From a virus, in IMG/VR virus record IMGVR_UViG_3300025684_000528, positions 1 through 41,629 of that record: a DNA stretch of 41,629 nucleotides. One strand, given 5' to 3'. Below are positions 1-41,629 of the stretch, one piece after another (the stretch's first letter is position 1; the number at the start of each line of letters is the position of its first letter). The notes beneath the pieces are model-generated. The model was not told the DNA's origin. It was given only the letters and a program-made list of their open reading frames with translations, and made no database searches. The translations under genes and the position numbers were made by a program.

Positions 1-751
1 CATTGCAAACTCAAGTCGTCCTATCAAACCAAAAGAAGTAAAGGTATGTGCAGACAATGGCGTAACAGAAATAACAGAAGTTATGTTTGGTTATGACGGT
101 ATTGTATTTGCCAACTCAATCGAAGATGAACGGTTTGCATTTACACCAGCGCATATCTATCTTGCACTCAACAATCGCAGTGAACTAACAACATGGGATC
201 AAGTGGATCCAAGTTTCCCAGCATATGAAATCAAAATGTTTATCCCAGGCACCAAGCACGGAACACGTGAAGTATTTGAAGAAAAGGTTCTATTATTAGG
301 CTGTGAAGCAGTAGGTGACTTTGAGAAGTTTGAAGCGATACACGGTGAAGATGAAGCAGAATCCATGTGCATTAAAACCCGCACAGATAGTCGTAGTATT
401 GACATTGACGGTGACTACACAGAGACACTAGCAAATATTTCTTCTAACCAAAACTCGTTTGGTGTATTTGGACTAGCGTTCTATGAAAACAACACAGACA
501 CTATTGAAGTAGCAACTATTAATGGTGTTCGCCCAAGCGCAGCCACTGTCGCAAGTGCTGAATATCCGGTTAGTCGTCCATTGTTCTTCTATGTGAAAGA
601 CGCACACGCAGGCAAAATCCCAGGATTGTATGACTATGTTCGTTTCTTTGTAGCAGATGGTATTGCAGGACCAAGCGGCCCATTAGCACAATATGGTCTG
701 GTGAGCGACCCAGAACTAGCAACCACACAAGCAAAAGTGGCAAATAAATAA
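1..751 (+). CDS. pstS: PstS-like phosphate-binding protein (5' partial)
   Basis: The reading frame is open from base 2, so the start lies before the window; 249 residues are visible. It begins IANSSRPIKPKE and continues with GYDGIVFANS, the pattern of PstS-family periplasmic phosphate-binding proteins, where these segments bind phosphate. Later PVSRPLFFYVKDAH and VRFFVADG also fit the family. The known role is to bind phosphate in the periplasm for the Pst ABC transporter. Phage copies are known from marine T4-like phages, where they are thought to raise phosphate uptake in the infected cell. No transporter genes follow; a terminator comes 68 bases after the stop, so it looks like the last gene of its unit. 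The family is clear; the role in infection is inferred. Confidence 0.9.
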   Translation, partial: IANSSRPIKPKEVKVCADNGVTEITEVMFGYDGIVFANSIEDERFAFTPAHIYLALNNRSELTTWDQVDPSFPAYEIKMFIPGTKHGTREVFEEKVLLLGCEAVGDFEKFEAIHGEDEAESMCIKTRTDSRSIDIDGDYTETLANISSNQNSFGVFGLAFYENNTDTIEVATINGVRPSAATVASAEYPVSRPLFFYVKDAHAGKIPGLYDYVRFFVADGIAGPSGPLAQYGLVSDPELATTQAKVANK

Positions 752-819
752 GTAACATTATGTAATAAATCCATCATAGTAAAAAGTGATGATTTTGTAC
801 CATACTTTGAAAAAAAAGA

Positions 820-860
820 GCCCGGAGAAAAAAAAAGTTGCACTTCTCCGGGCTTTCTAT
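820..860 (+). terminator. Intrinsic terminator of pstS, overlapping a promoter
   Basis: A perfect 10-bp stem (GCCCGGAGAA at 820-829 with its complement at 844-853) is followed by TTTCTAT. The 14-base loop contains the -35 box of the next promoter. Confidence 0.85.
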
Positions 861-866
861 TATAAT
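838..866 (+). promoter_or_regulatory. Sigma70-type promoter of the tmRNA gene
   Basis: TTGCAC (838-843), a 17-base spacer and TATAAT (861-866). The same -35 box and spacing recur at 6035, 7388, 7633, 35414 and 36213. The expected transcription start is near 873, just ahead of the tmRNA acceptor piece. The spacer contains the 3' arm of the preceding terminator. Confidence 0.8.
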
Positions 867-934
867 TATATGGTAAACGTTGAAGCAACGTGGACACATA
901 CTGGACCCCGGTTCGATACCGGGCAGCTCCACCA

Positions 935-1017
935 CAGATACACTGTTTAAAAAGGAACATTGTTCTGGGCATAGCCAACGAAAATCTCCTATTTGAGGTT
1001 GGCAGTGTATCTTTGAT
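935..1017 (+). other. Intervening segment of the permuted tmRNA precursor
   Basis: This segment joins the CCA end (934) to the 5' end of the coding RNA (1018) and should be removed in maturation. AGATACACTG (936-945) pairs perfectly with CAGTGTATCT (1003-1012), and inside it GCCAAC pairs with GTTGGC. The two mature ends are therefore held together on top of a long helix, which extends the acceptor stem. Confidence 0.8.
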
Positions 1018-1097
1018 GGGGCTGAAATGGGATCGACAGGTGTGGAAGTGGAAGTGGAGTTTACCGGATGATCGCGCATAGATCAAAACTACTAAAT

Positions 1098-1142
1098 GCA
1101 AACAATAACTTTGCACCATCTGGTTATGCACTAGCTGCATAA
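1098..1142 (+). other. tmRNA tag reading frame (ANNNFAPSGYALAA)
   Basis: The resume codon is GCA at 1098. Fourteen codons read ANNNFAPSGYALAA and stop at TAA (1140-1142). The A-N-N start and the LAA end are typical of tags read by ClpXP and ClpAP. Confidence 0.88.
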
Positions 1143-1223
1143 ACACAGGGAGCTGGCCACTTGCTTAGCAACAGAAAAGTGGCATATCTTATAATGTTTT
1201 TAACTCAATCTAGGAAAAGTAAA

Positions 1224-1583
1224 ATGAAACTCGCAGTAATCGCAACAGCAGCAACTCTTTTGGTTGCAACACAAGCATCAGCAATCGACCTTGGTTATGG
1301 TCTTACAGCTGGTGGAGAAGTAGATATGAACTACACCACTGGCACAGAACTCTGGGCACTTGAAGCAACTCCTGAAGTTGGCATGGGCTTGATGGGTGCA
1401 CAAGTAACAGTAGGATCTACCTTTGATCTAATGAACCTTAATGGTGATGACGTATTTAAAGGCTTGGACTTCTCAGCTGAGTATGCAGTTGGTACTACAG
1501 GTCTGACTGCATATGGTGAGGTTGCCACTGACTCAGATTTTGAGTTTGGTGACGTTAAAGTAGGCGCTAAATTCGCGTTCTAA
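1224..1583 (+). CDS. Small outer-membrane beta-barrel protein (porin-like)
   Basis: 119 residues. The start at 1224 is chosen because AGGAAAAG lies just before it and because it gives a clean signal peptide (MKLAVIATAATLLVATQASA, then IDLGYG). An upstream start would add residues encoded by the tmRNA 3' end. The mature part alternates polar and hydrophobic residues (GLTAGGEVDMNY, GAQVTVGSTFDL, GLTAYGEVATD) and ends VKVGAKFAF, with the C-terminal Phe used as the insertion signal by the BAM complex. At about 99 mature residues it could form only six to eight strands, much smaller than a host porin. The role is unknown; blocking of superinfection or altered permeability are possibilities. Confidence 0.75.
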   Translation: MKLAVIATAATLLVATQASAIDLGYGLTAGGEVDMNYTTGTELWALEATPEVGMGLMGAQVTVGSTFDLMNLNGDDVFKGLDFSAEYAVGTTGLTAYGEVATDSDFEFGDVKVGAKFAF

Positions 1584-1626
1584 TTAATCATATATACTGT
1601 ATAGGGTCACTACTTAATAAGTGCGC

Positions 1627-1654
1627 GAGGGGCCATGGTTAGCCCCTCTTTCTT
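1627..1654 (+). terminator. Intrinsic terminator
   Basis: Stem GAGGGGC (1627-1633) with GCCCCTC (1642-1648), an 8-base loop, then TTTCTT. It ends the tmRNA/outer-membrane protein unit. Confidence 0.85.
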
Positions 1655-1671
1655 ATGGAAAGGACTATAAT

Positions 1672-2016
1672 ATGAAAAAAATATTATTAGCTTTAGGGTT
1701 AATATCTGGTCCTGTGTATGCGGATACGCTTCAGATTAATATTCCCTGTGAACCTGCACCCGTTGCAATGGGGATAATGGCACAATATAGGAATGCCTTG
1801 CTTCTTCAAGGAATGGGGACTATTAAATCAAAAGATGGGAAAACTGTTACTTCTACTACTCAGATATTTATAAATCAAGATACTGGGACGTTAGCTGTAT
1901 TAATATCTTTCCCAAATGGGGATAACTCTCCTATGTCTTGTCTAGTTATTGCAGGTGATAAATGGGAGCCATATGGAGGCCGTCAGCCCTGGGATAAAAA
2001 GAAAGGAGATCTGTAA
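1672..2016 (+). CDS. Small exported protein, unknown
   Basis: 114 residues. The start at 1672 follows AAAGGAC and gives a signal peptide (MKKILLALGLISGPVYA, then DTLQ). The mature part has two cysteines (in NIPCEPAP and SPMSCLV), which could form a disulfide in the periplasm, and TTTQIFIN-type beta stretches. It lies directly after the terminator at 1627 with no recognised promoter, so it may depend on read-through. The next gene starts on the last base of its stop codon. No family recognised. Confidence 0.7.
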   Translation: MKKILLALGLISGPVYADTLQINIPCEPAPVAMGIMAQYRNALLLQGMGTIKSKDGKTVTSTTQIFINQDTGTLAVLISFPNGDNSPMSCLVIAGDKWEPYGGRQPWDKKKGDL

Positions 2017-2192
2017 TGTGGGTTTTGTTATTTGTCTATATGTACGATGCCAAGCCTTATGTAGAAGAACATAGTAAGCATAGTACTATGGTAAAATGCT
2101 TTCAAGCCAGAGAAGCTCTAGGCAAAGAATTAACTAACCGTTATGGGTACTTTGATCCTGGCCAGCAAGCTGTTTGTGTTGAAGCAATATAA
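2016..2192 (+). CDS. Small hypothetical protein (58 aa)
   Basis: 58 codons from ATG at 2016, which overlaps the upstream stop by one base and has GAAAGGAG about 8 bases before it. The protein starts MWVLLFVYMYDAKPYVEEH and ends QAVCVEAI. The pattern (short hydrophobic start, two cysteines, FQAREALGKELTNRYG) resembles small conserved phage proteins, but no function can be given. Translational coupling to the gene before it is likely. Confidence 0.65.
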   Translation: MWVLLFVYMYDAKPYVEEHSKHSTMVKCFQAREALGKELTNRYGYFDPGQQAVCVEAI

Positions 2193-2204
2193 AATTTTAA
2201 TTGT

Positions 2205-2212
2205 TATAAATA
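2205..2212 (+). promoter_or_regulatory. T4-type late promoter
   Basis: TATAAATA, the exact consensus of T4 late promoters. Initiation would be expected about 6 bases downstream (near 2218), just ahead of the GGAG at 2225. It would drive the exported-protein cassette up to the terminator at 5982. Confidence 0.7.
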
Positions 2213-2233
2213 CCCTTATGAATGGAGTTTAAC

Positions 2234-2815
2234 ATGTTACAAAAATTTATACAAGTGTTTATAGTAATGTTCTTTAGTATGTTGTCAGTTGCGACATCAG
2301 CAACCGCTCAAGATACGGTTGAATGCCCTGATGGCTATGTATGTACATTGTCGGGCACAGACTCTAATATTACTACCAATGGTCAGATGACCACAACCGT
2401 TAAGCAACCACCCCCATCAGCAATTGCCCCACAGTTTAGTGCAGGTAGCAACTCTGACTTATGTACTATTGGCGCATCTGCCTCTGTACAAACACAGATC
2501 TTAGGTATTTCTGCTGGTGGTACATACACTGAAGAAAACTGCAAACGATTAAAGAATGCAAAGGTTCTTTACGATATGGGAATGAAAGTGGCTGCAGTAT
2601 CTACTATGTGCCAAGATGAAAATGTATTTAAGGCAATGATGAATGCTGGCACCCCTTGTCCTTATAATGGTTTAATTGGTGAAGCTGCTAAACTGGGTTG
2701 GGAAACTCATGTTGAAGAAACTGAAGAAGAATTAAACCTGATGGGACCTATTGATGCTGAAAAAGCTGCTCCTGCCATTGGCGCTGGCATGCTGGCCTTC
2801 TTACTCTTACTCTGA
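2234..2815 (+). CDS. Exported protein with hydrophobic C-terminus, unknown
   Basis: 193 residues from 2234. This start is preferred over ATG 2222 because GGAG (2225-2228) lies at the right distance. The signal peptide is MLQKFIQVFIVMFFSMLS... cut near TATAQ/DTVEC. The mature protein has several cysteines (CPDGYVCTL, SDLCTIGAS, EENCKRL, STMCQDE, TPCPYNG), which suggests disulfides, and ends in a hydrophobic tail (APAIGAGMLAFLLLL) that could anchor it in a membrane. It is the first gene after the late promoter. Its last 62 bases also encode the signal peptide of the next gene in another frame. Function unknown. Confidence 0.75.
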   Translation: MLQKFIQVFIVMFFSMLSVATSATAQDTVECPDGYVCTLSGTDSNITTNGQMTTTVKQPPPSAIAPQFSAGSNSDLCTIGASASVQTQILGISAGGTYTEENCKRLKNAKVLYDMGMKVAAVSTMCQDENVFKAMMNAGTPCPYNGLIGEAAKLGWETHVEETEEELNLMGPIDAEKAAPAIGAGMLAFLLLL

Positions 2816-3665
2816 GAGTATTGCGCCATACTTTGGATATACCGGTAATGCTATAACGGACCAATCTCTAGCTTGGTCTATGCCTAACGTGTTGCCTGAT
2901 CCACCGGGATTAGATATTCAAAATGTAATATACAGTTATAAGATCCAGAAAGAAACTGGCGATTTGGTTACTGTTCATGTTCAGAATAAAAATGCAAACG
3001 GCACAGGGTATATTTTTAGAGAGACGGATGAATGGAAACCAGGGTCTATAACTGGTACAGGAATTAGTAAGGCAGTTCCTGTAGGAAACCTACCCAGAGA
3101 AGTTTGGGGAGATGGTAGCATCGATGTTGACGGTAATGGCTCTGTGTATGATGCGAGTATCGTTTATACATACAGAGTTACGCCATGCTATGATCCTCAA
3201 TTTGATCCTAACTGTCCTGATTATGTTGTACAGATCCCTGATATTCCTGAAGTTGATTATGAAGTGTATGATGTGTTTGACGATGAGAATGTTGACATGG
3301 AACGCAATAAAACAATTGAGCAGGATGAGATAAACAAAGCCGAGGCTAAGAAAGATAAAGAAGAAGAAGAGGAAGAGCGTAAAAGAAAATATAGACTTGA
3401 AAAGGTAATGTCCGCACTACAAGCCGCTCAACTAGCAAACGAGAGTTTAATAATTCAACAAATGAATGATCTAATGCAAAATCAGATAAATACATTATAT
3501 GTATCAAAACAAATACCTGGTAAGGAGTATAAGGACACAGTGACATTGACAGATTCGAAACTACCAGATTCGAATAGAGGTTTACGTAATGGATTAGCAC
3601 AGCAACTATTGCATCAACAAATGGTTGAAATGCAGTATATATTAACAGATGAAAAACAAAACTAA
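2754..3665 (+). CDS. Exported protein with charged coiled-coil region
   Basis: 303 residues from ATG 2754. An in-frame TTG at 2751 is less likely. A clear signal peptide (MLKKLLLPLALACWPSYSYS, then ESIAPYFGY) supports the start although it overlaps the previous gene by 62 bases. The N-terminal half (about 20-150) looks like beta-rich extracytoplasmic sequence, with a Cys pair in TPCYDPQFDPNCPDY. Next comes an acidic proline-containing linker (about 155-190), then a very charged helix (EAKKDKEEEEEERKRKYR) and a Gln-rich helical end (LANESLIIQQMNDLMQNQ). It looks like a periplasmic or surface protein with a coiled-coil stalk. No family recognised. Confidence 0.75.
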   Translation: MLKKLLLPLALACWPSYSYSESIAPYFGYTGNAITDQSLAWSMPNVLPDPPGLDIQNVIYSYKIQKETGDLVTVHVQNKNANGTGYIFRETDEWKPGSITGTGISKAVPVGNLPREVWGDGSIDVDGNGSVYDASIVYTYRVTPCYDPQFDPNCPDYVVQIPDIPEVDYEVYDVFDDENVDMERNKTIEQDEINKAEAKKDKEEEEEERKRKYRLEKVMSALQAAQLANESLIIQQMNDLMQNQINTLYVSKQIPGKEYKDTVTLTDSKLPDSNRGLRNGLAQQLLHQQMVEMQYILTDEKQN

Positions 3666-3675
3666 GGAGACTTAA

Positions 3676-4191
3676 ATGTCTATTACTAAAACATTCTTGG
3701 TTGCTCTGTCTATTTCGACTATGGCAAGCCAAGTATCAGCACAAAGTAACGATACGCCTATCAATGGTGTTGTACAATCACGTTGCATTATTCAAACTGA
3801 TACCGCAGGGACATATGGAAACCCTAACGCATATGAATTAAGTACAAAGTCAACAGATGGTGGTGATAACGCTGTTATCCGAGTAGATGTTACATTGGCT
3901 AATTCATACTATGTTAATATCACGGCACCATCGGCGTTTTCAACGAGTCCAACACTTCCTGACACAGTAACTTGGACTGGCGACACAACTGTTAAAACAT
4001 TATCTGATGCAACTGGCATGAGTGCATATGAAACTAACAAACAAGAACTCGGTATGACAGATAAGTATGACTTGACTGCTACTGGATCAACATGGTTTGA
4101 AACAGAATCAGTCGCTACATTGGGCGGTTCGAGAGCTTTCCCAGGTGGGAATTACACCTCAGTAGTAACCGCTGAGTGCATTGCTAAATAG
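3676..4191 (+). CDS. Exported pilin-like / spore-coat-U-like protein
   Basis: 171 residues, with GGAG 8 bases before the ATG. The signal peptide is MSITKTFLVALSISTMASQVSA, then QSNDT. The mature part starts INGVVQSRCIIQTDTAGTYG and ends YTSVVTAECIAK, with one Cys near each end. That layout, with a beta-rich middle (VIRVDVTLANSYYVNITAPS), resembles spore coat U / CsuA-type subunits of chaperone-usher pili. The neighbour at 4200 resembles a pilus chaperone N-domain, which supports the idea. No usher is visible. The similarity is judged by eye only. Confidence 0.65.
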   Translation: MSITKTFLVALSISTMASQVSAQSNDTPINGVVQSRCIIQTDTAGTYGNPNAYELSTKSTDGGDNAVIRVDVTLANSYYVNITAPSAFSTSPTLPDTVTWTGDTTVKTLSDATGMSAYETNKQELGMTDKYDLTATGSTWFETESVATLGGSRAFPGGNYTSVVTAECIAK

Positions 4192-4199
4192 GAATGATT

Positions 4200-4583
4200 A
4201 TGCTACGTTATGTTTTGTTATTAATTGCCATGACTACAAGTGTCCAGGCACATGAGATGGTTCCAACATATCCAAAATTGGAACCATCATACATGGAAGG
4301 ACTACAAAAGACAAGAATAACTATTTTTAATAAAAGACCTGAGGTCGAATATTATGAAATAGGAGTTTTTACAGAAGATTGGAAACCGTTACCGTTTGTT
4401 TCGACATACAGGGTATTTCCAGTTCCTTATTTAAGTACAGTGACTGTAGAGTTGTTTATACGAGATGTAGATCAAAATAATATAACTTATATATGCTCTA
4501 AGTCTAAATTACGTAAATCATATGAAACTCACTCAGCTGTGTCCTCTAGAATTTGCTCTAAAGTGAAAAGGAGAGGTGAATGA
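4200..4583 (+). CDS. Exported protein resembling the N-domain of a pilus chaperone
   Basis: 127 residues from ATG 4200; AGGA at 4190-4193 is well placed for it and too close for the in-frame ATG at 4194. The signal peptide is MLRYVLLLIAMTTSVQA, then HEMVPTYPKLEP. The segment KTRITIFNKRPEVEYYEIGV, then the WKPLPF and VPYLSTVTVELFIR parts, follow the N-terminal beta-sandwich of PapD-like chaperones. The C-domain of real chaperones is missing (about 220 residues are usual). Two Cys-containing end motifs (YICSKSKL, SRICSKVK) are unusual. It may be a single-domain relative with another task, such as virion or envelope assembly. Confidence 0.65.
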   Translation: MLRYVLLLIAMTTSVQAHEMVPTYPKLEPSYMEGLQKTRITIFNKRPEVEYYEIGVFTEDWKPLPFVSTYRVFPVPYLSTVTVELFIRDVDQNNITYICSKSKLRKSYETHSAVSSRICSKVKRRGE

Positions 4584-5005
4584 AAAATTATATTGTATTA
4601 ATTGCTATGCTTCTACCCACATATAGTTTGGGTGAAAGCAGTGCAATCGGATTGTCTTTACCAGGAGCAGCGCAATCATATGGGCAGGATAGTATTCGCG
4701 CAGGAGATTTAGATTGTAAGAACTCTATCGGAGGTTCTACAACTTTTGAGTTTGGGATAACTGGAATTGTTGATAATTATAGTAGCCCATTTGGCTCCGG
4801 TTCAGATTACGGTAACAGTGAAAAAGACATAGGGATTTTTGCAAGGATTGTTATTCCACTTGATAAGCCCAAAGAAAGAATTAACTGCAATTCTTTATAT
4901 CAATTAGAATTAAGAAAAAAGAGATTAGAAGTTTTAAAATTACAACAAGAGCTAGAAACTCTAAGACGTTTGAACGAGGCTGGTGGTCCAGCGTTTGAGA
5001 ACTAG
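4580..5005 (+). CDS. Exported protein with C-terminal coiled coil
   Basis: 141 residues; ATG overlaps the previous stop by 4 bases, with GGAGAGG just before. Signal peptide MKNYIVLIAMLLPTYSLG, then ESSAIGLSLPGAAQSYGQDS. The middle is Gly/Ser-rich with one cysteine (GDLDCKNS) and beta-type segments (TTFEFGITG, IGIFARIVIPLDKP). After a second Cys (INCNSLYQ) the last 35 residues form a charged heptad helix (LELRKKRLEVLKLQQELETL). It was probably made together with the preceding genes. No family recognised. Confidence 0.7.
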   Translation: MKNYIVLIAMLLPTYSLGESSAIGLSLPGAAQSYGQDSIRAGDLDCKNSIGGSTTFEFGITGIVDNYSSPFGSGSDYGNSEKDIGIFARIVIPLDKPKERINCNSLYQLELRKKRLEVLKLQQELETLRRLNEAGGPAFEN

Positions 5006-5015
5006 GAGATAAAAG

Positions 5016-5657
5016 ATGTCCGATAAAGATCTGGGTGAACTAACCGAAAACTTTGAGAGTGAGGTGGAAAACCTAAAGAATACTAAAATGAAGTTATTTG
5101 GTATTACCATGACACCAACAACTATTATGGGAGTATTTGCCTTACTTGGATCTTTGGGTGGTGGTCTCTACGGTGGATTTGAAGTATACAAAGACTACAC
5201 TGACATGAAAGAAATCGTGGTAAATATTGATGTAGATGCTATTGCGGCTGAGAACGAAAAAGTTCTTCTTAAAATGGAAGAGAACCTAACTCGTATCAAT
5301 GAAGCTATTGAGTACACCCGTGACATTAAAACTGGTCTTAGAGACGATATACTGGGTATTGAAAAGCAAGTTGATCGAACAGAGGATAAGCTACGGGAAA
5401 GCGAAGAAAAGACTAGAGAGATTATTCAGAACGCAGAAGAGCGGTTTGAGAATAAGCGAGATGCACTACAGAATGATTATGATGAGAAAGCAAACAATCT
5501 GAGAAACTCGAACAATACTCGCATGAACGACCTAGAAACTAAGGTTGAAAGGGATCTTGAATCACTTCGAGCAATGATTGAAAGAGATATGAGAGAGCTT
5601 GACACTCTATTGAATGATAAATTACAAAGGGCACTAAACAATCCATTAGCGAACTAA
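5016..5657 (+). CDS. Membrane-anchored long coiled-coil protein
   Basis: 213 residues with GGAG 8 bases upstream of the ATG. An acidic start (MSDKDLGELTENFESEVENL) is followed by one hydrophobic segment at about 30-55 (TPTTIMGVFALLGSLGGGLYGG). From about 65 to the end there is an almost unbroken charged coiled coil (KMEENLTRINEAIEYTRDI, then EKQVDRTEDKLRESEEKTRE). This suggests an inner-membrane protein with a rod reaching into the periplasm or cytoplasm. It follows five exported proteins and may be their membrane partner. Function unknown. Confidence 0.75.
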   Translation: MSDKDLGELTENFESEVENLKNTKMKLFGITMTPTTIMGVFALLGSLGGGLYGGFEVYKDYTDMKEIVVNIDVDAIAAENEKVLLKMEENLTRINEAIEYTRDIKTGLRDDILGIEKQVDRTEDKLRESEEKTREIIQNAEERFENKRDALQNDYDEKANNLRNSNNTRMNDLETKVERDLESLRAMIERDMRELDTLLNDKLQRALNNPLAN

Positions 5658-5658
5658 T

Positions 5659-5979
5659 ATGCTAGAGTGGTTATTCGAATGGTTATTTAAGCCATACATT
5701 GATAAGCTAGTAGATCGACGTATCAAGGAGAATATGTTTGAAAGATACTGGCAGCAAAAAAACGAAGAAACCAGACAAAGAATTGAAAAACTCAGAAGAA
5801 ATCTTAATTCATCGACACAAAGGGGGTCACAAGAAACGTCCGAAGAACTACTGCCCAGTAGTAACATTCGACGGAAAGCGCCCGAACCCAAGGTACAGCC
5901 CCCGCTCGACCAAGCCTCAATAAAAAGAAAGCAAGAGATGGATATAATGAAGGCGAAGTTAATGAAAGGAAAAAAGTAA
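5659..5979 (+). CDS. Small basic helical protein, unknown
   Basis: 106 residues. It starts with an aromatic amphipathic stretch (MLEWLFEWLFKPYIDKLVDR) that may lie on the membrane, then a charged helix (NEETRQRIEKLRRNL), a polar linker and a Lys-rich end (MDIMKAKLMKGKK). No good ribosome-binding site precedes it, so coupling to the gene ending at 5657 is likely. A second ORF in another frame, with a better ribosome-binding site, lies inside (see findings). It ends at the terminator of the cassette. Confidence 0.6.
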   Translation: MLEWLFEWLFKPYIDKLVDRRIKENMFERYWQQKNEETRQRIEKLRRNLNSSTQRGSQETSEELLPSSNIRRKAPEPKVQPPLDQASIKRKQEMDIMKAKLMKGKK

Positions 5980-5981
5980 AA

Positions 5982-6004
5982 GCAGCTTCGGCTGCCTTTT
6001 TTTT
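5982..6004 (+). terminator. Strong intrinsic terminator
   Basis: GCAGC, TTCG tetraloop, GCTGC, then one C and eight T. It closes the exported-protein cassette. Confidence 0.92.
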
Positions 6005-6034
6005 GCAAAAGGTTTCATTTTACTGAAAAAACAG

Positions 6035-6063
6035 TTGCACTTACTCTAAAAAGAGTATATGAT
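6035..6063 (+). promoter_or_regulatory. Early-type promoter
   Basis: TTGCAC, 17-base spacer, TATGAT (6058-6063), preceded by an A-rich stretch (GAAAAAACAG). It belongs to the recurring promoter family of this genome. The start would be near 6070, followed by AAGGAG. Confidence 0.85.
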
Positions 6064-6087
6064 ATATGTATGATAAGGAGAAATGAA

Positions 6088-6495
6088 ATGGAATTTACTT
6101 ACTCAGATGATTGCTTCTCAGACCTTCATAAAGATGTTTATGGATTTCGTCCTCGTGGTTCTTTAATGGACGATTGGAATGATCGTACTCCTCGCCAGAA
6201 GCAAGAGCTTTGGAATGCTCTTTGTGATGAGCTTGAGGAAAATACTAAGGCTAAGAAAGCAGCTGAAGTAGTCGCTATCGATAAGTTTGAGGCTCGTATC
6301 AAAGATGTTATTGAGCTTGGAGCTGGTAACCGTACCAATGCTCTTCTATGGATCTCCGGTACGGAGACTTTTCACCACATTCAGGATGTAGAGCACTTTG
6401 TTTGGGAGCAAGGTATCTTGTTTACTCAATATGGTAAGCAGCTAATTAAAGATCTCGCAGAGATCGTAGAATATAAGGAATATAATTATGCATAA
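6088..6495 (+). CDS. Conserved phage protein, unknown
   Basis: 135 residues from ATG 6088, which has AAGGAG 7 bases before it; an in-frame ATG at 6070 precedes that site and is rejected. The start MEFTYSDDCFSDLHKDVYGF then RPRG is a pattern seen in small proteins of many large phages, function unknown. The rest is helical and charged, with RTNALLWISGTETF and EHFVWEQGI. First gene of a three-gene early unit. The family memory is moderate; no activity can be assigned. Confidence 0.7.
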   Translation: MEFTYSDDCFSDLHKDVYGFRPRGSLMDDWNDRTPRQKQELWNALCDELEENTKAKKAAEVVAIDKFEARIKDVIELGAGNRTNALLWISGTETFHHIQDVEHFVWEQGILFTQYGKQLIKDLAEIVEYKEYNYA

Positions 6496-6679
6496 TAAGT
6501 ATTGGACAATACAAGCTTTCTCTTATAAAGATGGTAAGTATGAATTGCAAGAGTTTGCTTCTGGGTTCGCTCATAAGCAAGCTGGTGATTACTTTCGTCG
6601 GTTACATGATACTAATGAGTATGCTAAGCTCACTATGGAACCTATGGGAGTACCACGAGTAGATCAGCCTTATGAGTAA
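6488..6679 (+). CDS. Small hypothetical protein (63 aa)
   Basis: 63 residues, ATG overlapping the previous gene by 8 bases and preceded by AAGGAA. The sequence (MHNKYWTIQAFSYKDGKYEL, later FASGFAHKQAGDYFRRLHDT) looks like a compact alpha/beta protein of an early phage region. No family recognised. The next gene overlaps its end by 8 bases, so the three genes from 6088 are probably translated together. Confidence 0.65.
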   Translation: MHNKYWTIQAFSYKDGKYELQEFASGFAHKQAGDYFRRLHDTNEYAKLTMEPMGVPRVDQPYE

Positions 6680-7358
6680 ACAACCATATAATACACCTGA
6701 AGTAATAGATGCCTACGAAGATAGGTATATACATCACCCCAAAGTAAAAAGAGAAATAGCTTTTGAATTATCTTTAATAGAAGCTAAAATGCTAGATAAA
6801 ACAAGTTGGTGTGATGTAGCTTGTGGTACTGCCTACCATCTAAGAAAAGCTGTAGGAGACTTTAACAGAACAGGCTTAGATAGGTCTGATATGATGATGG
6901 CTAAACATAAACAAGATACTAAGTATAATGTAGACTATATTCGGGCTGATATGTTAGACTACACACCTACCGTTCAATATGATCTTGTAAGTAACTTTTG
7001 GTTTGGATATGCTCATCAAGAAACGTTAGATCAAGTACTCCAGTTTTTTAATAAAATGGTAGAACTTACTAAGCAGGGTGGGTCAATAATACTTTCTTAT
7101 CACAATCAATGGAATATATTTGACCAGATTCCTCTGCATACAAACGAGCCTATGGGCGGAGTTTTTAACTTTGAAGCTATGGTATGGTCTTATGAAGAGC
7201 CTGATGTGCCTGGCAGTTTATATACATGTATTGTACCTCATAAGGAATTAATAATACAGACCTTTGAACCTTATTTTGAGAGTGTAATAATTATTGATTA
7301 TCCACCAAATCCTGAAGCAGGCGGCAAAGAAATACTTTTACTAGAGGGGAAACACTAA
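6672..7358 (+). CDS. Class I SAM-dependent methyltransferase
   Basis: 228 residues. Motif I is DVACGT at 48-53, an acidic residue ends the second strand (GLD, 68-70), and RADMLD follows at 91-96: the SAM-binding order of Rossmann-fold methyltransferases. IILSYHNQWNIF is in the place of strand 5. The N-terminus (PYNTPEVIDAYEDRYIHHP) is like the YDxxA-type lead of small-molecule methyltransferases. The target cannot be told. It ends a three-gene early unit; the next promoter begins 30 bases later. An enzyme for DNA modification is less likely because no DPPY or IRIT-type motif is seen. Confidence 0.82.
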   Translation: MSKQPYNTPEVIDAYEDRYIHHPKVKREIAFELSLIEAKMLDKTSWCDVACGTAYHLRKAVGDFNRTGLDRSDMMMAKHKQDTKYNVDYIRADMLDYTPTVQYDLVSNFWFGYAHQETLDQVLQFFNKMVELTKQGGSIILSYHNQWNIFDQIPLHTNEPMGGVFNFEAMVWSYEEPDVPGSLYTCIVPHKELIIQTFEPYFESVIIIDYPPNPEAGGKEILLLEGKH

Positions 7359-7387
7359 CATTATTTGGAATTAAATGAAAATAACAG

Positions 7388-7416
7388 TTGCACTTAGTTC
7401 AAAAAGAGTCTATGAT
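7388..7416 (+). promoter_or_regulatory. Early-type promoter
   Basis: TTGCAC (7388-7393), 17-base spacer, TATGAT (7411-7416), with ATAACAG upstream. The spacer and upstream bases match the promoter at 6035 closely. It drives a single small gene that ends in its own terminator. Confidence 0.85.
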
Positions 7417-7440
7417 AAGATATCAATAGGAGAACTAAAA

Positions 7441-7605
7441 ATGAATACTTTCAATATCCAAATCTCAGAAGATCAACTTAACCTTATCAAATCAGCTCTT
7501 CAAAAAGATTCTACTTATTCAGAATCAGAAGAATTAATTATAGGAATGATTCAAGATATTTTAGAATCAAAAGATTCAGAAATTACTCACGGAATTTGTT
7601 ATTAA
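7441..7605 (+). CDS. Small hypothetical protein (54 aa)
   Basis: 54 residues from ATG 7441 with AGGAG about 8 bases before it; the longer frame would begin inside the promoter. MNTFNIQISEDQLNLIKSAL then a Ser/Glu-rich segment (YSESEELIIGMIQDIL) suggests a small acidic two-helix protein. It stands alone between promoter 7388 and terminator 7607, a one-gene early unit typical of host-takeover genes, but no target can be named. Confidence 0.65.
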   Translation: MNTFNIQISEDQLNLIKSALQKDSTYSESEELIIGMIQDILESKDSEITHGICY

Positions 7606-7606
7606 A

Positions 7607-7630
7607 AAAAGGGCTTTCGAGCCCTTTTCT
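7607..7630 (+). terminator. Intrinsic terminator
   Basis: AAAAGGGCT, TTCG tetraloop, AGCCCTTTT, then CT. The next promoter's -35 box starts 3 bases later. Confidence 0.88.
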
Positions 7631-7632
7631 AG

Positions 7633-7661
7633 TTGCACTTAGTTCAAAAGTATCCTATAAT
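7633..7661 (+). promoter_or_regulatory. Early-type promoter
   Basis: TTGCAC (7633-7638), 17-base spacer, perfect TATAAT (7656-7661). The spacer starts TTAGTTCAAAA, as in the promoter at 7388. It serves the unit 7687-9223. Confidence 0.88.
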
Positions 7662-7686
7662 AAGTTATCAAATGAGGAGATATGAT

Positions 7687-7872
7687 ATGATGATTATGAC
7701 TGATATTCAAGATACCCTAGTAATGCAGAAGAAGCTTTCTAGCCTGCTGCGTCGTTCTAATACTTTTGGAATGTCTAAATCTGATATTCAAGTGGAACTT
7801 GATATGATTATCGGAGATCTTATCTCAAATGTAAATCGCATGGAAAAAGAAATTGAAAAGGAAATTATATAA
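7687..7872 (+). CDS. Small helical hypothetical protein (61 aa)
   Basis: 61 residues from ATG 7687, 7 bases after GAGGAG. Another in-frame ATG follows at once. The protein (MMIMTDIQDTLVMQKKLSSL, later ELDMIIGDLISNVNRMEKEI) is predicted helical with heptad spacing. Its stop overlaps the DUF932 start by one base, so the two are probably co-translated. Function unknown. Confidence 0.65.
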   Translation: MMIMTDIQDTLVMQKKLSSLLRRSNTFGMSKSDIQVELDMIIGDLISNVNRMEKEIEKEII

Positions 7873-8843
7873 TGGCACATGAAGTAGAAATGATTGATGG
7901 TCAAGCTCAGATGGCATATGCTGGTGATAAACCTTGGCATGGATTAGGTGTAGAGGTCTCTAATGACCTTACTCCTGGTCAGATTATGGCTAAAGCTGGG
8001 TTGGATTGGGAAGTAGAGAAAATGCCTCTATCTTTTACTAACCGTGGCGGAAAGCTGCAGACAGTAAATAAGCATGCTCTGGTACGCTCTAATGATAGTA
8101 AAGTACTTGATGTAATTGGTGATGATTGGAACCCTGTTCAGAACGCAGAAGCGTTTGAGTTCTTCAGTGAGTATGTACTCGCTGGTGATATGGAAATGAA
8201 TACGGCTGGTTCACTTAAAGGTGGAAAGAATGTATTTGCTCTTGCTAAAGTAAAAGAGTCCTTCGATATCCTTGGTGAAGATCAAGTTGACTCCTATCTA
8301 CTGTTTAGCAATCCTCACGAATATGGCAAGGCTGTTGATGTTCGCTTTACTCCTATCCGGGTTGTATGTAATAACACTTTAACTTTCTCTCTGCAATCTG
8401 CTTCTAAAAACTCTGTAAAAGTAGGTCATCGTACTAAATTTAACGCTGATATGGTTAAGCAGCAGATGGGTCTTGCTTCTCAGAAGTTCGCGCAGTATAA
8501 AGAGATGGCAGAGTTCTTATCTACTAAACGATTCTCTGTTGAGTCTCTTATTCAATACTATAACGAAGTGTTTCCATACACACATAAAGCGTCAGAAGCT
8601 CCTACTAAAGTAGAAGATCTATCTAAGAATGCTAAAGCTGCTTTCGATGTGTTATATACTCAGCCTGGTGCTCAGTATGGAGAAGGTACTTGGTGGCAAG
8701 CTCTTAACTCTGTAACTTACTTGACTGATCATAAGATGGGTCGTTCAGCTGATACTCGTATGCAGTCTGCATGGTTCGGTATTAACCAGTCTCGTAAGCT
8801 TAAAGCTGCTAATAAAGCAGTGGAGTTTGCCAATGCTGCCTGA
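7872..8843 (+). CDS. DUF932 family phage/plasmid protein
   Basis: 323 residues. The start MAHEVEMIDGQAQMAYAGDK followed by PWHGLG, then ALVRSNDSKVLDVIGDDWNP and VRFTPIRVVCNNTLTFSL, are hallmarks of DUF932 (phage/plasmid-like protein TIGR03299). The length is in the usual range. Members occur in many phages and plasmids; their function is not established. The C-terminal part (WWQALNSVTYLTDHKMGRS) is also conserved in the family. It sits in the middle of a four-gene early unit between promoter 7633 and terminator 9223. Confidence 0.88.
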   Translation: MAHEVEMIDGQAQMAYAGDKPWHGLGVEVSNDLTPGQIMAKAGLDWEVEKMPLSFTNRGGKLQTVNKHALVRSNDSKVLDVIGDDWNPVQNAEAFEFFSEYVLAGDMEMNTAGSLKGGKNVFALAKVKESFDILGEDQVDSYLLFSNPHEYGKAVDVRFTPIRVVCNNTLTFSLQSASKNSVKVGHRTKFNADMVKQQMGLASQKFAQYKEMAEFLSTKRFSVESLIQYYNEVFPYTHKASEAPTKVEDLSKNAKAAFDVLYTQPGAQYGEGTWWQALNSVTYLTDHKMGRSADTRMQSAWFGINQSRKLKAANKAVEFANAA

Positions 8844-9057
8844 TGAAATGGAAGCAGAGAAGAATCGCAAGATTCTTCTCCAGCAAGCTGATCTAATTGA
8901 AATGCTCAAGCGTCAGCTTGCTGAAGAGACTGCTGCTAGATATGCAGCTTATAAACGTATTGCAGAGTTAACTAGTAATGAGTGGACTCCTACAGAGGAG
9001 ACTCAAGAGCGTTATCATGAATTTATAAAGAGGATGTATAATGAAACTTGTAAATAA
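8833..9057 (+). CDS. Small coiled-coil hypothetical protein
   Basis: 74 residues from ATG 8833 (GGAG 7 bases before); an in-frame TTG at 8827 is less likely. It overlaps the DUF932 gene. The sequence is mostly one charged helix (EAEKNRKILLQQADLIEMLK, then RQLAEETAARYAAYKRIAEL) and ends YHEFIKRMYNETCK. No family recognised; possibly a partner of the DUF932 protein, from position only. Confidence 0.62.
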   Translation: MLPDEMEAEKNRKILLQQADLIEMLKRQLAEETAARYAAYKRIAELTSNEWTPTEETQERYHEFIKRMYNETCK

Positions 9058-9223
9058 TACAAAAGATCCTGATCTACTAGGAGTAGAATGTTCAGATCAA
9101 GACTGGCAAGATATTAATCGTATAGTTAATAATATTAATCAAGATCTTATTGACTCAGGTTACGAACAATATCAAGCTAGAGTTGAGCTGCAGGACAATT
9201 CTATCTATATTAAGCCTAACTAA
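9041..9223 (+). CDS. Small hypothetical protein (60 aa)
   Basis: 60 residues; the ATG overlaps the previous gene by 17 bases and has AGAGG about 7 bases before it. The protein is acidic and Asn/Asp-rich (DPDLLGVECSDQDWQDINRI, then VNNINQDLIDSGYEQY). It is the last gene before a strong terminator. Function unknown. Confidence 0.6.
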   Translation: MKLVNNTKDPDLLGVECSDQDWQDINRIVNNINQDLIDSGYEQYQARVELQDNSIYIKPN

Positions 9224-9245
9224 AAGCTCTTCGGAGCTTTTTTTA
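9223..9245 (+). terminator. Strong intrinsic terminator
   Basis: AAAGCTC, TTCG tetraloop, GAGCTTT, then TTTT. It separates the early unit from the late block. Confidence 0.92.
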
Positions 9246-9249
9246 TTAC

Positions 9250-9257
9250 TATAAATA
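9250..9257 (+). promoter_or_regulatory. T4-type late promoter
   Basis: Exact TATAAATA between a terminator and the next gene. With T4 spacing (start 6 bases after the box) transcription would begin at 9263, the A of the next ATG. Confidence 0.78.
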
Positions 9258-9262
9258 GGGGT

Positions 9263-10558
9263 ATGGCATCTGTAACGAATAATTCAAAGAAGTATGGCGA
9301 AGGTCATAATATTGTTTTAAAAGAACCAGGAAAGATATCTTCTCCTGTTAAGATTATGTATGATAAATTCGGATATAAAGCAGGTAAGTCTGTTTTTTCT
9401 ATTACGCTTAAACCAAAAAATATTGATAATATCATTCAGTACTCTACAGGAAAAGATACTATATTCCTGAAGGATGAAAGAAGTAAAATTGTTCAGCTGA
9501 TAGGGTCTCCGAGCGCTATAGACAGCACATTTAATCACTTTACAACAAATGCAAAAAGTAATACTAATCTTCTTACAGAAATAAAAGAAGATATTTCTAT
9601 GTGGTTATTTCAAAGCAATTTTGAAAAGAATAAACTTCTCACAGAAGATAATATTATTAGTATGCTTGGTACTCGTAAAAATTATTATGATACTACCTAT
9701 TATCAAAGTGGAGTAAAGCAGTTACAAGAGCTTAAAAAGTATATTAAGTCAGGGGGGTATAGTTATGAAAGACAGGGTGGCTCTCTTACAAAGCGGTTAT
9801 ATACCCAGGCGAGAAAAGTAACAAATAAAGCTAGCGATAACTGGAATCCAGCAGATGTATGGATGATTAAATCTAGGTTTGATATGACCCCTCTATATCA
9901 AGCACCTACAGCTGCTGTATTAAATGGGCTATTAGCAGAAGCGTATTATAAAAGAGAAGTTATACCTATATCTCTAAAAAATGTTACTACACCTAAAGCA
10001 AGCTCATCTATTATAGATCCACAAAAAATGCTTAATATGAAACTAGACTTAGATTTATCTTTTACTAAAGTAGATCTTTCGGAAACTTATGCTAACTTTA
10101 TTATACAGACCAAGTCTGGATTTGCTGTGCGTGTAGGATTTAAAGCTTCTGCAACCACGTTAAATGTATCAATAGAAGGTAGAATGATTAGCGCTGGGTA
10201 TCAGCTAGGCGCTGTTGATGCTAAAGACTATACAAAAGAAGTAGAACAGGCTCATTCATACACGTTAAGAAACGGGGTAACAGGTGGTAATGAATTATAC
10301 ATAGATGACGCAAAAAGAGAGCTTAAAGAAATATTTACAAAATACTCACGGGTTTCCAATACAATTAGGAACTATGATCATGCTATACAATTAATAGATG
10401 GTGCTGACGAATTAACTAAGAAGCGATTTGTTAATATTATATCTTATTTGTATAGCTTCTTGATAAAGCCAGCCGTGTTTGAAAACCATATGAAGTTTTG
10501 TTATTTCTCTGCAAAGAAGATCACAGGATTAAGTGGGCTATATTTAATATTGCAGTAG
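9263..10558 (+). CDS. Late phage protein, unknown (431 aa)
   Basis: 431 residues. No recognised domain. Visible traits: a region rich in Lys and Asn, the motif SDNWNPADVWMIKSRFD at about 190-206 (WNPADxW is a pattern I recall in other marine phage proteins), and a C-terminal half with alternating beta stretches (SFTKVDLSETYANFIIQTKS, then GFAVRVGFKAS). The start codon coincides with the predicted late transcription start and has no usable ribosome-binding site, so it may be leaderless. It precedes the nuclease-like gene at 10597 and opens the late block. A virion or DNA-processing role is possible, not shown. Confidence 0.7.
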   Translation: MASVTNNSKKYGEGHNIVLKEPGKISSPVKIMYDKFGYKAGKSVFSITLKPKNIDNIIQYSTGKDTIFLKDERSKIVQLIGSPSAIDSTFNHFTTNAKSNTNLLTEIKEDISMWLFQSNFEKNKLLTEDNIISMLGTRKNYYDTTYYQSGVKQLQELKKYIKSGGYSYERQGGSLTKRLYTQARKVTNKASDNWNPADVWMIKSRFDMTPLYQAPTAAVLNGLLAEAYYKREVIPISLKNVTTPKASSSIIDPQKMLNMKLDLDLSFTKVDLSETYANFIIQTKSGFAVRVGFKASATTLNVSIEGRMISAGYQLGAVDAKDYTKEVEQAHSYTLRNGVTGGNELYIDDAKRELKEIFTKYSRVSNTIRNYDHAIQLIDGADELTKKRFVNIISYLYSFLIKPAVFENHMKFCYFSAKKITGLSGLYLILQ

Positions 10559-10560
10559 AG

Positions 10561-10568
10561 TATAAATA
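10561..10568 (+). promoter_or_regulatory. T4-type late promoter
   Basis: Exact TATAAATA 28 bases before the next ATG; the predicted start near 10574 leaves room for AGGA ahead of 10597. Confidence 0.75.
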
Positions 10569-10596
10569 AACATGTTAATCTATTTAAGGACTAGAA

Positions 10597-11367
10597 ATGA
10601 TCACTTTTAAAAACTTTATTACAGAAAGTAAAGCTTCAGATAAATTTGAAAATGACGTTGCTATCTCACTTAAAAATATGGGATATGATGCGTCTAGACC
10701 TAAAGTAGATTCTACATACTCTGATGTTCTAGTTAAGCACGGGAATAAGAAAGTGTGGATTGAAGTTAAAATGAATCACACTGACAATCTCGGCAACACT
10801 CGTGCTTCATGGAACGGTAAGGAGTGGACATCAGCCCCTGAAAAAAAGGGACCGCTGGCTGGAAAAATGGGACCGTTAAAGCTTTATATTATATCAATGC
10901 TTAAGCAACACGCATCTAAATTTGTACAAGAGGTGACTAAAGCTACTGGCAAAACTAAAATTAATACTAATATCGGTCCGCAAAAAAACGATAAGGATAC
11001 TGTATCTCATGAAGAGATGAAAGCCTTTATGGCCAAGCAAAAAGATCAATATATTGTAACAGTATCAAATCAAGATTTAGGCTCTGTTGTGAGAGATCAT
11101 TATGCTAAAGGTGGTAAGACAGAAACAACATATTATCTTCAAGCTGCAGATGACTTCTATAGACTCAGTAATGAAAACCCTCTTAATGTGCCTTCAGATG
11201 TACCTATGTTTAAAGGTAAAGGTGATTTTCGCATGAGAGTGGGAATACGCTCCAAACAATATGAAATTCAACCAGAAGTAAAAGTTAAAAATATGGCATC
11301 AAGTCCGTACTCAATTAAACCGGGGACTAAAAAGAAAAACCCGCTTACTAACTTAAAGGATACCTAA
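10597..11367 (+). CDS. PD-(D/E)XK nuclease-like protein with capsid-targeting-type N-terminus
   Basis: 256 residues. The N-terminus MITFKNFITES is close to the T4 internal-protein leader MKTYQEFIAEA, which directs proteins into the prohead and is cut by the gp21 protease after (I/L)xE. The body starts as a PD-(D/E)XK fold: Glu18 in the first helix (DKFENDVAISLKNMGY), Asp43 (YSDVLV), then Glu56-x-Lys58 (VWIEVKMN). Catalytic residues are present, so DNA cleavage is plausible. Packaged and injected, it could attack host or rival DNA; as a late enzyme it could also process phage DNA. The nuclease fold is fairly sure; the packaging is inferred. Confidence 0.75.
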   Translation: MITFKNFITESKASDKFENDVAISLKNMGYDASRPKVDSTYSDVLVKHGNKKVWIEVKMNHTDNLGNTRASWNGKEWTSAPEKKGPLAGKMGPLKLYIISMLKQHASKFVQEVTKATGKTKINTNIGPQKNDKDTVSHEEMKAFMAKQKDQYIVTVSNQDLGSVVRDHYAKGGKTETTYYLQAADDFYRLSNENPLNVPSDVPMFKGKGDFRMRVGIRSKQYEIQPEVKVKNMASSPYSIKPGTKKKNPLTNLKDT

Positions 11368-11660
11368 TGTTAAGCTTTATAAGTTTCATATCTGAAGGTG
11401 TTATGGTTAAACTGATCCGCGGCAAAGGACAGGATACTTTAAAAATGAGAGACACTAAAGAAAAGAGTTGGGTGGAATTACGGGGCAAACCTAATTTTGA
11501 AACGAAATATGATAAAAGGGATCCGTTACATAAAGCAATTACAGCATTGGGTAAATCAGCAAACATATCTGATTTTATGAACGGGGATGAAGTAAGTATA
11601 AATCCAAACCATCCTGACGGTAAGAGAGCGTTGGCAACTATAAAGAAGCTAATGAAATGA
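11367..11660 (+). CDS. Small basic protein with capsid-targeting-type N-terminus
   Basis: 97 residues; ATG overlaps the preceding stop (TAATG). It begins MLSFISFISEG, another FxxFIxE sequence with a possible prohead-protease cut after ISE. The rest is basic, with DPLHKAITALGKSANISDFM and a helical end (GKRALATIKKLMK). After cleavage about 88 residues would remain, the size of T4 internal proteins. No family recognised. Confidence 0.68.
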   Translation: MLSFISFISEGVMVKLIRGKGQDTLKMRDTKEKSWVELRGKPNFETKYDKRDPLHKAITALGKSANISDFMNGDEVSINPNHPDGKRALATIKKLMK

Positions 11661-11731
11661 GAAATTTTAAAAACTTTATAACTGAACAAAAAAACATTCA
11701 CATGACTCATATCGAGGATAAGGTAATATAA
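11657..11731 (+). pseudogene. Truncated copy of the N-terminus of the 12496 gene (24 codons)
   Basis: ATG 11657 overlaps the previous stop. The peptide is MRNFKNFITEQKNIHMTHIE plus DKVI, then TAA. The DUF6267-like gene at 12496 starts almost identically (MNFKEFITEQKNTHMTHIED). Aligned by eye, 60 of 69 bases match. The gene 11732-12499 lies exactly between the two copies and starts one base after this stop. The likely history is insertion of that gene with duplication of the 5' end of the recipient. The fragment may now serve as a leader: its GAGGATAAGG supplies a ribosome-binding site for 11732. It could still be translated as a 24-residue peptide. Confidence 0.75.
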
Positions 11732-12499
11732 ATGGCCGTAAGTAAGTATTTTTCAAACACACATATAGCTGAATCTGTTGACATTTCGCAAGGTAGTGTG
11801 TTAGGTGCTTCATACATTCATAAGTTTGGACGTAATCCAAATATAGGTGGTACTCCTGAAACAATATGGCAACAAGGCGGTCTTTATACCTACCTTACTT
11901 CGCCATCAACTGTTTTTGTTTCAAGTGACGATAATGATGATAACCCAACTGGAAATGGAGCACGGACGGTAACAATCCAAGGATTGGATGCAAATTACAA
12001 TGAGATTGAAGCAACTCAGCCAGTTAATAATCTTGTAGGTACTACTGAATTTTTGAGAGTCAATCGTGCGTTTGTTGCATCTGCCGGTTCAACTGGAACA
12101 AATGAAGGTGATGTGCAGATATCAACAGAAGCAAGCGGTGGAGGCACAGTTCTTGCTGATATTGGTACTATTGGAACTGGTACGACTTATGGTTTAGGTC
12201 AAACAATGTTAGGTCTTTATACTATTCCATCTCACTGCAATGGATATTTAACTAGATGGAATGTTGGAGTAGGTACTTATAACTCTTCAGCAACTGCAAC
12301 ACTATATACGAGAATTTATGATCCTAATAATGGAGCATTTAGAGCAAGAGATATTATGGATGTTCCTGGTGGTTTTCATACTAGAGATTATGAAATCCCA
12401 TTTTTTCTTCCGGCAAGAACAGATGTAGAAATAAGAGCAATTGCATCAACAGGTTCAACAATTTCATCATCATTTGACATAATATTGGTAGTAAAATGA
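11732..12499 (+). CDS. Phage virion-type protein (beta-rich), inserted module
   Basis: 255 residues. The sequence (ETIWQQGGLYTYLTSPSTVF then VSSDDNDDNPTGNGARTVTI, LDANYNEIEATQPVN, FLRVNRAFVASAGSTGTNEG, GQTMLGLYTIP) follows a pattern common to structural proteins of many marine phages with different morphologies: Gly/Thr/Ser-rich, with beta repeats. The function in virions is not established; decoration or fibre-associated roles are possible. Its Ser/Thr/Gly-rich composition differs from its Lys-rich neighbours, and it is bracketed by two copies of the next gene's 5' end, so it looks acquired. No FxxFIxE leader is present. Confidence 0.78.
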   Translation: MAVSKYFSNTHIAESVDISQGSVLGASYIHKFGRNPNIGGTPETIWQQGGLYTYLTSPSTVFVSSDDNDDNPTGNGARTVTIQGLDANYNEIEATQPVNNLVGTTEFLRVNRAFVASAGSTGTNEGDVQISTEASGGGTVLADIGTIGTGTTYGLGQTMLGLYTIPSHCNGYLTRWNVGVGTYNSSATATLYTRIYDPNNGAFRARDIMDVPGGFHTRDYEIPFFLPARTDVEIRAIASTGSTISSSFDIILVVK

Positions 12500-13722
12500 A
12501 TTTTAAAGAATTTATAACCGAACAAAAAAACACCCATATGACTCATATTGAGGATAAGGTTATCTACGGAGGTGTCAAAGGTGCTAGAGAAGCTATCTTA
12601 GCGTTAAGGTCACTTAGAGATATGCTACAAGGTGAACACGATGGATCAGTTAGTGTTAAGTGGGACGGGGCACCTGCCATCTTTGCTGGCATTGATCCTC
12701 GCGATGGTAATTTCTTTGTTGCTAAGAAAGGAATCTTTAATAAGAATCCCAAGGTTTATAAGTCTAATGCTGACGTGGACGCTGACACTTCTGGTGATCT
12801 TGCAATTAAACTTAAAGATGCTCTTAAGTATCTTCCAGCTTTAGGTATTAAAGGAGTTATACAGGGGGACTTTCTCTTTAGTAAAAGCGATGTATCTACA
12901 GCTAAAATTAAAGGTAAAAAATACATCACATTTCATCCTAACACTATTATATACGCACTTCCAGCAGAGTCAGAGGGAGCTAAAGCAGTTAAGTCAGCAA
13001 AGATAGGTATTGTATGGCATACAACCTATACAGGTAATACATTTGAAACTATGCGTGCGTCTTACGGTGTAGATGTATCTAAGCTTAAGAATACAAAAGC
13101 AGTTTGGTCGCAAGATGCTATGTTGAGAGACTTAACTAATATTACTATGAGTAAGAAAGAAACAGAGCTAGTTAATGAATATCTTTCACAAGCCGGATTT
13201 ATCTTTAACAAGATCGCCGGGTCAACCTTACGGCAGTTAGAATCTAATCAAGAACTAGCTCGTCTTATAGAAACGTTTAATAACTCCTTTGTTAGACAGG
13301 GTCAGCTTATTGGAGATAGTGAAAAGCATGTTAATGCACTCATTAATTGGATAAGCACTAGATATAAAAAAGAGATAGATAAGCGTAAGAGTGAGAAGGG
13401 TAAATCGAATCAGCAAAAAAAGCTCGATGAAATTTTAAGTTTTTTCTCTAATTCTAATAAAACTAGTTTAAAATATATCTTTGATCTACAAAAAGCTATA
13501 GTTATGGCAAAATTAAGACTTATAAATAACCTTAATAAATTAGGTAAATTAAACACTTTTGTTAAGACTCGTACTGGTTATAAAGTGACTGGCGAGGAAG
13601 GTTATGTAGCAATTGATAAAATTGGTGGTGATGCGGTGAAAATTGTTGATCGTATGGAGTTCTCATACAACAACTTTTCACCAGATATACTAAAGGGATG
13701 GGATAAGCCAACAAGGAACTAA
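12496..13722 (+). CDS. DUF6267-like late protein with capsid-targeting-type N-terminus
   Basis: 408 residues; ATG overlaps the previous stop. It starts MNFKEFITEQKNTHMTHIED, combining a FxxFITE leader with the THMTHxED start typical of a family widespread in T4-like marine phages (DUF6267). DGSVSVKWDGAPAIFAGIDP at about 50-69, with K-x-DGAP, resembles the lysine motif of nucleotidyltransferase/ligase folds (KxDG), and GVIQGDFLF and IGIVWHTTYTGNTFE fit the same core. A ligase-like activity is therefore possible, but is my reading and not established. Helical C-terminal half. Capsid packaging is inferred from the leader. Confidence 0.75.
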   Translation: MNFKEFITEQKNTHMTHIEDKVIYGGVKGAREAILALRSLRDMLQGEHDGSVSVKWDGAPAIFAGIDPRDGNFFVAKKGIFNKNPKVYKSNADVDADTSGDLAIKLKDALKYLPALGIKGVIQGDFLFSKSDVSTAKIKGKKYITFHPNTIIYALPAESEGAKAVKSAKIGIVWHTTYTGNTFETMRASYGVDVSKLKNTKAVWSQDAMLRDLTNITMSKKETELVNEYLSQAGFIFNKIAGSTLRQLESNQELARLIETFNNSFVRQGQLIGDSEKHVNALINWISTRYKKEIDKRKSEKGKSNQQKKLDEILSFFSNSNKTSLKYIFDLQKAIVMAKLRLINNLNKLGKLNTFVKTRTGYKVTGEEGYVAIDKIGGDAVKIVDRMEFSYNNFSPDILKGWDKPTRN

Positions 13723-13723
13723 A

Positions 13724-14194
13724 ATGGCATATGGATTTAAAGACTATTTAACTGTGGACTATACTCAAACTGGAGACGGCCAGTTAGCGCTTAATGCTAA
13801 AAAGCGTAAAAAAGATATAGGTGCAGGTACGAACGCAGAGTATTCGTCTACTCACGCCCCTAATGAAGAGCTGGAAATGGAAGCTCTTTCTATGGCTCAA
13901 CGCAGAGCTAAATCTAGACAGATGAAAAAATATCAGGCTAGATTAAAAGTAGGTCGTAAAAAAGCAAGTATGAGAGTGGCAGATAGTAAAGTTCTAGCTA
14001 GAAGAGCCCGCAAACAAGCTCGTAATATAATCGCTAAAAAGCTTACTAAAGGTATATCTAAAGCAGATCTCACCCCCGCAAGAAAACAAGAGATAGAAAA
14101 GCGACTAGACAAGATGACTTCAAGAGTTACACGTCTAGCCAAGAAGATAACTCCTAAACTTAGACAAGCAGAATTAAGTAAAAAGCGCGGGTAA
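13724..14194 (+). CDS. Very basic late phage protein (internal or core type)
   Basis: 156 residues with AAGGAAC before the ATG. The N-terminus MAYGFKDYLTVDYTQ is a weaker relative of the FxxFxxE leader. From about 45 it is almost all Lys/Arg/Ala helices (SMAQRRAKSRQMKKYQARLK, then VGRKKASMRVADSKVLARRA). Similar basic proteins occur next to the DUF6267 gene in other T4-like marine phages. High positive charge suggests DNA binding inside the head. No enzyme motif is seen. Confidence 0.72.
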   Translation: MAYGFKDYLTVDYTQTGDGQLALNAKKRKKDIGAGTNAEYSSTHAPNEELEMEALSMAQRRAKSRQMKKYQARLKVGRKKASMRVADSKVLARRARKQARNIIAKKLTKGISKADLTPARKQEIEKRLDKMTSRVTRLAKKITPKLRQAELSKKRG

Positions 14195-14195
14195 G

Positions 14196-15515
14196 ATGAT
14201 AAATAAATTTAGTCAGTTTCTTGTTGAAGAGGAAAAGACCGTGTATTTTACATTCGGTCGTATGAACCCTCCTACTATTGGTCATGGTAAACTACTAGAC
14301 GTACTAGCTTCAAAGGCAGGACGTAATCCTTACCGTGTGTTCTTATCACATTCTCAAGATAAAAATAAAAATCCCTTACAATATAAAGATAAAGTTAAAC
14401 ATGTTAGGAAGATGTTTCCTAAACATGCTAGATCTATTATGTCCGCTACTAATGTTAAGACAGCAATAGATGCATTAGTTTCATTATATAATGAAGGGTT
14501 TATTAGAGTTGTAATGGTTGTGGGGTCAGATAGAATTATACAATTTGATACTCTGCTCAATAAATACAATGGAGTAAAATCTCGTCACGGGTTTTATAAT
14601 TTTAAATCTATAAAGGTTATTTCTGCAGGCGAGCGTGATCCAGACGCTGATGGAGTTGAAGGTATGTCAGCGTCTAAACTACGTATACTAGCTAAAGATA
14701 ATGACTTTACTTCCTTTAGTCAAGGATTACCTAAGCAGTTTTCTAATTCAGATTCAAAAAATATGTTTAACCTAGTCCGTAAAGGGATGGGCTTAAAAGA
14801 AGAAAAAGAATTTAAAAGACATATTCAGCTTGAGCCTGTATCAGAGATTAGAGAAGCGTATGTTAGAGACGGCTTGTTTGAAAAAGGTGACGAAGTAGTA
14901 ATGCTTAAGCATGATATTGTTGGTAACATTCAGCATTTAGGTACTAACTATGTTATAGTTGAATCTAAAGGAGAGACTTGGAGATGTTGGATTACAGATA
15001 TTGAAAAGACTGACCCTAACACTCTGGTTAAATGGGATAATTTTGAGTTAAAGTCAGACGACGATGATGGTATTATTAGAGAAGAATACAAGTATAGTGA
15101 TGGTACTCCGGAAGCTACTAAACACGCTAAAAAAATGACTCCTGGTCAGAATGAGAGAAAACTCACCCCTGTTGAGATTAAAAAGCGCGAAAAATACGCT
15201 AAGGATTTACCAGATAAAGATTTTAAAAAGCGTTACGGTGATGAATGGATGCAGGTCAAAATGGCTACTGCTACTAAAATGGCTAAGAAAGAATCAACCC
15301 AAGACTCTGACATTAAGGATCGTCCCGGTACTCAACCAGCGCGCTATCATAAAGGATTATCAAAAGCAACTAAGATTGTTAGAGATCGTCACTTTAAGAA
15401 ACACGGAAAGAAAGCTGATAATGATTCTTCTGCTTATATTCCAGCGCCCGGAGATAAAAGATCAGTTACTAGCCCAAGTAAATACACAAAATTTGTAAAG
15501 AGGATAATGAAATGA
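14196..15515 (+). CDS. HIGH-family nucleotidyltransferase with capsid-targeting-type N-terminus
   Basis: 439 residues. MINKFSQFLVEEE gives a FxxFLxE leader with a possible cut after LVE. Next comes a cytidylyltransferase/NMN-adenylyltransferase core: YFTFGRMNPPTIGHGKLLDV with TIGH at 27-30 (the HxGH site) and SASKLR at 158-163 in the place of the ISSTxxR site. These enzymes join a nucleotide to a phosphorylated or acidic acceptor; NAD or lipid precursor synthesis is usual. The C-terminal half adds a KOW-like segment (GDEVVMLKHDIVGNIQHLG) and a Lys-rich tail (KKREKYAKDLPDKDFKKRYG). Such N- plus C-terminal fusions occur in marine T4-like phages. The substrate is unknown. Confidence 0.8.
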   Translation: MINKFSQFLVEEEKTVYFTFGRMNPPTIGHGKLLDVLASKAGRNPYRVFLSHSQDKNKNPLQYKDKVKHVRKMFPKHARSIMSATNVKTAIDALVSLYNEGFIRVVMVVGSDRIIQFDTLLNKYNGVKSRHGFYNFKSIKVISAGERDPDADGVEGMSASKLRILAKDNDFTSFSQGLPKQFSNSDSKNMFNLVRKGMGLKEEKEFKRHIQLEPVSEIREAYVRDGLFEKGDEVVMLKHDIVGNIQHLGTNYVIVESKGETWRCWITDIEKTDPNTLVKWDNFELKSDDDDGIIREEYKYSDGTPEATKHAKKMTPGQNERKLTPVEIKKREKYAKDLPDKDFKKRYGDEWMQVKMATATKMAKKESTQDSDIKDRPGTQPARYHKGLSKATKIVRDRHFKKHGKKADNDSSAYIPAPGDKRSVTSPSKYTKFVKRIMK

Positions 15516-15889
15516 AATCATTCTCTCAACATGTAAAATCTAGAATAGAAAGAGAAAAAGATAAGGACAAGATTAAACATACTCATATGATGAACAGAGC
15601 TCGCATGAAAGACGCAAAGGCTTCTGTTACTGAATATGGAGGTCCTCCTATTTCTCGTAAAGAATATTTAAAGCAAAAGCCAATGCAAGAAGCATCATTT
15701 GAAGATAAATCAAAAGCATCAGGTATTTCTGTTGGTACATTAAAGAAAGTGTATCAACGAGGGGTTGCTGCTTGGAAGACAGGTCATAGACCTGGTACGA
15801 CCCCCTCACAGTGGGGCCACGCGCGCGTAAACGCGTTTATAACTAAAAAGAAAAAAGGTGGTCTCAACCACGATAAAGATTTAGCTTAG
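15512..15889 (+). CDS. DUF5824-like late phage protein
   Basis: 125 residues; ATG overlaps the previous stop by 4 bases. The C-terminal part (SGISVGTLKKVYQRGVAAWK, TGHRPGTTPSQWGHARVNAF, ITKKKKGGLNHDKDL) is the conserved DUF5824-type segment found in many phages, usually fused to or near structural genes. The N-terminus MKSFSQHVKSRIER begins like the leaders of its neighbours (MKSF) but lacks a clear IxE. Basic throughout. Function unknown; probably a virion component. Confidence 0.75.
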   Translation: MKSFSQHVKSRIEREKDKDKIKHTHMMNRARMKDAKASVTEYGGPPISRKEYLKQKPMQEASFEDKSKASGISVGTLKKVYQRGVAAWKTGHRPGTTPSQWGHARVNAFITKKKKGGLNHDKDLA

Positions 15890-15898
15890 GAGGCTATT

Positions 15899-17215
15899 AT
15901 GAAGAAGGAAGATTTGGACGTAGATCCACAGTCAATGGATAATAGACGATTAAGTGTTATTGCTCGCAATCCTAGTCATCCTATGCACACTCACGCTAAG
16001 TCTGAATTAGATAGACGTAGGATGAGACATGAAGGATTGTCGGCGCAAAAGGAGACTAAGGGTGCACCTAAAGGGTATCACTTTACCCGTGATGGCAAAC
16101 TAAGAAAAGGTGATGCAGGAGCTGATGGAGATGGAGGTGCTAAGTTGCGCTCTGATCCTCTTGACAAACAGCGTTCAAAGATTCCTCCTCTACCAGAAAA
16201 ATTTGCTAATGCAGCTCAGCAAGCAGCTGTGATGGCTAAGCTTAAGAAGTCTGGTAAGTATGATGCCAAAGAGGAGGGTAAAGTAGACGTAAAAGAGGTC
16301 CTTGATACACCTAAGGCAATGGACAGCTATAGAGCTAAAGCTAAGTATTCTAGTGACCGTGCAGCAAACTCAGCAGCAGCTAAAATGCTTCGCAATAAAA
16401 ATGGTTTTCATTCTACAGATACTTCAGATGAACTGAAGACTATGGATAAACGCACGAAAGGATTAAAAATGGCGGACCGTAATGCAACAAATAAAACATT
16501 TAAGGCATTGCGTAAAGAGCAAGTAAGTCTTAACAGATCCTCGATTAATGCGATTAATGAGCTTGATAAAAAGACTCTAGGTTCTTATATTAAGAAAGCA
16601 GGACCTGATGCGGATGTCCAGAGAGCTAAAGCCCAACGTCATTCAGATGCAGGTGATATGGCTGATAAAGATAAAGATATGTATAAACATTATGGCAAGT
16701 CTCAACGCGCTATGGATAAATACAAAAATCGTGTAAAGGGTATTAACAAGGCTGTAGATAAACTTACCAAAGAAGATACAACAAGAGTAGCGAAAGTAAG
16801 TGAAGCTACTATTCCTGATGGACAAACTGTTTTTACAAAAAGACCAGAATTTAAATTGACTAACAATGATAAAGACAAGTTAGCTAAGATCCGCGCTATG
16901 CTTGATAGAGAAAAACAGCTTAAGAATGAAGCTCTTGAGCGTGATGGACCTAAAAGGCCAGACATCTTTGGCCCTAAAGGGTCTTTCGGTAAAGCTGCTT
17001 CTGCATCCCCCGCTATTCAAAAATATATGGCTAAAAAAGCTGCAGGTTATCAAGCTCAGAACAAAGCTATGGACCCTGGCGCTGCTAAAAAAGGTTACGG
17101 TATTGGTGTGACTGATATTGACAAGGCTGATAAGAAAGCTAAAGCTAAAGGCACATCTATGATGAAGAGAATGGGCTCTCGTGGTAAGATGTATAAAGCT
17201 GGGAAAATGATGTAA
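15899..17215 (+). CDS. Lys-rich late phage protein with GAPKGYHF motif
   Basis: 438 residues with a perfect AGGAGG 6 bases before ATG. Composition is strongly Lys/Ala/Asp-rich with low hydrophobicity, suggesting an extended, partly disordered protein. Visible segments: DNRRLSVIARNPSHPMHTHA near the start, GAPKGYHFTRDGKLRKGDAG, then repeated KAKAKY and RAKAQRHSD stretches, and the ending KAKAKGTSMMKRMGSRGKMYKAG. Several ELxx or IxE sites could be cut by a prohead protease. It may be an internal or core protein of the head. No catalytic domain recognised. Confidence 0.7.
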   Translation: MKKEDLDVDPQSMDNRRLSVIARNPSHPMHTHAKSELDRRRMRHEGLSAQKETKGAPKGYHFTRDGKLRKGDAGADGDGGAKLRSDPLDKQRSKIPPLPEKFANAAQQAAVMAKLKKSGKYDAKEEGKVDVKEVLDTPKAMDSYRAKAKYSSDRAANSAAAKMLRNKNGFHSTDTSDELKTMDKRTKGLKMADRNATNKTFKALRKEQVSLNRSSINAINELDKKTLGSYIKKAGPDADVQRAKAQRHSDAGDMADKDKDMYKHYGKSQRAMDKYKNRVKGINKAVDKLTKEDTTRVAKVSEATIPDGQTVFTKRPEFKLTNNDKDKLAKIRAMLDREKQLKNEALERDGPKRPDIFGPKGSFGKAASASPAIQKYMAKKAAGYQAQNKAMDPGAAKKGYGIGVTDIDKADKKAKAKGTSMMKRMGSRGKMYKAGKMM

Positions 17216-17442
17216 TGTACACTTTTAAACAATTAAGAGAAGCTAAAGATCCAGGGGAATATGATAATGAAGGTGCTATGGCTAAAACACAGCTAAAAAC
17301 AATGATGGATGCAGCTCAAGAACTTAATGATATGTTGGGAGATAATGATAATCTACCTGAGTGGGTACAGAGTAAAATTACCAAAGCAACTGACTATATT
17401 GACTCTGTAAGAGATTACTTGAAGAGTGAATCAGATGATTAA
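17215..17442 (+). CDS. Small virion-type protein with LRE leader
   Basis: 75 residues. MYTFKQLREAKDPGEYDNEG is followed by MAKTQLKTMMDAAQELNDML and LPEWVQSKITKATDYIDSVR, a helical module repeated in many T4-like marine phage proteins, alone or fused. The leader (FKQLRE, with a possible cut after LRE) agrees with the prohead-protease pattern. Overlaps the next gene by 8 bases. Role unknown. Confidence 0.75.
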   Translation: MYTFKQLREAKDPGEYDNEGAMAKTQLKTMMDAAQELNDMLGDNDNLPEWVQSKITKATDYIDSVRDYLKSESDD

Positions 17443-17743
17443 TTTAAAAGCTTTTTTAGAGGAAAAGGATTCTAGGCTGGCGCGCGCAGGTGTGTCTGGT
17501 TTTAATAAGCCAAAAAGAACACCAAGCCATCCCAAGAAGTCTCATATTGTTGTCGCCAAAGATGGGGGTAAGATTAAAACTATTCGTTTTGGTGAGCAAG
17601 GTGCTTCTACTGCAGGTGAGCCTAAAAAGGGTGAATCGGATAAAATGAAAGCCAAGCGCAAATCGTTTAAAGCCCGTCACGGTAAGAACATCGCCAAAGG
17701 TAAAATGTCTGCGGCATACTGGGCTGATAAAGAAAAGTGGTAA
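17435..17743 (+). CDS. DUF6321-like protein with capsid-targeting-type N-terminus
   Basis: 102 residues from ATG 17435 (an in-frame GTG at 17426 is less likely). MINLKAFLEEKDSRLARAG carries an AFLEE leader. The rest (KSHIVVAKDGGKIKTIRFGE, QGASTAGEPKKGESDKMKAK, RKSFKARHGKNIAKGKMSAA, then YWADKEKW) is the DUF6321-type domain known from many phages, where it is often found near head or internal proteins. Very basic. Function unknown. Confidence 0.78.
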   Translation: MINLKAFLEEKDSRLARAGVSGFNKPKRTPSHPKKSHIVVAKDGGKIKTIRFGEQGASTAGEPKKGESDKMKAKRKSFKARHGKNIAKGKMSAAYWADKEKW

Positions 17744-17757
17744 TCTAAATAAAATAT

Positions 17758-17765
17758 TATAAATA
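17758..17765 (+). promoter_or_regulatory. T4-type late promoter
   Basis: Exact TATAAATA in the gap before the 17795 gene. The predicted start is near 17771; AGGA at 17784-17787 follows. Confidence 0.75.
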
Positions 17766-17794
17766 CAAAGAAGACTAATTAATTAGGAAATACC

Positions 17795-18076
17795 ATGGCC
17801 TCCGACACGACATCAATAAGGCTCGATAGAATTGAAACCAAGCTAGATACATTAGCGGATGCTATGATTGCGTTAGCACGCACTGAAGAAAAGTTGGGGG
17901 CCTTGAAAGCAGATCATGATAGGGCCTTTGAAAGAATGAATAATCATTCTAGGAAGTTAGATGAGATAGAGCGTAAAGTTGATGAAAACGCTCATACAGT
18001 AAAACTTATTAATAAACTATTCTGGGTCGCTATTGTTAGTGTCGCAGGCGCAATCGCAGCTCAACTTTGGATGTAG
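17795..18076 (+). CDS. Coiled coil plus C-terminal membrane segment, XhlA/holin-associated type
   Basis: 93 residues. RLDRIETKLDTLADAMIALA and FERMNNHSRKLDEIERKVDE are heptad helices; residues about 68-92 (LINKLFWVAIVSVAGAIAAQ) form one membrane helix at the very end. This layout matches XhlA-like haemolysin/holin-accessory proteins. A lysis role is plausible, but spanins lie 3.6 kb further and no holin or endolysin is adjacent. It could also be a tail- or head-associated membrane protein. Confidence 0.68.
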   Translation: MASDTTSIRLDRIETKLDTLADAMIALARTEEKLGALKADHDRAFERMNNHSRKLDEIERKVDENAHTVKLINKLFWVAIVSVAGAIAAQLWM

Positions 18077-18086
18077 GAGAAACACA

Positions 18087-18800
18087 ATGAGCAATAATGT
18101 TACGTTAAAGTTGATAGAGGCGTACTCAACAGTCAACGAAAATCAAAAAGCAGCTTTGGCTAAGAAACTAGCCAAAGCTGCGGCTAGTTCTGAGAAGGGT
18201 AAGGCAGCTGTAACGCTACCTAAGGCTCCTTGGGACAAAAAAGAGGCTATGGATCCGGTAGATAAAAAAGAGCTTAAAGGTAAGCATGCTGATCGTGATG
18301 ATAAAGATATTGATAATGACGGTGATGCAGATGCGTCTGATGAATATCTCCACAATCGCCGTAAAGCTGTCTCAAAGGCAATGAAGGGTGAAAGCTTAGT
18401 AGCTCGTATCAAAGGTAAAATGTCTGAAAAGGGCGATGAGGTAAGTATGAATCCCAAAAAGGATAAAAGAGAAAAGAATTCTGATGCAGGGATGGCTCAG
18501 GAATCTGTAGTTTATGCTCGCATCTTAGAAGCCCGTAAAATGAAAGCTGCTGCTGATAAGGACGGAAAGCACACTAAGAGTGCAACTGATCAAGAAGAGA
18601 TGGGTGATAAGCAGGCTTCTTCTAAAGGTGCTCAAGATATGATGAACACCCCTAAACAGGTAATAGACAATCCTGAAGCTTCAGGTGATGAAGTAAAGAA
18701 AGCCGCAGATGCGGGTCCAAAAGCTGCAACTCGCAAAGGTGATAATCAAGCAGGTGATAAGAAAATTATCCCATCTGCTACTCCAGCAAAAGGAATGTAA
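18087..18800 (+). CDS. Late phage protein with EF-hand-like loop and LIE leader
   Basis: 237 residues from ATG 18087, 7 bases after AGGAG. MSNNVTLKLIEAYSTVNENQ places a possible prohead cut after LIE. Residues 74-86 (DIDNDGDADASDE) fit an EF-hand/dockerin calcium loop with Asp at positions 1, 3, 5 and 7; the surrounding HADRDDKDIDNDGDADASDE then YLHNRRKAVSKAM is a conserved segment of T4-like marine phage proteins. The rest is Lys/Ala/Asp-rich and likely disordered. It may be an internal or scaffold-type head protein that binds calcium. Confidence 0.72.
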   Translation: MSNNVTLKLIEAYSTVNENQKAALAKKLAKAAASSEKGKAAVTLPKAPWDKKEAMDPVDKKELKGKHADRDDKDIDNDGDADASDEYLHNRRKAVSKAMKGESLVARIKGKMSEKGDEVSMNPKKDKREKNSDAGMAQESVVYARILEARKMKAAADKDGKHTKSATDQEEMGDKQASSKGAQDMMNTPKQVIDNPEASGDEVKKAADAGPKAATRKGDNQAGDKKIIPSATPAKGM

Positions 18801-18801
18801 T

Positions 18802-19212
18802 ATGACAATTAAACCTCCAGCGTGGTGTGTAGGAGCTGTACCTGAAATGAAAAGGGGTTGGGTAGATCCTAATTCTAATGAACTTTTGGTATCGTCTAGA
18901 TTTACACAAGCTCAGATTGACGAATTTTATGGAGTGCCTTCTTTTCAAACTATTCAAGATATGAATCAAGAAGGTAAGATTCAAGCTGAGATGAAACGTT
19001 TAGGGTATTCAGATGATGATACTACATTTACAGATGTGACTGTAACCCATGATTATTTTTACCACACAGCGGATACACCTAATGAGTTAGATCTAGAATC
19101 TATGACTAAAAAGCAGTTAGAAGATCTGGGAAGAGATCATGGAGTAGAGTTAGATCGTAGAAAGAGTAAAACCATTCTTATAAAAACCATGAAAGGTATC
19201 CTATCTAAATAG
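18802..19212 (+). CDS. Late virion-type protein with C-terminal SAP/HeH-like motif
   Basis: 136 residues from ATG 18802 with AAAGGA before it. MTIKPPAWCVGAVPEMKRGW then VDPNSNELLVSSRFTQAQID is a segment I recall from cyanophage structural proteins. The C-terminus (DLESMTKKQLEDLGRDHGVE, then LDRRKSKTILIKTMKGIL) is a helix-extended-helix of SAP/HeH type, usually DNA-binding. This could tie a virion protein to DNA. Function not established. Confidence 0.72.
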   Translation: MTIKPPAWCVGAVPEMKRGWVDPNSNELLVSSRFTQAQIDEFYGVPSFQTIQDMNQEGKIQAEMKRLGYSDDDTTFTDVTVTHDYFYHTADTPNELDLESMTKKQLEDLGRDHGVELDRRKSKTILIKTMKGILSK

Positions 19213-19234
19213 TATAAACATATTTGGGGTACCT

Positions 19235-19603
19235 ATGAAATTATTTGATACACTTACAGATGAAAATTTTCATCTTTATGCGATTAAGCATTACTATAAA
19301 CCAAACATAATTGATATAGAAGAATTTTATGAAGATTTAAAGCGATTTAAGTATCTTAAAAGACTTTTCTATAGATATACTAATAATGATAAACTATCTG
19401 AGAGATTAATTCTTAATCATTTAATAATTATTTTTAACGTGTTTGATATTAAACCTTGTTTAAAAATGCTTGAATTTCAAATACCTGAGGTTTATTGGCC
19501 TATATTAAAACCGTTTTTAATTTATCTTAATCATATTAGAAATAATGAATACGTTGACATACCATTAGATAAAACAGTAGTAGAGAAGTTGAGGAAAATA
19601 TAA
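19235..19603 (+). CDS. Conserved T4-like marine phage protein, unknown
   Basis: 122 residues. A TATAAACA box (19213-19220, one change from the late consensus) precedes it. MKLFDTLTDENFHLYAIKHY then FYEDLKRFKYLKRLF and LILNHLIIIFNVFDIKPCLK form a pattern highly conserved among marine T4-like phages. It is helical, with no known activity. Ends one base into the next start codon, so the pair 19235/19603 is likely co-translated. Confidence 0.75.
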   Translation: MKLFDTLTDENFHLYAIKHYYKPNIIDIEEFYEDLKRFKYLKRLFYRYTNNDKLSERLILNHLIIIFNVFDIKPCLKMLEFQIPEVYWPILKPFLIYLNHIRNNEYVDIPLDKTVVEKLRKI

Positions 19604-20202
19604 TGGGAATTATAAAAAGGGCTGGAGATCTAGTCTACACATTTAGATTTCTTAGACTTCTTACTACTGCCTTTGAAGATACGGCAGCTTATAAAGCTGG
19701 TATAATAGATAAAGATGGTAAGCGCAATAACGAATTTACTCTTAATACTATGGATAATCGCGATATCTATAGAGATGCTTACACTCCATTTCATAGGTTG
19801 GTTTTTAATATTAAGAAATTAATTGCTAAAGCTCCTGGAGGAGGATCTAAAGTAGCATCTTACGCAACTGCTTTGTATCTAATGAGAGAGTGTTTTAGTA
19901 TTACTGATAAACAAATTGCTAAAGCTCTAAAAGAAATGAACATAGATACTTTAGATTTTTTATCAGAACAAACTGAGTGGTTTGTATTAGAAGATCAGCG
20001 GCTATCTCCTGGAGTGTATAAAGTATTAAATGAAAAGGTTATCAATGACACTTTGGAAGAAGTTGTTAAGCCTAGAGATAAAGTTATAATTAGAGAAGAT
20101 AGCTATCCCATAGGAGATATGTTTGGGTTAAATATTTACGAAGCTGTTCATATAAAAACAAAGAAAAGGGTTTACGTTTCTGTAGCGGAGTTAGCTAGAT
20201 GA
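19603..20202 (+). CDS. Conserved T4-like marine phage protein, probably structural
   Basis: 199 residues. MGIIKRAGDLVYTFRFLRLL then TTAFEDTAAYKAGIIDKDGK is a well-kept N-terminus across marine T4-like phages. A Gly-rich linker (KAPGGGSKVASYATALYLMR) lies mid-protein, followed by a helical part and a C-terminal beta part (DKVIIREDSYPIGDMFGLNI). Probably a virion or assembly protein by neighbourhood; no activity can be named. Overlaps the next gene by 4 bases. Confidence 0.75.
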   Translation: MGIIKRAGDLVYTFRFLRLLTTAFEDTAAYKAGIIDKDGKRNNEFTLNTMDNRDIYRDAYTPFHRLVFNIKKLIAKAPGGGSKVASYATALYLMRECFSITDKQIAKALKEMNIDTLDFLSEQTEWFVLEDQRLSPGVYKVLNEKVINDTLEEVVKPRDKVIIREDSYPIGDMFGLNIYEAVHIKTKKRVYVSVAELAR

Positions 20203-21338
20203 CACCAAGGTGGAAAAAAGCTGGACCTGACGGAGAAGTAGAGATTACTATAAAAGGTCAGCGATACAAAATTGAAAAGGCTTTAGACCATAATCTGCGT
20301 CATAAAGGCGAATACAAAATTATGATGTGGGATAAGCGCTCACGAGACTGGGAGTGGGACAACACGGTTCAAGGCAAGGGCTATGCTAAAGAAATTGTTA
20401 TGGATAAATTAGACGAAAACTTTCAAGATGGTCGTAACCCTCAAGATAAAGGTGATAGCGCTAGACATGGCATTCCAAAAAAAGCATCTATCTCTGCTCT
20501 AAAGAAAATTAGATCATCCTCTACAGCAAGTAAGCGTAAGAAGCAATTAGCTCATTGGCAGATTAACATGAGGCAAGGTAAGGCTAAGAACGAAGAAGTC
20601 ATGACATCTGCAGATGCTGGCATACCTCACGATACAGCTAATATGGGCCCTTCTAGACTTCCTACTAATATTTTACGTAGAGGTATTGGCAAACCAGTTA
20701 ATGTAACAGATCGTCGCAGACGTAAGGATAAGCACCCAGTGCTGTTAAAAAAGTTTAGAAAGTATACGGAAATGAATGAAATGAAAAGTTTTAAGAAATA
20801 CATTGTTGAAGATACACTAAACGAAAATGCTCTTAAAGCTTTACGAGTTGCAACTAAAGCACATAAAGGCCAGTCTAGGAAAAGTGGCGGAGAATATATC
20901 GACCACCCTAAAGAAGTTGCTCGGTTTGTAAAGCAATTTAAAAAATCTAATAATCTTTCTGCAATGATCCAAGCAGCATATCTACATGATACGTTGGAAG
21001 ACACTGACACAACTTATGCTGACTTAGTTAAACAGTTCGGTGCATTAGTAGCAGATATGGTTCAAGCATTGACTACAGATAAAGAAGCATCAGATGCTAT
21101 TGGTAAAGGTGAATACATTGCTAATAAAATGGCTAAGATGTCAAGCTGGGCATTAGTGATTAAGTTAGCAGACCGGCTTGCTAACGTACAAGATATTGAT
21201 ACAAGGCCCGCTGACTTTCAAAAGAGATATGCTGACCAGACGAGATTAGCATTAAAACGTCTTAGAGCAGATAGATATCTAAGCAAAACTCATAACAAGA
21301 TTATGAGTGCTATTGAGAAAAAAATTAAGGAATACTAA
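20199..21338 (+). CDS. Fusion: phage basic domain + SpoT/MESH1-like HD hydrolase with internal capsid-targeting-type site
   Basis: 379 residues. Residues 1-130 are a basic phage domain (DSARHGIPKKASISALKKIR, then ASKRKKQLAHWQINMRQGK). TSADAGIPHDTANMGP at about 137-152 is a second phage-type segment. At Met195 comes MKSFKKYIVEDTLNEN, a FxxYIxE leader inside the protein. Residues 214-340 are a RelA/SpoT-type HD domain: AHKGQSRKSGGEYIDHP (His222, His236), HDTLED (His263, Asp264, Glu267, Asp268) and KLADRLAN (Asp325). These are the metal and substrate residues of ppGpp hydrolases; no synthetase domain follows. Cleavage after IVE204, or starting at ATG 20781, would free an independent ppGpp hydrolase. 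The HD call is strong; packaging and processing are inferred. Confidence 0.82.
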   Translation: MTPRWKKAGPDGEVEITIKGQRYKIEKALDHNLRHKGEYKIMMWDKRSRDWEWDNTVQGKGYAKEIVMDKLDENFQDGRNPQDKGDSARHGIPKKASISALKKIRSSSTASKRKKQLAHWQINMRQGKAKNEEVMTSADAGIPHDTANMGPSRLPTNILRRGIGKPVNVTDRRRRKDKHPVLLKKFRKYTEMNEMKSFKKYIVEDTLNENALKALRVATKAHKGQSRKSGGEYIDHPKEVARFVKQFKKSNNLSAMIQAAYLHDTLEDTDTTYADLVKQFGALVADMVQALTTDKEASDAIGKGEYIANKMAKMSSWALVIKLADRLANVQDIDTRPADFQKRYADQTRLALKRLRADRYLSKTHNKIMSAIEKKIKEY

Positions 21339-21341
21339 ACT

Positions 21342-21791
21342 ATGGCTAAGCTATACTTAATTCTATTTCTTGCTACATTGATGAGTGGAGTTGGGTATGC
21401 TGGCTACAGTTATTATATGTGGTCACAAGAGACTATGAATACACTACGAGAAAATAATGTAAAGTTGAAATCAGCAGCAGAGACCCTCCAAGCAACTGTA
21501 GAGAAGATTACTGCTGATGCAAAGAAGAACGAACAACTAAATAACGATTTAACCAAACGATTGCAGCAATCACAACAACACTTGGATAAGCTTAGAGGTG
21601 TGTTTGCTAAAATTGATTTGACTATGGAGGCATTAACCAATGCACAAGGACTTGAAGATAGAGTTAACGCGGCAGTTGGAAAACTCCTCTCTCGCATCGA
21701 AAGCGAAACTACCCCTCCTTCTGATGAGCTCGATCCTACTAATGGGGTGTCTGGGGAGAACTCAGGAACCACAAGTAGTAGTAACAACTAA
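21342..21791 (+). CDS. Inner-membrane spanin (i-spanin, Rz-like)
   Basis: 149 residues. One N-terminal membrane helix (about 4-27, LYLILFLATLMSGVGYAGYS) is followed by a periplasmic coiled coil (NVKLKSAAETLQATVEKITA, then LTKRLQQSQQHLDKLRGVFA) and a Ser/Thr-rich end. This is the layout of Rz-type i-spanins. The decisive support is the overlapping lipoprotein gene at 21640 in the +1 frame. The pair would bridge inner and outer membranes and fuse them in the last step of lysis. Confidence 0.85.
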   Translation: MAKLYLILFLATLMSGVGYAGYSYYMWSQETMNTLRENNVKLKSAAETLQATVEKITADAKKNEQLNNDLTKRLQQSQQHLDKLRGVFAKIDLTMEALTNAQGLEDRVNAAVGKLLSRIESETTPPSDELDPTNGVSGENSGTTSSSNN

Positions 21792-22083
21792 GTATCAAGA
21801 ACAGAATATCCCTATTCAGGAAGCCCCTAAAGCTGTACAGTTTCCTCCTGTAGACTGGTTCGTTATTACAGAAGAGAACCTAGAAGCAAAGATTGCTGAG
21901 ATTAATACCAAAACAGGTAATGTAGTGGTGTTCGCTATTACTCCAAAGGGGTATGAGAACCTTGCTCTAGGCATTGCAGAGCTTCGTCGCTATGTAAAAG
22001 ATCAGCAAGCTATTATTGCTTACTATGAAGAAGCATTAACTCCAGATCAGCCGCAATCTGAGACTTTATCAGAAGAAAATTAA
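21640..22083 (+). CDS. Outer-membrane lipoprotein spanin (o-spanin, Rz1-like), overlapping
   Basis: 147 residues, starting inside the i-spanin gene in another frame; GGAGG 9 bases before ATG 21640 supports the start. The signal sequence ends in a lipobox (PLLLMSSILLMGC), giving a lipidated Cys37. The mature part (IPIQEAPKAVQFPPVDWFVI, then ENLEAKIAEINTKTGNVVVF and GYENLALGIAELRRYVKDQQ) is longer than lambda Rz1, and its C-terminal region resembles a conserved marine T4-like phage protein. It would contact the i-spanin in the periplasm. Overlap is 152 bases. Confidence 0.85.
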   Translation: MHKDLKIELTRQLENSSLASKAKLPLLLMSSILLMGCLGRTQEPQVVVTTKYQEQNIPIQEAPKAVQFPPVDWFVITEENLEAKIAEINTKTGNVVVFAITPKGYENLALGIAELRRYVKDQQAIIAYYEEALTPDQPQSETLSEEN

Positions 22084-22118
22084 ATATATTTTTTTTCAAA
22101 AACACGTGAAATACCTGT

Positions 22119-22146
22119 TTTACAATGTTTGATTTTAATATATAAT
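22119..22146 (+). promoter_or_regulatory. Sigma70-type promoter of nrdJ
   Basis: TTTACA (22119-22124), a 16-base spacer and TATAAT (22141-22146). The -35 box differs from the TTGCAC family. It leaves a leader of about 75 bases before nrdJ. Confidence 0.7.
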
Positions 22147-22173
22147 ACACTAATAAAATAACAACAAATTAAA

Positions 22174-22199
22174 CCTGCGTAGGAATATGCTTACGCAGG
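22174..22199 (+). repeat. Inverted repeat in the nrdJ leader
   Basis: CCTGCGTA (22174-22181) and TACGCAGG (22192-22199) form a perfect 8-bp stem with a 10-base loop, 30 bases before the nrdJ ATG. There is no U run directly after it, so it is more likely an mRNA-stabilising or regulatory hairpin than a terminator. It is too small for a cobalamin riboswitch. Confidence 0.7.
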
Positions 22200-22228
22200 C
22201 ATATATACTTTTCCTGAGAGGTCAATAA

Positions 22229-24457
22229 ATGCTAAAAGTCGTTCAGTCAAACCGTGAAGTAGATACAAGACATATTATGTCGCAAGCTAAATTTTATGAA
22301 GGGTATAGTAGATGGGACGATAATAAAGAGAGATATGAATCTTGGGATGAATCAGTATCACGTGTAATGGAAATGCATAGAGGTTTTTATGTAGATAAAA
22401 TGTCTCCAGAACTATCTCTATTAATTGACGAAGCAGAAGCAGCATATAAGCTTAAGTATACTCTCGGAGCCCAACGTGCTTTGCAATTCGGTGGTGATCA
22501 ACTGATTAAACATCAGATGAAAATGTATAATTGTACATCTACATATGCTGATAGACCAAGATATTTCTCTGAATTGTTATACATTCTGCTCTGTGGTGCA
22601 GGAGCTGGCTTTTCAGTGCAAAAGCATCATGTAGGTAAACTGCCAGATTTACAAGAACGTAAGAAGCAAGCTAAAGGGTGGGTAGTAGAAGACTCAATTG
22701 AAGGCTGGGCTGATGCTCTTGGCGCTCTTATGTCATCATACTTTGTTGGTGGAGGTCAGTTTCCAGAACTGGAAGGTCGCAAAGTATATTTCGACCTAAA
22801 CCAAGTTCGTCCTAAAGGTGCTATGATTAATGGAGGCTTTAAAGCCCCCGGTCCTGAACCGCTCCGCAGAGCTCTCGATAAGATTGAGCACCTAATACAG
22901 ACTCGTATTTTAGCTGGTGAAACCCGTTTACGTCCTATTGACGTGTATGATATCTCCATGCATGCAGCAGATGCTGTGCTTGCTGGTGGTGTTAGACGTT
23001 CTGCTACTATCGCTTTGTTCTCATATGATGATACTGAAATGATGACAGCTAAAACCGGTAATTGGTTTGTAGACAATCCTCAGCGTGGTCGTTCAAACAA
23101 CTCTGCTGTAATTGTACGTGACGAGATTAGTAAAGAAGACTTCTCTAAGTTTATGAGCTCAATTAAAGAGTTTGGAGAGCCAGGATTCTACTTTGTAGAA
23201 GATAAAGACTTCACAACTAATCCTTGTGTTGAGATTGGCATGTATCCTCAGATTGATGGTAAGTCAGGTTGGCAGGGATGTAATCTAACAGAAATTAATG
23301 GTGGTAAATGTAATACTCCAGAAGAGTTCTATAAGGCTTGTCGTGCAGGTGCTATTATGGGCACTTTACAAGCTGGGTATACAGACTTTAAATATCTTGA
23401 TGAAACAAGTAAAGAGATCTTTGATAGAGAAGCTCTGTTAGGAGTTTCTGTAACAGGTTGGATGAATAATCCAGAGGTACTCTTAGATGCTGATATTCAA
23501 CATCGAGGAGCAGAGATTGTAAAGCAAGTAAACAAAGAAGTAGCTGCTCTTATTGGTATCAATCAAGCTGCTCGTACTACATGTGTTAAACCTTCCGGTA
23601 ATGCTTCTGTATTACTTGAGACTGCATCTGGTATTCATGCAGAGCATTCACCTCGCTATATTCGTCATATTCAGCTTAACAAAGAGACAGAAGTTGCTCA
23701 ATTAATTGCAAAGACTAATCCTTATATGGTAGAAGAGTCTGTATGGAATGCTAACAATACAGATTACTGTGTAGCATTCCCTATCATTGCTCCAGAAGGT
23801 TCTCTATATAGAGATGAGCTATATGGTACTGACTTATTAGAAAAGGTATCACTAGTACAGAATAACTGGGTAGAGGCGGGGACAAACGTGGATCTCTGCG
23901 CTGATGCACGTATCAGGCATAACGTTTCTAATACTGTAACTGTTATGCCTCATCAGTGGTCTCAAGTAGAAGATTATGTCTATAAGAATAGACACTCATT
24001 TGCTGGTATATCTTTTTTAGCTGGTATGGGTGATAAGGACTTTAACCAAGCTCCTATGACAGAAGTACTCACAGAAGATCAGATTGTTAATCGGTATGGT
24101 AAAGCTGCTTTGTTTGCATCTGGCTTGATTGTAGATACACGCAAGTCTGGTTTCCGTGATCTATGGGATGCTACTATGCAAGCTCAAACACCTGCTGAGT
24201 ACCGAGGAGAAGTATCTGATCTAAACGCTGAATGGATTCGTCGTTTCAAGAAGTTCGCAGATAACTATTTTATGAATGATCTTAAAGAAGCAGAGTATTG
24301 TCTTAAGGATGTTTTTTTGCTACATAAGTGGACTAAGGCACAACAGAACCTATCACCTATTGACTTTGTATCTCAGCTAGAGATTAAAAAGTTTACTGAT
24401 GTAGATACGATTGGTTCAGCAGCTTGTGTTGGTGGAGCTTGCGAAATAACGTTTTAG
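22229..24457 (+). CDS. nrdJ: Class II (AdoCbl-dependent) ribonucleoside-triphosphate reductase
   Basis: 742 residues, the length of the monomeric Lactobacillus-type RTPR. It reduces ribonucleotides to deoxyribonucleotides with a thiyl radical made from adenosylcobalamin. Visible sites: YNCTS with Cys102; NPCVE with Cys333 and Glu335 as the likely thiyl Cys and Glu; CNLTEI with Cys351 as the probable second redox Cys; and the C-terminal redox pair Cys733/Cys738 in ACVGGACEITF. KPSGNASVLLETASGIHAEH is also typical of the family. It has its own promoter and leader hairpin. It would supply dNTPs without oxygen or a second subunit, but needs cobalamin from the host. Confidence 0.95.
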   Translation: MLKVVQSNREVDTRHIMSQAKFYEGYSRWDDNKERYESWDESVSRVMEMHRGFYVDKMSPELSLLIDEAEAAYKLKYTLGAQRALQFGGDQLIKHQMKMYNCTSTYADRPRYFSELLYILLCGAGAGFSVQKHHVGKLPDLQERKKQAKGWVVEDSIEGWADALGALMSSYFVGGGQFPELEGRKVYFDLNQVRPKGAMINGGFKAPGPEPLRRALDKIEHLIQTRILAGETRLRPIDVYDISMHAADAVLAGGVRRSATIALFSYDDTEMMTAKTGNWFVDNPQRGRSNNSAVIVRDEISKEDFSKFMSSIKEFGEPGFYFVEDKDFTTNPCVEIGMYPQIDGKSGWQGCNLTEINGGKCNTPEEFYKACRAGAIMGTLQAGYTDFKYLDETSKEIFDREALLGVSVTGWMNNPEVLLDADIQHRGAEIVKQVNKEVAALIGINQAARTTCVKPSGNASVLLETASGIHAEHSPRYIRHIQLNKETEVAQLIAKTNPYMVEESVWNANNTDYCVAFPIIAPEGSLYRDELYGTDLLEKVSLVQNNWVEAGTNVDLCADARIRHNVSNTVTVMPHQWSQVEDYVYKNRHSFAGISFLAGMGDKDFNQAPMTEVLTEDQIVNRYGKAALFASGLIVDTRKSGFRDLWDATMQAQTPAEYRGEVSDLNAEWIRRFKKFADNYFMNDLKEAEYCLKDVFLLHKWTKAQQNLSPIDFVSQLEIKKFTDVDTIGSAACVGGACEITF

Positions 24458-24465
24458 GAGAAAAC

Positions 24466-24603
24466 ATGGAAGAAGAATATTGGACCGAGTGTATTGCCTG
24501 TGATACAGAATCCCAGGTGATGGTATTAGATAATGATGAAGAACCTCAATATTGCCCAATGTGTGGCTCTCCTATGCAGTTTGAGCGACTAGAAGAAGAG
24601 TGA
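24466..24603 (+). CDS. Small zinc-ribbon protein (45 aa)
   Basis: 45 codons from ATG 24466, 6 bases after AGGAG. MEEEYWTECIACDTESQVMV and QYCPMCGSPMQFERLEEE show two CxxC knuckles (Cys9/Cys12 and Cys33/Cys36), a zinc ribbon. Similar mini-proteins follow metabolism genes in marine T4-like phages. Might be a small regulator or redox partner of nrdJ, by position only. Acidic, so direct DNA binding is uncertain. Confidence 0.78.
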   Translation: MEEEYWTECIACDTESQVMVLDNDEEPQYCPMCGSPMQFERLEEE

Positions 24604-24609
24604 TAAATA

Positions 24610-24636
24610 ATCCCATCGAAAGGTGGGATTTTTTTT
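24610..24636 (+). terminator. Hairpin with U run: terminator and/or RBS-sequestering element
   Basis: ATCCCATC (24610-24617), loop GAAA, GGTGGGAT (24622-24629, one G-U pair), then seven T. It fits an intrinsic terminator after the zinc-ribbon gene. The 3' arm also holds GGTGGG, the only candidate ribosome-binding site for the ATG at 24637. A late-promoter-like GATAAATA lies at 24602-24609. Confidence 0.75.
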
Positions 24637-25065
24637 ATGTGGATGTACAATAATAATGAGTATGACGAAACGCCAGAAGAATATCAAGGTTTTGTTTATC
24701 TCATAACAGAGCTTGATACTGATAAGAAATATATTGGTAAAAAGTTTTTCTGGAAGCCTAAGACTCTCCCTATAACTAAAAGTAGGAAAAGACGCGTTAA
24801 AACTCGTGTAGAGTCTGACTGGCGTTCATACTATGGAAGTTCTAAAGAGGTGCAGCAGCTAGTAGAAGACAAAGGCTCAGATAGCTTTAAACGTGAAATA
24901 CTACGGCTATGTAAGACAAAGGGTGAATGCTCATATTTCGAAGCTAAATACCAATTTGACAATGATGTGTTGCTTCGCGACGATTTTTACAATGAATTTG
25001 TAGGATGTAGGATTCATAGTAAACATTTAGAGAAGAGCATAAAAGATGAATATAAACGAATATGA
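24637..25065 (+). CDS. GIY-YIG endonuclease (Seg-like)
   Basis: 142 residues; the start may be ATG 24637 or 24643. GFVYLITELDTDKKYIGKKF is the GIY-YIG signature (YLI...YIG) at about 17-36; the catalytic Arg and Glu regions are in SDWRSYYGSSKEV and CSYFEAKYQF. The length and the WRSYYGSS motif fit free-standing phage Seg-type endonucleases that cut DNA and spread by recombination. Insertion between nrdJ/zinc ribbon and the SNase-like gene is typical of such elements. The ATG lies directly on a hairpin, which may hold back early translation as in T4 homing endonuclease genes. Confidence 0.82.
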   Translation: MWMYNNNEYDETPEEYQGFVYLITELDTDKKYIGKKFFWKPKTLPITKSRKRRVKTRVESDWRSYYGSSKEVQQLVEDKGSDSFKREILRLCKTKGECSYFEAKYQFDNDVLLRDDFYNEFVGCRIHSKHLEKSIKDEYKRI

Positions 25066-25522
25066 CGTAACAGTAATAAAAGTGGTAGATGGTGATACAG
25101 TTGATGTAGATATCGATCTGGGCTTTGGAGTATGTTTAAAAGATGAGCGTGTTAGAATCATGGGCATCGACACTCCTGAGAGTCGCACTAAAGATAAGGT
25201 AGAAGACTTATTCGGAGAAGCTGCTAAAGCTAGACTCAAAGAACTTATGAAGCACGGTGGTAAACTGATTACTACAGAGAATAAAGACGGTGAGGATATG
25301 AAGGGTAAGTTTGGTCGTATTCTCGGGGATTTTAAAGTTAATTATAATGGTGAGATGAAAAGGGTTACAGAGATAATGGAACAGGAAGGTCATTGCGTGC
25401 CTTACTTCGGCGGCAGCAAAGAGGAGACGCAGGCTCAGCATATGAGAAACCGCACTCGTTTGCTAGCTGAAGGAATTGTCTCTCAAGAAGATTATGATAA
25501 AGCTGTAGAAAAGATGAAATAA
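25046..25522 (+). CDS. Staphylococcal-nuclease-like protein
   Basis: 158 residues, overlapping the previous gene by 20 bases. VIKVVDGDTVDVDIDLGFGV (the metal-binding Asp region) and RVRIMGIDTPESR, followed by GEAAKARLKELMKHG and KGKFGRILGDFKV, follow the SNase (thermonuclease) fold in order; Arg in RVRIMG, Glu in TPESR and Arg in FGRILG are in the catalytic positions. No signal peptide, so it would act in the cytoplasm, for example in host DNA degradation. Last gene before promoter 25527. Confidence 0.88.
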   Translation: MNINEYDVTVIKVVDGDTVDVDIDLGFGVCLKDERVRIMGIDTPESRTKDKVEDLFGEAAKARLKELMKHGGKLITTENKDGEDMKGKFGRILGDFKVNYNGEMKRVTEIMEQEGHCVPYFGGSKEETQAQHMRNRTRLLAEGIVSQEDYDKAVEKMK

Positions 25523-25526
25523 CTAG

Positions 25527-25554
25527 TTGCACTTCTGAGCGAACTGTATATAAT
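25527..25554 (+). promoter_or_regulatory. Early-type promoter of rnh
   Basis: TTGCAC (25527-25532), 16-base spacer, TATAAT (25549-25554), preceded by AACTAG. Member of the TTGCAC family, with one base less spacing. Confidence 0.82.
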
Positions 25555-25583
25555 AATATAGCGATATTGAGAGAGGGGATATA

Positions 25584-26426
25584 ATGATATTAGTTGACTA
25601 TTCAGCAATTGCTATTAGTAACGTAGTAACTCAAAAATTGGATATTGAAGAAGATTTAATCCGTCATATGATTCTTAACAGTCTTAGAATGCATAGAGCT
25701 AAACATCGAGAAAAATTTGGTGAGCTAGTTCTATGCATTGACGGCTCTAAGAACTGGCGTAAAGATGTTTATCCTCAATACAAACATAAGCGTAAAGATG
25801 CTCGTAAAGAGTCTAAGATGGACTGGAATGAAGTCTTTCGTATTATGAATATGGTTAAGGAAGAGATCAAAGAGAACTTTCCATATAAAGTAGTAGAAGT
25901 AGATGAAGTAGAAGCTGATGATATAATCGGTGTTCTATGTGAAGACACTCAAGAGTTCGGTCGTGGTCAAGACGTAATGATTATCTCTGGCGATAAAGAT
26001 TTTGCTCAACTTCAAAAGTATAAAAATATATATCAGTACTCTCCTATAACAAGAAAGTATATTAAAGAAGCTACTCCTCGTAAGCAACTTATGGAGCTTA
26101 TTTTAAAAGGAGATACTGCTGATGGAATACCCAATGTGTTATCAGGAGACAATGTATTTGTAGATGGTGAGCGTCAGACCCCTTTAAGGCAGAAGAAGAT
26201 TGATGAACTAATAAACGATCCTAAAGCAATGGGCGAAGAAGTTTATCGTAACTATTTACGCAATAAAAAGCTAATCGATTTAACAGAAACTCCTGAACCT
26301 CTAAAGGAGAAGATTATATATAACTATGAAAGCCAGGATAAGTGGGAAAATAAAGGTAAAGTATTTCCATATCTTATTGAGAAACGCTGTCGCAGATTAT
26401 TAGAAGATATAAAGGACTTCATTTGA
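25584..26426 (+). CDS. rnh: T4-type RNase H / 5'-3' exonuclease (FEN-1 family)
   Basis: 280 residues (T4 Rnh has 305); GAGAGGGG precedes ATG. It removes RNA primers from lagging-strand fragments. The acidic metal sites are present: Asp5 (LVDYSA), Glu110/Asp112/Asp113 (EVEADDIIG), Asp137/Asp139 (SGDKDFAQL) and Asp177/Asp180 (LKGDTADGIPN, the helix-hairpin-helix region). NWRKDVYPQYKHKR is the usual conserved basic patch. It leads an early unit with the DUF6433-like gene and PhoH downstream. Confidence 0.93.
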   Translation: MILVDYSAIAISNVVTQKLDIEEDLIRHMILNSLRMHRAKHREKFGELVLCIDGSKNWRKDVYPQYKHKRKDARKESKMDWNEVFRIMNMVKEEIKENFPYKVVEVDEVEADDIIGVLCEDTQEFGRGQDVMIISGDKDFAQLQKYKNIYQYSPITRKYIKEATPRKQLMELILKGDTADGIPNVLSGDNVFVDGERQTPLRQKKIDELINDPKAMGEEVYRNYLRNKKLIDLTETPEPLKEKIIYNYESQDKWENKGKVFPYLIEKRCRRLLEDIKDFI

Positions 26427-26427
26427 T

Positions 26428-26862
26428 ATGGTGAATAGAACTACATTATACACCTTTGAGCATTTAGAAAAAGTAACAAAAGCTAAAACCAAAGAAGAAA
26501 AAATAAAACTCCTCCAAGCACAAAACAATAACTGGGCATTAAAAGACTTACTCAGAGGCACTTTTGATGATACTGTAGAATGGCTACTTCCTGCAGGATC
26601 AGTACCGTATGAACCCGCAGATCCGAGATCACATCCTTCCAACTGGACTCAACACAATAAGAAATTAGCTTATTTTGTTAAGAAAGGCCCTGGAGAGAAA
26701 ATGATTAAAATTAAAAGAGAAAAAATGTTTTTAGACATTCTCGAGACCGTGCACCCTCGAGATGCTGAGCTTCTTGTTGGTATGATTAATAAGAAGCTAC
26801 CTATTAAAGGTGTCACAAAAGCTCTAGTAAAGGAGGCTTTTCCAAATCTAATCTTACGTTAA
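26428..26862 (+). CDS. DUF6433-like conserved T4-like phage protein
   Basis: 144 residues, starting two bases after rnh. LYTFEHLEKVTKAKTKEEKI, then LQAQNNNWALKDLLRGTFDD and the ending FLDILETVHPRDAELLVGMI, NKKLPIKGVTKALVKEAFPN, follow a family common to T4-like phages (DUF6433). The C-terminal helices are the conserved part. Function not established; a link with replication is suggested by its steady place beside rnh. Confidence 0.78.
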   Translation: MVNRTTLYTFEHLEKVTKAKTKEEKIKLLQAQNNNWALKDLLRGTFDDTVEWLLPAGSVPYEPADPRSHPSNWTQHNKKLAYFVKKGPGEKMIKIKREKMFLDILETVHPRDAELLVGMINKKLPIKGVTKALVKEAFPNLILR

Positions 26863-26884
26863 TTTATAGGAGAAATATTTACTT

Positions 26885-27037
26885 ATGAGTAAAATCCAAC
26901 TTAATAGACTACATAAAGATTTAATAGAACTTAATAGTTATATGGAAAAAGTACGACTACGAGGTAAGTTAGATCTTTTATCTAAGTTGAAACGTAAACA
27001 TGATTTTTTAAAATCCAAATTGGAAACTTCAAGCTAG
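26885..27037 (+). CDS. Small basic helical protein (50 aa)
   Basis: 50 codons from ATG 26885 to TAG 27035-27037. MSKIQLNRLHKDLIELNSYM then EKVRLRGKLDLLSKLKRKHD is one long basic amphipathic helix. AGGAG lies 12 bases upstream, further than usual, so initiation may be weak. Similar short ORFs occur in this neighbourhood of T4-like genomes. No function known. Confidence 0.6.
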   Translation: MSKIQLNRLHKDLIELNSYMEKVRLRGKLDLLSKLKRKHDFLKSKLETSS

Positions 27038-27042
27038 GAGGG

Positions 27043-27067
27043 GGGACTAGCGCAAGCTAGTCCCTTT
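27043..27067 (+). terminator. Strong hairpin, possible terminator
   Basis: GGGACTAGC (27043-27051), tetraloop GCAA, GCTAGTCCC (27056-27064), then TTTACAA. A perfect 9-bp stem closed by a GNRA loop. The U run is short, so it may be a partial terminator or an mRNA-stability element. Confidence 0.65.
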
Positions 27068-27074
27068 ACAACAT

Positions 27075-27302
27075 ATGCCAACATATACAATGATTAACAT
27101 TAAAACTAAAGAGGAAAAGGATATGATTCTATCTTTATCTGAAAGAGAAGAACTCTTATCTAAAGGTGAGTATACACAGAAGCTCTCTACTGCAAAGTTT
27201 ATATCTCAGCACGGTATGACAATTAATAAAGCTGGATCTGGATGGAAAGAGGTACTAGGTAAAATCTCAAAGGGTTCACCTAAAAATAAAATGAATACGT
27301 AA
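27075..27302 (+). CDS. Small conserved phage protein, degenerate FmdB-like
   Basis: 75 residues. MPTYTMINIKTKEEKDMILS begins like FmdB-type zinc-ribbon proteins (MPTYxF), but the cysteines are missing. The pattern, with the SGWKEVLGKISKGSPK end, matches small proteins of T4-like marine phages placed just before phoH. No ribosome-binding site of quality is seen; the ATG lies 11 bases after the hairpin. Ends one base into the phoH start codon. Function unknown. Confidence 0.7.
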   Translation: MPTYTMINIKTKEEKDMILSLSEREELLSKGEYTQKLSTAKFISQHGMTINKAGSGWKEVLGKISKGSPKNKMNT

Positions 27303-27997
27303 TGCAACGAAAAAAATCTATTAATAATTCTATGTATGTTAAGATTGAAGATCTTCTTCAATTTGACCCACTAACTGCTAACCAAGAAAAAACATACAAA
27401 GCTTGGGATGATAATGATAATTTAGTATTAGTAGGGTCTGCAGGAACTGGTAAAACATTTACAGCTTTATATCTTGCATTAGAAGATGTACTAGATAATG
27501 ACACACCGTGGGAGCAAGTGGTTATTATTAGATCAATGGTACCTACCAGAGACATGGGATTTCTACCAGGTACTAAGCAGGAAAAAGAGGATGCGTTTAC
27601 TGCTCCTTATAAATCTATATGTAATGAATTACTAGGTGATAAATCTTCCTATAATAAAATGATAACAGCTAAGCAAATACAGTTTGAATCTACTTCCTTT
27701 ATTCGCGGATTAACTTACGATAACAGTATTATTATAGTAGATGAAATGCAAAATTTAAATTTTCATGAGTTAGATTCTGTTATTACACGAGTAGGTCGAA
27801 ACAGTAAAATTATATTCTGTGGAGATTATAGACAGAGTGATTTTAAGCATACAGAAGAGAAAAATGGTATTATAAACTTTATACAAATAGTTGAACAATT
27901 AAAAAATTTCACTATAATTAACTTTGGATGGGAAGATATTGTAAGATCAGATTTCGTTCGAGATTATATTATGACAAAAGAGATGCTAGGATTTTAA
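27302..27997 (+). CDS. phoH: PhoH-like P-loop ATPase
   Basis: 231 residues. Walker A is GSAGTGKT at 45-52, Walker B is IIIVDE at 143-148, with MVPTRDMGFLPGTKQEKEDA between them and IIFCGDYRQSD after, the sequence order of PhoH. Phage phoH genes are very common in marine phages. The family is an RNA-helicase-like ATPase; its role in infection is unsettled, despite the historical link with phosphate starvation. Translationally coupled to the 27075 gene. Confidence 0.95.
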   Translation: MQRKKSINNSMYVKIEDLLQFDPLTANQEKTYKAWDDNDNLVLVGSAGTGKTFTALYLALEDVLDNDTPWEQVVIIRSMVPTRDMGFLPGTKQEKEDAFTAPYKSICNELLGDKSSYNKMITAKQIQFESTSFIRGLTYDNSIIIVDEMQNLNFHELDSVITRVGRNSKIIFCGDYRQSDFKHTEEKNGIINFIQIVEQLKNFTIINFGWEDIVRSDFVRDYIMTKEMLGF

Positions 27998-28006
27998 GAG
28001 GAGATA

Positions 28007-28192
28007 ATGGCAAAATATTCTAGGTACGACCCCCGCAATAAGAAAAACGGTAAACATAAATCACAATCTGTAGATGGTTATAGCCGGATTCGAGAAGTAA
28101 GTAATAAAGATAATAGAAAATTACTACAAGAGGTAGTATATGATGATGAGAATGATTATGATGCAACCGAAAATATTCAACTCAACGGATAA
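28007..28192 (+). CDS. Small basic hypothetical protein (61 aa)
   Basis: 61 residues, with AGGAG before ATG, 9 bases after phoH. MAKYSRYDPRNKKNGKHKSQ is strongly basic, the second half is acidic (VVYDDENDYDATENIQ). A conserved short gene of this kind often follows phoH in T4-like marine phages. The next gene starts inside it in another frame. Function unknown. Confidence 0.65.
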   Translation: MAKYSRYDPRNKKNGKHKSQSVDGYSRIREVSNKDNRKLLQEVVYDDENDYDATENIQLNG

Positions 28193-28421
28193 AATATTTT
28201 ATATACTTAATAAGCGATATGAGTACGAGCAATTAGTATCATATAGAAAAAATTATAAACTACCTTCTTATGATAGTGATATTGAAAGTATACGTTACTT
28301 TATTAATAATAGTTATAAAAGTAATAGATTTCGTAAAAACTATAAGCAGGTTTTAGCTTTAGCAGTAGAAATAATGGAATATTATAATGAAAAAACTAAT
28401 CTATCAGGTATACACCGGTAA
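28140..28421 (+). CDS. Hypothetical protein (93 aa), start uncertain
   Basis: 93 residues if ATG 28140 is used (AAGAGG about 7 bases before); five other in-frame ATGs lie within the first 24 bases, so the start is uncertain. After MMMRMIMMQPKIFNSTDKIF the sequence is helical and Tyr/Lys/Asn-rich (YILNKRYEYEQLVSYRKNYK). It overlaps the genes on both sides (53 and 35 bases). No family recognised. Confidence 0.6.
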   Translation: MMMRMIMMQPKIFNSTDKIFYILNKRYEYEQLVSYRKNYKLPSYDSDIESIRYFINNSYKSNRFRKNYKQVLALAVEIMEYYNEKTNLSGIHR

Positions 28422-29178
28422 GCGTAGTAAGTTATATGATTACTGCACGAGTAGTGTAGAAAAATATGCTGTACGTATTGGAGCTGAATATATTGTACAG
28501 CGGCAACCTATTCTTATGATTAAACCTGATCCATTTCAAACTAATAGGAGTAGAGAGTCATATGAAAAATATGGTGGATTCCTTCCGATCTATGAGAAAG
28601 AAAATGCTTTCTCCTACCTTAAGTCATACGATCAAGTTGCTATTATTGATGCTGATGTTTATATACGCCCTGAGTGTACCGAGTCAATTTTTGATGCTGC
28701 TGGTACTGATGTTGACTTTGCTGGTGTTCTAGAAAGAGATATGCCAACTACAAAGGCATATACTAAGAAGATTGCTAATTATTCCCGTATGCAATATGGA
28801 ATGAACACTCTTAATCATTTATTTGATTGGAAGCATGCTGGAGGTGCTGACTTCTATAACATGGGGATTATGGTTCTAAATAAGTCTATAAGTAAATATT
28901 TAAAGGGAGAGACGCCTCAGCAGTTTTTACGTCGACCTCAATTTAAACCTTTTATTGACGGAATGGGAGCATGGAAGTGGTCTACTGATCAAACATTATT
29001 AAATGTGTGGGTAAAAGAAGAGAAGATGAAGGTAAAGAATCTATCTTTCAAATGGAATGGTTTATTTACTGGAATTGAAATGGATAAAATTAAAGAATGC
29101 CATTTTGTACATTTCTTTTTAAAGGATAAACTACCTACTAAAGGTGAAAACATTGAAGAACTTCTAGCACAGATTTAA
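28387..29178 (+). CDS. GT-A glycosyltransferase, paralogue 1
   Basis: 263 residues. The N-terminus (KKLIYQVYTGKRSKLYDYCT, then VEKYAVRIGAEYIV) is shared with the genes at 29191 and 29913. The metal-binding DxD is Asp88-Ala-Asp90 in VAIIDADVYIRPE. GGADFYNMGIMVLNKS is the acceptor-side motif of GT8-like folds. It would transfer a sugar from a nucleotide-sugar in the cytoplasm. First gene of the glycan cassette. Sugar and acceptor cannot be told. Confidence 0.8.
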   Translation: MKKLIYQVYTGKRSKLYDYCTSSVEKYAVRIGAEYIVQRQPILMIKPDPFQTNRSRESYEKYGGFLPIYEKENAFSYLKSYDQVAIIDADVYIRPECTESIFDAAGTDVDFAGVLERDMPTTKAYTKKIANYSRMQYGMNTLNHLFDWKHAGGADFYNMGIMVLNKSISKYLKGETPQQFLRRPQFKPFIDGMGAWKWSTDQTLLNVWVKEEKMKVKNLSFKWNGLFTGIEMDKIKECHFVHFFLKDKLPTKGENIEELLAQI

Positions 29179-29190
29179 AGGTAACTTGGT

Positions 29191-29916
29191 ATGTTAAATA
29201 ATATTATACTACAGCATTTTGACGGTGAGTTAAGAGAGCTTGATAAATTGTCTATAGCTAATATTCAAGAATATGCTAAGTTAGTTGGCGCAGATTATAA
29301 ATTAGTAACTGGTAAGCCCTTCAGTAAGTATCTCACCGCTCCTTGTCAAAAGATTCATATGTTAAACGAAGAGTTTGATGGTTATAATGATGTGTTAATG
29401 CTTGACATAGATATGTTTACACCAAAGGGTATGACTATAAACGTATTTGAAGAAGCTGGTATTGGGCTATATGAGGATACTCAACAACGACTGCACCGTG
29501 AATTAGTTGCTAGGTACCCTATGCTTGCAAGCTCTATACATCCTTATTGGGGAGGAGCTATCTATAAGCTTTCGAAAGATATGAGAGTTCAACTTAGATC
29601 AGCACTTACTTATAATACAGCCTGGGTATCAAATTATAATAAGCATAAGTGGTATGAAGATAAAGAAACATCTTGGATGTCAAATTATAATAAACATATG
29701 TGGTATGAGGATGAAGGTATTATACACACACTTGCTGTTAAATCAAATTTTAGACCGCAAGAACCTTATTTAAATGTTAAATGGTGTCAGTGTAGTTTTC
29801 TTCCAAACCCTGAAAAGGCTGGGTTTATCCATATAAGAACTAAAGTGGCTCCAGAAGGTCCAAAGCGTGCAAAGATAGAAAATTACCAAGCATTGGTAGA
29901 TCAAGGTATACTATGA
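29191..29916 (+). CDS. GT-A glycosyltransferase, paralogue 2, with internal duplication
   Basis: 241 residues. DxD is Asp72-Ile-Asp74 (VLMLDIDMFTP); the N-terminus (IILQHFDGELRELDKLSIAN, then EYAKLVGADYKLV) matches its neighbours. YWGGAIYKLSKD is in the place of the acceptor motif. Residues about 145-178 contain two copies of W(V/M)SNYNKH(K/M)WYED, made by a 51-base tandem duplication. Ends overlapping the next start by 4 bases. Confidence 0.78.
   Translation: MLNNIILQHFDGELRELDKLSIANIQEYAKLVGADYKLVTGKPFSKYLTAPCQKIHMLNEEFDGYNDVLMLDIDMFTPKGMTINVFEEAGIGLYEDTQQRLHRELVARYPMLASSIHPYWGGAIYKLSKDMRVQLRSALTYNTAWVSNYNKHKWYEDKETSWMSNYNKHMWYEDEGIIHTLAVKSNFRPQEPYLNVKWCQCSFLPNPEKAGFIHIRTKVAPEGPKRAKIENYQALVDQGIL
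29623..29724 (+). repeat. 51-bp imperfect tandem duplication inside a glycosyltransferase gene
   Basis: Two in-frame units, 29623-29673 and 29674-29724, both reading TGG-(GTA/ATG)-TCA-AAT-TAT-AAT and ending in TGGTATGA(A/G)GAT plus a few codons. The copies differ at several bases, so the event is not very recent. Confidence 0.85.
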
Positions 29917-30701
29917 ATTTAATTTATCAATTTTATAATGGGCAGATACCTTACTATGCTAAAGCAGGTAGTAAAATTATGAAAGCTTATGCAGATAAAA
30001 TTGGCGCTGATTACATAGTTGACTTTAACAAAACAGCTGTTACATCTAACAACTCTAATTATCATAACTGTTTTAGACCAGTGTTTGATACATCATTAGA
30101 TAAGTATGCTAAAATACTATTTTGTGATATGGATGTGTTTCCAGTAGAGACTATTACAGAGAATATATTTGATCAAGAAATAGATAAATTTGGGATAGTA
30201 GAAGAGAGACATCAACCTGAGTTAAGATACGCTGATAACAACAACCCCATATCCGGTAAGAATGATGAACGTTGGGCTAATATAGTTAAGAAATATTATA
30301 GTATCCAATTGCCGAGAGATAATCAAAAGAGACTTAGAGTATTTAATTCAGGGGTAGTTTTATATACAAGAGAAGGTATTAATCTTGCAAGAAGTAATTG
30401 GATTCCTATATCCCAATATGAATCAGCAGTCACTTCATTACATAGATTTTACCATTTAGATCAAAATTATCTTGGCGCTATGCTAGGTCAAAGTACCTTT
30501 ACTGTGATGGATAATAAGTGGAACTCCCAAATACATTTTTTAGGTGATAAGAATAAAAAACCAAGAGATATATTTGATAGTAGAACAGACCAAACAAACT
30601 TTGTTCATATTCAACTGAGAGGCAGGGATAAGTTAGATGATGATAGAATTTATGATATCGTTAACAAACCTATTTTAGAGTGGCGGCATGAAAGAGTATA
30701 A
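29913..30701 (+). CDS. GT-A glycosyltransferase, paralogue 3
   Basis: 262 residues. MNLIYQFYNGQIPYYAKAGS then KAYADKIGADYIVDF aligns with the two preceding genes. DxD is Asp72-Met-Asp74 (ILFCDMDVFP). RVFNSGVVLYTREGI is the NSG-type acceptor motif, and HLDQNYLGAMLG and FVHIQLRGRDK fit the GT8-like end. The three genes probably arose by duplication and then specialised for successive sugars. Overlaps the next gene by 14 bases. Confidence 0.82.
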   Translation: MNLIYQFYNGQIPYYAKAGSKIMKAYADKIGADYIVDFNKTAVTSNNSNYHNCFRPVFDTSLDKYAKILFCDMDVFPVETITENIFDQEIDKFGIVEERHQPELRYADNNNPISGKNDERWANIVKKYYSIQLPRDNQKRLRVFNSGVVLYTREGINLARSNWIPISQYESAVTSLHRFYHLDQNYLGAMLGQSTFTVMDNKWNSQIHFLGDKNKKPRDIFDSRTDQTNFVHIQLRGRDKLDDDRIYDIVNKPILEWRHERV

Positions 30702-31416
30702 ACTTCATTGGTGGGGACGTACAGATCATCCGTATAACGTTGGTCCTCGAAATAATTTTGGGGATATTCTAACACCTTATATCTTTAAACATTTCCAAAT
30801 ACCATTTAAAGAAACTTCCTATGAGGAGAGTGACACTATCAGTATTGGCAGTATAGCCAGATTAGCTAAAGATGGTGATATAGTACTAGGTTCAGGTATT
30901 ATAAGACGCCATGAGAAACTTAATAAAAATGCTATTTGGAAATGCGTAAGGGGCCCACGAACAAGAGATCAAGTCTTGACTTCTGGAGGAGAATGTCCTA
31001 AAATATATGGAGACCCTGCTTTACTACTACCTCTTCTCTGCCCTGAGAGTACAAAGAAATATAAAATAGGGTTAGTACCACACTATCAACATTTAGGTAT
31101 GTGTTATAGATATTCGGACATGCGCATTATTGATGTTAGGGATACTAACCCTCTTAATGTAGCAAAAAAAATAACGGAATGTGAATATATTATTAGTAGC
31201 AGCCTACATGGCATTGTTGCAGCACATGCATACGGTATTCCGGCTGCATGGGTTACCCTTGGAAAACTACACGGTGATGGATCAAAGTTTCACGATTATT
31301 ATGAATCTGTAGGATTAAAAGCTATAGCTTCTACTATAGAGAAACCTATATATTCCACTCCAGATAAAATTAATTTAAACCCACTTATTGAAGTATTTGA
31401 GGAATTGATATATTGA
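30688..31416 (+). CDS. Polysaccharide pyruvyltransferase (ExoV/CsaB-like)
   Basis: 242 residues. NNFGDILTPYIFKHF at the start, GDIVLGSGII, WKCVRGPRTRDQVL, YGDPALLLPLLCPES and ISSSLHGIVAAHAYGIPAAW follow the polysaccharide pyruvyltransferase family in order. Such enzymes add a pyruvate ketal from phosphoenolpyruvate to a sugar, giving it negative charge. The SLHG motif and GDP region are intact, so it is probably active. It sits between a glycosyltransferase and GalE, supporting assembly of an acidic glycan. Confidence 0.88.
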   Translation: MKEYKLHWWGRTDHPYNVGPRNNFGDILTPYIFKHFQIPFKETSYEESDTISIGSIARLAKDGDIVLGSGIIRRHEKLNKNAIWKCVRGPRTRDQVLTSGGECPKIYGDPALLLPLLCPESTKKYKIGLVPHYQHLGMCYRYSDMRIIDVRDTNPLNVAKKITECEYIISSSLHGIVAAHAYGIPAAWVTLGKLHGDGSKFHDYYESVGLKAIASTIEKPIYSTPDKINLNPLIEVFEELIY

Positions 31417-32267
31417 AGTTGTTTGTTACTGGTGCTACTGGGTATATTGGAGCTCATTTTGTAAAAACCGCTGCTGAAGCAGGGCATACAATTGTCGCGA
31501 CTGATTATAATATAAAGCAAAATGACATTGCTAAGTATTGTGATAAATTTATACCTTGGGATATCCGTGATAAAGGATACGTAGCATCTATATATGATAA
31601 AGTAGTACATATTGCTGCATCTACTAAAGTTCCCAATTCAGTAAAAGATCCTTATAACTATTATATGACTAATGTTATCGGAACTAAGAATGTAATTGAT
31701 GCTACTCCAAGTGATCATTTTATTTACTGCTCAACAGGAAGTGCTTTTGAACCACAGAGTAATCCATATGCAGGATCAAAACACGCCGGTGAATTAATAG
31801 CCAAACAGTTTAAAACTAAATGTAGCATTGTAAGGTTTTATAATGTAAGTGGTAACGATGGTATGGCAAAATATGACGATGAGTTTAGCCATCTGATTAG
31901 AAGAGCTGCAGCAGTAGTTAATGGCAAGTTTGACAAGCTATATATTCACGGTACAGATTATAATACAAGAGATGGAACTTGTGTAAGAAACTACACTCAT
32001 GTAAAAGACATTGTAGATTCTTTACTTAGAATAACAGAAAATGAGCCTACTAACGAAATAGATTGCTTAGGATCTCCAGATGGACATTCAGTTAGGGAGG
32101 TTATAGATGCGATGGCTAATGTTTCAAGAGTTAATTTTGAAGTGGTTGAAGGACCTCGCAGAGCTGGTGATATCGCCATATCAACTGTTCCTACTAAATC
32201 TAAATATTTTAAACAAAATAAATCACTAGAAGATATGTGCATTGACGCTATAAAATACGAGGTATAA
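31413..32267 (+). CDS. galE: UDP-glucose 4-epimerase-like NAD-dependent epimerase (TTG start)
   Basis: 284 residues, starting with TTG that overlaps the previous stop (TTGA). LFVTGATGYIGAHFV is the NAD-binding GxxGxxG; YAGSKHAGE holds the catalytic Tyr-x3-Lys; GTDYNTRDGTCVRNYTHVKD and GPRRAGDIA are hallmarks of GalE. It is about 40-50 residues shorter than cellular GalE. It would interconvert UDP-sugars for the glycosyltransferases around it. A related 4-epimerase specificity (for example GlcNAc) is possible. Confidence 0.87.
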   Translation: MKLFVTGATGYIGAHFVKTAAEAGHTIVATDYNIKQNDIAKYCDKFIPWDIRDKGYVASIYDKVVHIAASTKVPNSVKDPYNYYMTNVIGTKNVIDATPSDHFIYCSTGSAFEPQSNPYAGSKHAGELIAKQFKTKCSIVRFYNVSGNDGMAKYDDEFSHLIRRAAAVVNGKFDKLYIHGTDYNTRDGTCVRNYTHVKDIVDSLLRITENEPTNEIDCLGSPDGHSVREVIDAMANVSRVNFEVVEGPRRAGDIAISTVPTKSKYFKQNKSLEDMCIDAIKYEV

Positions 32268-32268
32268 A

Positions 32269-32847
32269 ATGATAAGTTCTGAATTAAGTCATGTAACAAC
32301 TCTTAAAGAGTTTTATAATGAAATTGTAAGACAGCAAACAGAAGCACATGGCAAACATTATTGTGACCATCATGCAGTGATTAAAGATAAAATGAAAGAA
32401 TGTGAGTCTTATATGGAGCTGGGTACTCACCAGGGAGGTACAGCTGCCGCAGCTTTATTAACTAAACCTAAAAAGGTAGTTCTTGTCGATAAAGATATGT
32501 CTAAGTATAAGAAATTTCTTCAGCCTATAGCAGAAGAGTGGTGTATAAAACATAAAATTATCTTAAAAGAATTAGAGCAAGATTCTACTACTATAAAATC
32601 TACAGCAGGTAAAGTAGATTTTCTATTAATTGATAGTTACCACCATTCTCAACACATGAGCAGAGAGCTTATGACCCATCAAGTTAATGTTAAGAAATAT
32701 ATATTAGCTCATGACACTAGTATTATTAATGGTAAACCTAATAGTTCTTTATATGAAACCCTAGTTACTTTTTGTAAGCAATACCCGTTTAAGATAGTTG
32801 AACGGAATGTAGTTGCTGAAGGTTACACCCTACTAAAGAGATTGTAA
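32269..32847 (+). CDS. Class I methyltransferase-like protein (CmcI/TylF type)
   Basis: 192 residues. SYMELGTHQGGTAAAALLTK gives the glycine-rich SAM loop (ELGTHQGG), KVVLVDKDMSK the acidic end of strand 2, and VDFLLIDSYHHSQHMSRELM the core Asp-containing motif used by CmcI-like sugar or hydroxyl methyltransferases. ILAHDTSIINGK also fits. In a glycan cassette it most likely methylates a sugar. It ends one base into the next start codon. Confidence 0.78.
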   Translation: MISSELSHVTTLKEFYNEIVRQQTEAHGKHYCDHHAVIKDKMKECESYMELGTHQGGTAAAALLTKPKKVVLVDKDMSKYKKFLQPIAEEWCIKHKIILKELEQDSTTIKSTAGKVDFLLIDSYHHSQHMSRELMTHQVNVKKYILAHDTSIINGKPNSSLYETLVTFCKQYPFKIVERNVVAEGYTLLKRL

Positions 32848-33539
32848 TGAAAACATACGCTATAGTTATTAAAGACCATGAGATTTCAGAGCATGGATTT
32901 AGCGAGATGTTAGCTAGTTCGTCTAATGTTAATAACACTTTTGAAATAGCTCGTTTTGATGCTATAGTGCCTAATCAAGTAGATGGATTATTAAAAGAAT
33001 ATAATATACAATGGAATTATCCATGGCAAGGAGAGATGATTGATTTTGCTTCAGGTTTAACAAAAAGAGCTTATGTTACTGCTAGACCTAAAGCCCGTAT
33101 AGCAGCTGCTCTATCCCATTATACATTATGGAAAAAAGTATCTGAGATGGAAGAGCCAGTCCTTATACTTGAACATGACGCTTGCTTTAAACATAAATTA
33201 GATCTTAAACCAGATAAATTAATTGGAGATATTATAGGTATTAATAATCCGCTAGGATGTACACGTAAGGCTAGAGTGTATTATCAAAAGATTCTTAATA
33301 ATCAACATATGTTTCAGAAAGCCCCTCATGTAGATAAGGAAAATGTTCCTCAAGGCCTTGCTGGTAACTCTGCATATATAATTAAACCATCAGGGGCTAG
33401 AAAGATGCTACAACTCGTAGATGAATATGGACTCTGGCCTAATGACGCTATTATGTGTAGACAGCTTATTCCAAATCTTTATGTTACACGTAAATTTTTT
33501 ACAACTATACAAAATCTAAAGAGTACTACTACCCAATGA
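32847..33539 (+). CDS. GT25-like glycosyltransferase, copy 1
   Basis: 230 residues. ARIAAALSHYTLWKKVSEME, followed by EPVLILEHDACF with Glu109-His-Asp111, is the SHxxLW/EHD core of GT25 (LPS-type) glycosyltransferases. NSAYIIKPSGARKMLQLV is the family's GxxxYxIxxxGAxK motif. Overlaps its paralogue (33536) by 4 bases. Sugar unknown. Confidence 0.85.
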   Translation: MKTYAIVIKDHEISEHGFSEMLASSSNVNNTFEIARFDAIVPNQVDGLLKEYNIQWNYPWQGEMIDFASGLTKRAYVTARPKARIAAALSHYTLWKKVSEMEEPVLILEHDACFKHKLDLKPDKLIGDIIGINNPLGCTRKARVYYQKILNNQHMFQKAPHVDKENVPQGLAGNSAYIIKPSGARKMLQLVDEYGLWPNDAIMCRQLIPNLYVTRKFFTTIQNLKSTTTQ

Positions 33540-34177
33540 AAAATTATGTTATTACTATGATGACCACATCTCAATCAGTAAAGTCTGCAGAGCGATGTAT
33601 TAAATCTGGCAACCTCAGAGGAGTCTCTATTGATAAATGGGCTGCTACTGTGCCTAATGATCTCCTACCAGGATTATTAGAAGCTTCTGGAATTAAACAA
33701 GAAGGGTTTAAAGAGAAATACTCTCGTTTAGATAATTGTGTAGCCGCATTTTATTCCCACTGGTCTCTATGGCAACACTGTATAGATATACAGCAACCAA
33801 TTACAATATTTGAGCATGACGCAGTTATTATAGATTATATTCCGGTATTGCAACACAATGGGTGTATTAATATTGGAAAGCCGTCTTACGGTAAATATAA
33901 TATACCTCCTATGCTTGGAGTTAATCCTCTCACATCTAAAAGATACTTCCCCGGCGCTCATGCATATCAAATTAACCCAGAGGGTGCACAAAAACTTATT
34001 GATCAATCTAGAGTACATGCAAGACCTACAGATGTATTCTTACATTTAGATACATTTCCGTGGTTACAGGAATATTACCCATGGCCAGTCGAAGCTAGAG
34101 ATACTTTTACAACAATACAAAAAACGGAAGGGTGCTTAGCTAAGCATAGTTATAATGACAGCTACAAAATCATCTAA
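33536..34177 (+). CDS. GT25-like glycosyltransferase, copy 2
   Basis: 213 residues, paralogue of the gene before it. AAFYSHWSLWQHCIDIQQPI then TIFEHDAV (Glu93-His-Asp95) and GAHAYQINPEGAQKLI give the same motifs. The two diverge strongly in the N-terminal and loop regions, so they likely use different acceptors. Overlaps the next gene by 23 bases. Confidence 0.85.
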   Translation: MKNYVITMMTTSQSVKSAERCIKSGNLRGVSIDKWAATVPNDLLPGLLEASGIKQEGFKEKYSRLDNCVAAFYSHWSLWQHCIDIQQPITIFEHDAVIIDYIPVLQHNGCINIGKPSYGKYNIPPMLGVNPLTSKRYFPGAHAYQINPEGAQKLIDQSRVHARPTDVFLHLDTFPWLQEYYPWPVEARDTFTTIQKTEGCLAKHSYNDSYKII

Positions 34178-34790
34178 TCTCTTTATTACAGGATGTGATC
34201 ATAAAACTCAATGGCAATTACCCTGGTTTGTAGAGAATTTTAAAAAGCATAATTCAAAGGCAGAACTACTAATCTTTAATTTTGGGATGACAGAAAATCC
34301 TTTCCCTGATATAAGTGTTAAACATAATAGTCAAGATAAGGGGTGGTTTAAAAAACCCTCAGCTATGATTAAAGCATCTCGTACAGCAGATAAAGTGTGT
34401 TGGTTAGATACAGATTGTGAAGTAAGAACAAACATTGAAGATATATTTCAGTACACAGAGCCTAATAAACTTTGTATGGTAGAGGATGTACCATGGTCTA
34501 AAAGAAGAGGGGAAACTTGGCATAACTCTGGAGTTGTAGCCTTTGAAGGCACTCCTACAATTTTAAATGACTGGGCGACGAGAGTATCTTATTATCCTCA
34601 GGTGGGTGATCAAGAAGTCTTACACAGTATGCTATCTGATCCTTTAACCCGAATAACATATATAAAGGATATACCGAGAGAATATAATACACTCCGTATT
34701 GATCTTCTCGATAACACAGCTCCTAAGAATATAAAAGTAATGCACTGGACTGGTGCAAAAGGTAATGATCATATTAGAGGTTTATTATGA
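34155..34790 (+). CDS. GT-A glycosyltransferase
   Basis: 211 residues. DKVCWLDTDCEVRTNI holds DxD (Asp85-Thr-Asp87), GETWHNSGVVAFEG is the NSG acceptor motif, and QEVLHSML plus NIKVMHWTGAKG (HWxGxKG) match GT8-like ends. It is not clearly a paralogue of the three genes at 28387-30701. The start lies inside the previous gene; no better ATG follows before residue 45. Confidence 0.82.
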   Translation: MTATKSSNLFITGCDHKTQWQLPWFVENFKKHNSKAELLIFNFGMTENPFPDISVKHNSQDKGWFKKPSAMIKASRTADKVCWLDTDCEVRTNIEDIFQYTEPNKLCMVEDVPWSKRRGETWHNSGVVAFEGTPTILNDWATRVSYYPQVGDQEVLHSMLSDPLTRITYIKDIPREYNTLRIDLLDNTAPKNIKVMHWTGAKGNDHIRGLL

Positions 34791-35410
34791 GTAGAGTAGC
34801 ACACATTATAGGTAATGGAGATCAAGCAATTCTTTACAAGCCAGCTAAGGGGTTAAAGATTGCATGCAATCAAGCACCGTTCTCTATAGAGAATCTTTTT
34901 ACATCCTGCATAGTTGATTTTAAGATGTGCGCTGCTTTAACAGAGGGTAGTGTGCAGATTGGAGGTAGTTGGACATTAGGATTTAGACCTAAGATCTGGT
35001 ACGATCAGAATAAAGGTAATTTCAAAATGAAATTTGGACATAAGATTAGAGGATTTTATACTCACATTCCAGAATATACTAGACTATCTCCATCTGAAGG
35101 AACAGGTCAAATGTATACTAATTTTAATTGTGGTCATTTTGCAGCACATTATACTGCTAATCATCTGCAAGCTGATGAGATACACATGTATGGATTTGAC
35201 TCTCTATTCGATATGAACTTAAGAAGCTATACAGATTTTGTACTAAATTCAGACAGAGGGTCTACTAATAATCTTAGGTTATCTGATAAATGGAGACCTA
35301 TATGGAGTGGTATATTTAATGAGTTTAAAGATAAGCAGTTTATCTTATATCATAATCATGATCAGCTTAAGCTCCCCAAATTAGATAATGTTGAAGTTAG
35401 AGTAAAATAA
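34787..35410 (+). CDS. Putative glycan-modifying enzyme (DUF115/MAF-like), last gene of the cassette
   Basis: 207 residues. VAHIIGNGDQAILYKPAKGL then KIACNQAPFSI resembles the nucleotide-binding start of DUF115/sialyltransferase-like proteins (GxGPS-type), and ADEIHMYGFDSLF is the matching strand-Gly-Asp segment. The call is by pattern only. It overlaps the preceding gene by 4 bases, so it belongs to the same transcript. It may be a glycosyltransferase of another fold. Confidence 0.55.
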   Translation: MSRVAHIIGNGDQAILYKPAKGLKIACNQAPFSIENLFTSCIVDFKMCAALTEGSVQIGGSWTLGFRPKIWYDQNKGNFKMKFGHKIRGFYTHIPEYTRLSPSEGTGQMYTNFNCGHFAAHYTANHLQADEIHMYGFDSLFDMNLRSYTDFVLNSDRGSTNNLRLSDKWRPIWSGIFNEFKDKQFILYHNHDQLKLPKLDNVEVRVK

Positions 35411-35413
35411 CAG

Positions 35414-35442
35414 TTGCACTTTGTTTCTTTTGAGACTATAAC
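35414..35442 (+). promoter_or_regulatory. Early-type promoter, likely leaderless transcript
   Basis: TTGCAC (35414-35419), 17-base spacer, TATAAC (35437-35442), preceded by AAATAACAG. The start expected 7 bases later falls on the ATG at 35449. Confidence 0.8.
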
Positions 35443-35448
35443 TACAGT

Positions 35449-35817
35449 ATGATAGTTGAATTTGAATCTCGATTTGCTAAAAGTAAGCAAGAGTTAATCT
35501 GTAAGCTAATAGCGTTTGGTCAGTCAAAGTTATTTCCACTTGAAGACGATGTTTATATAAATATCAGTGCTATGCGCAAACAAGGAGTATGTGGCGATTG
35601 CATGTACGAAGACGATAACGAATTTAGTATTCGTCTCGACAAATCTTTAACCCCTGACAATTTAATAACTACTGTATTACATGAGTTAGTTCACGTCAGT
35701 CAATACCTTAGGGGAATGGTTATGGTAAATGACTTACCTTATGAAGAACGTCCACATGAGATAGAAGCTCATAGCATGGAGAAACAACTAACGGAGGCTT
35801 TCTATGGCCAGTCCTGA
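35449..35817 (+). CDS. SprT-like zinc metalloprotease-type protein
   Basis: 122 residues. ITTVLHELVHVSQYLRG has the HExxH zinc motif (His78, Glu79, His82), and LPYEERPHEIEAHSMEKQL offers a third ligand (Glu104 or Glu106) as in phage SprT-like proteins. A Cys pair (GVCGDCMYE, Cys48/Cys51) is also present. The substrate is unknown. The first codon lies at the predicted transcription start, so the mRNA may be leaderless. Overlaps the next gene by 14 bases. Confidence 0.8.
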   Translation: MIVEFESRFAKSKQELICKLIAFGQSKLFPLEDDVYINISAMRKQGVCGDCMYEDDNEFSIRLDKSLTPDNLITTVLHELVHVSQYLRGMVMVNDLPYEERPHEIEAHSMEKQLTEAFYGQS

Positions 35818-36100
35818 AGATGAAAACTTTGATAAGCATTGCAGTGATGTTATAGATGATAATATTAATATGTCAGTACCTTGGTACCTTATAGCTGCTT
35901 ATGCTTATTATGTAGAAGATCGTCCTCTTCTATCAGATAGCTATTTTGATAGATTAGCAAAACAGATGCTAAGTCAATGGGATAATATAGAACACATGCA
36001 TAAGCATCATATAAGTAAAGATATGTTAGAAGCGGGTACATTTTTAGGTGAGTATCCGAGTAGAGTAGAGCATGCACTTCAAGACTTAAGAGGTAAGTAA
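35804..36100 (+). CDS. Conserved marine phage protein, unknown
   Basis: 98 residues. NINMSVPWYLIAAYAYYVED then RPLLSDSYFDRLAKQMLSQW and NIEHMHKHHISKDMLEAGT is a pattern I recall from cyanophages; the YYVEDxPxLSDxxFDxL part resembles the N-terminal (Ia-like) region of NAD-dependent DNA ligases. Only that small segment is present. Function unknown. AGGC precedes ATG inside the metalloprotease gene. Confidence 0.72.
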   Translation: MASPEDENFDKHCSDVIDDNINMSVPWYLIAAYAYYVEDRPLLSDSYFDRLAKQMLSQWDNIEHMHKHHISKDMLEAGTFLGEYPSRVEHALQDLRGK

Positions 36101-36192
36101 TGGCAGATTCAGACGACCCTTGTGATGGTATTACTCCTAACAACTTAACAGGGTGGACTAAACGCGACAATTATAGAGATGAAAAAAAGTGA
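36100..36192 (+). CDS. Very small hypothetical protein (30 aa)
   Basis: 30 codons from ATG 36100 (overlapping the previous stop, AGAGG before it) to TGA 36190-36192. MADSDDPCDGITPNNLTGWT then KRDNYRDEKK is polar with one Cys. The coupling and ribosome-binding site make translation plausible, but the size leaves doubt. It ends 20 bases before the next promoter. Confidence 0.45.
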   Translation: MADSDDPCDGITPNNLTGWTKRDNYRDEKK

Positions 36193-36212
36193 CGTTAAAC
36201 TGAAAATAACAG

Positions 36213-36241
36213 TTGCACTTCATTTCATTTGGGTATATATT
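36213..36241 (+). promoter_or_regulatory. Early-type promoter
   Basis: TTGCAC (36213-36218), 17-base spacer, TATATT (36236-36241). Downstream ATGTATGATAAGGAGAGATG is nearly the same as at promoter 6035, so the whole promoter-plus-leader is repeated. Confidence 0.83.
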
Positions 36242-36265
36242 AAATGTATGATAAGGAGAGATGAT

Positions 36266-36466
36266 ATGAGAGATTCAAGCTTTGTAACTGCATTTAGTAA
36301 AGCCGCTAATAACTATGTTAACCAGACTAAAGATGGAACAGTTATATGGAACTACGTGGAGTCAGATTTGGCTTTAGATGGTTGGATGGATGTGTTAGGT
36401 GAAAACTTTAATTCTTGGTTCGACGATATGGTTGATCAATTCTTAGCTGCTAAGGAGACGGTGTAA
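36266..36466 (+). CDS. Small acidic hypothetical protein (66 aa)
   Basis: 66 residues from ATG 36266 with AAGGAG before it; the longer frame would begin before the promoter. MRDSSFVTAFSKAANNYVNQ then WNYVESDLALDGWMDVLGEN is Trp-rich and acidic, like small early phage proteins. Stop overlaps the next ATG by one base. Unknown. Confidence 0.65.
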   Translation: MRDSSFVTAFSKAANNYVNQTKDGTVIWNYVESDLALDGWMDVLGENFNSWFDDMVDQFLAAKETV

Positions 36467-36705
36467 TGAACTCAAATACTCGTATGATAGATAATATGCT
36501 CATTGAAGAACAAATTCGTTATGTTCATCCTGAGTCAACACATGGTGAGCAATGGGATATGGTCCGGCAGGATATGAGCCAATGGGCTCTTCAAGCTGGT
36601 TTCAGCGTCATGGATGATTACCAATATAAAGATATCGTTAAGGATTATGCAGAAGCTCGTGGTTGGACTCAAGAAGGGTTTACAGGGATGGAGATTATCC
36701 GATGA
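36466..36705 (+). CDS. Small hypothetical protein (79 aa)
   Basis: 79 residues; starts on the last base of the preceding stop, with AAGGAGA before. MNSNTRMIDNMLIEEQIRYV then EQWDMVRQDMSQWALQAGFS is helical and acidic. It overlaps the glycine-zipper gene by 4 bases. No family recognised; second gene of an early unit. Confidence 0.65.
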   Translation: MNSNTRMIDNMLIEEQIRYVHPESTHGEQWDMVRQDMSQWALQAGFSVMDDYQYKDIVKDYAEARGWTQEGFTGMEIIR

Positions 36706-37157
36706 AATATTTAATCGCAAGCGCGGCTATCTTAGCAGCAAGTGCAGCATCTGCAGAAATTACAAGCGTAAAAGTGTTTGATCATACTAAAGTTGTAACT
36801 CAGTCTGTACCTGTGACGGAAACTCGTTGTAGTGAAGTAAGAGTTCCTATTTACGAAACTGTTACTCGTCAAGGAAATGCTGCTGAAGGGGCATTGCTTG
36901 GTATGATTATTGGTGGTATTAGCGGTAAAGTTATTTCTGGTAAAGATAATGGTGCTGCTGCTGGTGCAGTTATTGGAGGCTTGATTGGAGCAGATAAAGG
37001 ATCTACACAAACAGAGCAACGAATTATAGGATATAATATCGAACAGCAATGTAATAATGTTAGTGTGTATCAAAATTCTAATGTAGAAGTGTATAGTCAT
37101 TCTACTATTAGATTTTATCTAGATGGAAAACGGTATGTAGTGCCGTTTCAGAAATGA
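36702..37157 (+). CDS. Exported glycine-zipper protein (17-kDa antigen / SlyB-like)
   Basis: 151 residues from ATG 36702; a longer in-frame ORF upstream is rejected because this start gives a signal peptide (MKYLIASAAILAASAASA, then EITSVKV). Residues about 65-105 (ALLGMIIGGISGKVISGKDN, then GAAAGAVIGGLIGADKGS) are two Gly-zipper membrane hairpins as in 17-kDa surface antigens. No lipobox Cys is present, unlike most of that family. The C-terminus has a Cys (EQQCNNVSV). It probably inserts in the outer membrane or periplasmic face. It sits in an early unit, so it may change the envelope soon after infection. Confidence 0.75.
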   Translation: MKYLIASAAILAASAASAEITSVKVFDHTKVVTQSVPVTETRCSEVRVPIYETVTRQGNAAEGALLGMIIGGISGKVISGKDNGAAAGAVIGGLIGADKGSTQTEQRIIGYNIEQQCNNVSVYQNSNVEVYSHSTIRFYLDGKRYVVPFQK

Positions 37158-37250
37158 TTAAAGTTACAGAGGCTGCAAAGACTTATCTTGAAAGTGATTA
37201 ATCCAAACGCTACTGCATCATGTGGATGTGGTGAAAGCTTTGGAGTGTAA
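37154..37250 (+). pseudogene. Deletion remnant of a HesB/IscA A-type Fe-S carrier
   Basis: ATG 37154 overlaps the previous stop and reads MIKVTEAAKTYLESD, then TAA (37199-37201): the N-terminus of A-type carriers. In another frame (37194-37250) follows VINPNATASCGCGESFGV and TAA: the C-terminus of the same family, with the CGC cluster-binding cysteines. The roughly 70 residues between, with the first Cys, are gone. So an internal, frame-breaking deletion has left both ends. hesB/iscA genes are known in marine phages. The remnant could still make a 15-residue peptide only. Confidence 0.82.
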
Positions 37251-37251
37251 T

Positions 37252-37329
37252 GGACACGTAGCTCAGCTGGATTAGAGCAAGTGCCTTCTAAGCACTAGGT
37301 CGGGGGTTCGAGTCCTCCCGTGTTCGCCA
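37252..37329 (+). tRNA. tRNA-Arg(UCU)
   Basis: 78 bases with encoded CCA. Acceptor GGACACG pairs with CGTGTTC (one G-U); D stem GCTC/GAGC; anticodon stem AGTGC/GCACT with loop CTTCTAA, anticodon TCT; T stem GGGGG/CCTCC with TTCGAGT. It reads AGA (and AGG), common codons in this AT-rich genome. Confidence 0.95.
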
Positions 37330-37349
37330 ACTCAATAAGGAAAGTAAAA

Positions 37350-37640
37350 ATGGAAGTAATTGTATTGTGGTTCTTGTCGATGGTGGCGATGAACACAGAA
37401 ATTGAAAGTAATAAAGCTGCTATTGAGGAATTACAGGTAGAGGTTATTATTAATCAAAAGTGGATTAAAGATCTTGAAAACTGGAATAGTGATTTAGAAG
37501 CAACTGTTATTAAACAGGCCGCAGCGCATTCAGCGTTCTATGCTGGGCAGCAAATTAAAAATGATGATATTGGTGATAGAATCGATCTAGTAGAAGATCG
37601 TATGGAAATTATTGAAAAGAATAATGACTCATCAAAATAA
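37350..37640 (+). CDS. Small coiled-coil protein with hydrophobic N-terminus
   Basis: 96 residues from ATG 37350 (AAGGAAAG before); the upstream in-frame start lies in the tRNA. MEVIVLWFLSMVAMNTE may be a short membrane anchor, then a coiled coil (SNKAAIEELQVEVIINQKWI, later IGDRIDLVEDRMEIIEK). 20 bases after the tRNA 3' end. Could be a small periplasmic or membrane-bound protein. Function unknown. Confidence 0.65.
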   Translation: MEVIVLWFLSMVAMNTEIESNKAAIEELQVEVIINQKWIKDLENWNSDLEATVIKQAAAHSAFYAGQQIKNDDIGDRIDLVEDRMEIIEKNNDSSK

Positions 37641-37660
37641 GCTATAGGGTAGGGTATAAA

Positions 37661-38542
37661 ATGCACGGCAAATCTAAATGGCGAATAGACTTGCTTCGTG
37701 AGAAAATATATGAAACCACTTTTTATAAATCTCACAATAAAAAAACAACATGGGCAACTATTTGTAATAATATAATTAGCTTAGATAAAAAAGCTCATCT
37801 GCATTTAGATGATCCAGATTATCTTCTACATTATATAAAAATGTTACCTGCAGCTATGGAGATGCATAAGGATTATACTGATACAATATACCGTCAAAGT
37901 ATGACTTACACTGATAGTCCGGAATCCTTAAATAGAGATACTGAGTGGGTATTCGGAGTTATGCATAGAATCAATACAACTCCTCCTAGTCAATATCATA
38001 CACTTATTAGATATAATTGGAATGAAATCGCTCATATAGCTTATAAAAATTTAGCTTACGGATTTTACTATGATGCTATAGAAATTGTAAAATGCTTTGA
38101 TAAATTCTTTGAAACTAATTGGCCTTTATATGAGTTATGGCAAAAGACTATAACAAATAGATTCAGTTCAGATAGTTTCAATTTACCCTTTAATGTGTTT
38201 GCAGGTCATAGTATGGAATTTCCCCGTAGGTGGATAACATATCAAAATGTAAAAGCCATTGCATATCGAGAAATGGGGGATGCTCAAAGAGCAGAAGAAA
38301 ACTTTATAAAGTATACAGCTGATCATTATTGGAATATCAGTCACATGACTACAACTAGAGTTTTAGAATCAGCCTTAGAATGCTATATGCTTAATCCATC
38401 AGAAGAAAATAAGAAGTTAGTAAAAGATATATACGTGCACAGAGCCACTCAACAACCACTTGCTAACTTTGAATCTGTTACAGAATCTTTAAGTATTACT
38501 TATATGATGTATTTACATTTCTTTAAGAAAGAGATAACTTGA
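37661..38542 (+). CDS. Hypothetical helical protein (293 aa), radical SAM cassette
   Basis: 293 residues with TAGGGTAGGG before ATG. Predicted helical, with repeat-like stretches (WNEIAHIAYKNLAYGFYYDA and KAIAYREMGDAQRAEENFIK) that resemble TPR units. No catalytic motif recognised. The next gene overlaps by 4 bases, so it is co-translated with the radical SAM enzyme and may be its substrate-binding or scaffold partner. Confidence 0.65.
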   Translation: MHGKSKWRIDLLREKIYETTFYKSHNKKTTWATICNNIISLDKKAHLHLDDPDYLLHYIKMLPAAMEMHKDYTDTIYRQSMTYTDSPESLNRDTEWVFGVMHRINTTPPSQYHTLIRYNWNEIAHIAYKNLAYGFYYDAIEIVKCFDKFFETNWPLYELWQKTITNRFSSDSFNLPFNVFAGHSMEFPRRWITYQNVKAIAYREMGDAQRAEENFIKYTADHYWNISHMTTTRVLESALECYMLNPSEENKKLVKDIYVHRATQQPLANFESVTESLSITYMMYLHFFKKEIT

Positions 38543-39498
38543 AAATAGATAGGGCAGTCATTGAGATTAATGGAGGGTGTAACTATACCTGCCAGATGTG
38601 CCCTCAGACTGCCTCTGATGGGTCTACTGGTGCTCGTGGAAAAAACTGGCTAACTAAGATGTCTTTAACTGAATTTGAAGACAATGTAGCTCAATGTGCG
38701 GAAGCAGGATTAAATGTAGTTAATCTAGAAGGATCTGGAGAGCCAACATTAAATAATAACCTTCCAGAGTATATTGCTATTGTAAAGAAATATGGTGCTA
38801 AAGCATTTATGTTTTCAAATGGTATGAAAATGTCTGGTCAGTTTATGAAAGACGTTATTGATGCTGGTACGGATTTCTTTCGCTTTTCTATTATAGGGTA
38901 TAACGAAGAGAAATATAAAGAGTGGATGAATAGTCCCTTTTTCCGCAAAGTTTATAACAATCTAGTTGAAACTCAACAGTATGTAGAAGAGTCTAACTCA
39001 AGTGCTGTTATAGCAACATATCACCTTATACTTGATAATAACAATGTAGAGCATGAGGTAGAGCAGTATCGTAAGATAGTAGATACTGCAGGGGTTAAAA
39101 CAGAGATATGGAAAATGCACAATTGGAGCGGAGTGTATGATCCAGAATATAATAGACAAGGGGTTAAAAAAACCTGTGGTCGACCTTTTAGTCCAGATGT
39201 TGTTATAAGGGCCGGGGGTACAGATAATAATCGAGGTGCTATACATCCATGCTGCCAAGTATTAGGTAGAGATGATGAAGCAGTGCTAGGACATATGTCT
39301 GTGAACTCCTTAGAAGAAATATGGTATGGTGATAAATATAATCAGTTAAGAAAAGATCATGAGATGGGTGAGTACCCACCTTATTGCACTAACTGCGATT
39401 TTTTAGTGGATGATCCAGAAGTTTTAGTGTATACTAATCACGAGAGAGAGTTATATAAGATGCACGGAACTAATTTTGATTTGGATAATTACAGATGA
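38539..39498 (+). CDS. Radical SAM enzyme with SPASM-like C-terminus (TTG start)
   Basis: 319 residues, TTG start overlapping the previous stop. NGGCNYTCQMCPQ has the Cys14-x3-Cys18-x2-Cys21 that binds the 4Fe-4S cluster; NLEGSGEPTL is the GGE-type SAM motif. The C-terminal part has Cys213, Cys238/Cys239 and Cys283/Cys286 (HPCCQVLG, PPYCTNCDF) and SLEEIWYG, as in SPASM/twitch enzymes with extra clusters. Such enzymes modify peptides, proteins or sugars. The substrate is unknown. Confidence 0.9.
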   Translation: MKIDRAVIEINGGCNYTCQMCPQTASDGSTGARGKNWLTKMSLTEFEDNVAQCAEAGLNVVNLEGSGEPTLNNNLPEYIAIVKKYGAKAFMFSNGMKMSGQFMKDVIDAGTDFFRFSIIGYNEEKYKEWMNSPFFRKVYNNLVETQQYVEESNSSAVIATYHLILDNNNVEHEVEQYRKIVDTAGVKTEIWKMHNWSGVYDPEYNRQGVKKTCGRPFSPDVVIRAGGTDNNRGAIHPCCQVLGRDDEAVLGHMSVNSLEEIWYGDKYNQLRKDHEMGEYPPYCTNCDFLVDDPEVLVYTNHERELYKMHGTNFDLDNYR

Positions 39499-41084
39499 AA
39501 ATATTAATGGCATACCCTAACCTTCCTCTAATGATGTCTCCTGCTATTAGCGTTGCAATTTTTAATGCTATATCTAAAAGACGTGGAGTAGAGTATAAAG
39601 TATTTGAAACTACAGAGTATTCAAACGAATATTCTAACAGACATATTAAGCTAGCTAAGTTTGGGGCTAACCGTGGTAATGAAAAAGATGAGAGAGATAG
39701 TGAGTATTTTAATGTAAAGCCGGAAAGTGAAATTATTCCGGATTTTATTAAAGTGGTTGAAGAGTATGAGCCTGACGTAATAGTTATGTCAATGCAAGAA
39801 GATGTGTTTGATATAGCAGAGAAACTTTTAGAATCTATTAAAGATAAAAATATACCCCATCTTATAGGAGGAGTGTTTCCATCTCAAGCTCCTGAAGTTG
39901 TATTAAAATCTCCTCTTATTAACGCAATTGCTGTGTATGAAGGAGAGGAAACTTTCAATAAACTAATTACTGCATGGCAAGAGGGTAAGTCAATCACTAC
40001 AATAGATGGTGTGTGGTGGAAAGATGATGAAGGTAAGATTCGTAGAAATAAACCTAATCCTTTATGTGACGTGAGTGATATTATACCAGATTTTAGTTGC
40101 TATGAAAATAAGCGTTGGCAAAGACCGATGGGCGGTAAGCATTTCTATAGAGCTGTAAGTATGGAGACATTTAGAGGGTGTCCTTATAAATGCACCTATT
40201 GCAACTCTCCTGGTACTAGAGAGTTAGCAAAGGTTTTTAATCTTGGTAATTACATGAGAAGAAAATCAGCCGATATAATTAAGAGAGACTTAGAGTATTA
40301 TATTGAGCATATTGGTCCTGATCTTATCATGTTTCAAGATGACAGCTTTCTTGCAAGACCAGCAAAGGAGATCTTTGAGTTTTGTGAAATGTGGAAAGAA
40401 TATAAAATTCCTTTTTGGTTTAATACTCGTATTGAAAACTGTAAAGCAGAATATCTAGAAGCTTTAAAAGAAGCCGGTGTATATCGTATGACATTTGGCT
40501 TAGAGTCTGGTAATGCAGAATATCGTAAAAAGTATTTACATAGACCGACACGAGATTCTATTTACGATGATTATCTTAAAATTATAAACGATAGTGATAT
40601 ACCATATAGTTTAAACATACTTGTTGGAATGCCTTTTGAGACTAGAGAGATGGTTATGGACTCTGCAAGAATGGTTAGGTCTGCTAGAGGATATGACGGA
40701 CTAACAGTTTCTATGTTTCAACCTTATCACGGAACTAAATTAAGAGATATGGCTGTTGAAGCTGGATTTATGGATCCAGATTTAATATTGAGCGGAGGCT
40801 TTTTAGATAGTTACTTTTTAAAAATGCCTAAACCGTATCTACAGCCAGACGAAGTGTTCGCTCTTAATAAAACATTCGCTCTTTATGCATATTATGAAGA
40901 TGATAAATGGCCTCTTATTAGAAAAGCAGAAAAGGATGATAATCTTTTTGAAGAATTAATGAATGAATATAAAAAGGAATTTTATATGGGTAAATATCAA
41001 GTAGGCGGAAAGACTAGAATTAATCACTTAAATGGATGTGTAAAACATGATCCTTCATCTTCATACATATATGAAGTAGCATAA
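39495..41084 (+). CDS. B12-binding-type radical SAM enzyme
   Basis: 529 residues; ATG overlaps the previous stop by 4 bases. The N-terminal 160 residues are a cobalamin-binding-type Rossmann domain (KILMAYPNLPLMMSP, EPDVIVMSMQED, HLIGGVFPSQAPE, YEGEETFNKL), but the DxHxxG base-off motif is absent. Then RGCPYKCTYCNSPG holds Cys229-x3-Cys233-x2-Cys236, and FGLESGNAEYRKKY and LNILVGMPFETREM complete the radical SAM barrel. Members methylate or rearrange diverse substrates. Together with the previous enzyme it forms a two-step modification unit. Confidence 0.92.
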   Translation: MKILMAYPNLPLMMSPAISVAIFNAISKRRGVEYKVFETTEYSNEYSNRHIKLAKFGANRGNEKDERDSEYFNVKPESEIIPDFIKVVEEYEPDVIVMSMQEDVFDIAEKLLESIKDKNIPHLIGGVFPSQAPEVVLKSPLINAIAVYEGEETFNKLITAWQEGKSITTIDGVWWKDDEGKIRRNKPNPLCDVSDIIPDFSCYENKRWQRPMGGKHFYRAVSMETFRGCPYKCTYCNSPGTRELAKVFNLGNYMRRKSADIIKRDLEYYIEHIGPDLIMFQDDSFLARPAKEIFEFCEMWKEYKIPFWFNTRIENCKAEYLEALKEAGVYRMTFGLESGNAEYRKKYLHRPTRDSIYDDYLKIINDSDIPYSLNILVGMPFETREMVMDSARMVRSARGYDGLTVSMFQPYHGTKLRDMAVEAGFMDPDLILSGGFLDSYFLKMPKPYLQPDEVFALNKTFALYAYYEDDKWPLIRKAEKDDNLFEELMNEYKKEFYMGKYQVGGKTRINHLNGCVKHDPSSSYIYEVA

Positions 41085-41105
41085 TATTATAGAGAGAAAA
41101 ATAAA

Positions 41106-41629
41106 ATGAGAAACTTATACTGGAACATCGAAGGATTTCCTCAAAATACACTAGACGCTATCAAAGAAGCTGCGGTAGTGAGGAAAGATAGTTTTATATC
41201 AGCTAATATGGGTGTAGAAGGTGAAACTAGAGACTTAAACACCCGATCAAGTAAAGTGCTTTGGCTATCAGATTTAAAATGGTTAAAAGATTATCTATAC
41301 GAGGATTGGATCTTACGGGCTAATAGAGAGTTTTTCGGCTTTGATGTGTATAATATAGGTGATATTCAATATACAGAGTATCATGCATCTGAGGGTGGTA
41401 AGTATGACTGGCATATTGATACATTCTGGCAAGACCCTAAACCCTTTACACGTAAGCTTAGCATGACAATTCAGCTTAGTGACCCATCTGAGTACACTGG
41501 AGGTCTATTTAAAATGCAAGATGTGGAGTATACAGGTAGCAGGGCTCTCGGAGCAGTTACTGTATTTCCAAGTTATCTCAGTCATTGTGTTACACCAGTT
41601 GAAACAGGAGTTCGTAAATCTCTAGTAGC
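41106..41629 (+). CDS. 2-oxoglutarate/Fe(II) oxygenase, PKHD type (3' partial)
   Basis: 174 residues are visible before the window ends. GKYDWHIDTFWQD holds His-x-Asp of the iron triad; LSMTIQLSDPSEYTGGLFKM and VFPSYLSHCVTPVETGVRKS give the distal His and the Arg that binds 2-oxoglutarate. It is a prolyl-hydroxylase-like (PiuC type) enzyme; such genes are common in marine T4-like phages. 21 bases after the radical SAM gene. The substrate is unknown. Confidence 0.9.
   Translation, partial: MRNLYWNIEGFPQNTLDAIKEAAVVRKDSFISANMGVEGETRDLNTRSSKVLWLSDLKWLKDYLYEDWILRANREFFGFDVYNIGDIQYTEYHASEGGKYDWHIDTFWQDPKPFTRKLSMTIQLSDPSEYTGGLFKMQDVEYTGSRALGAVTVFPSYLSHCVTPVETGVRKSLV

Follow-up and report, generated by a model that had tools for sequence, protein, structure and literature searches.

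The DNA analysed here, referred to as the window, comprises 41,629 bases, is listed in IMG/VR as a linear record and is a fragment of a T4-like marine phage related to HTVC008M, Mosig and Melnitz. Pfam and PHROG matches within it include T4 RNase H, a segE-type GIY-YIG nuclease, PhoH, DUF6267 and DUF932, together with a cytidylyltransferase-like protein, a class II ribonucleotide reductase and a glycosyltransferase cluster. As the window is only a linear record without a completeness estimate, the contig might be supposed to be bacterial and its tmRNA an ordinary host gene, but the phage gene matches, an RNase H closest to those of HTVC008M and Melnitz, and viral relatives that are syntenic with the window make this scarcely credible, and bacterial contamination was rejected on those gene matches and relatives. 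The order tmRNA, o1621, o2222, DUF932, DUF6267 is conserved in T4-like contigs. Megablast with the initial 20 kb found nothing among 50,697 phage records, and distant blastn matched short tmRNA pieces only. The host of the phage is probably a marine alphaproteobacterium.

Most T4-like phages carry class I ribonucleotide reductases. The class II (B12-type) enzyme of the window, at 22229-24457, shares 66% identity with its counterpart in Rhizobium phage RHph_I1_18. Two adjoining radical SAM proteins are encoded at 38539-41084, downstream of the glycosyltransferase cluster; a SPASM domain is found in one of them and a B12-binding domain in the other. A tRNA-Arg(tct) gene at 37252-37329 recurs in tmRNA-bearing Melnitz, Mosig and DSS3_MAL1, and in contigs L004 and L090.

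A permuted two-piece tmRNA gene

Upstream of the tmRNA gene lies a pstS-like phosphate-binding gene (83-751), which matches only the C-terminal two thirds of its profile and is possibly cut by the contig end. It is followed on the forward strand by an inverted repeat at 821-853, a hairpin with a 10-bp stem (GCCCGGAGAA/TTCTCCGGGC), a loop of about 13 nt and a T-rich tail. This is probably the terminator of the pstS-like gene, separating that gene from the tmRNA unit; our terminator scan did not call it, the loop being too long for the scan.

The preliminary description had read positions 873-1183 as a phage-borne, circularly permuted two-piece tmRNA and had named a covariance-model search as one check. 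All three detectors find the gene. ARAGORN calls a permuted tmRNA at 841-1233 with the tag ANNNFAPSGYALAA, and two Rfam models match above their curated cut-offs: tmRNA_permuted (RF04321) at 872-1142 with 115.3 bits (E 5.8e-22, cut-off 47) and alpha_tmRNA (RF01849) at 840-1186 with 77.8 bits (cut-off 50). Since the 5' extension of the RF01849 match to 840 enters the probable terminator hairpin, we place the start of the gene proper near 872. The predicted fold of 873-1187 is 3.1 s.d. more stable than those of dinucleotide shuffles. Thus, positions 872-1187 of the forward strand are confirmed as a circularly permuted, alpha-type two-piece tmRNA, and the earlier boundaries were right to within a few bases.

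The acceptor (3') piece, supported by ARAGORN, Rfam and pairing analysis, comes first on the forward strand, at 872-934. It opens with the 5' strand of P2 (GGTAAAC, 872-878), which pairs with GTTTACC at 1059-1065, and continues through the T arm (907-923) to the acceptor 3' strand CAGCTCC (924-930), the discriminator A73 (931) and an encoded CCA (932-934). The acceptor strand pairs at seven of seven positions with GGGGCTG at 1018-1024, so the CCA and acceptor pairing described earlier are both borne out. Between the two pieces, an intervening sequence of 83 nt (935-1017), closed by a 10-bp stem (936-945 with 1003-1012), is presumably removed by processing. The coding (5') piece, delimited by ARAGORN, Rfam, pairing and fold analysis, occupies 1018-1187 on the same strand, its 3' end being approximate. 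Its acceptor 5' strand supplies the G of a G3·U70 pair, which together with A73 makes up the alanine identity elements of the gene. The PK1 region (1066-1085) is reduced to one helix: helix 4 (TGATC, 1069-1073, with GATCA, 1081-1085) is there, and a strict H-type search, itself blank in 19 of 103 full-class genes, finds no helix 3 of at least 3 bp. The tag frame runs from the resume codon GCA at 1098 to the stop ending at 1142 and, by direct reading, ARAGORN and Rfam alike, encodes the complete ANNNFAPSGYALAA that had been claimed, with a hydrophobic end in the LAA degron signal. Finally, a 7-bp 3' stem (GCCACTT/AAGTGGC, 1156-1162 with 1177-1183) encloses the conserved AACAGAA.

In gene order, G3·U70 acceptor stem, P2, tag position and AACAGAA, the gene resembles the alphaproteobacterial two-piece tmRNA (Caulobacter type, RF01849), from which it differs in being phage-borne, in having PK1 down to one helix and in a tag type not found on any clearly bacterial contig. 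It is also like the two-piece ssrA of Melnitz and Mosig, which are permuted tmRNAs in marine T4-like (Kyanoviridae) phages with no smpB found (PMC9004378). However, the tags of Methylophilales phage Melnitz (ANDNYVPVDYALAA) and Pelagibacter phage Mosig (GEDNFALAA) are different, their tmRNA adjoins a late-transcription coactivator whereas that of the window lies between the pstS-like gene and a small protein of unknown family, and, unlike in those phages, Rfam calls no glutamine riboswitch in the window. The alphaproteobacterial phages DSS3_MAL1, RcXuper and RHph_I1_18 likewise carry a permuted tmRNA with no smpB found, but with different tags and low identity outside the conserved core. In DSS3_MAL1, the tmRNA is directly preceded by a GOLLD RNA (769-1232) that overlaps a tRNA-Arg gene.

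Relatives, tags and size classes

Phage tmRNAs had been called rare in the preliminary description, and permuted forms rarer still, a view that the published record and our own searches contradict. Among 133 phage tmRNA structures, 53 were two-piece forms, 50 of them aquatic, and two-piece tmRNAs have already been reported as a feature of aquatic phages, including Melnitz and Mosig (PMC9004378). We found a permuted tmRNA in 13 of the 28 longer IMG/VR contigs with a close DUF6267 homologue, and two anchored pattern scans of IMG/VR, one for each size group, each returned at least 120 contigs. Isolates with a permuted tmRNA are HTVC008M, Mosig, Melnitz, RHph_I1_18, DSS3_MAL1 and RcXuper. That of HTVC008M (L353, NC_020484), at 145161-145370, encodes the tag ANFNEYALAA and extends over the end of gp194; the GenBank record does not annotate it. 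The gene described here adds one member to the published marine phage two-piece tmRNAs.

The matches listed from these scans gave 188 distinct phage genes (84 compact, 103 full and one longer), and the figures that follow refer to them. All seven acceptor pairs form in 178 of the 188, and pairs 4-6 change on both sides (GC/CG/TA). G3 faces U70 in 186; here U70 and A73 are fixed by the CCA anchor of the search, and G3 is free. The closing stem of the intervening sequence reaches at least 6 bp in 169 and AACAGAA is found in 181. The tags are intact, LAA being the usual ending and IAA and QAA the less common ones.

Tags vary among close phage relatives, from ANNNFAPSGYALAA to ANDNFAPSGFALAA and to forms with RLAA and AQAA ends. 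The tag type of the window, AN-x-N-(F/Y)-AP-x-GYA(L/F)AA, has one match in the genomes of 84,980 species: an alpha-type tmRNA with the tag ANDNFAPSGYALAA on contig NHBR02000136.1 (L090) of a 'Muricauda' MAG. This contig carries phage clamp-loader and clamp-like genes, yet is binned in a bacterial MAG; as 59 relatives of that MAG are without an alpha-type tmRNA, we read it as phage, and the search of these species thus gave no cellular source of the tag. The hope that the gene would help to name the host lineage is therefore only partly realized: the RNA is of alpha type, but the tag names no host, its sole counterpart in a bacterial genome being itself phage-like. A tag matched once in so many species, and then beside phage genes, might be thought to retag proteins with a phage-specific peptide that changes the choice of adaptor or protease, in place of simple ribosome rescue. 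We regard this as unlikely, because close phage relatives differ in the tag but retain its degron-like end, a pattern that points to loose selection on the middle part.

The distance between the motifs GGATCGAC and AAATGCAAAC, taken over at least 261 matches, falls into discrete classes of 22-25 nt (92 matches), 31-34 nt (29), 38-41 nt (12) and 53-64 nt (127), with one further value at 85 and, among the matches listed, nothing between the classes. Because the two scans adjoined in the gaps that they covered (12-40 and 41-70), the search did not create the empty stretches; it did set the relative sizes of the classes, each scan having returned at least 120 contigs. The compact genes (spacer of 22-41 as against 53-64 nt) keep the acceptor stem and the tag among the matches listed. 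ARAGORN finds only 9 of these 84 (3/54, 2/19 and 4/11 in the 22-25, 31-34 and 38-41 classes) versus 82 of the 103 full genes, again among the matches listed, and counts of phage tmRNAs that are based on it are consequently too low. In five genes of the 38-41 class (L119, L107, L144, L191 and L200), the true start of the tag is closely preceded by an additional GCAAAC; we rejected the short 'ANS' tags called in this class, which come from a wrong choice of frame at that earlier GCAAAC.

In the 22-25 class, the seven distal P2 positions pair at six or seven in all 54 distinct genes among the matches listed (mismatched partners pair at 66%), with exchanges such as GAAGAT/GTCTTC and GTAGAT/GTCTAC, and about 10 A-rich nt separate P2 from the resume codon. 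As judged from the sequences, this class has kept P2 and leaves no room for PK1; in the 31-34 and 38-41 classes, length suggests the same loss of PK1. Among full genes, 75 of the 103 in the matches listed score above their own shuffles for PK1-like pseudoknots, and helix 4 covaries (TGACC/GGTCA, TTGGC/GCCAA, TGAAC/GTTCA). In 19 of these 103, including the window gene, the strict PK1 search gave no score, so it is an incomplete detector.

Promoter position and history of the locus

The gene had been described as lying behind a strong promoter. A sigma-70 scan finds none above threshold, and we dropped that reading. What does lie there, at 861-868 on the forward strand, is TATAATTA, which differs at one position from the T4 late promoter core TATAAATA. 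It sits about 73 nt before the CCA end, where relatives carry ATAAATA, and its chance expectation within five positions in the window is about 0.01. We consider it probable from this placement that TATAATTA is the promoter, a near-match to the T4 late type rather than a strong sigma-70 promoter. The exact TATAAATA is no commoner in the window than expected by chance; four of its six forward-strand copies fall within 45 nt before a gene start, and such zones make up 6% of the window.

Among the matches listed for the relatives, 118 of the 188 genes have ATAAATA between -85 and -62 relative to the CCA end, with about 1.4 expected from the upstream flank. By class, and with expectations derived in the same way, it is present in 31 of the 54 genes of the 22-25 nt class (0.44 expected), in all 30 intermediate genes (0.05) and in 57 of the remaining 104, that is, 103 full and one longer (0.90). 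The authors of the Melnitz study inferred an early promoter for its tmRNA (PMC9004378), and the late-promoter reading suggested here differs from theirs.

Downstream of the tmRNA, the window has o1621, o2222, o2751 and further genes as far as DUF932 and DUF6267, and these also follow it in many relatives of both classes. The nearest relatives of the window have the compact form at the syntenic locus. In a tree of the o2222 protein, the window, itself of the full class, is nested in a starred group whose other phages (L015/L103, L210) are compact, and presence or absence of PK1 requires at least six changes on this quick tree, which has SH-aLRT support only. Two contigs with another tag (L008 and L009) share an identical run of 32 nt with the acceptor piece of the window. 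Exchange of the tmRNA gene between phages and repeated loss both fit.

A captured host gene carried without function might be suspected, as Melnitz and its relatives vary in having a tmRNA (17 of 47 contigs; PMC9004378) and 13 of the 28 fragments here have one. But the compensatory changes, intact tags and shared promoter position over 188 distinct genes among the matches listed, and a tag type unmatched on any clearly bacterial contig, make this very improbable.

A proposed role in ribosome rescue

We favour the reading that the window carries a working phage ssrA gene of the permuted alphaproteobacterial type, and put the probability of this reading, with the mechanism proposed below, at roughly 70%. 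A single precursor would be made from the T4-style late promoter, and host tRNA-processing enzymes would cut out the intervening sequence (935-1017), leaving the acceptor and coding pieces held together by the acceptor stem and P2. The G3·U70 pair would lead to charging by host alanyl-tRNA synthetase, and host SmpB and EF-Tu would carry the phage tmRNA to stalled ribosomes. There the ribosome would switch to the GCA at 1098, add ANNNFAPSGYALAA, stop and be recycled, and the tagged protein would pass to host ClpXP. That a phage tmRNA relieves ribosome stalling, as had been proposed, is reasonable. The likeliest benefit would be ribosome turnover late in infection, when host transcription has stopped and host ssrA is no longer expressed. 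Support for this reading comes from the anatomy of the gene, its conservation and covariation, the intact tags of many relatives and the placement of the promoter motif. Against it weigh the mismatch in the window's promoter, the single remaining helix of PK1 and the early promoter proposed for the Melnitz tmRNA.

A search for smpB found none in the 41.6-kb window fragment or in 30 other phage records, which included Melnitz, HTVC008M, Mosig, RHph_I1_18, DSS3_MAL1 and RcXuper, so that host SmpB is presumably used. The same result would suit a phage tmRNA that acts as a decoy, binding host SmpB and damping host trans-translation, as proposed for forms that consist of the tRNA-like domain (TLD) only, such as that of mycobacteriophage DS6A; furthermore, tmRNA is strongly inhibited by a TLD-like molecule, and titration of SmpB may be the reason (PMC4131195). 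The window gene shares with DS6A a phage-borne tRNA-like domain, but DS6A is without a tag frame (PMC4131195; PMC11915505) and the window has a complete one. A decoy would need neither a tag frame nor an LAA end, and both are kept, together with the resume codon region, in nearly all relatives of every size class among the matches listed; their retention makes a decoy improbable, slightly more so than retagging.

With regard to the compact genes, PK1 is present in all tmRNA groups except mitochondria, with two exceptions without helix 4 (PMC1168896). Tagging in E. coli requires PK1 according to a review, though a hairpin can replace it (PMC3968760); in that bacterium, PK1 can be substituted by a hairpin and even by single-stranded RNA (PMC3968760; PMC4236655). 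Natural PK1-free phage tmRNAs are thus plausible; we found no report of them in the open-access literature, our coverage of which was partial, leaving priority uncertain. On balance, we are somewhat inclined to believe that marine T4-like phages hold a large, overlooked class of late-expressed, PK1-free two-piece tmRNAs, and that the window gene, with its one PK1 helix, sits inside a clade of the compact form. The compact class is a candidate variant around the window gene.

The fixed position of the putative late promoter yields a testable prediction of the stage of infection at which the phage would want its ribosomes rescued. Furthermore, if the reading of the compact genes is true, they would be natural tag-bearing tmRNAs that dispense with PK1, and so may serve as natural test molecules for the need for PK1 in trans-translation.
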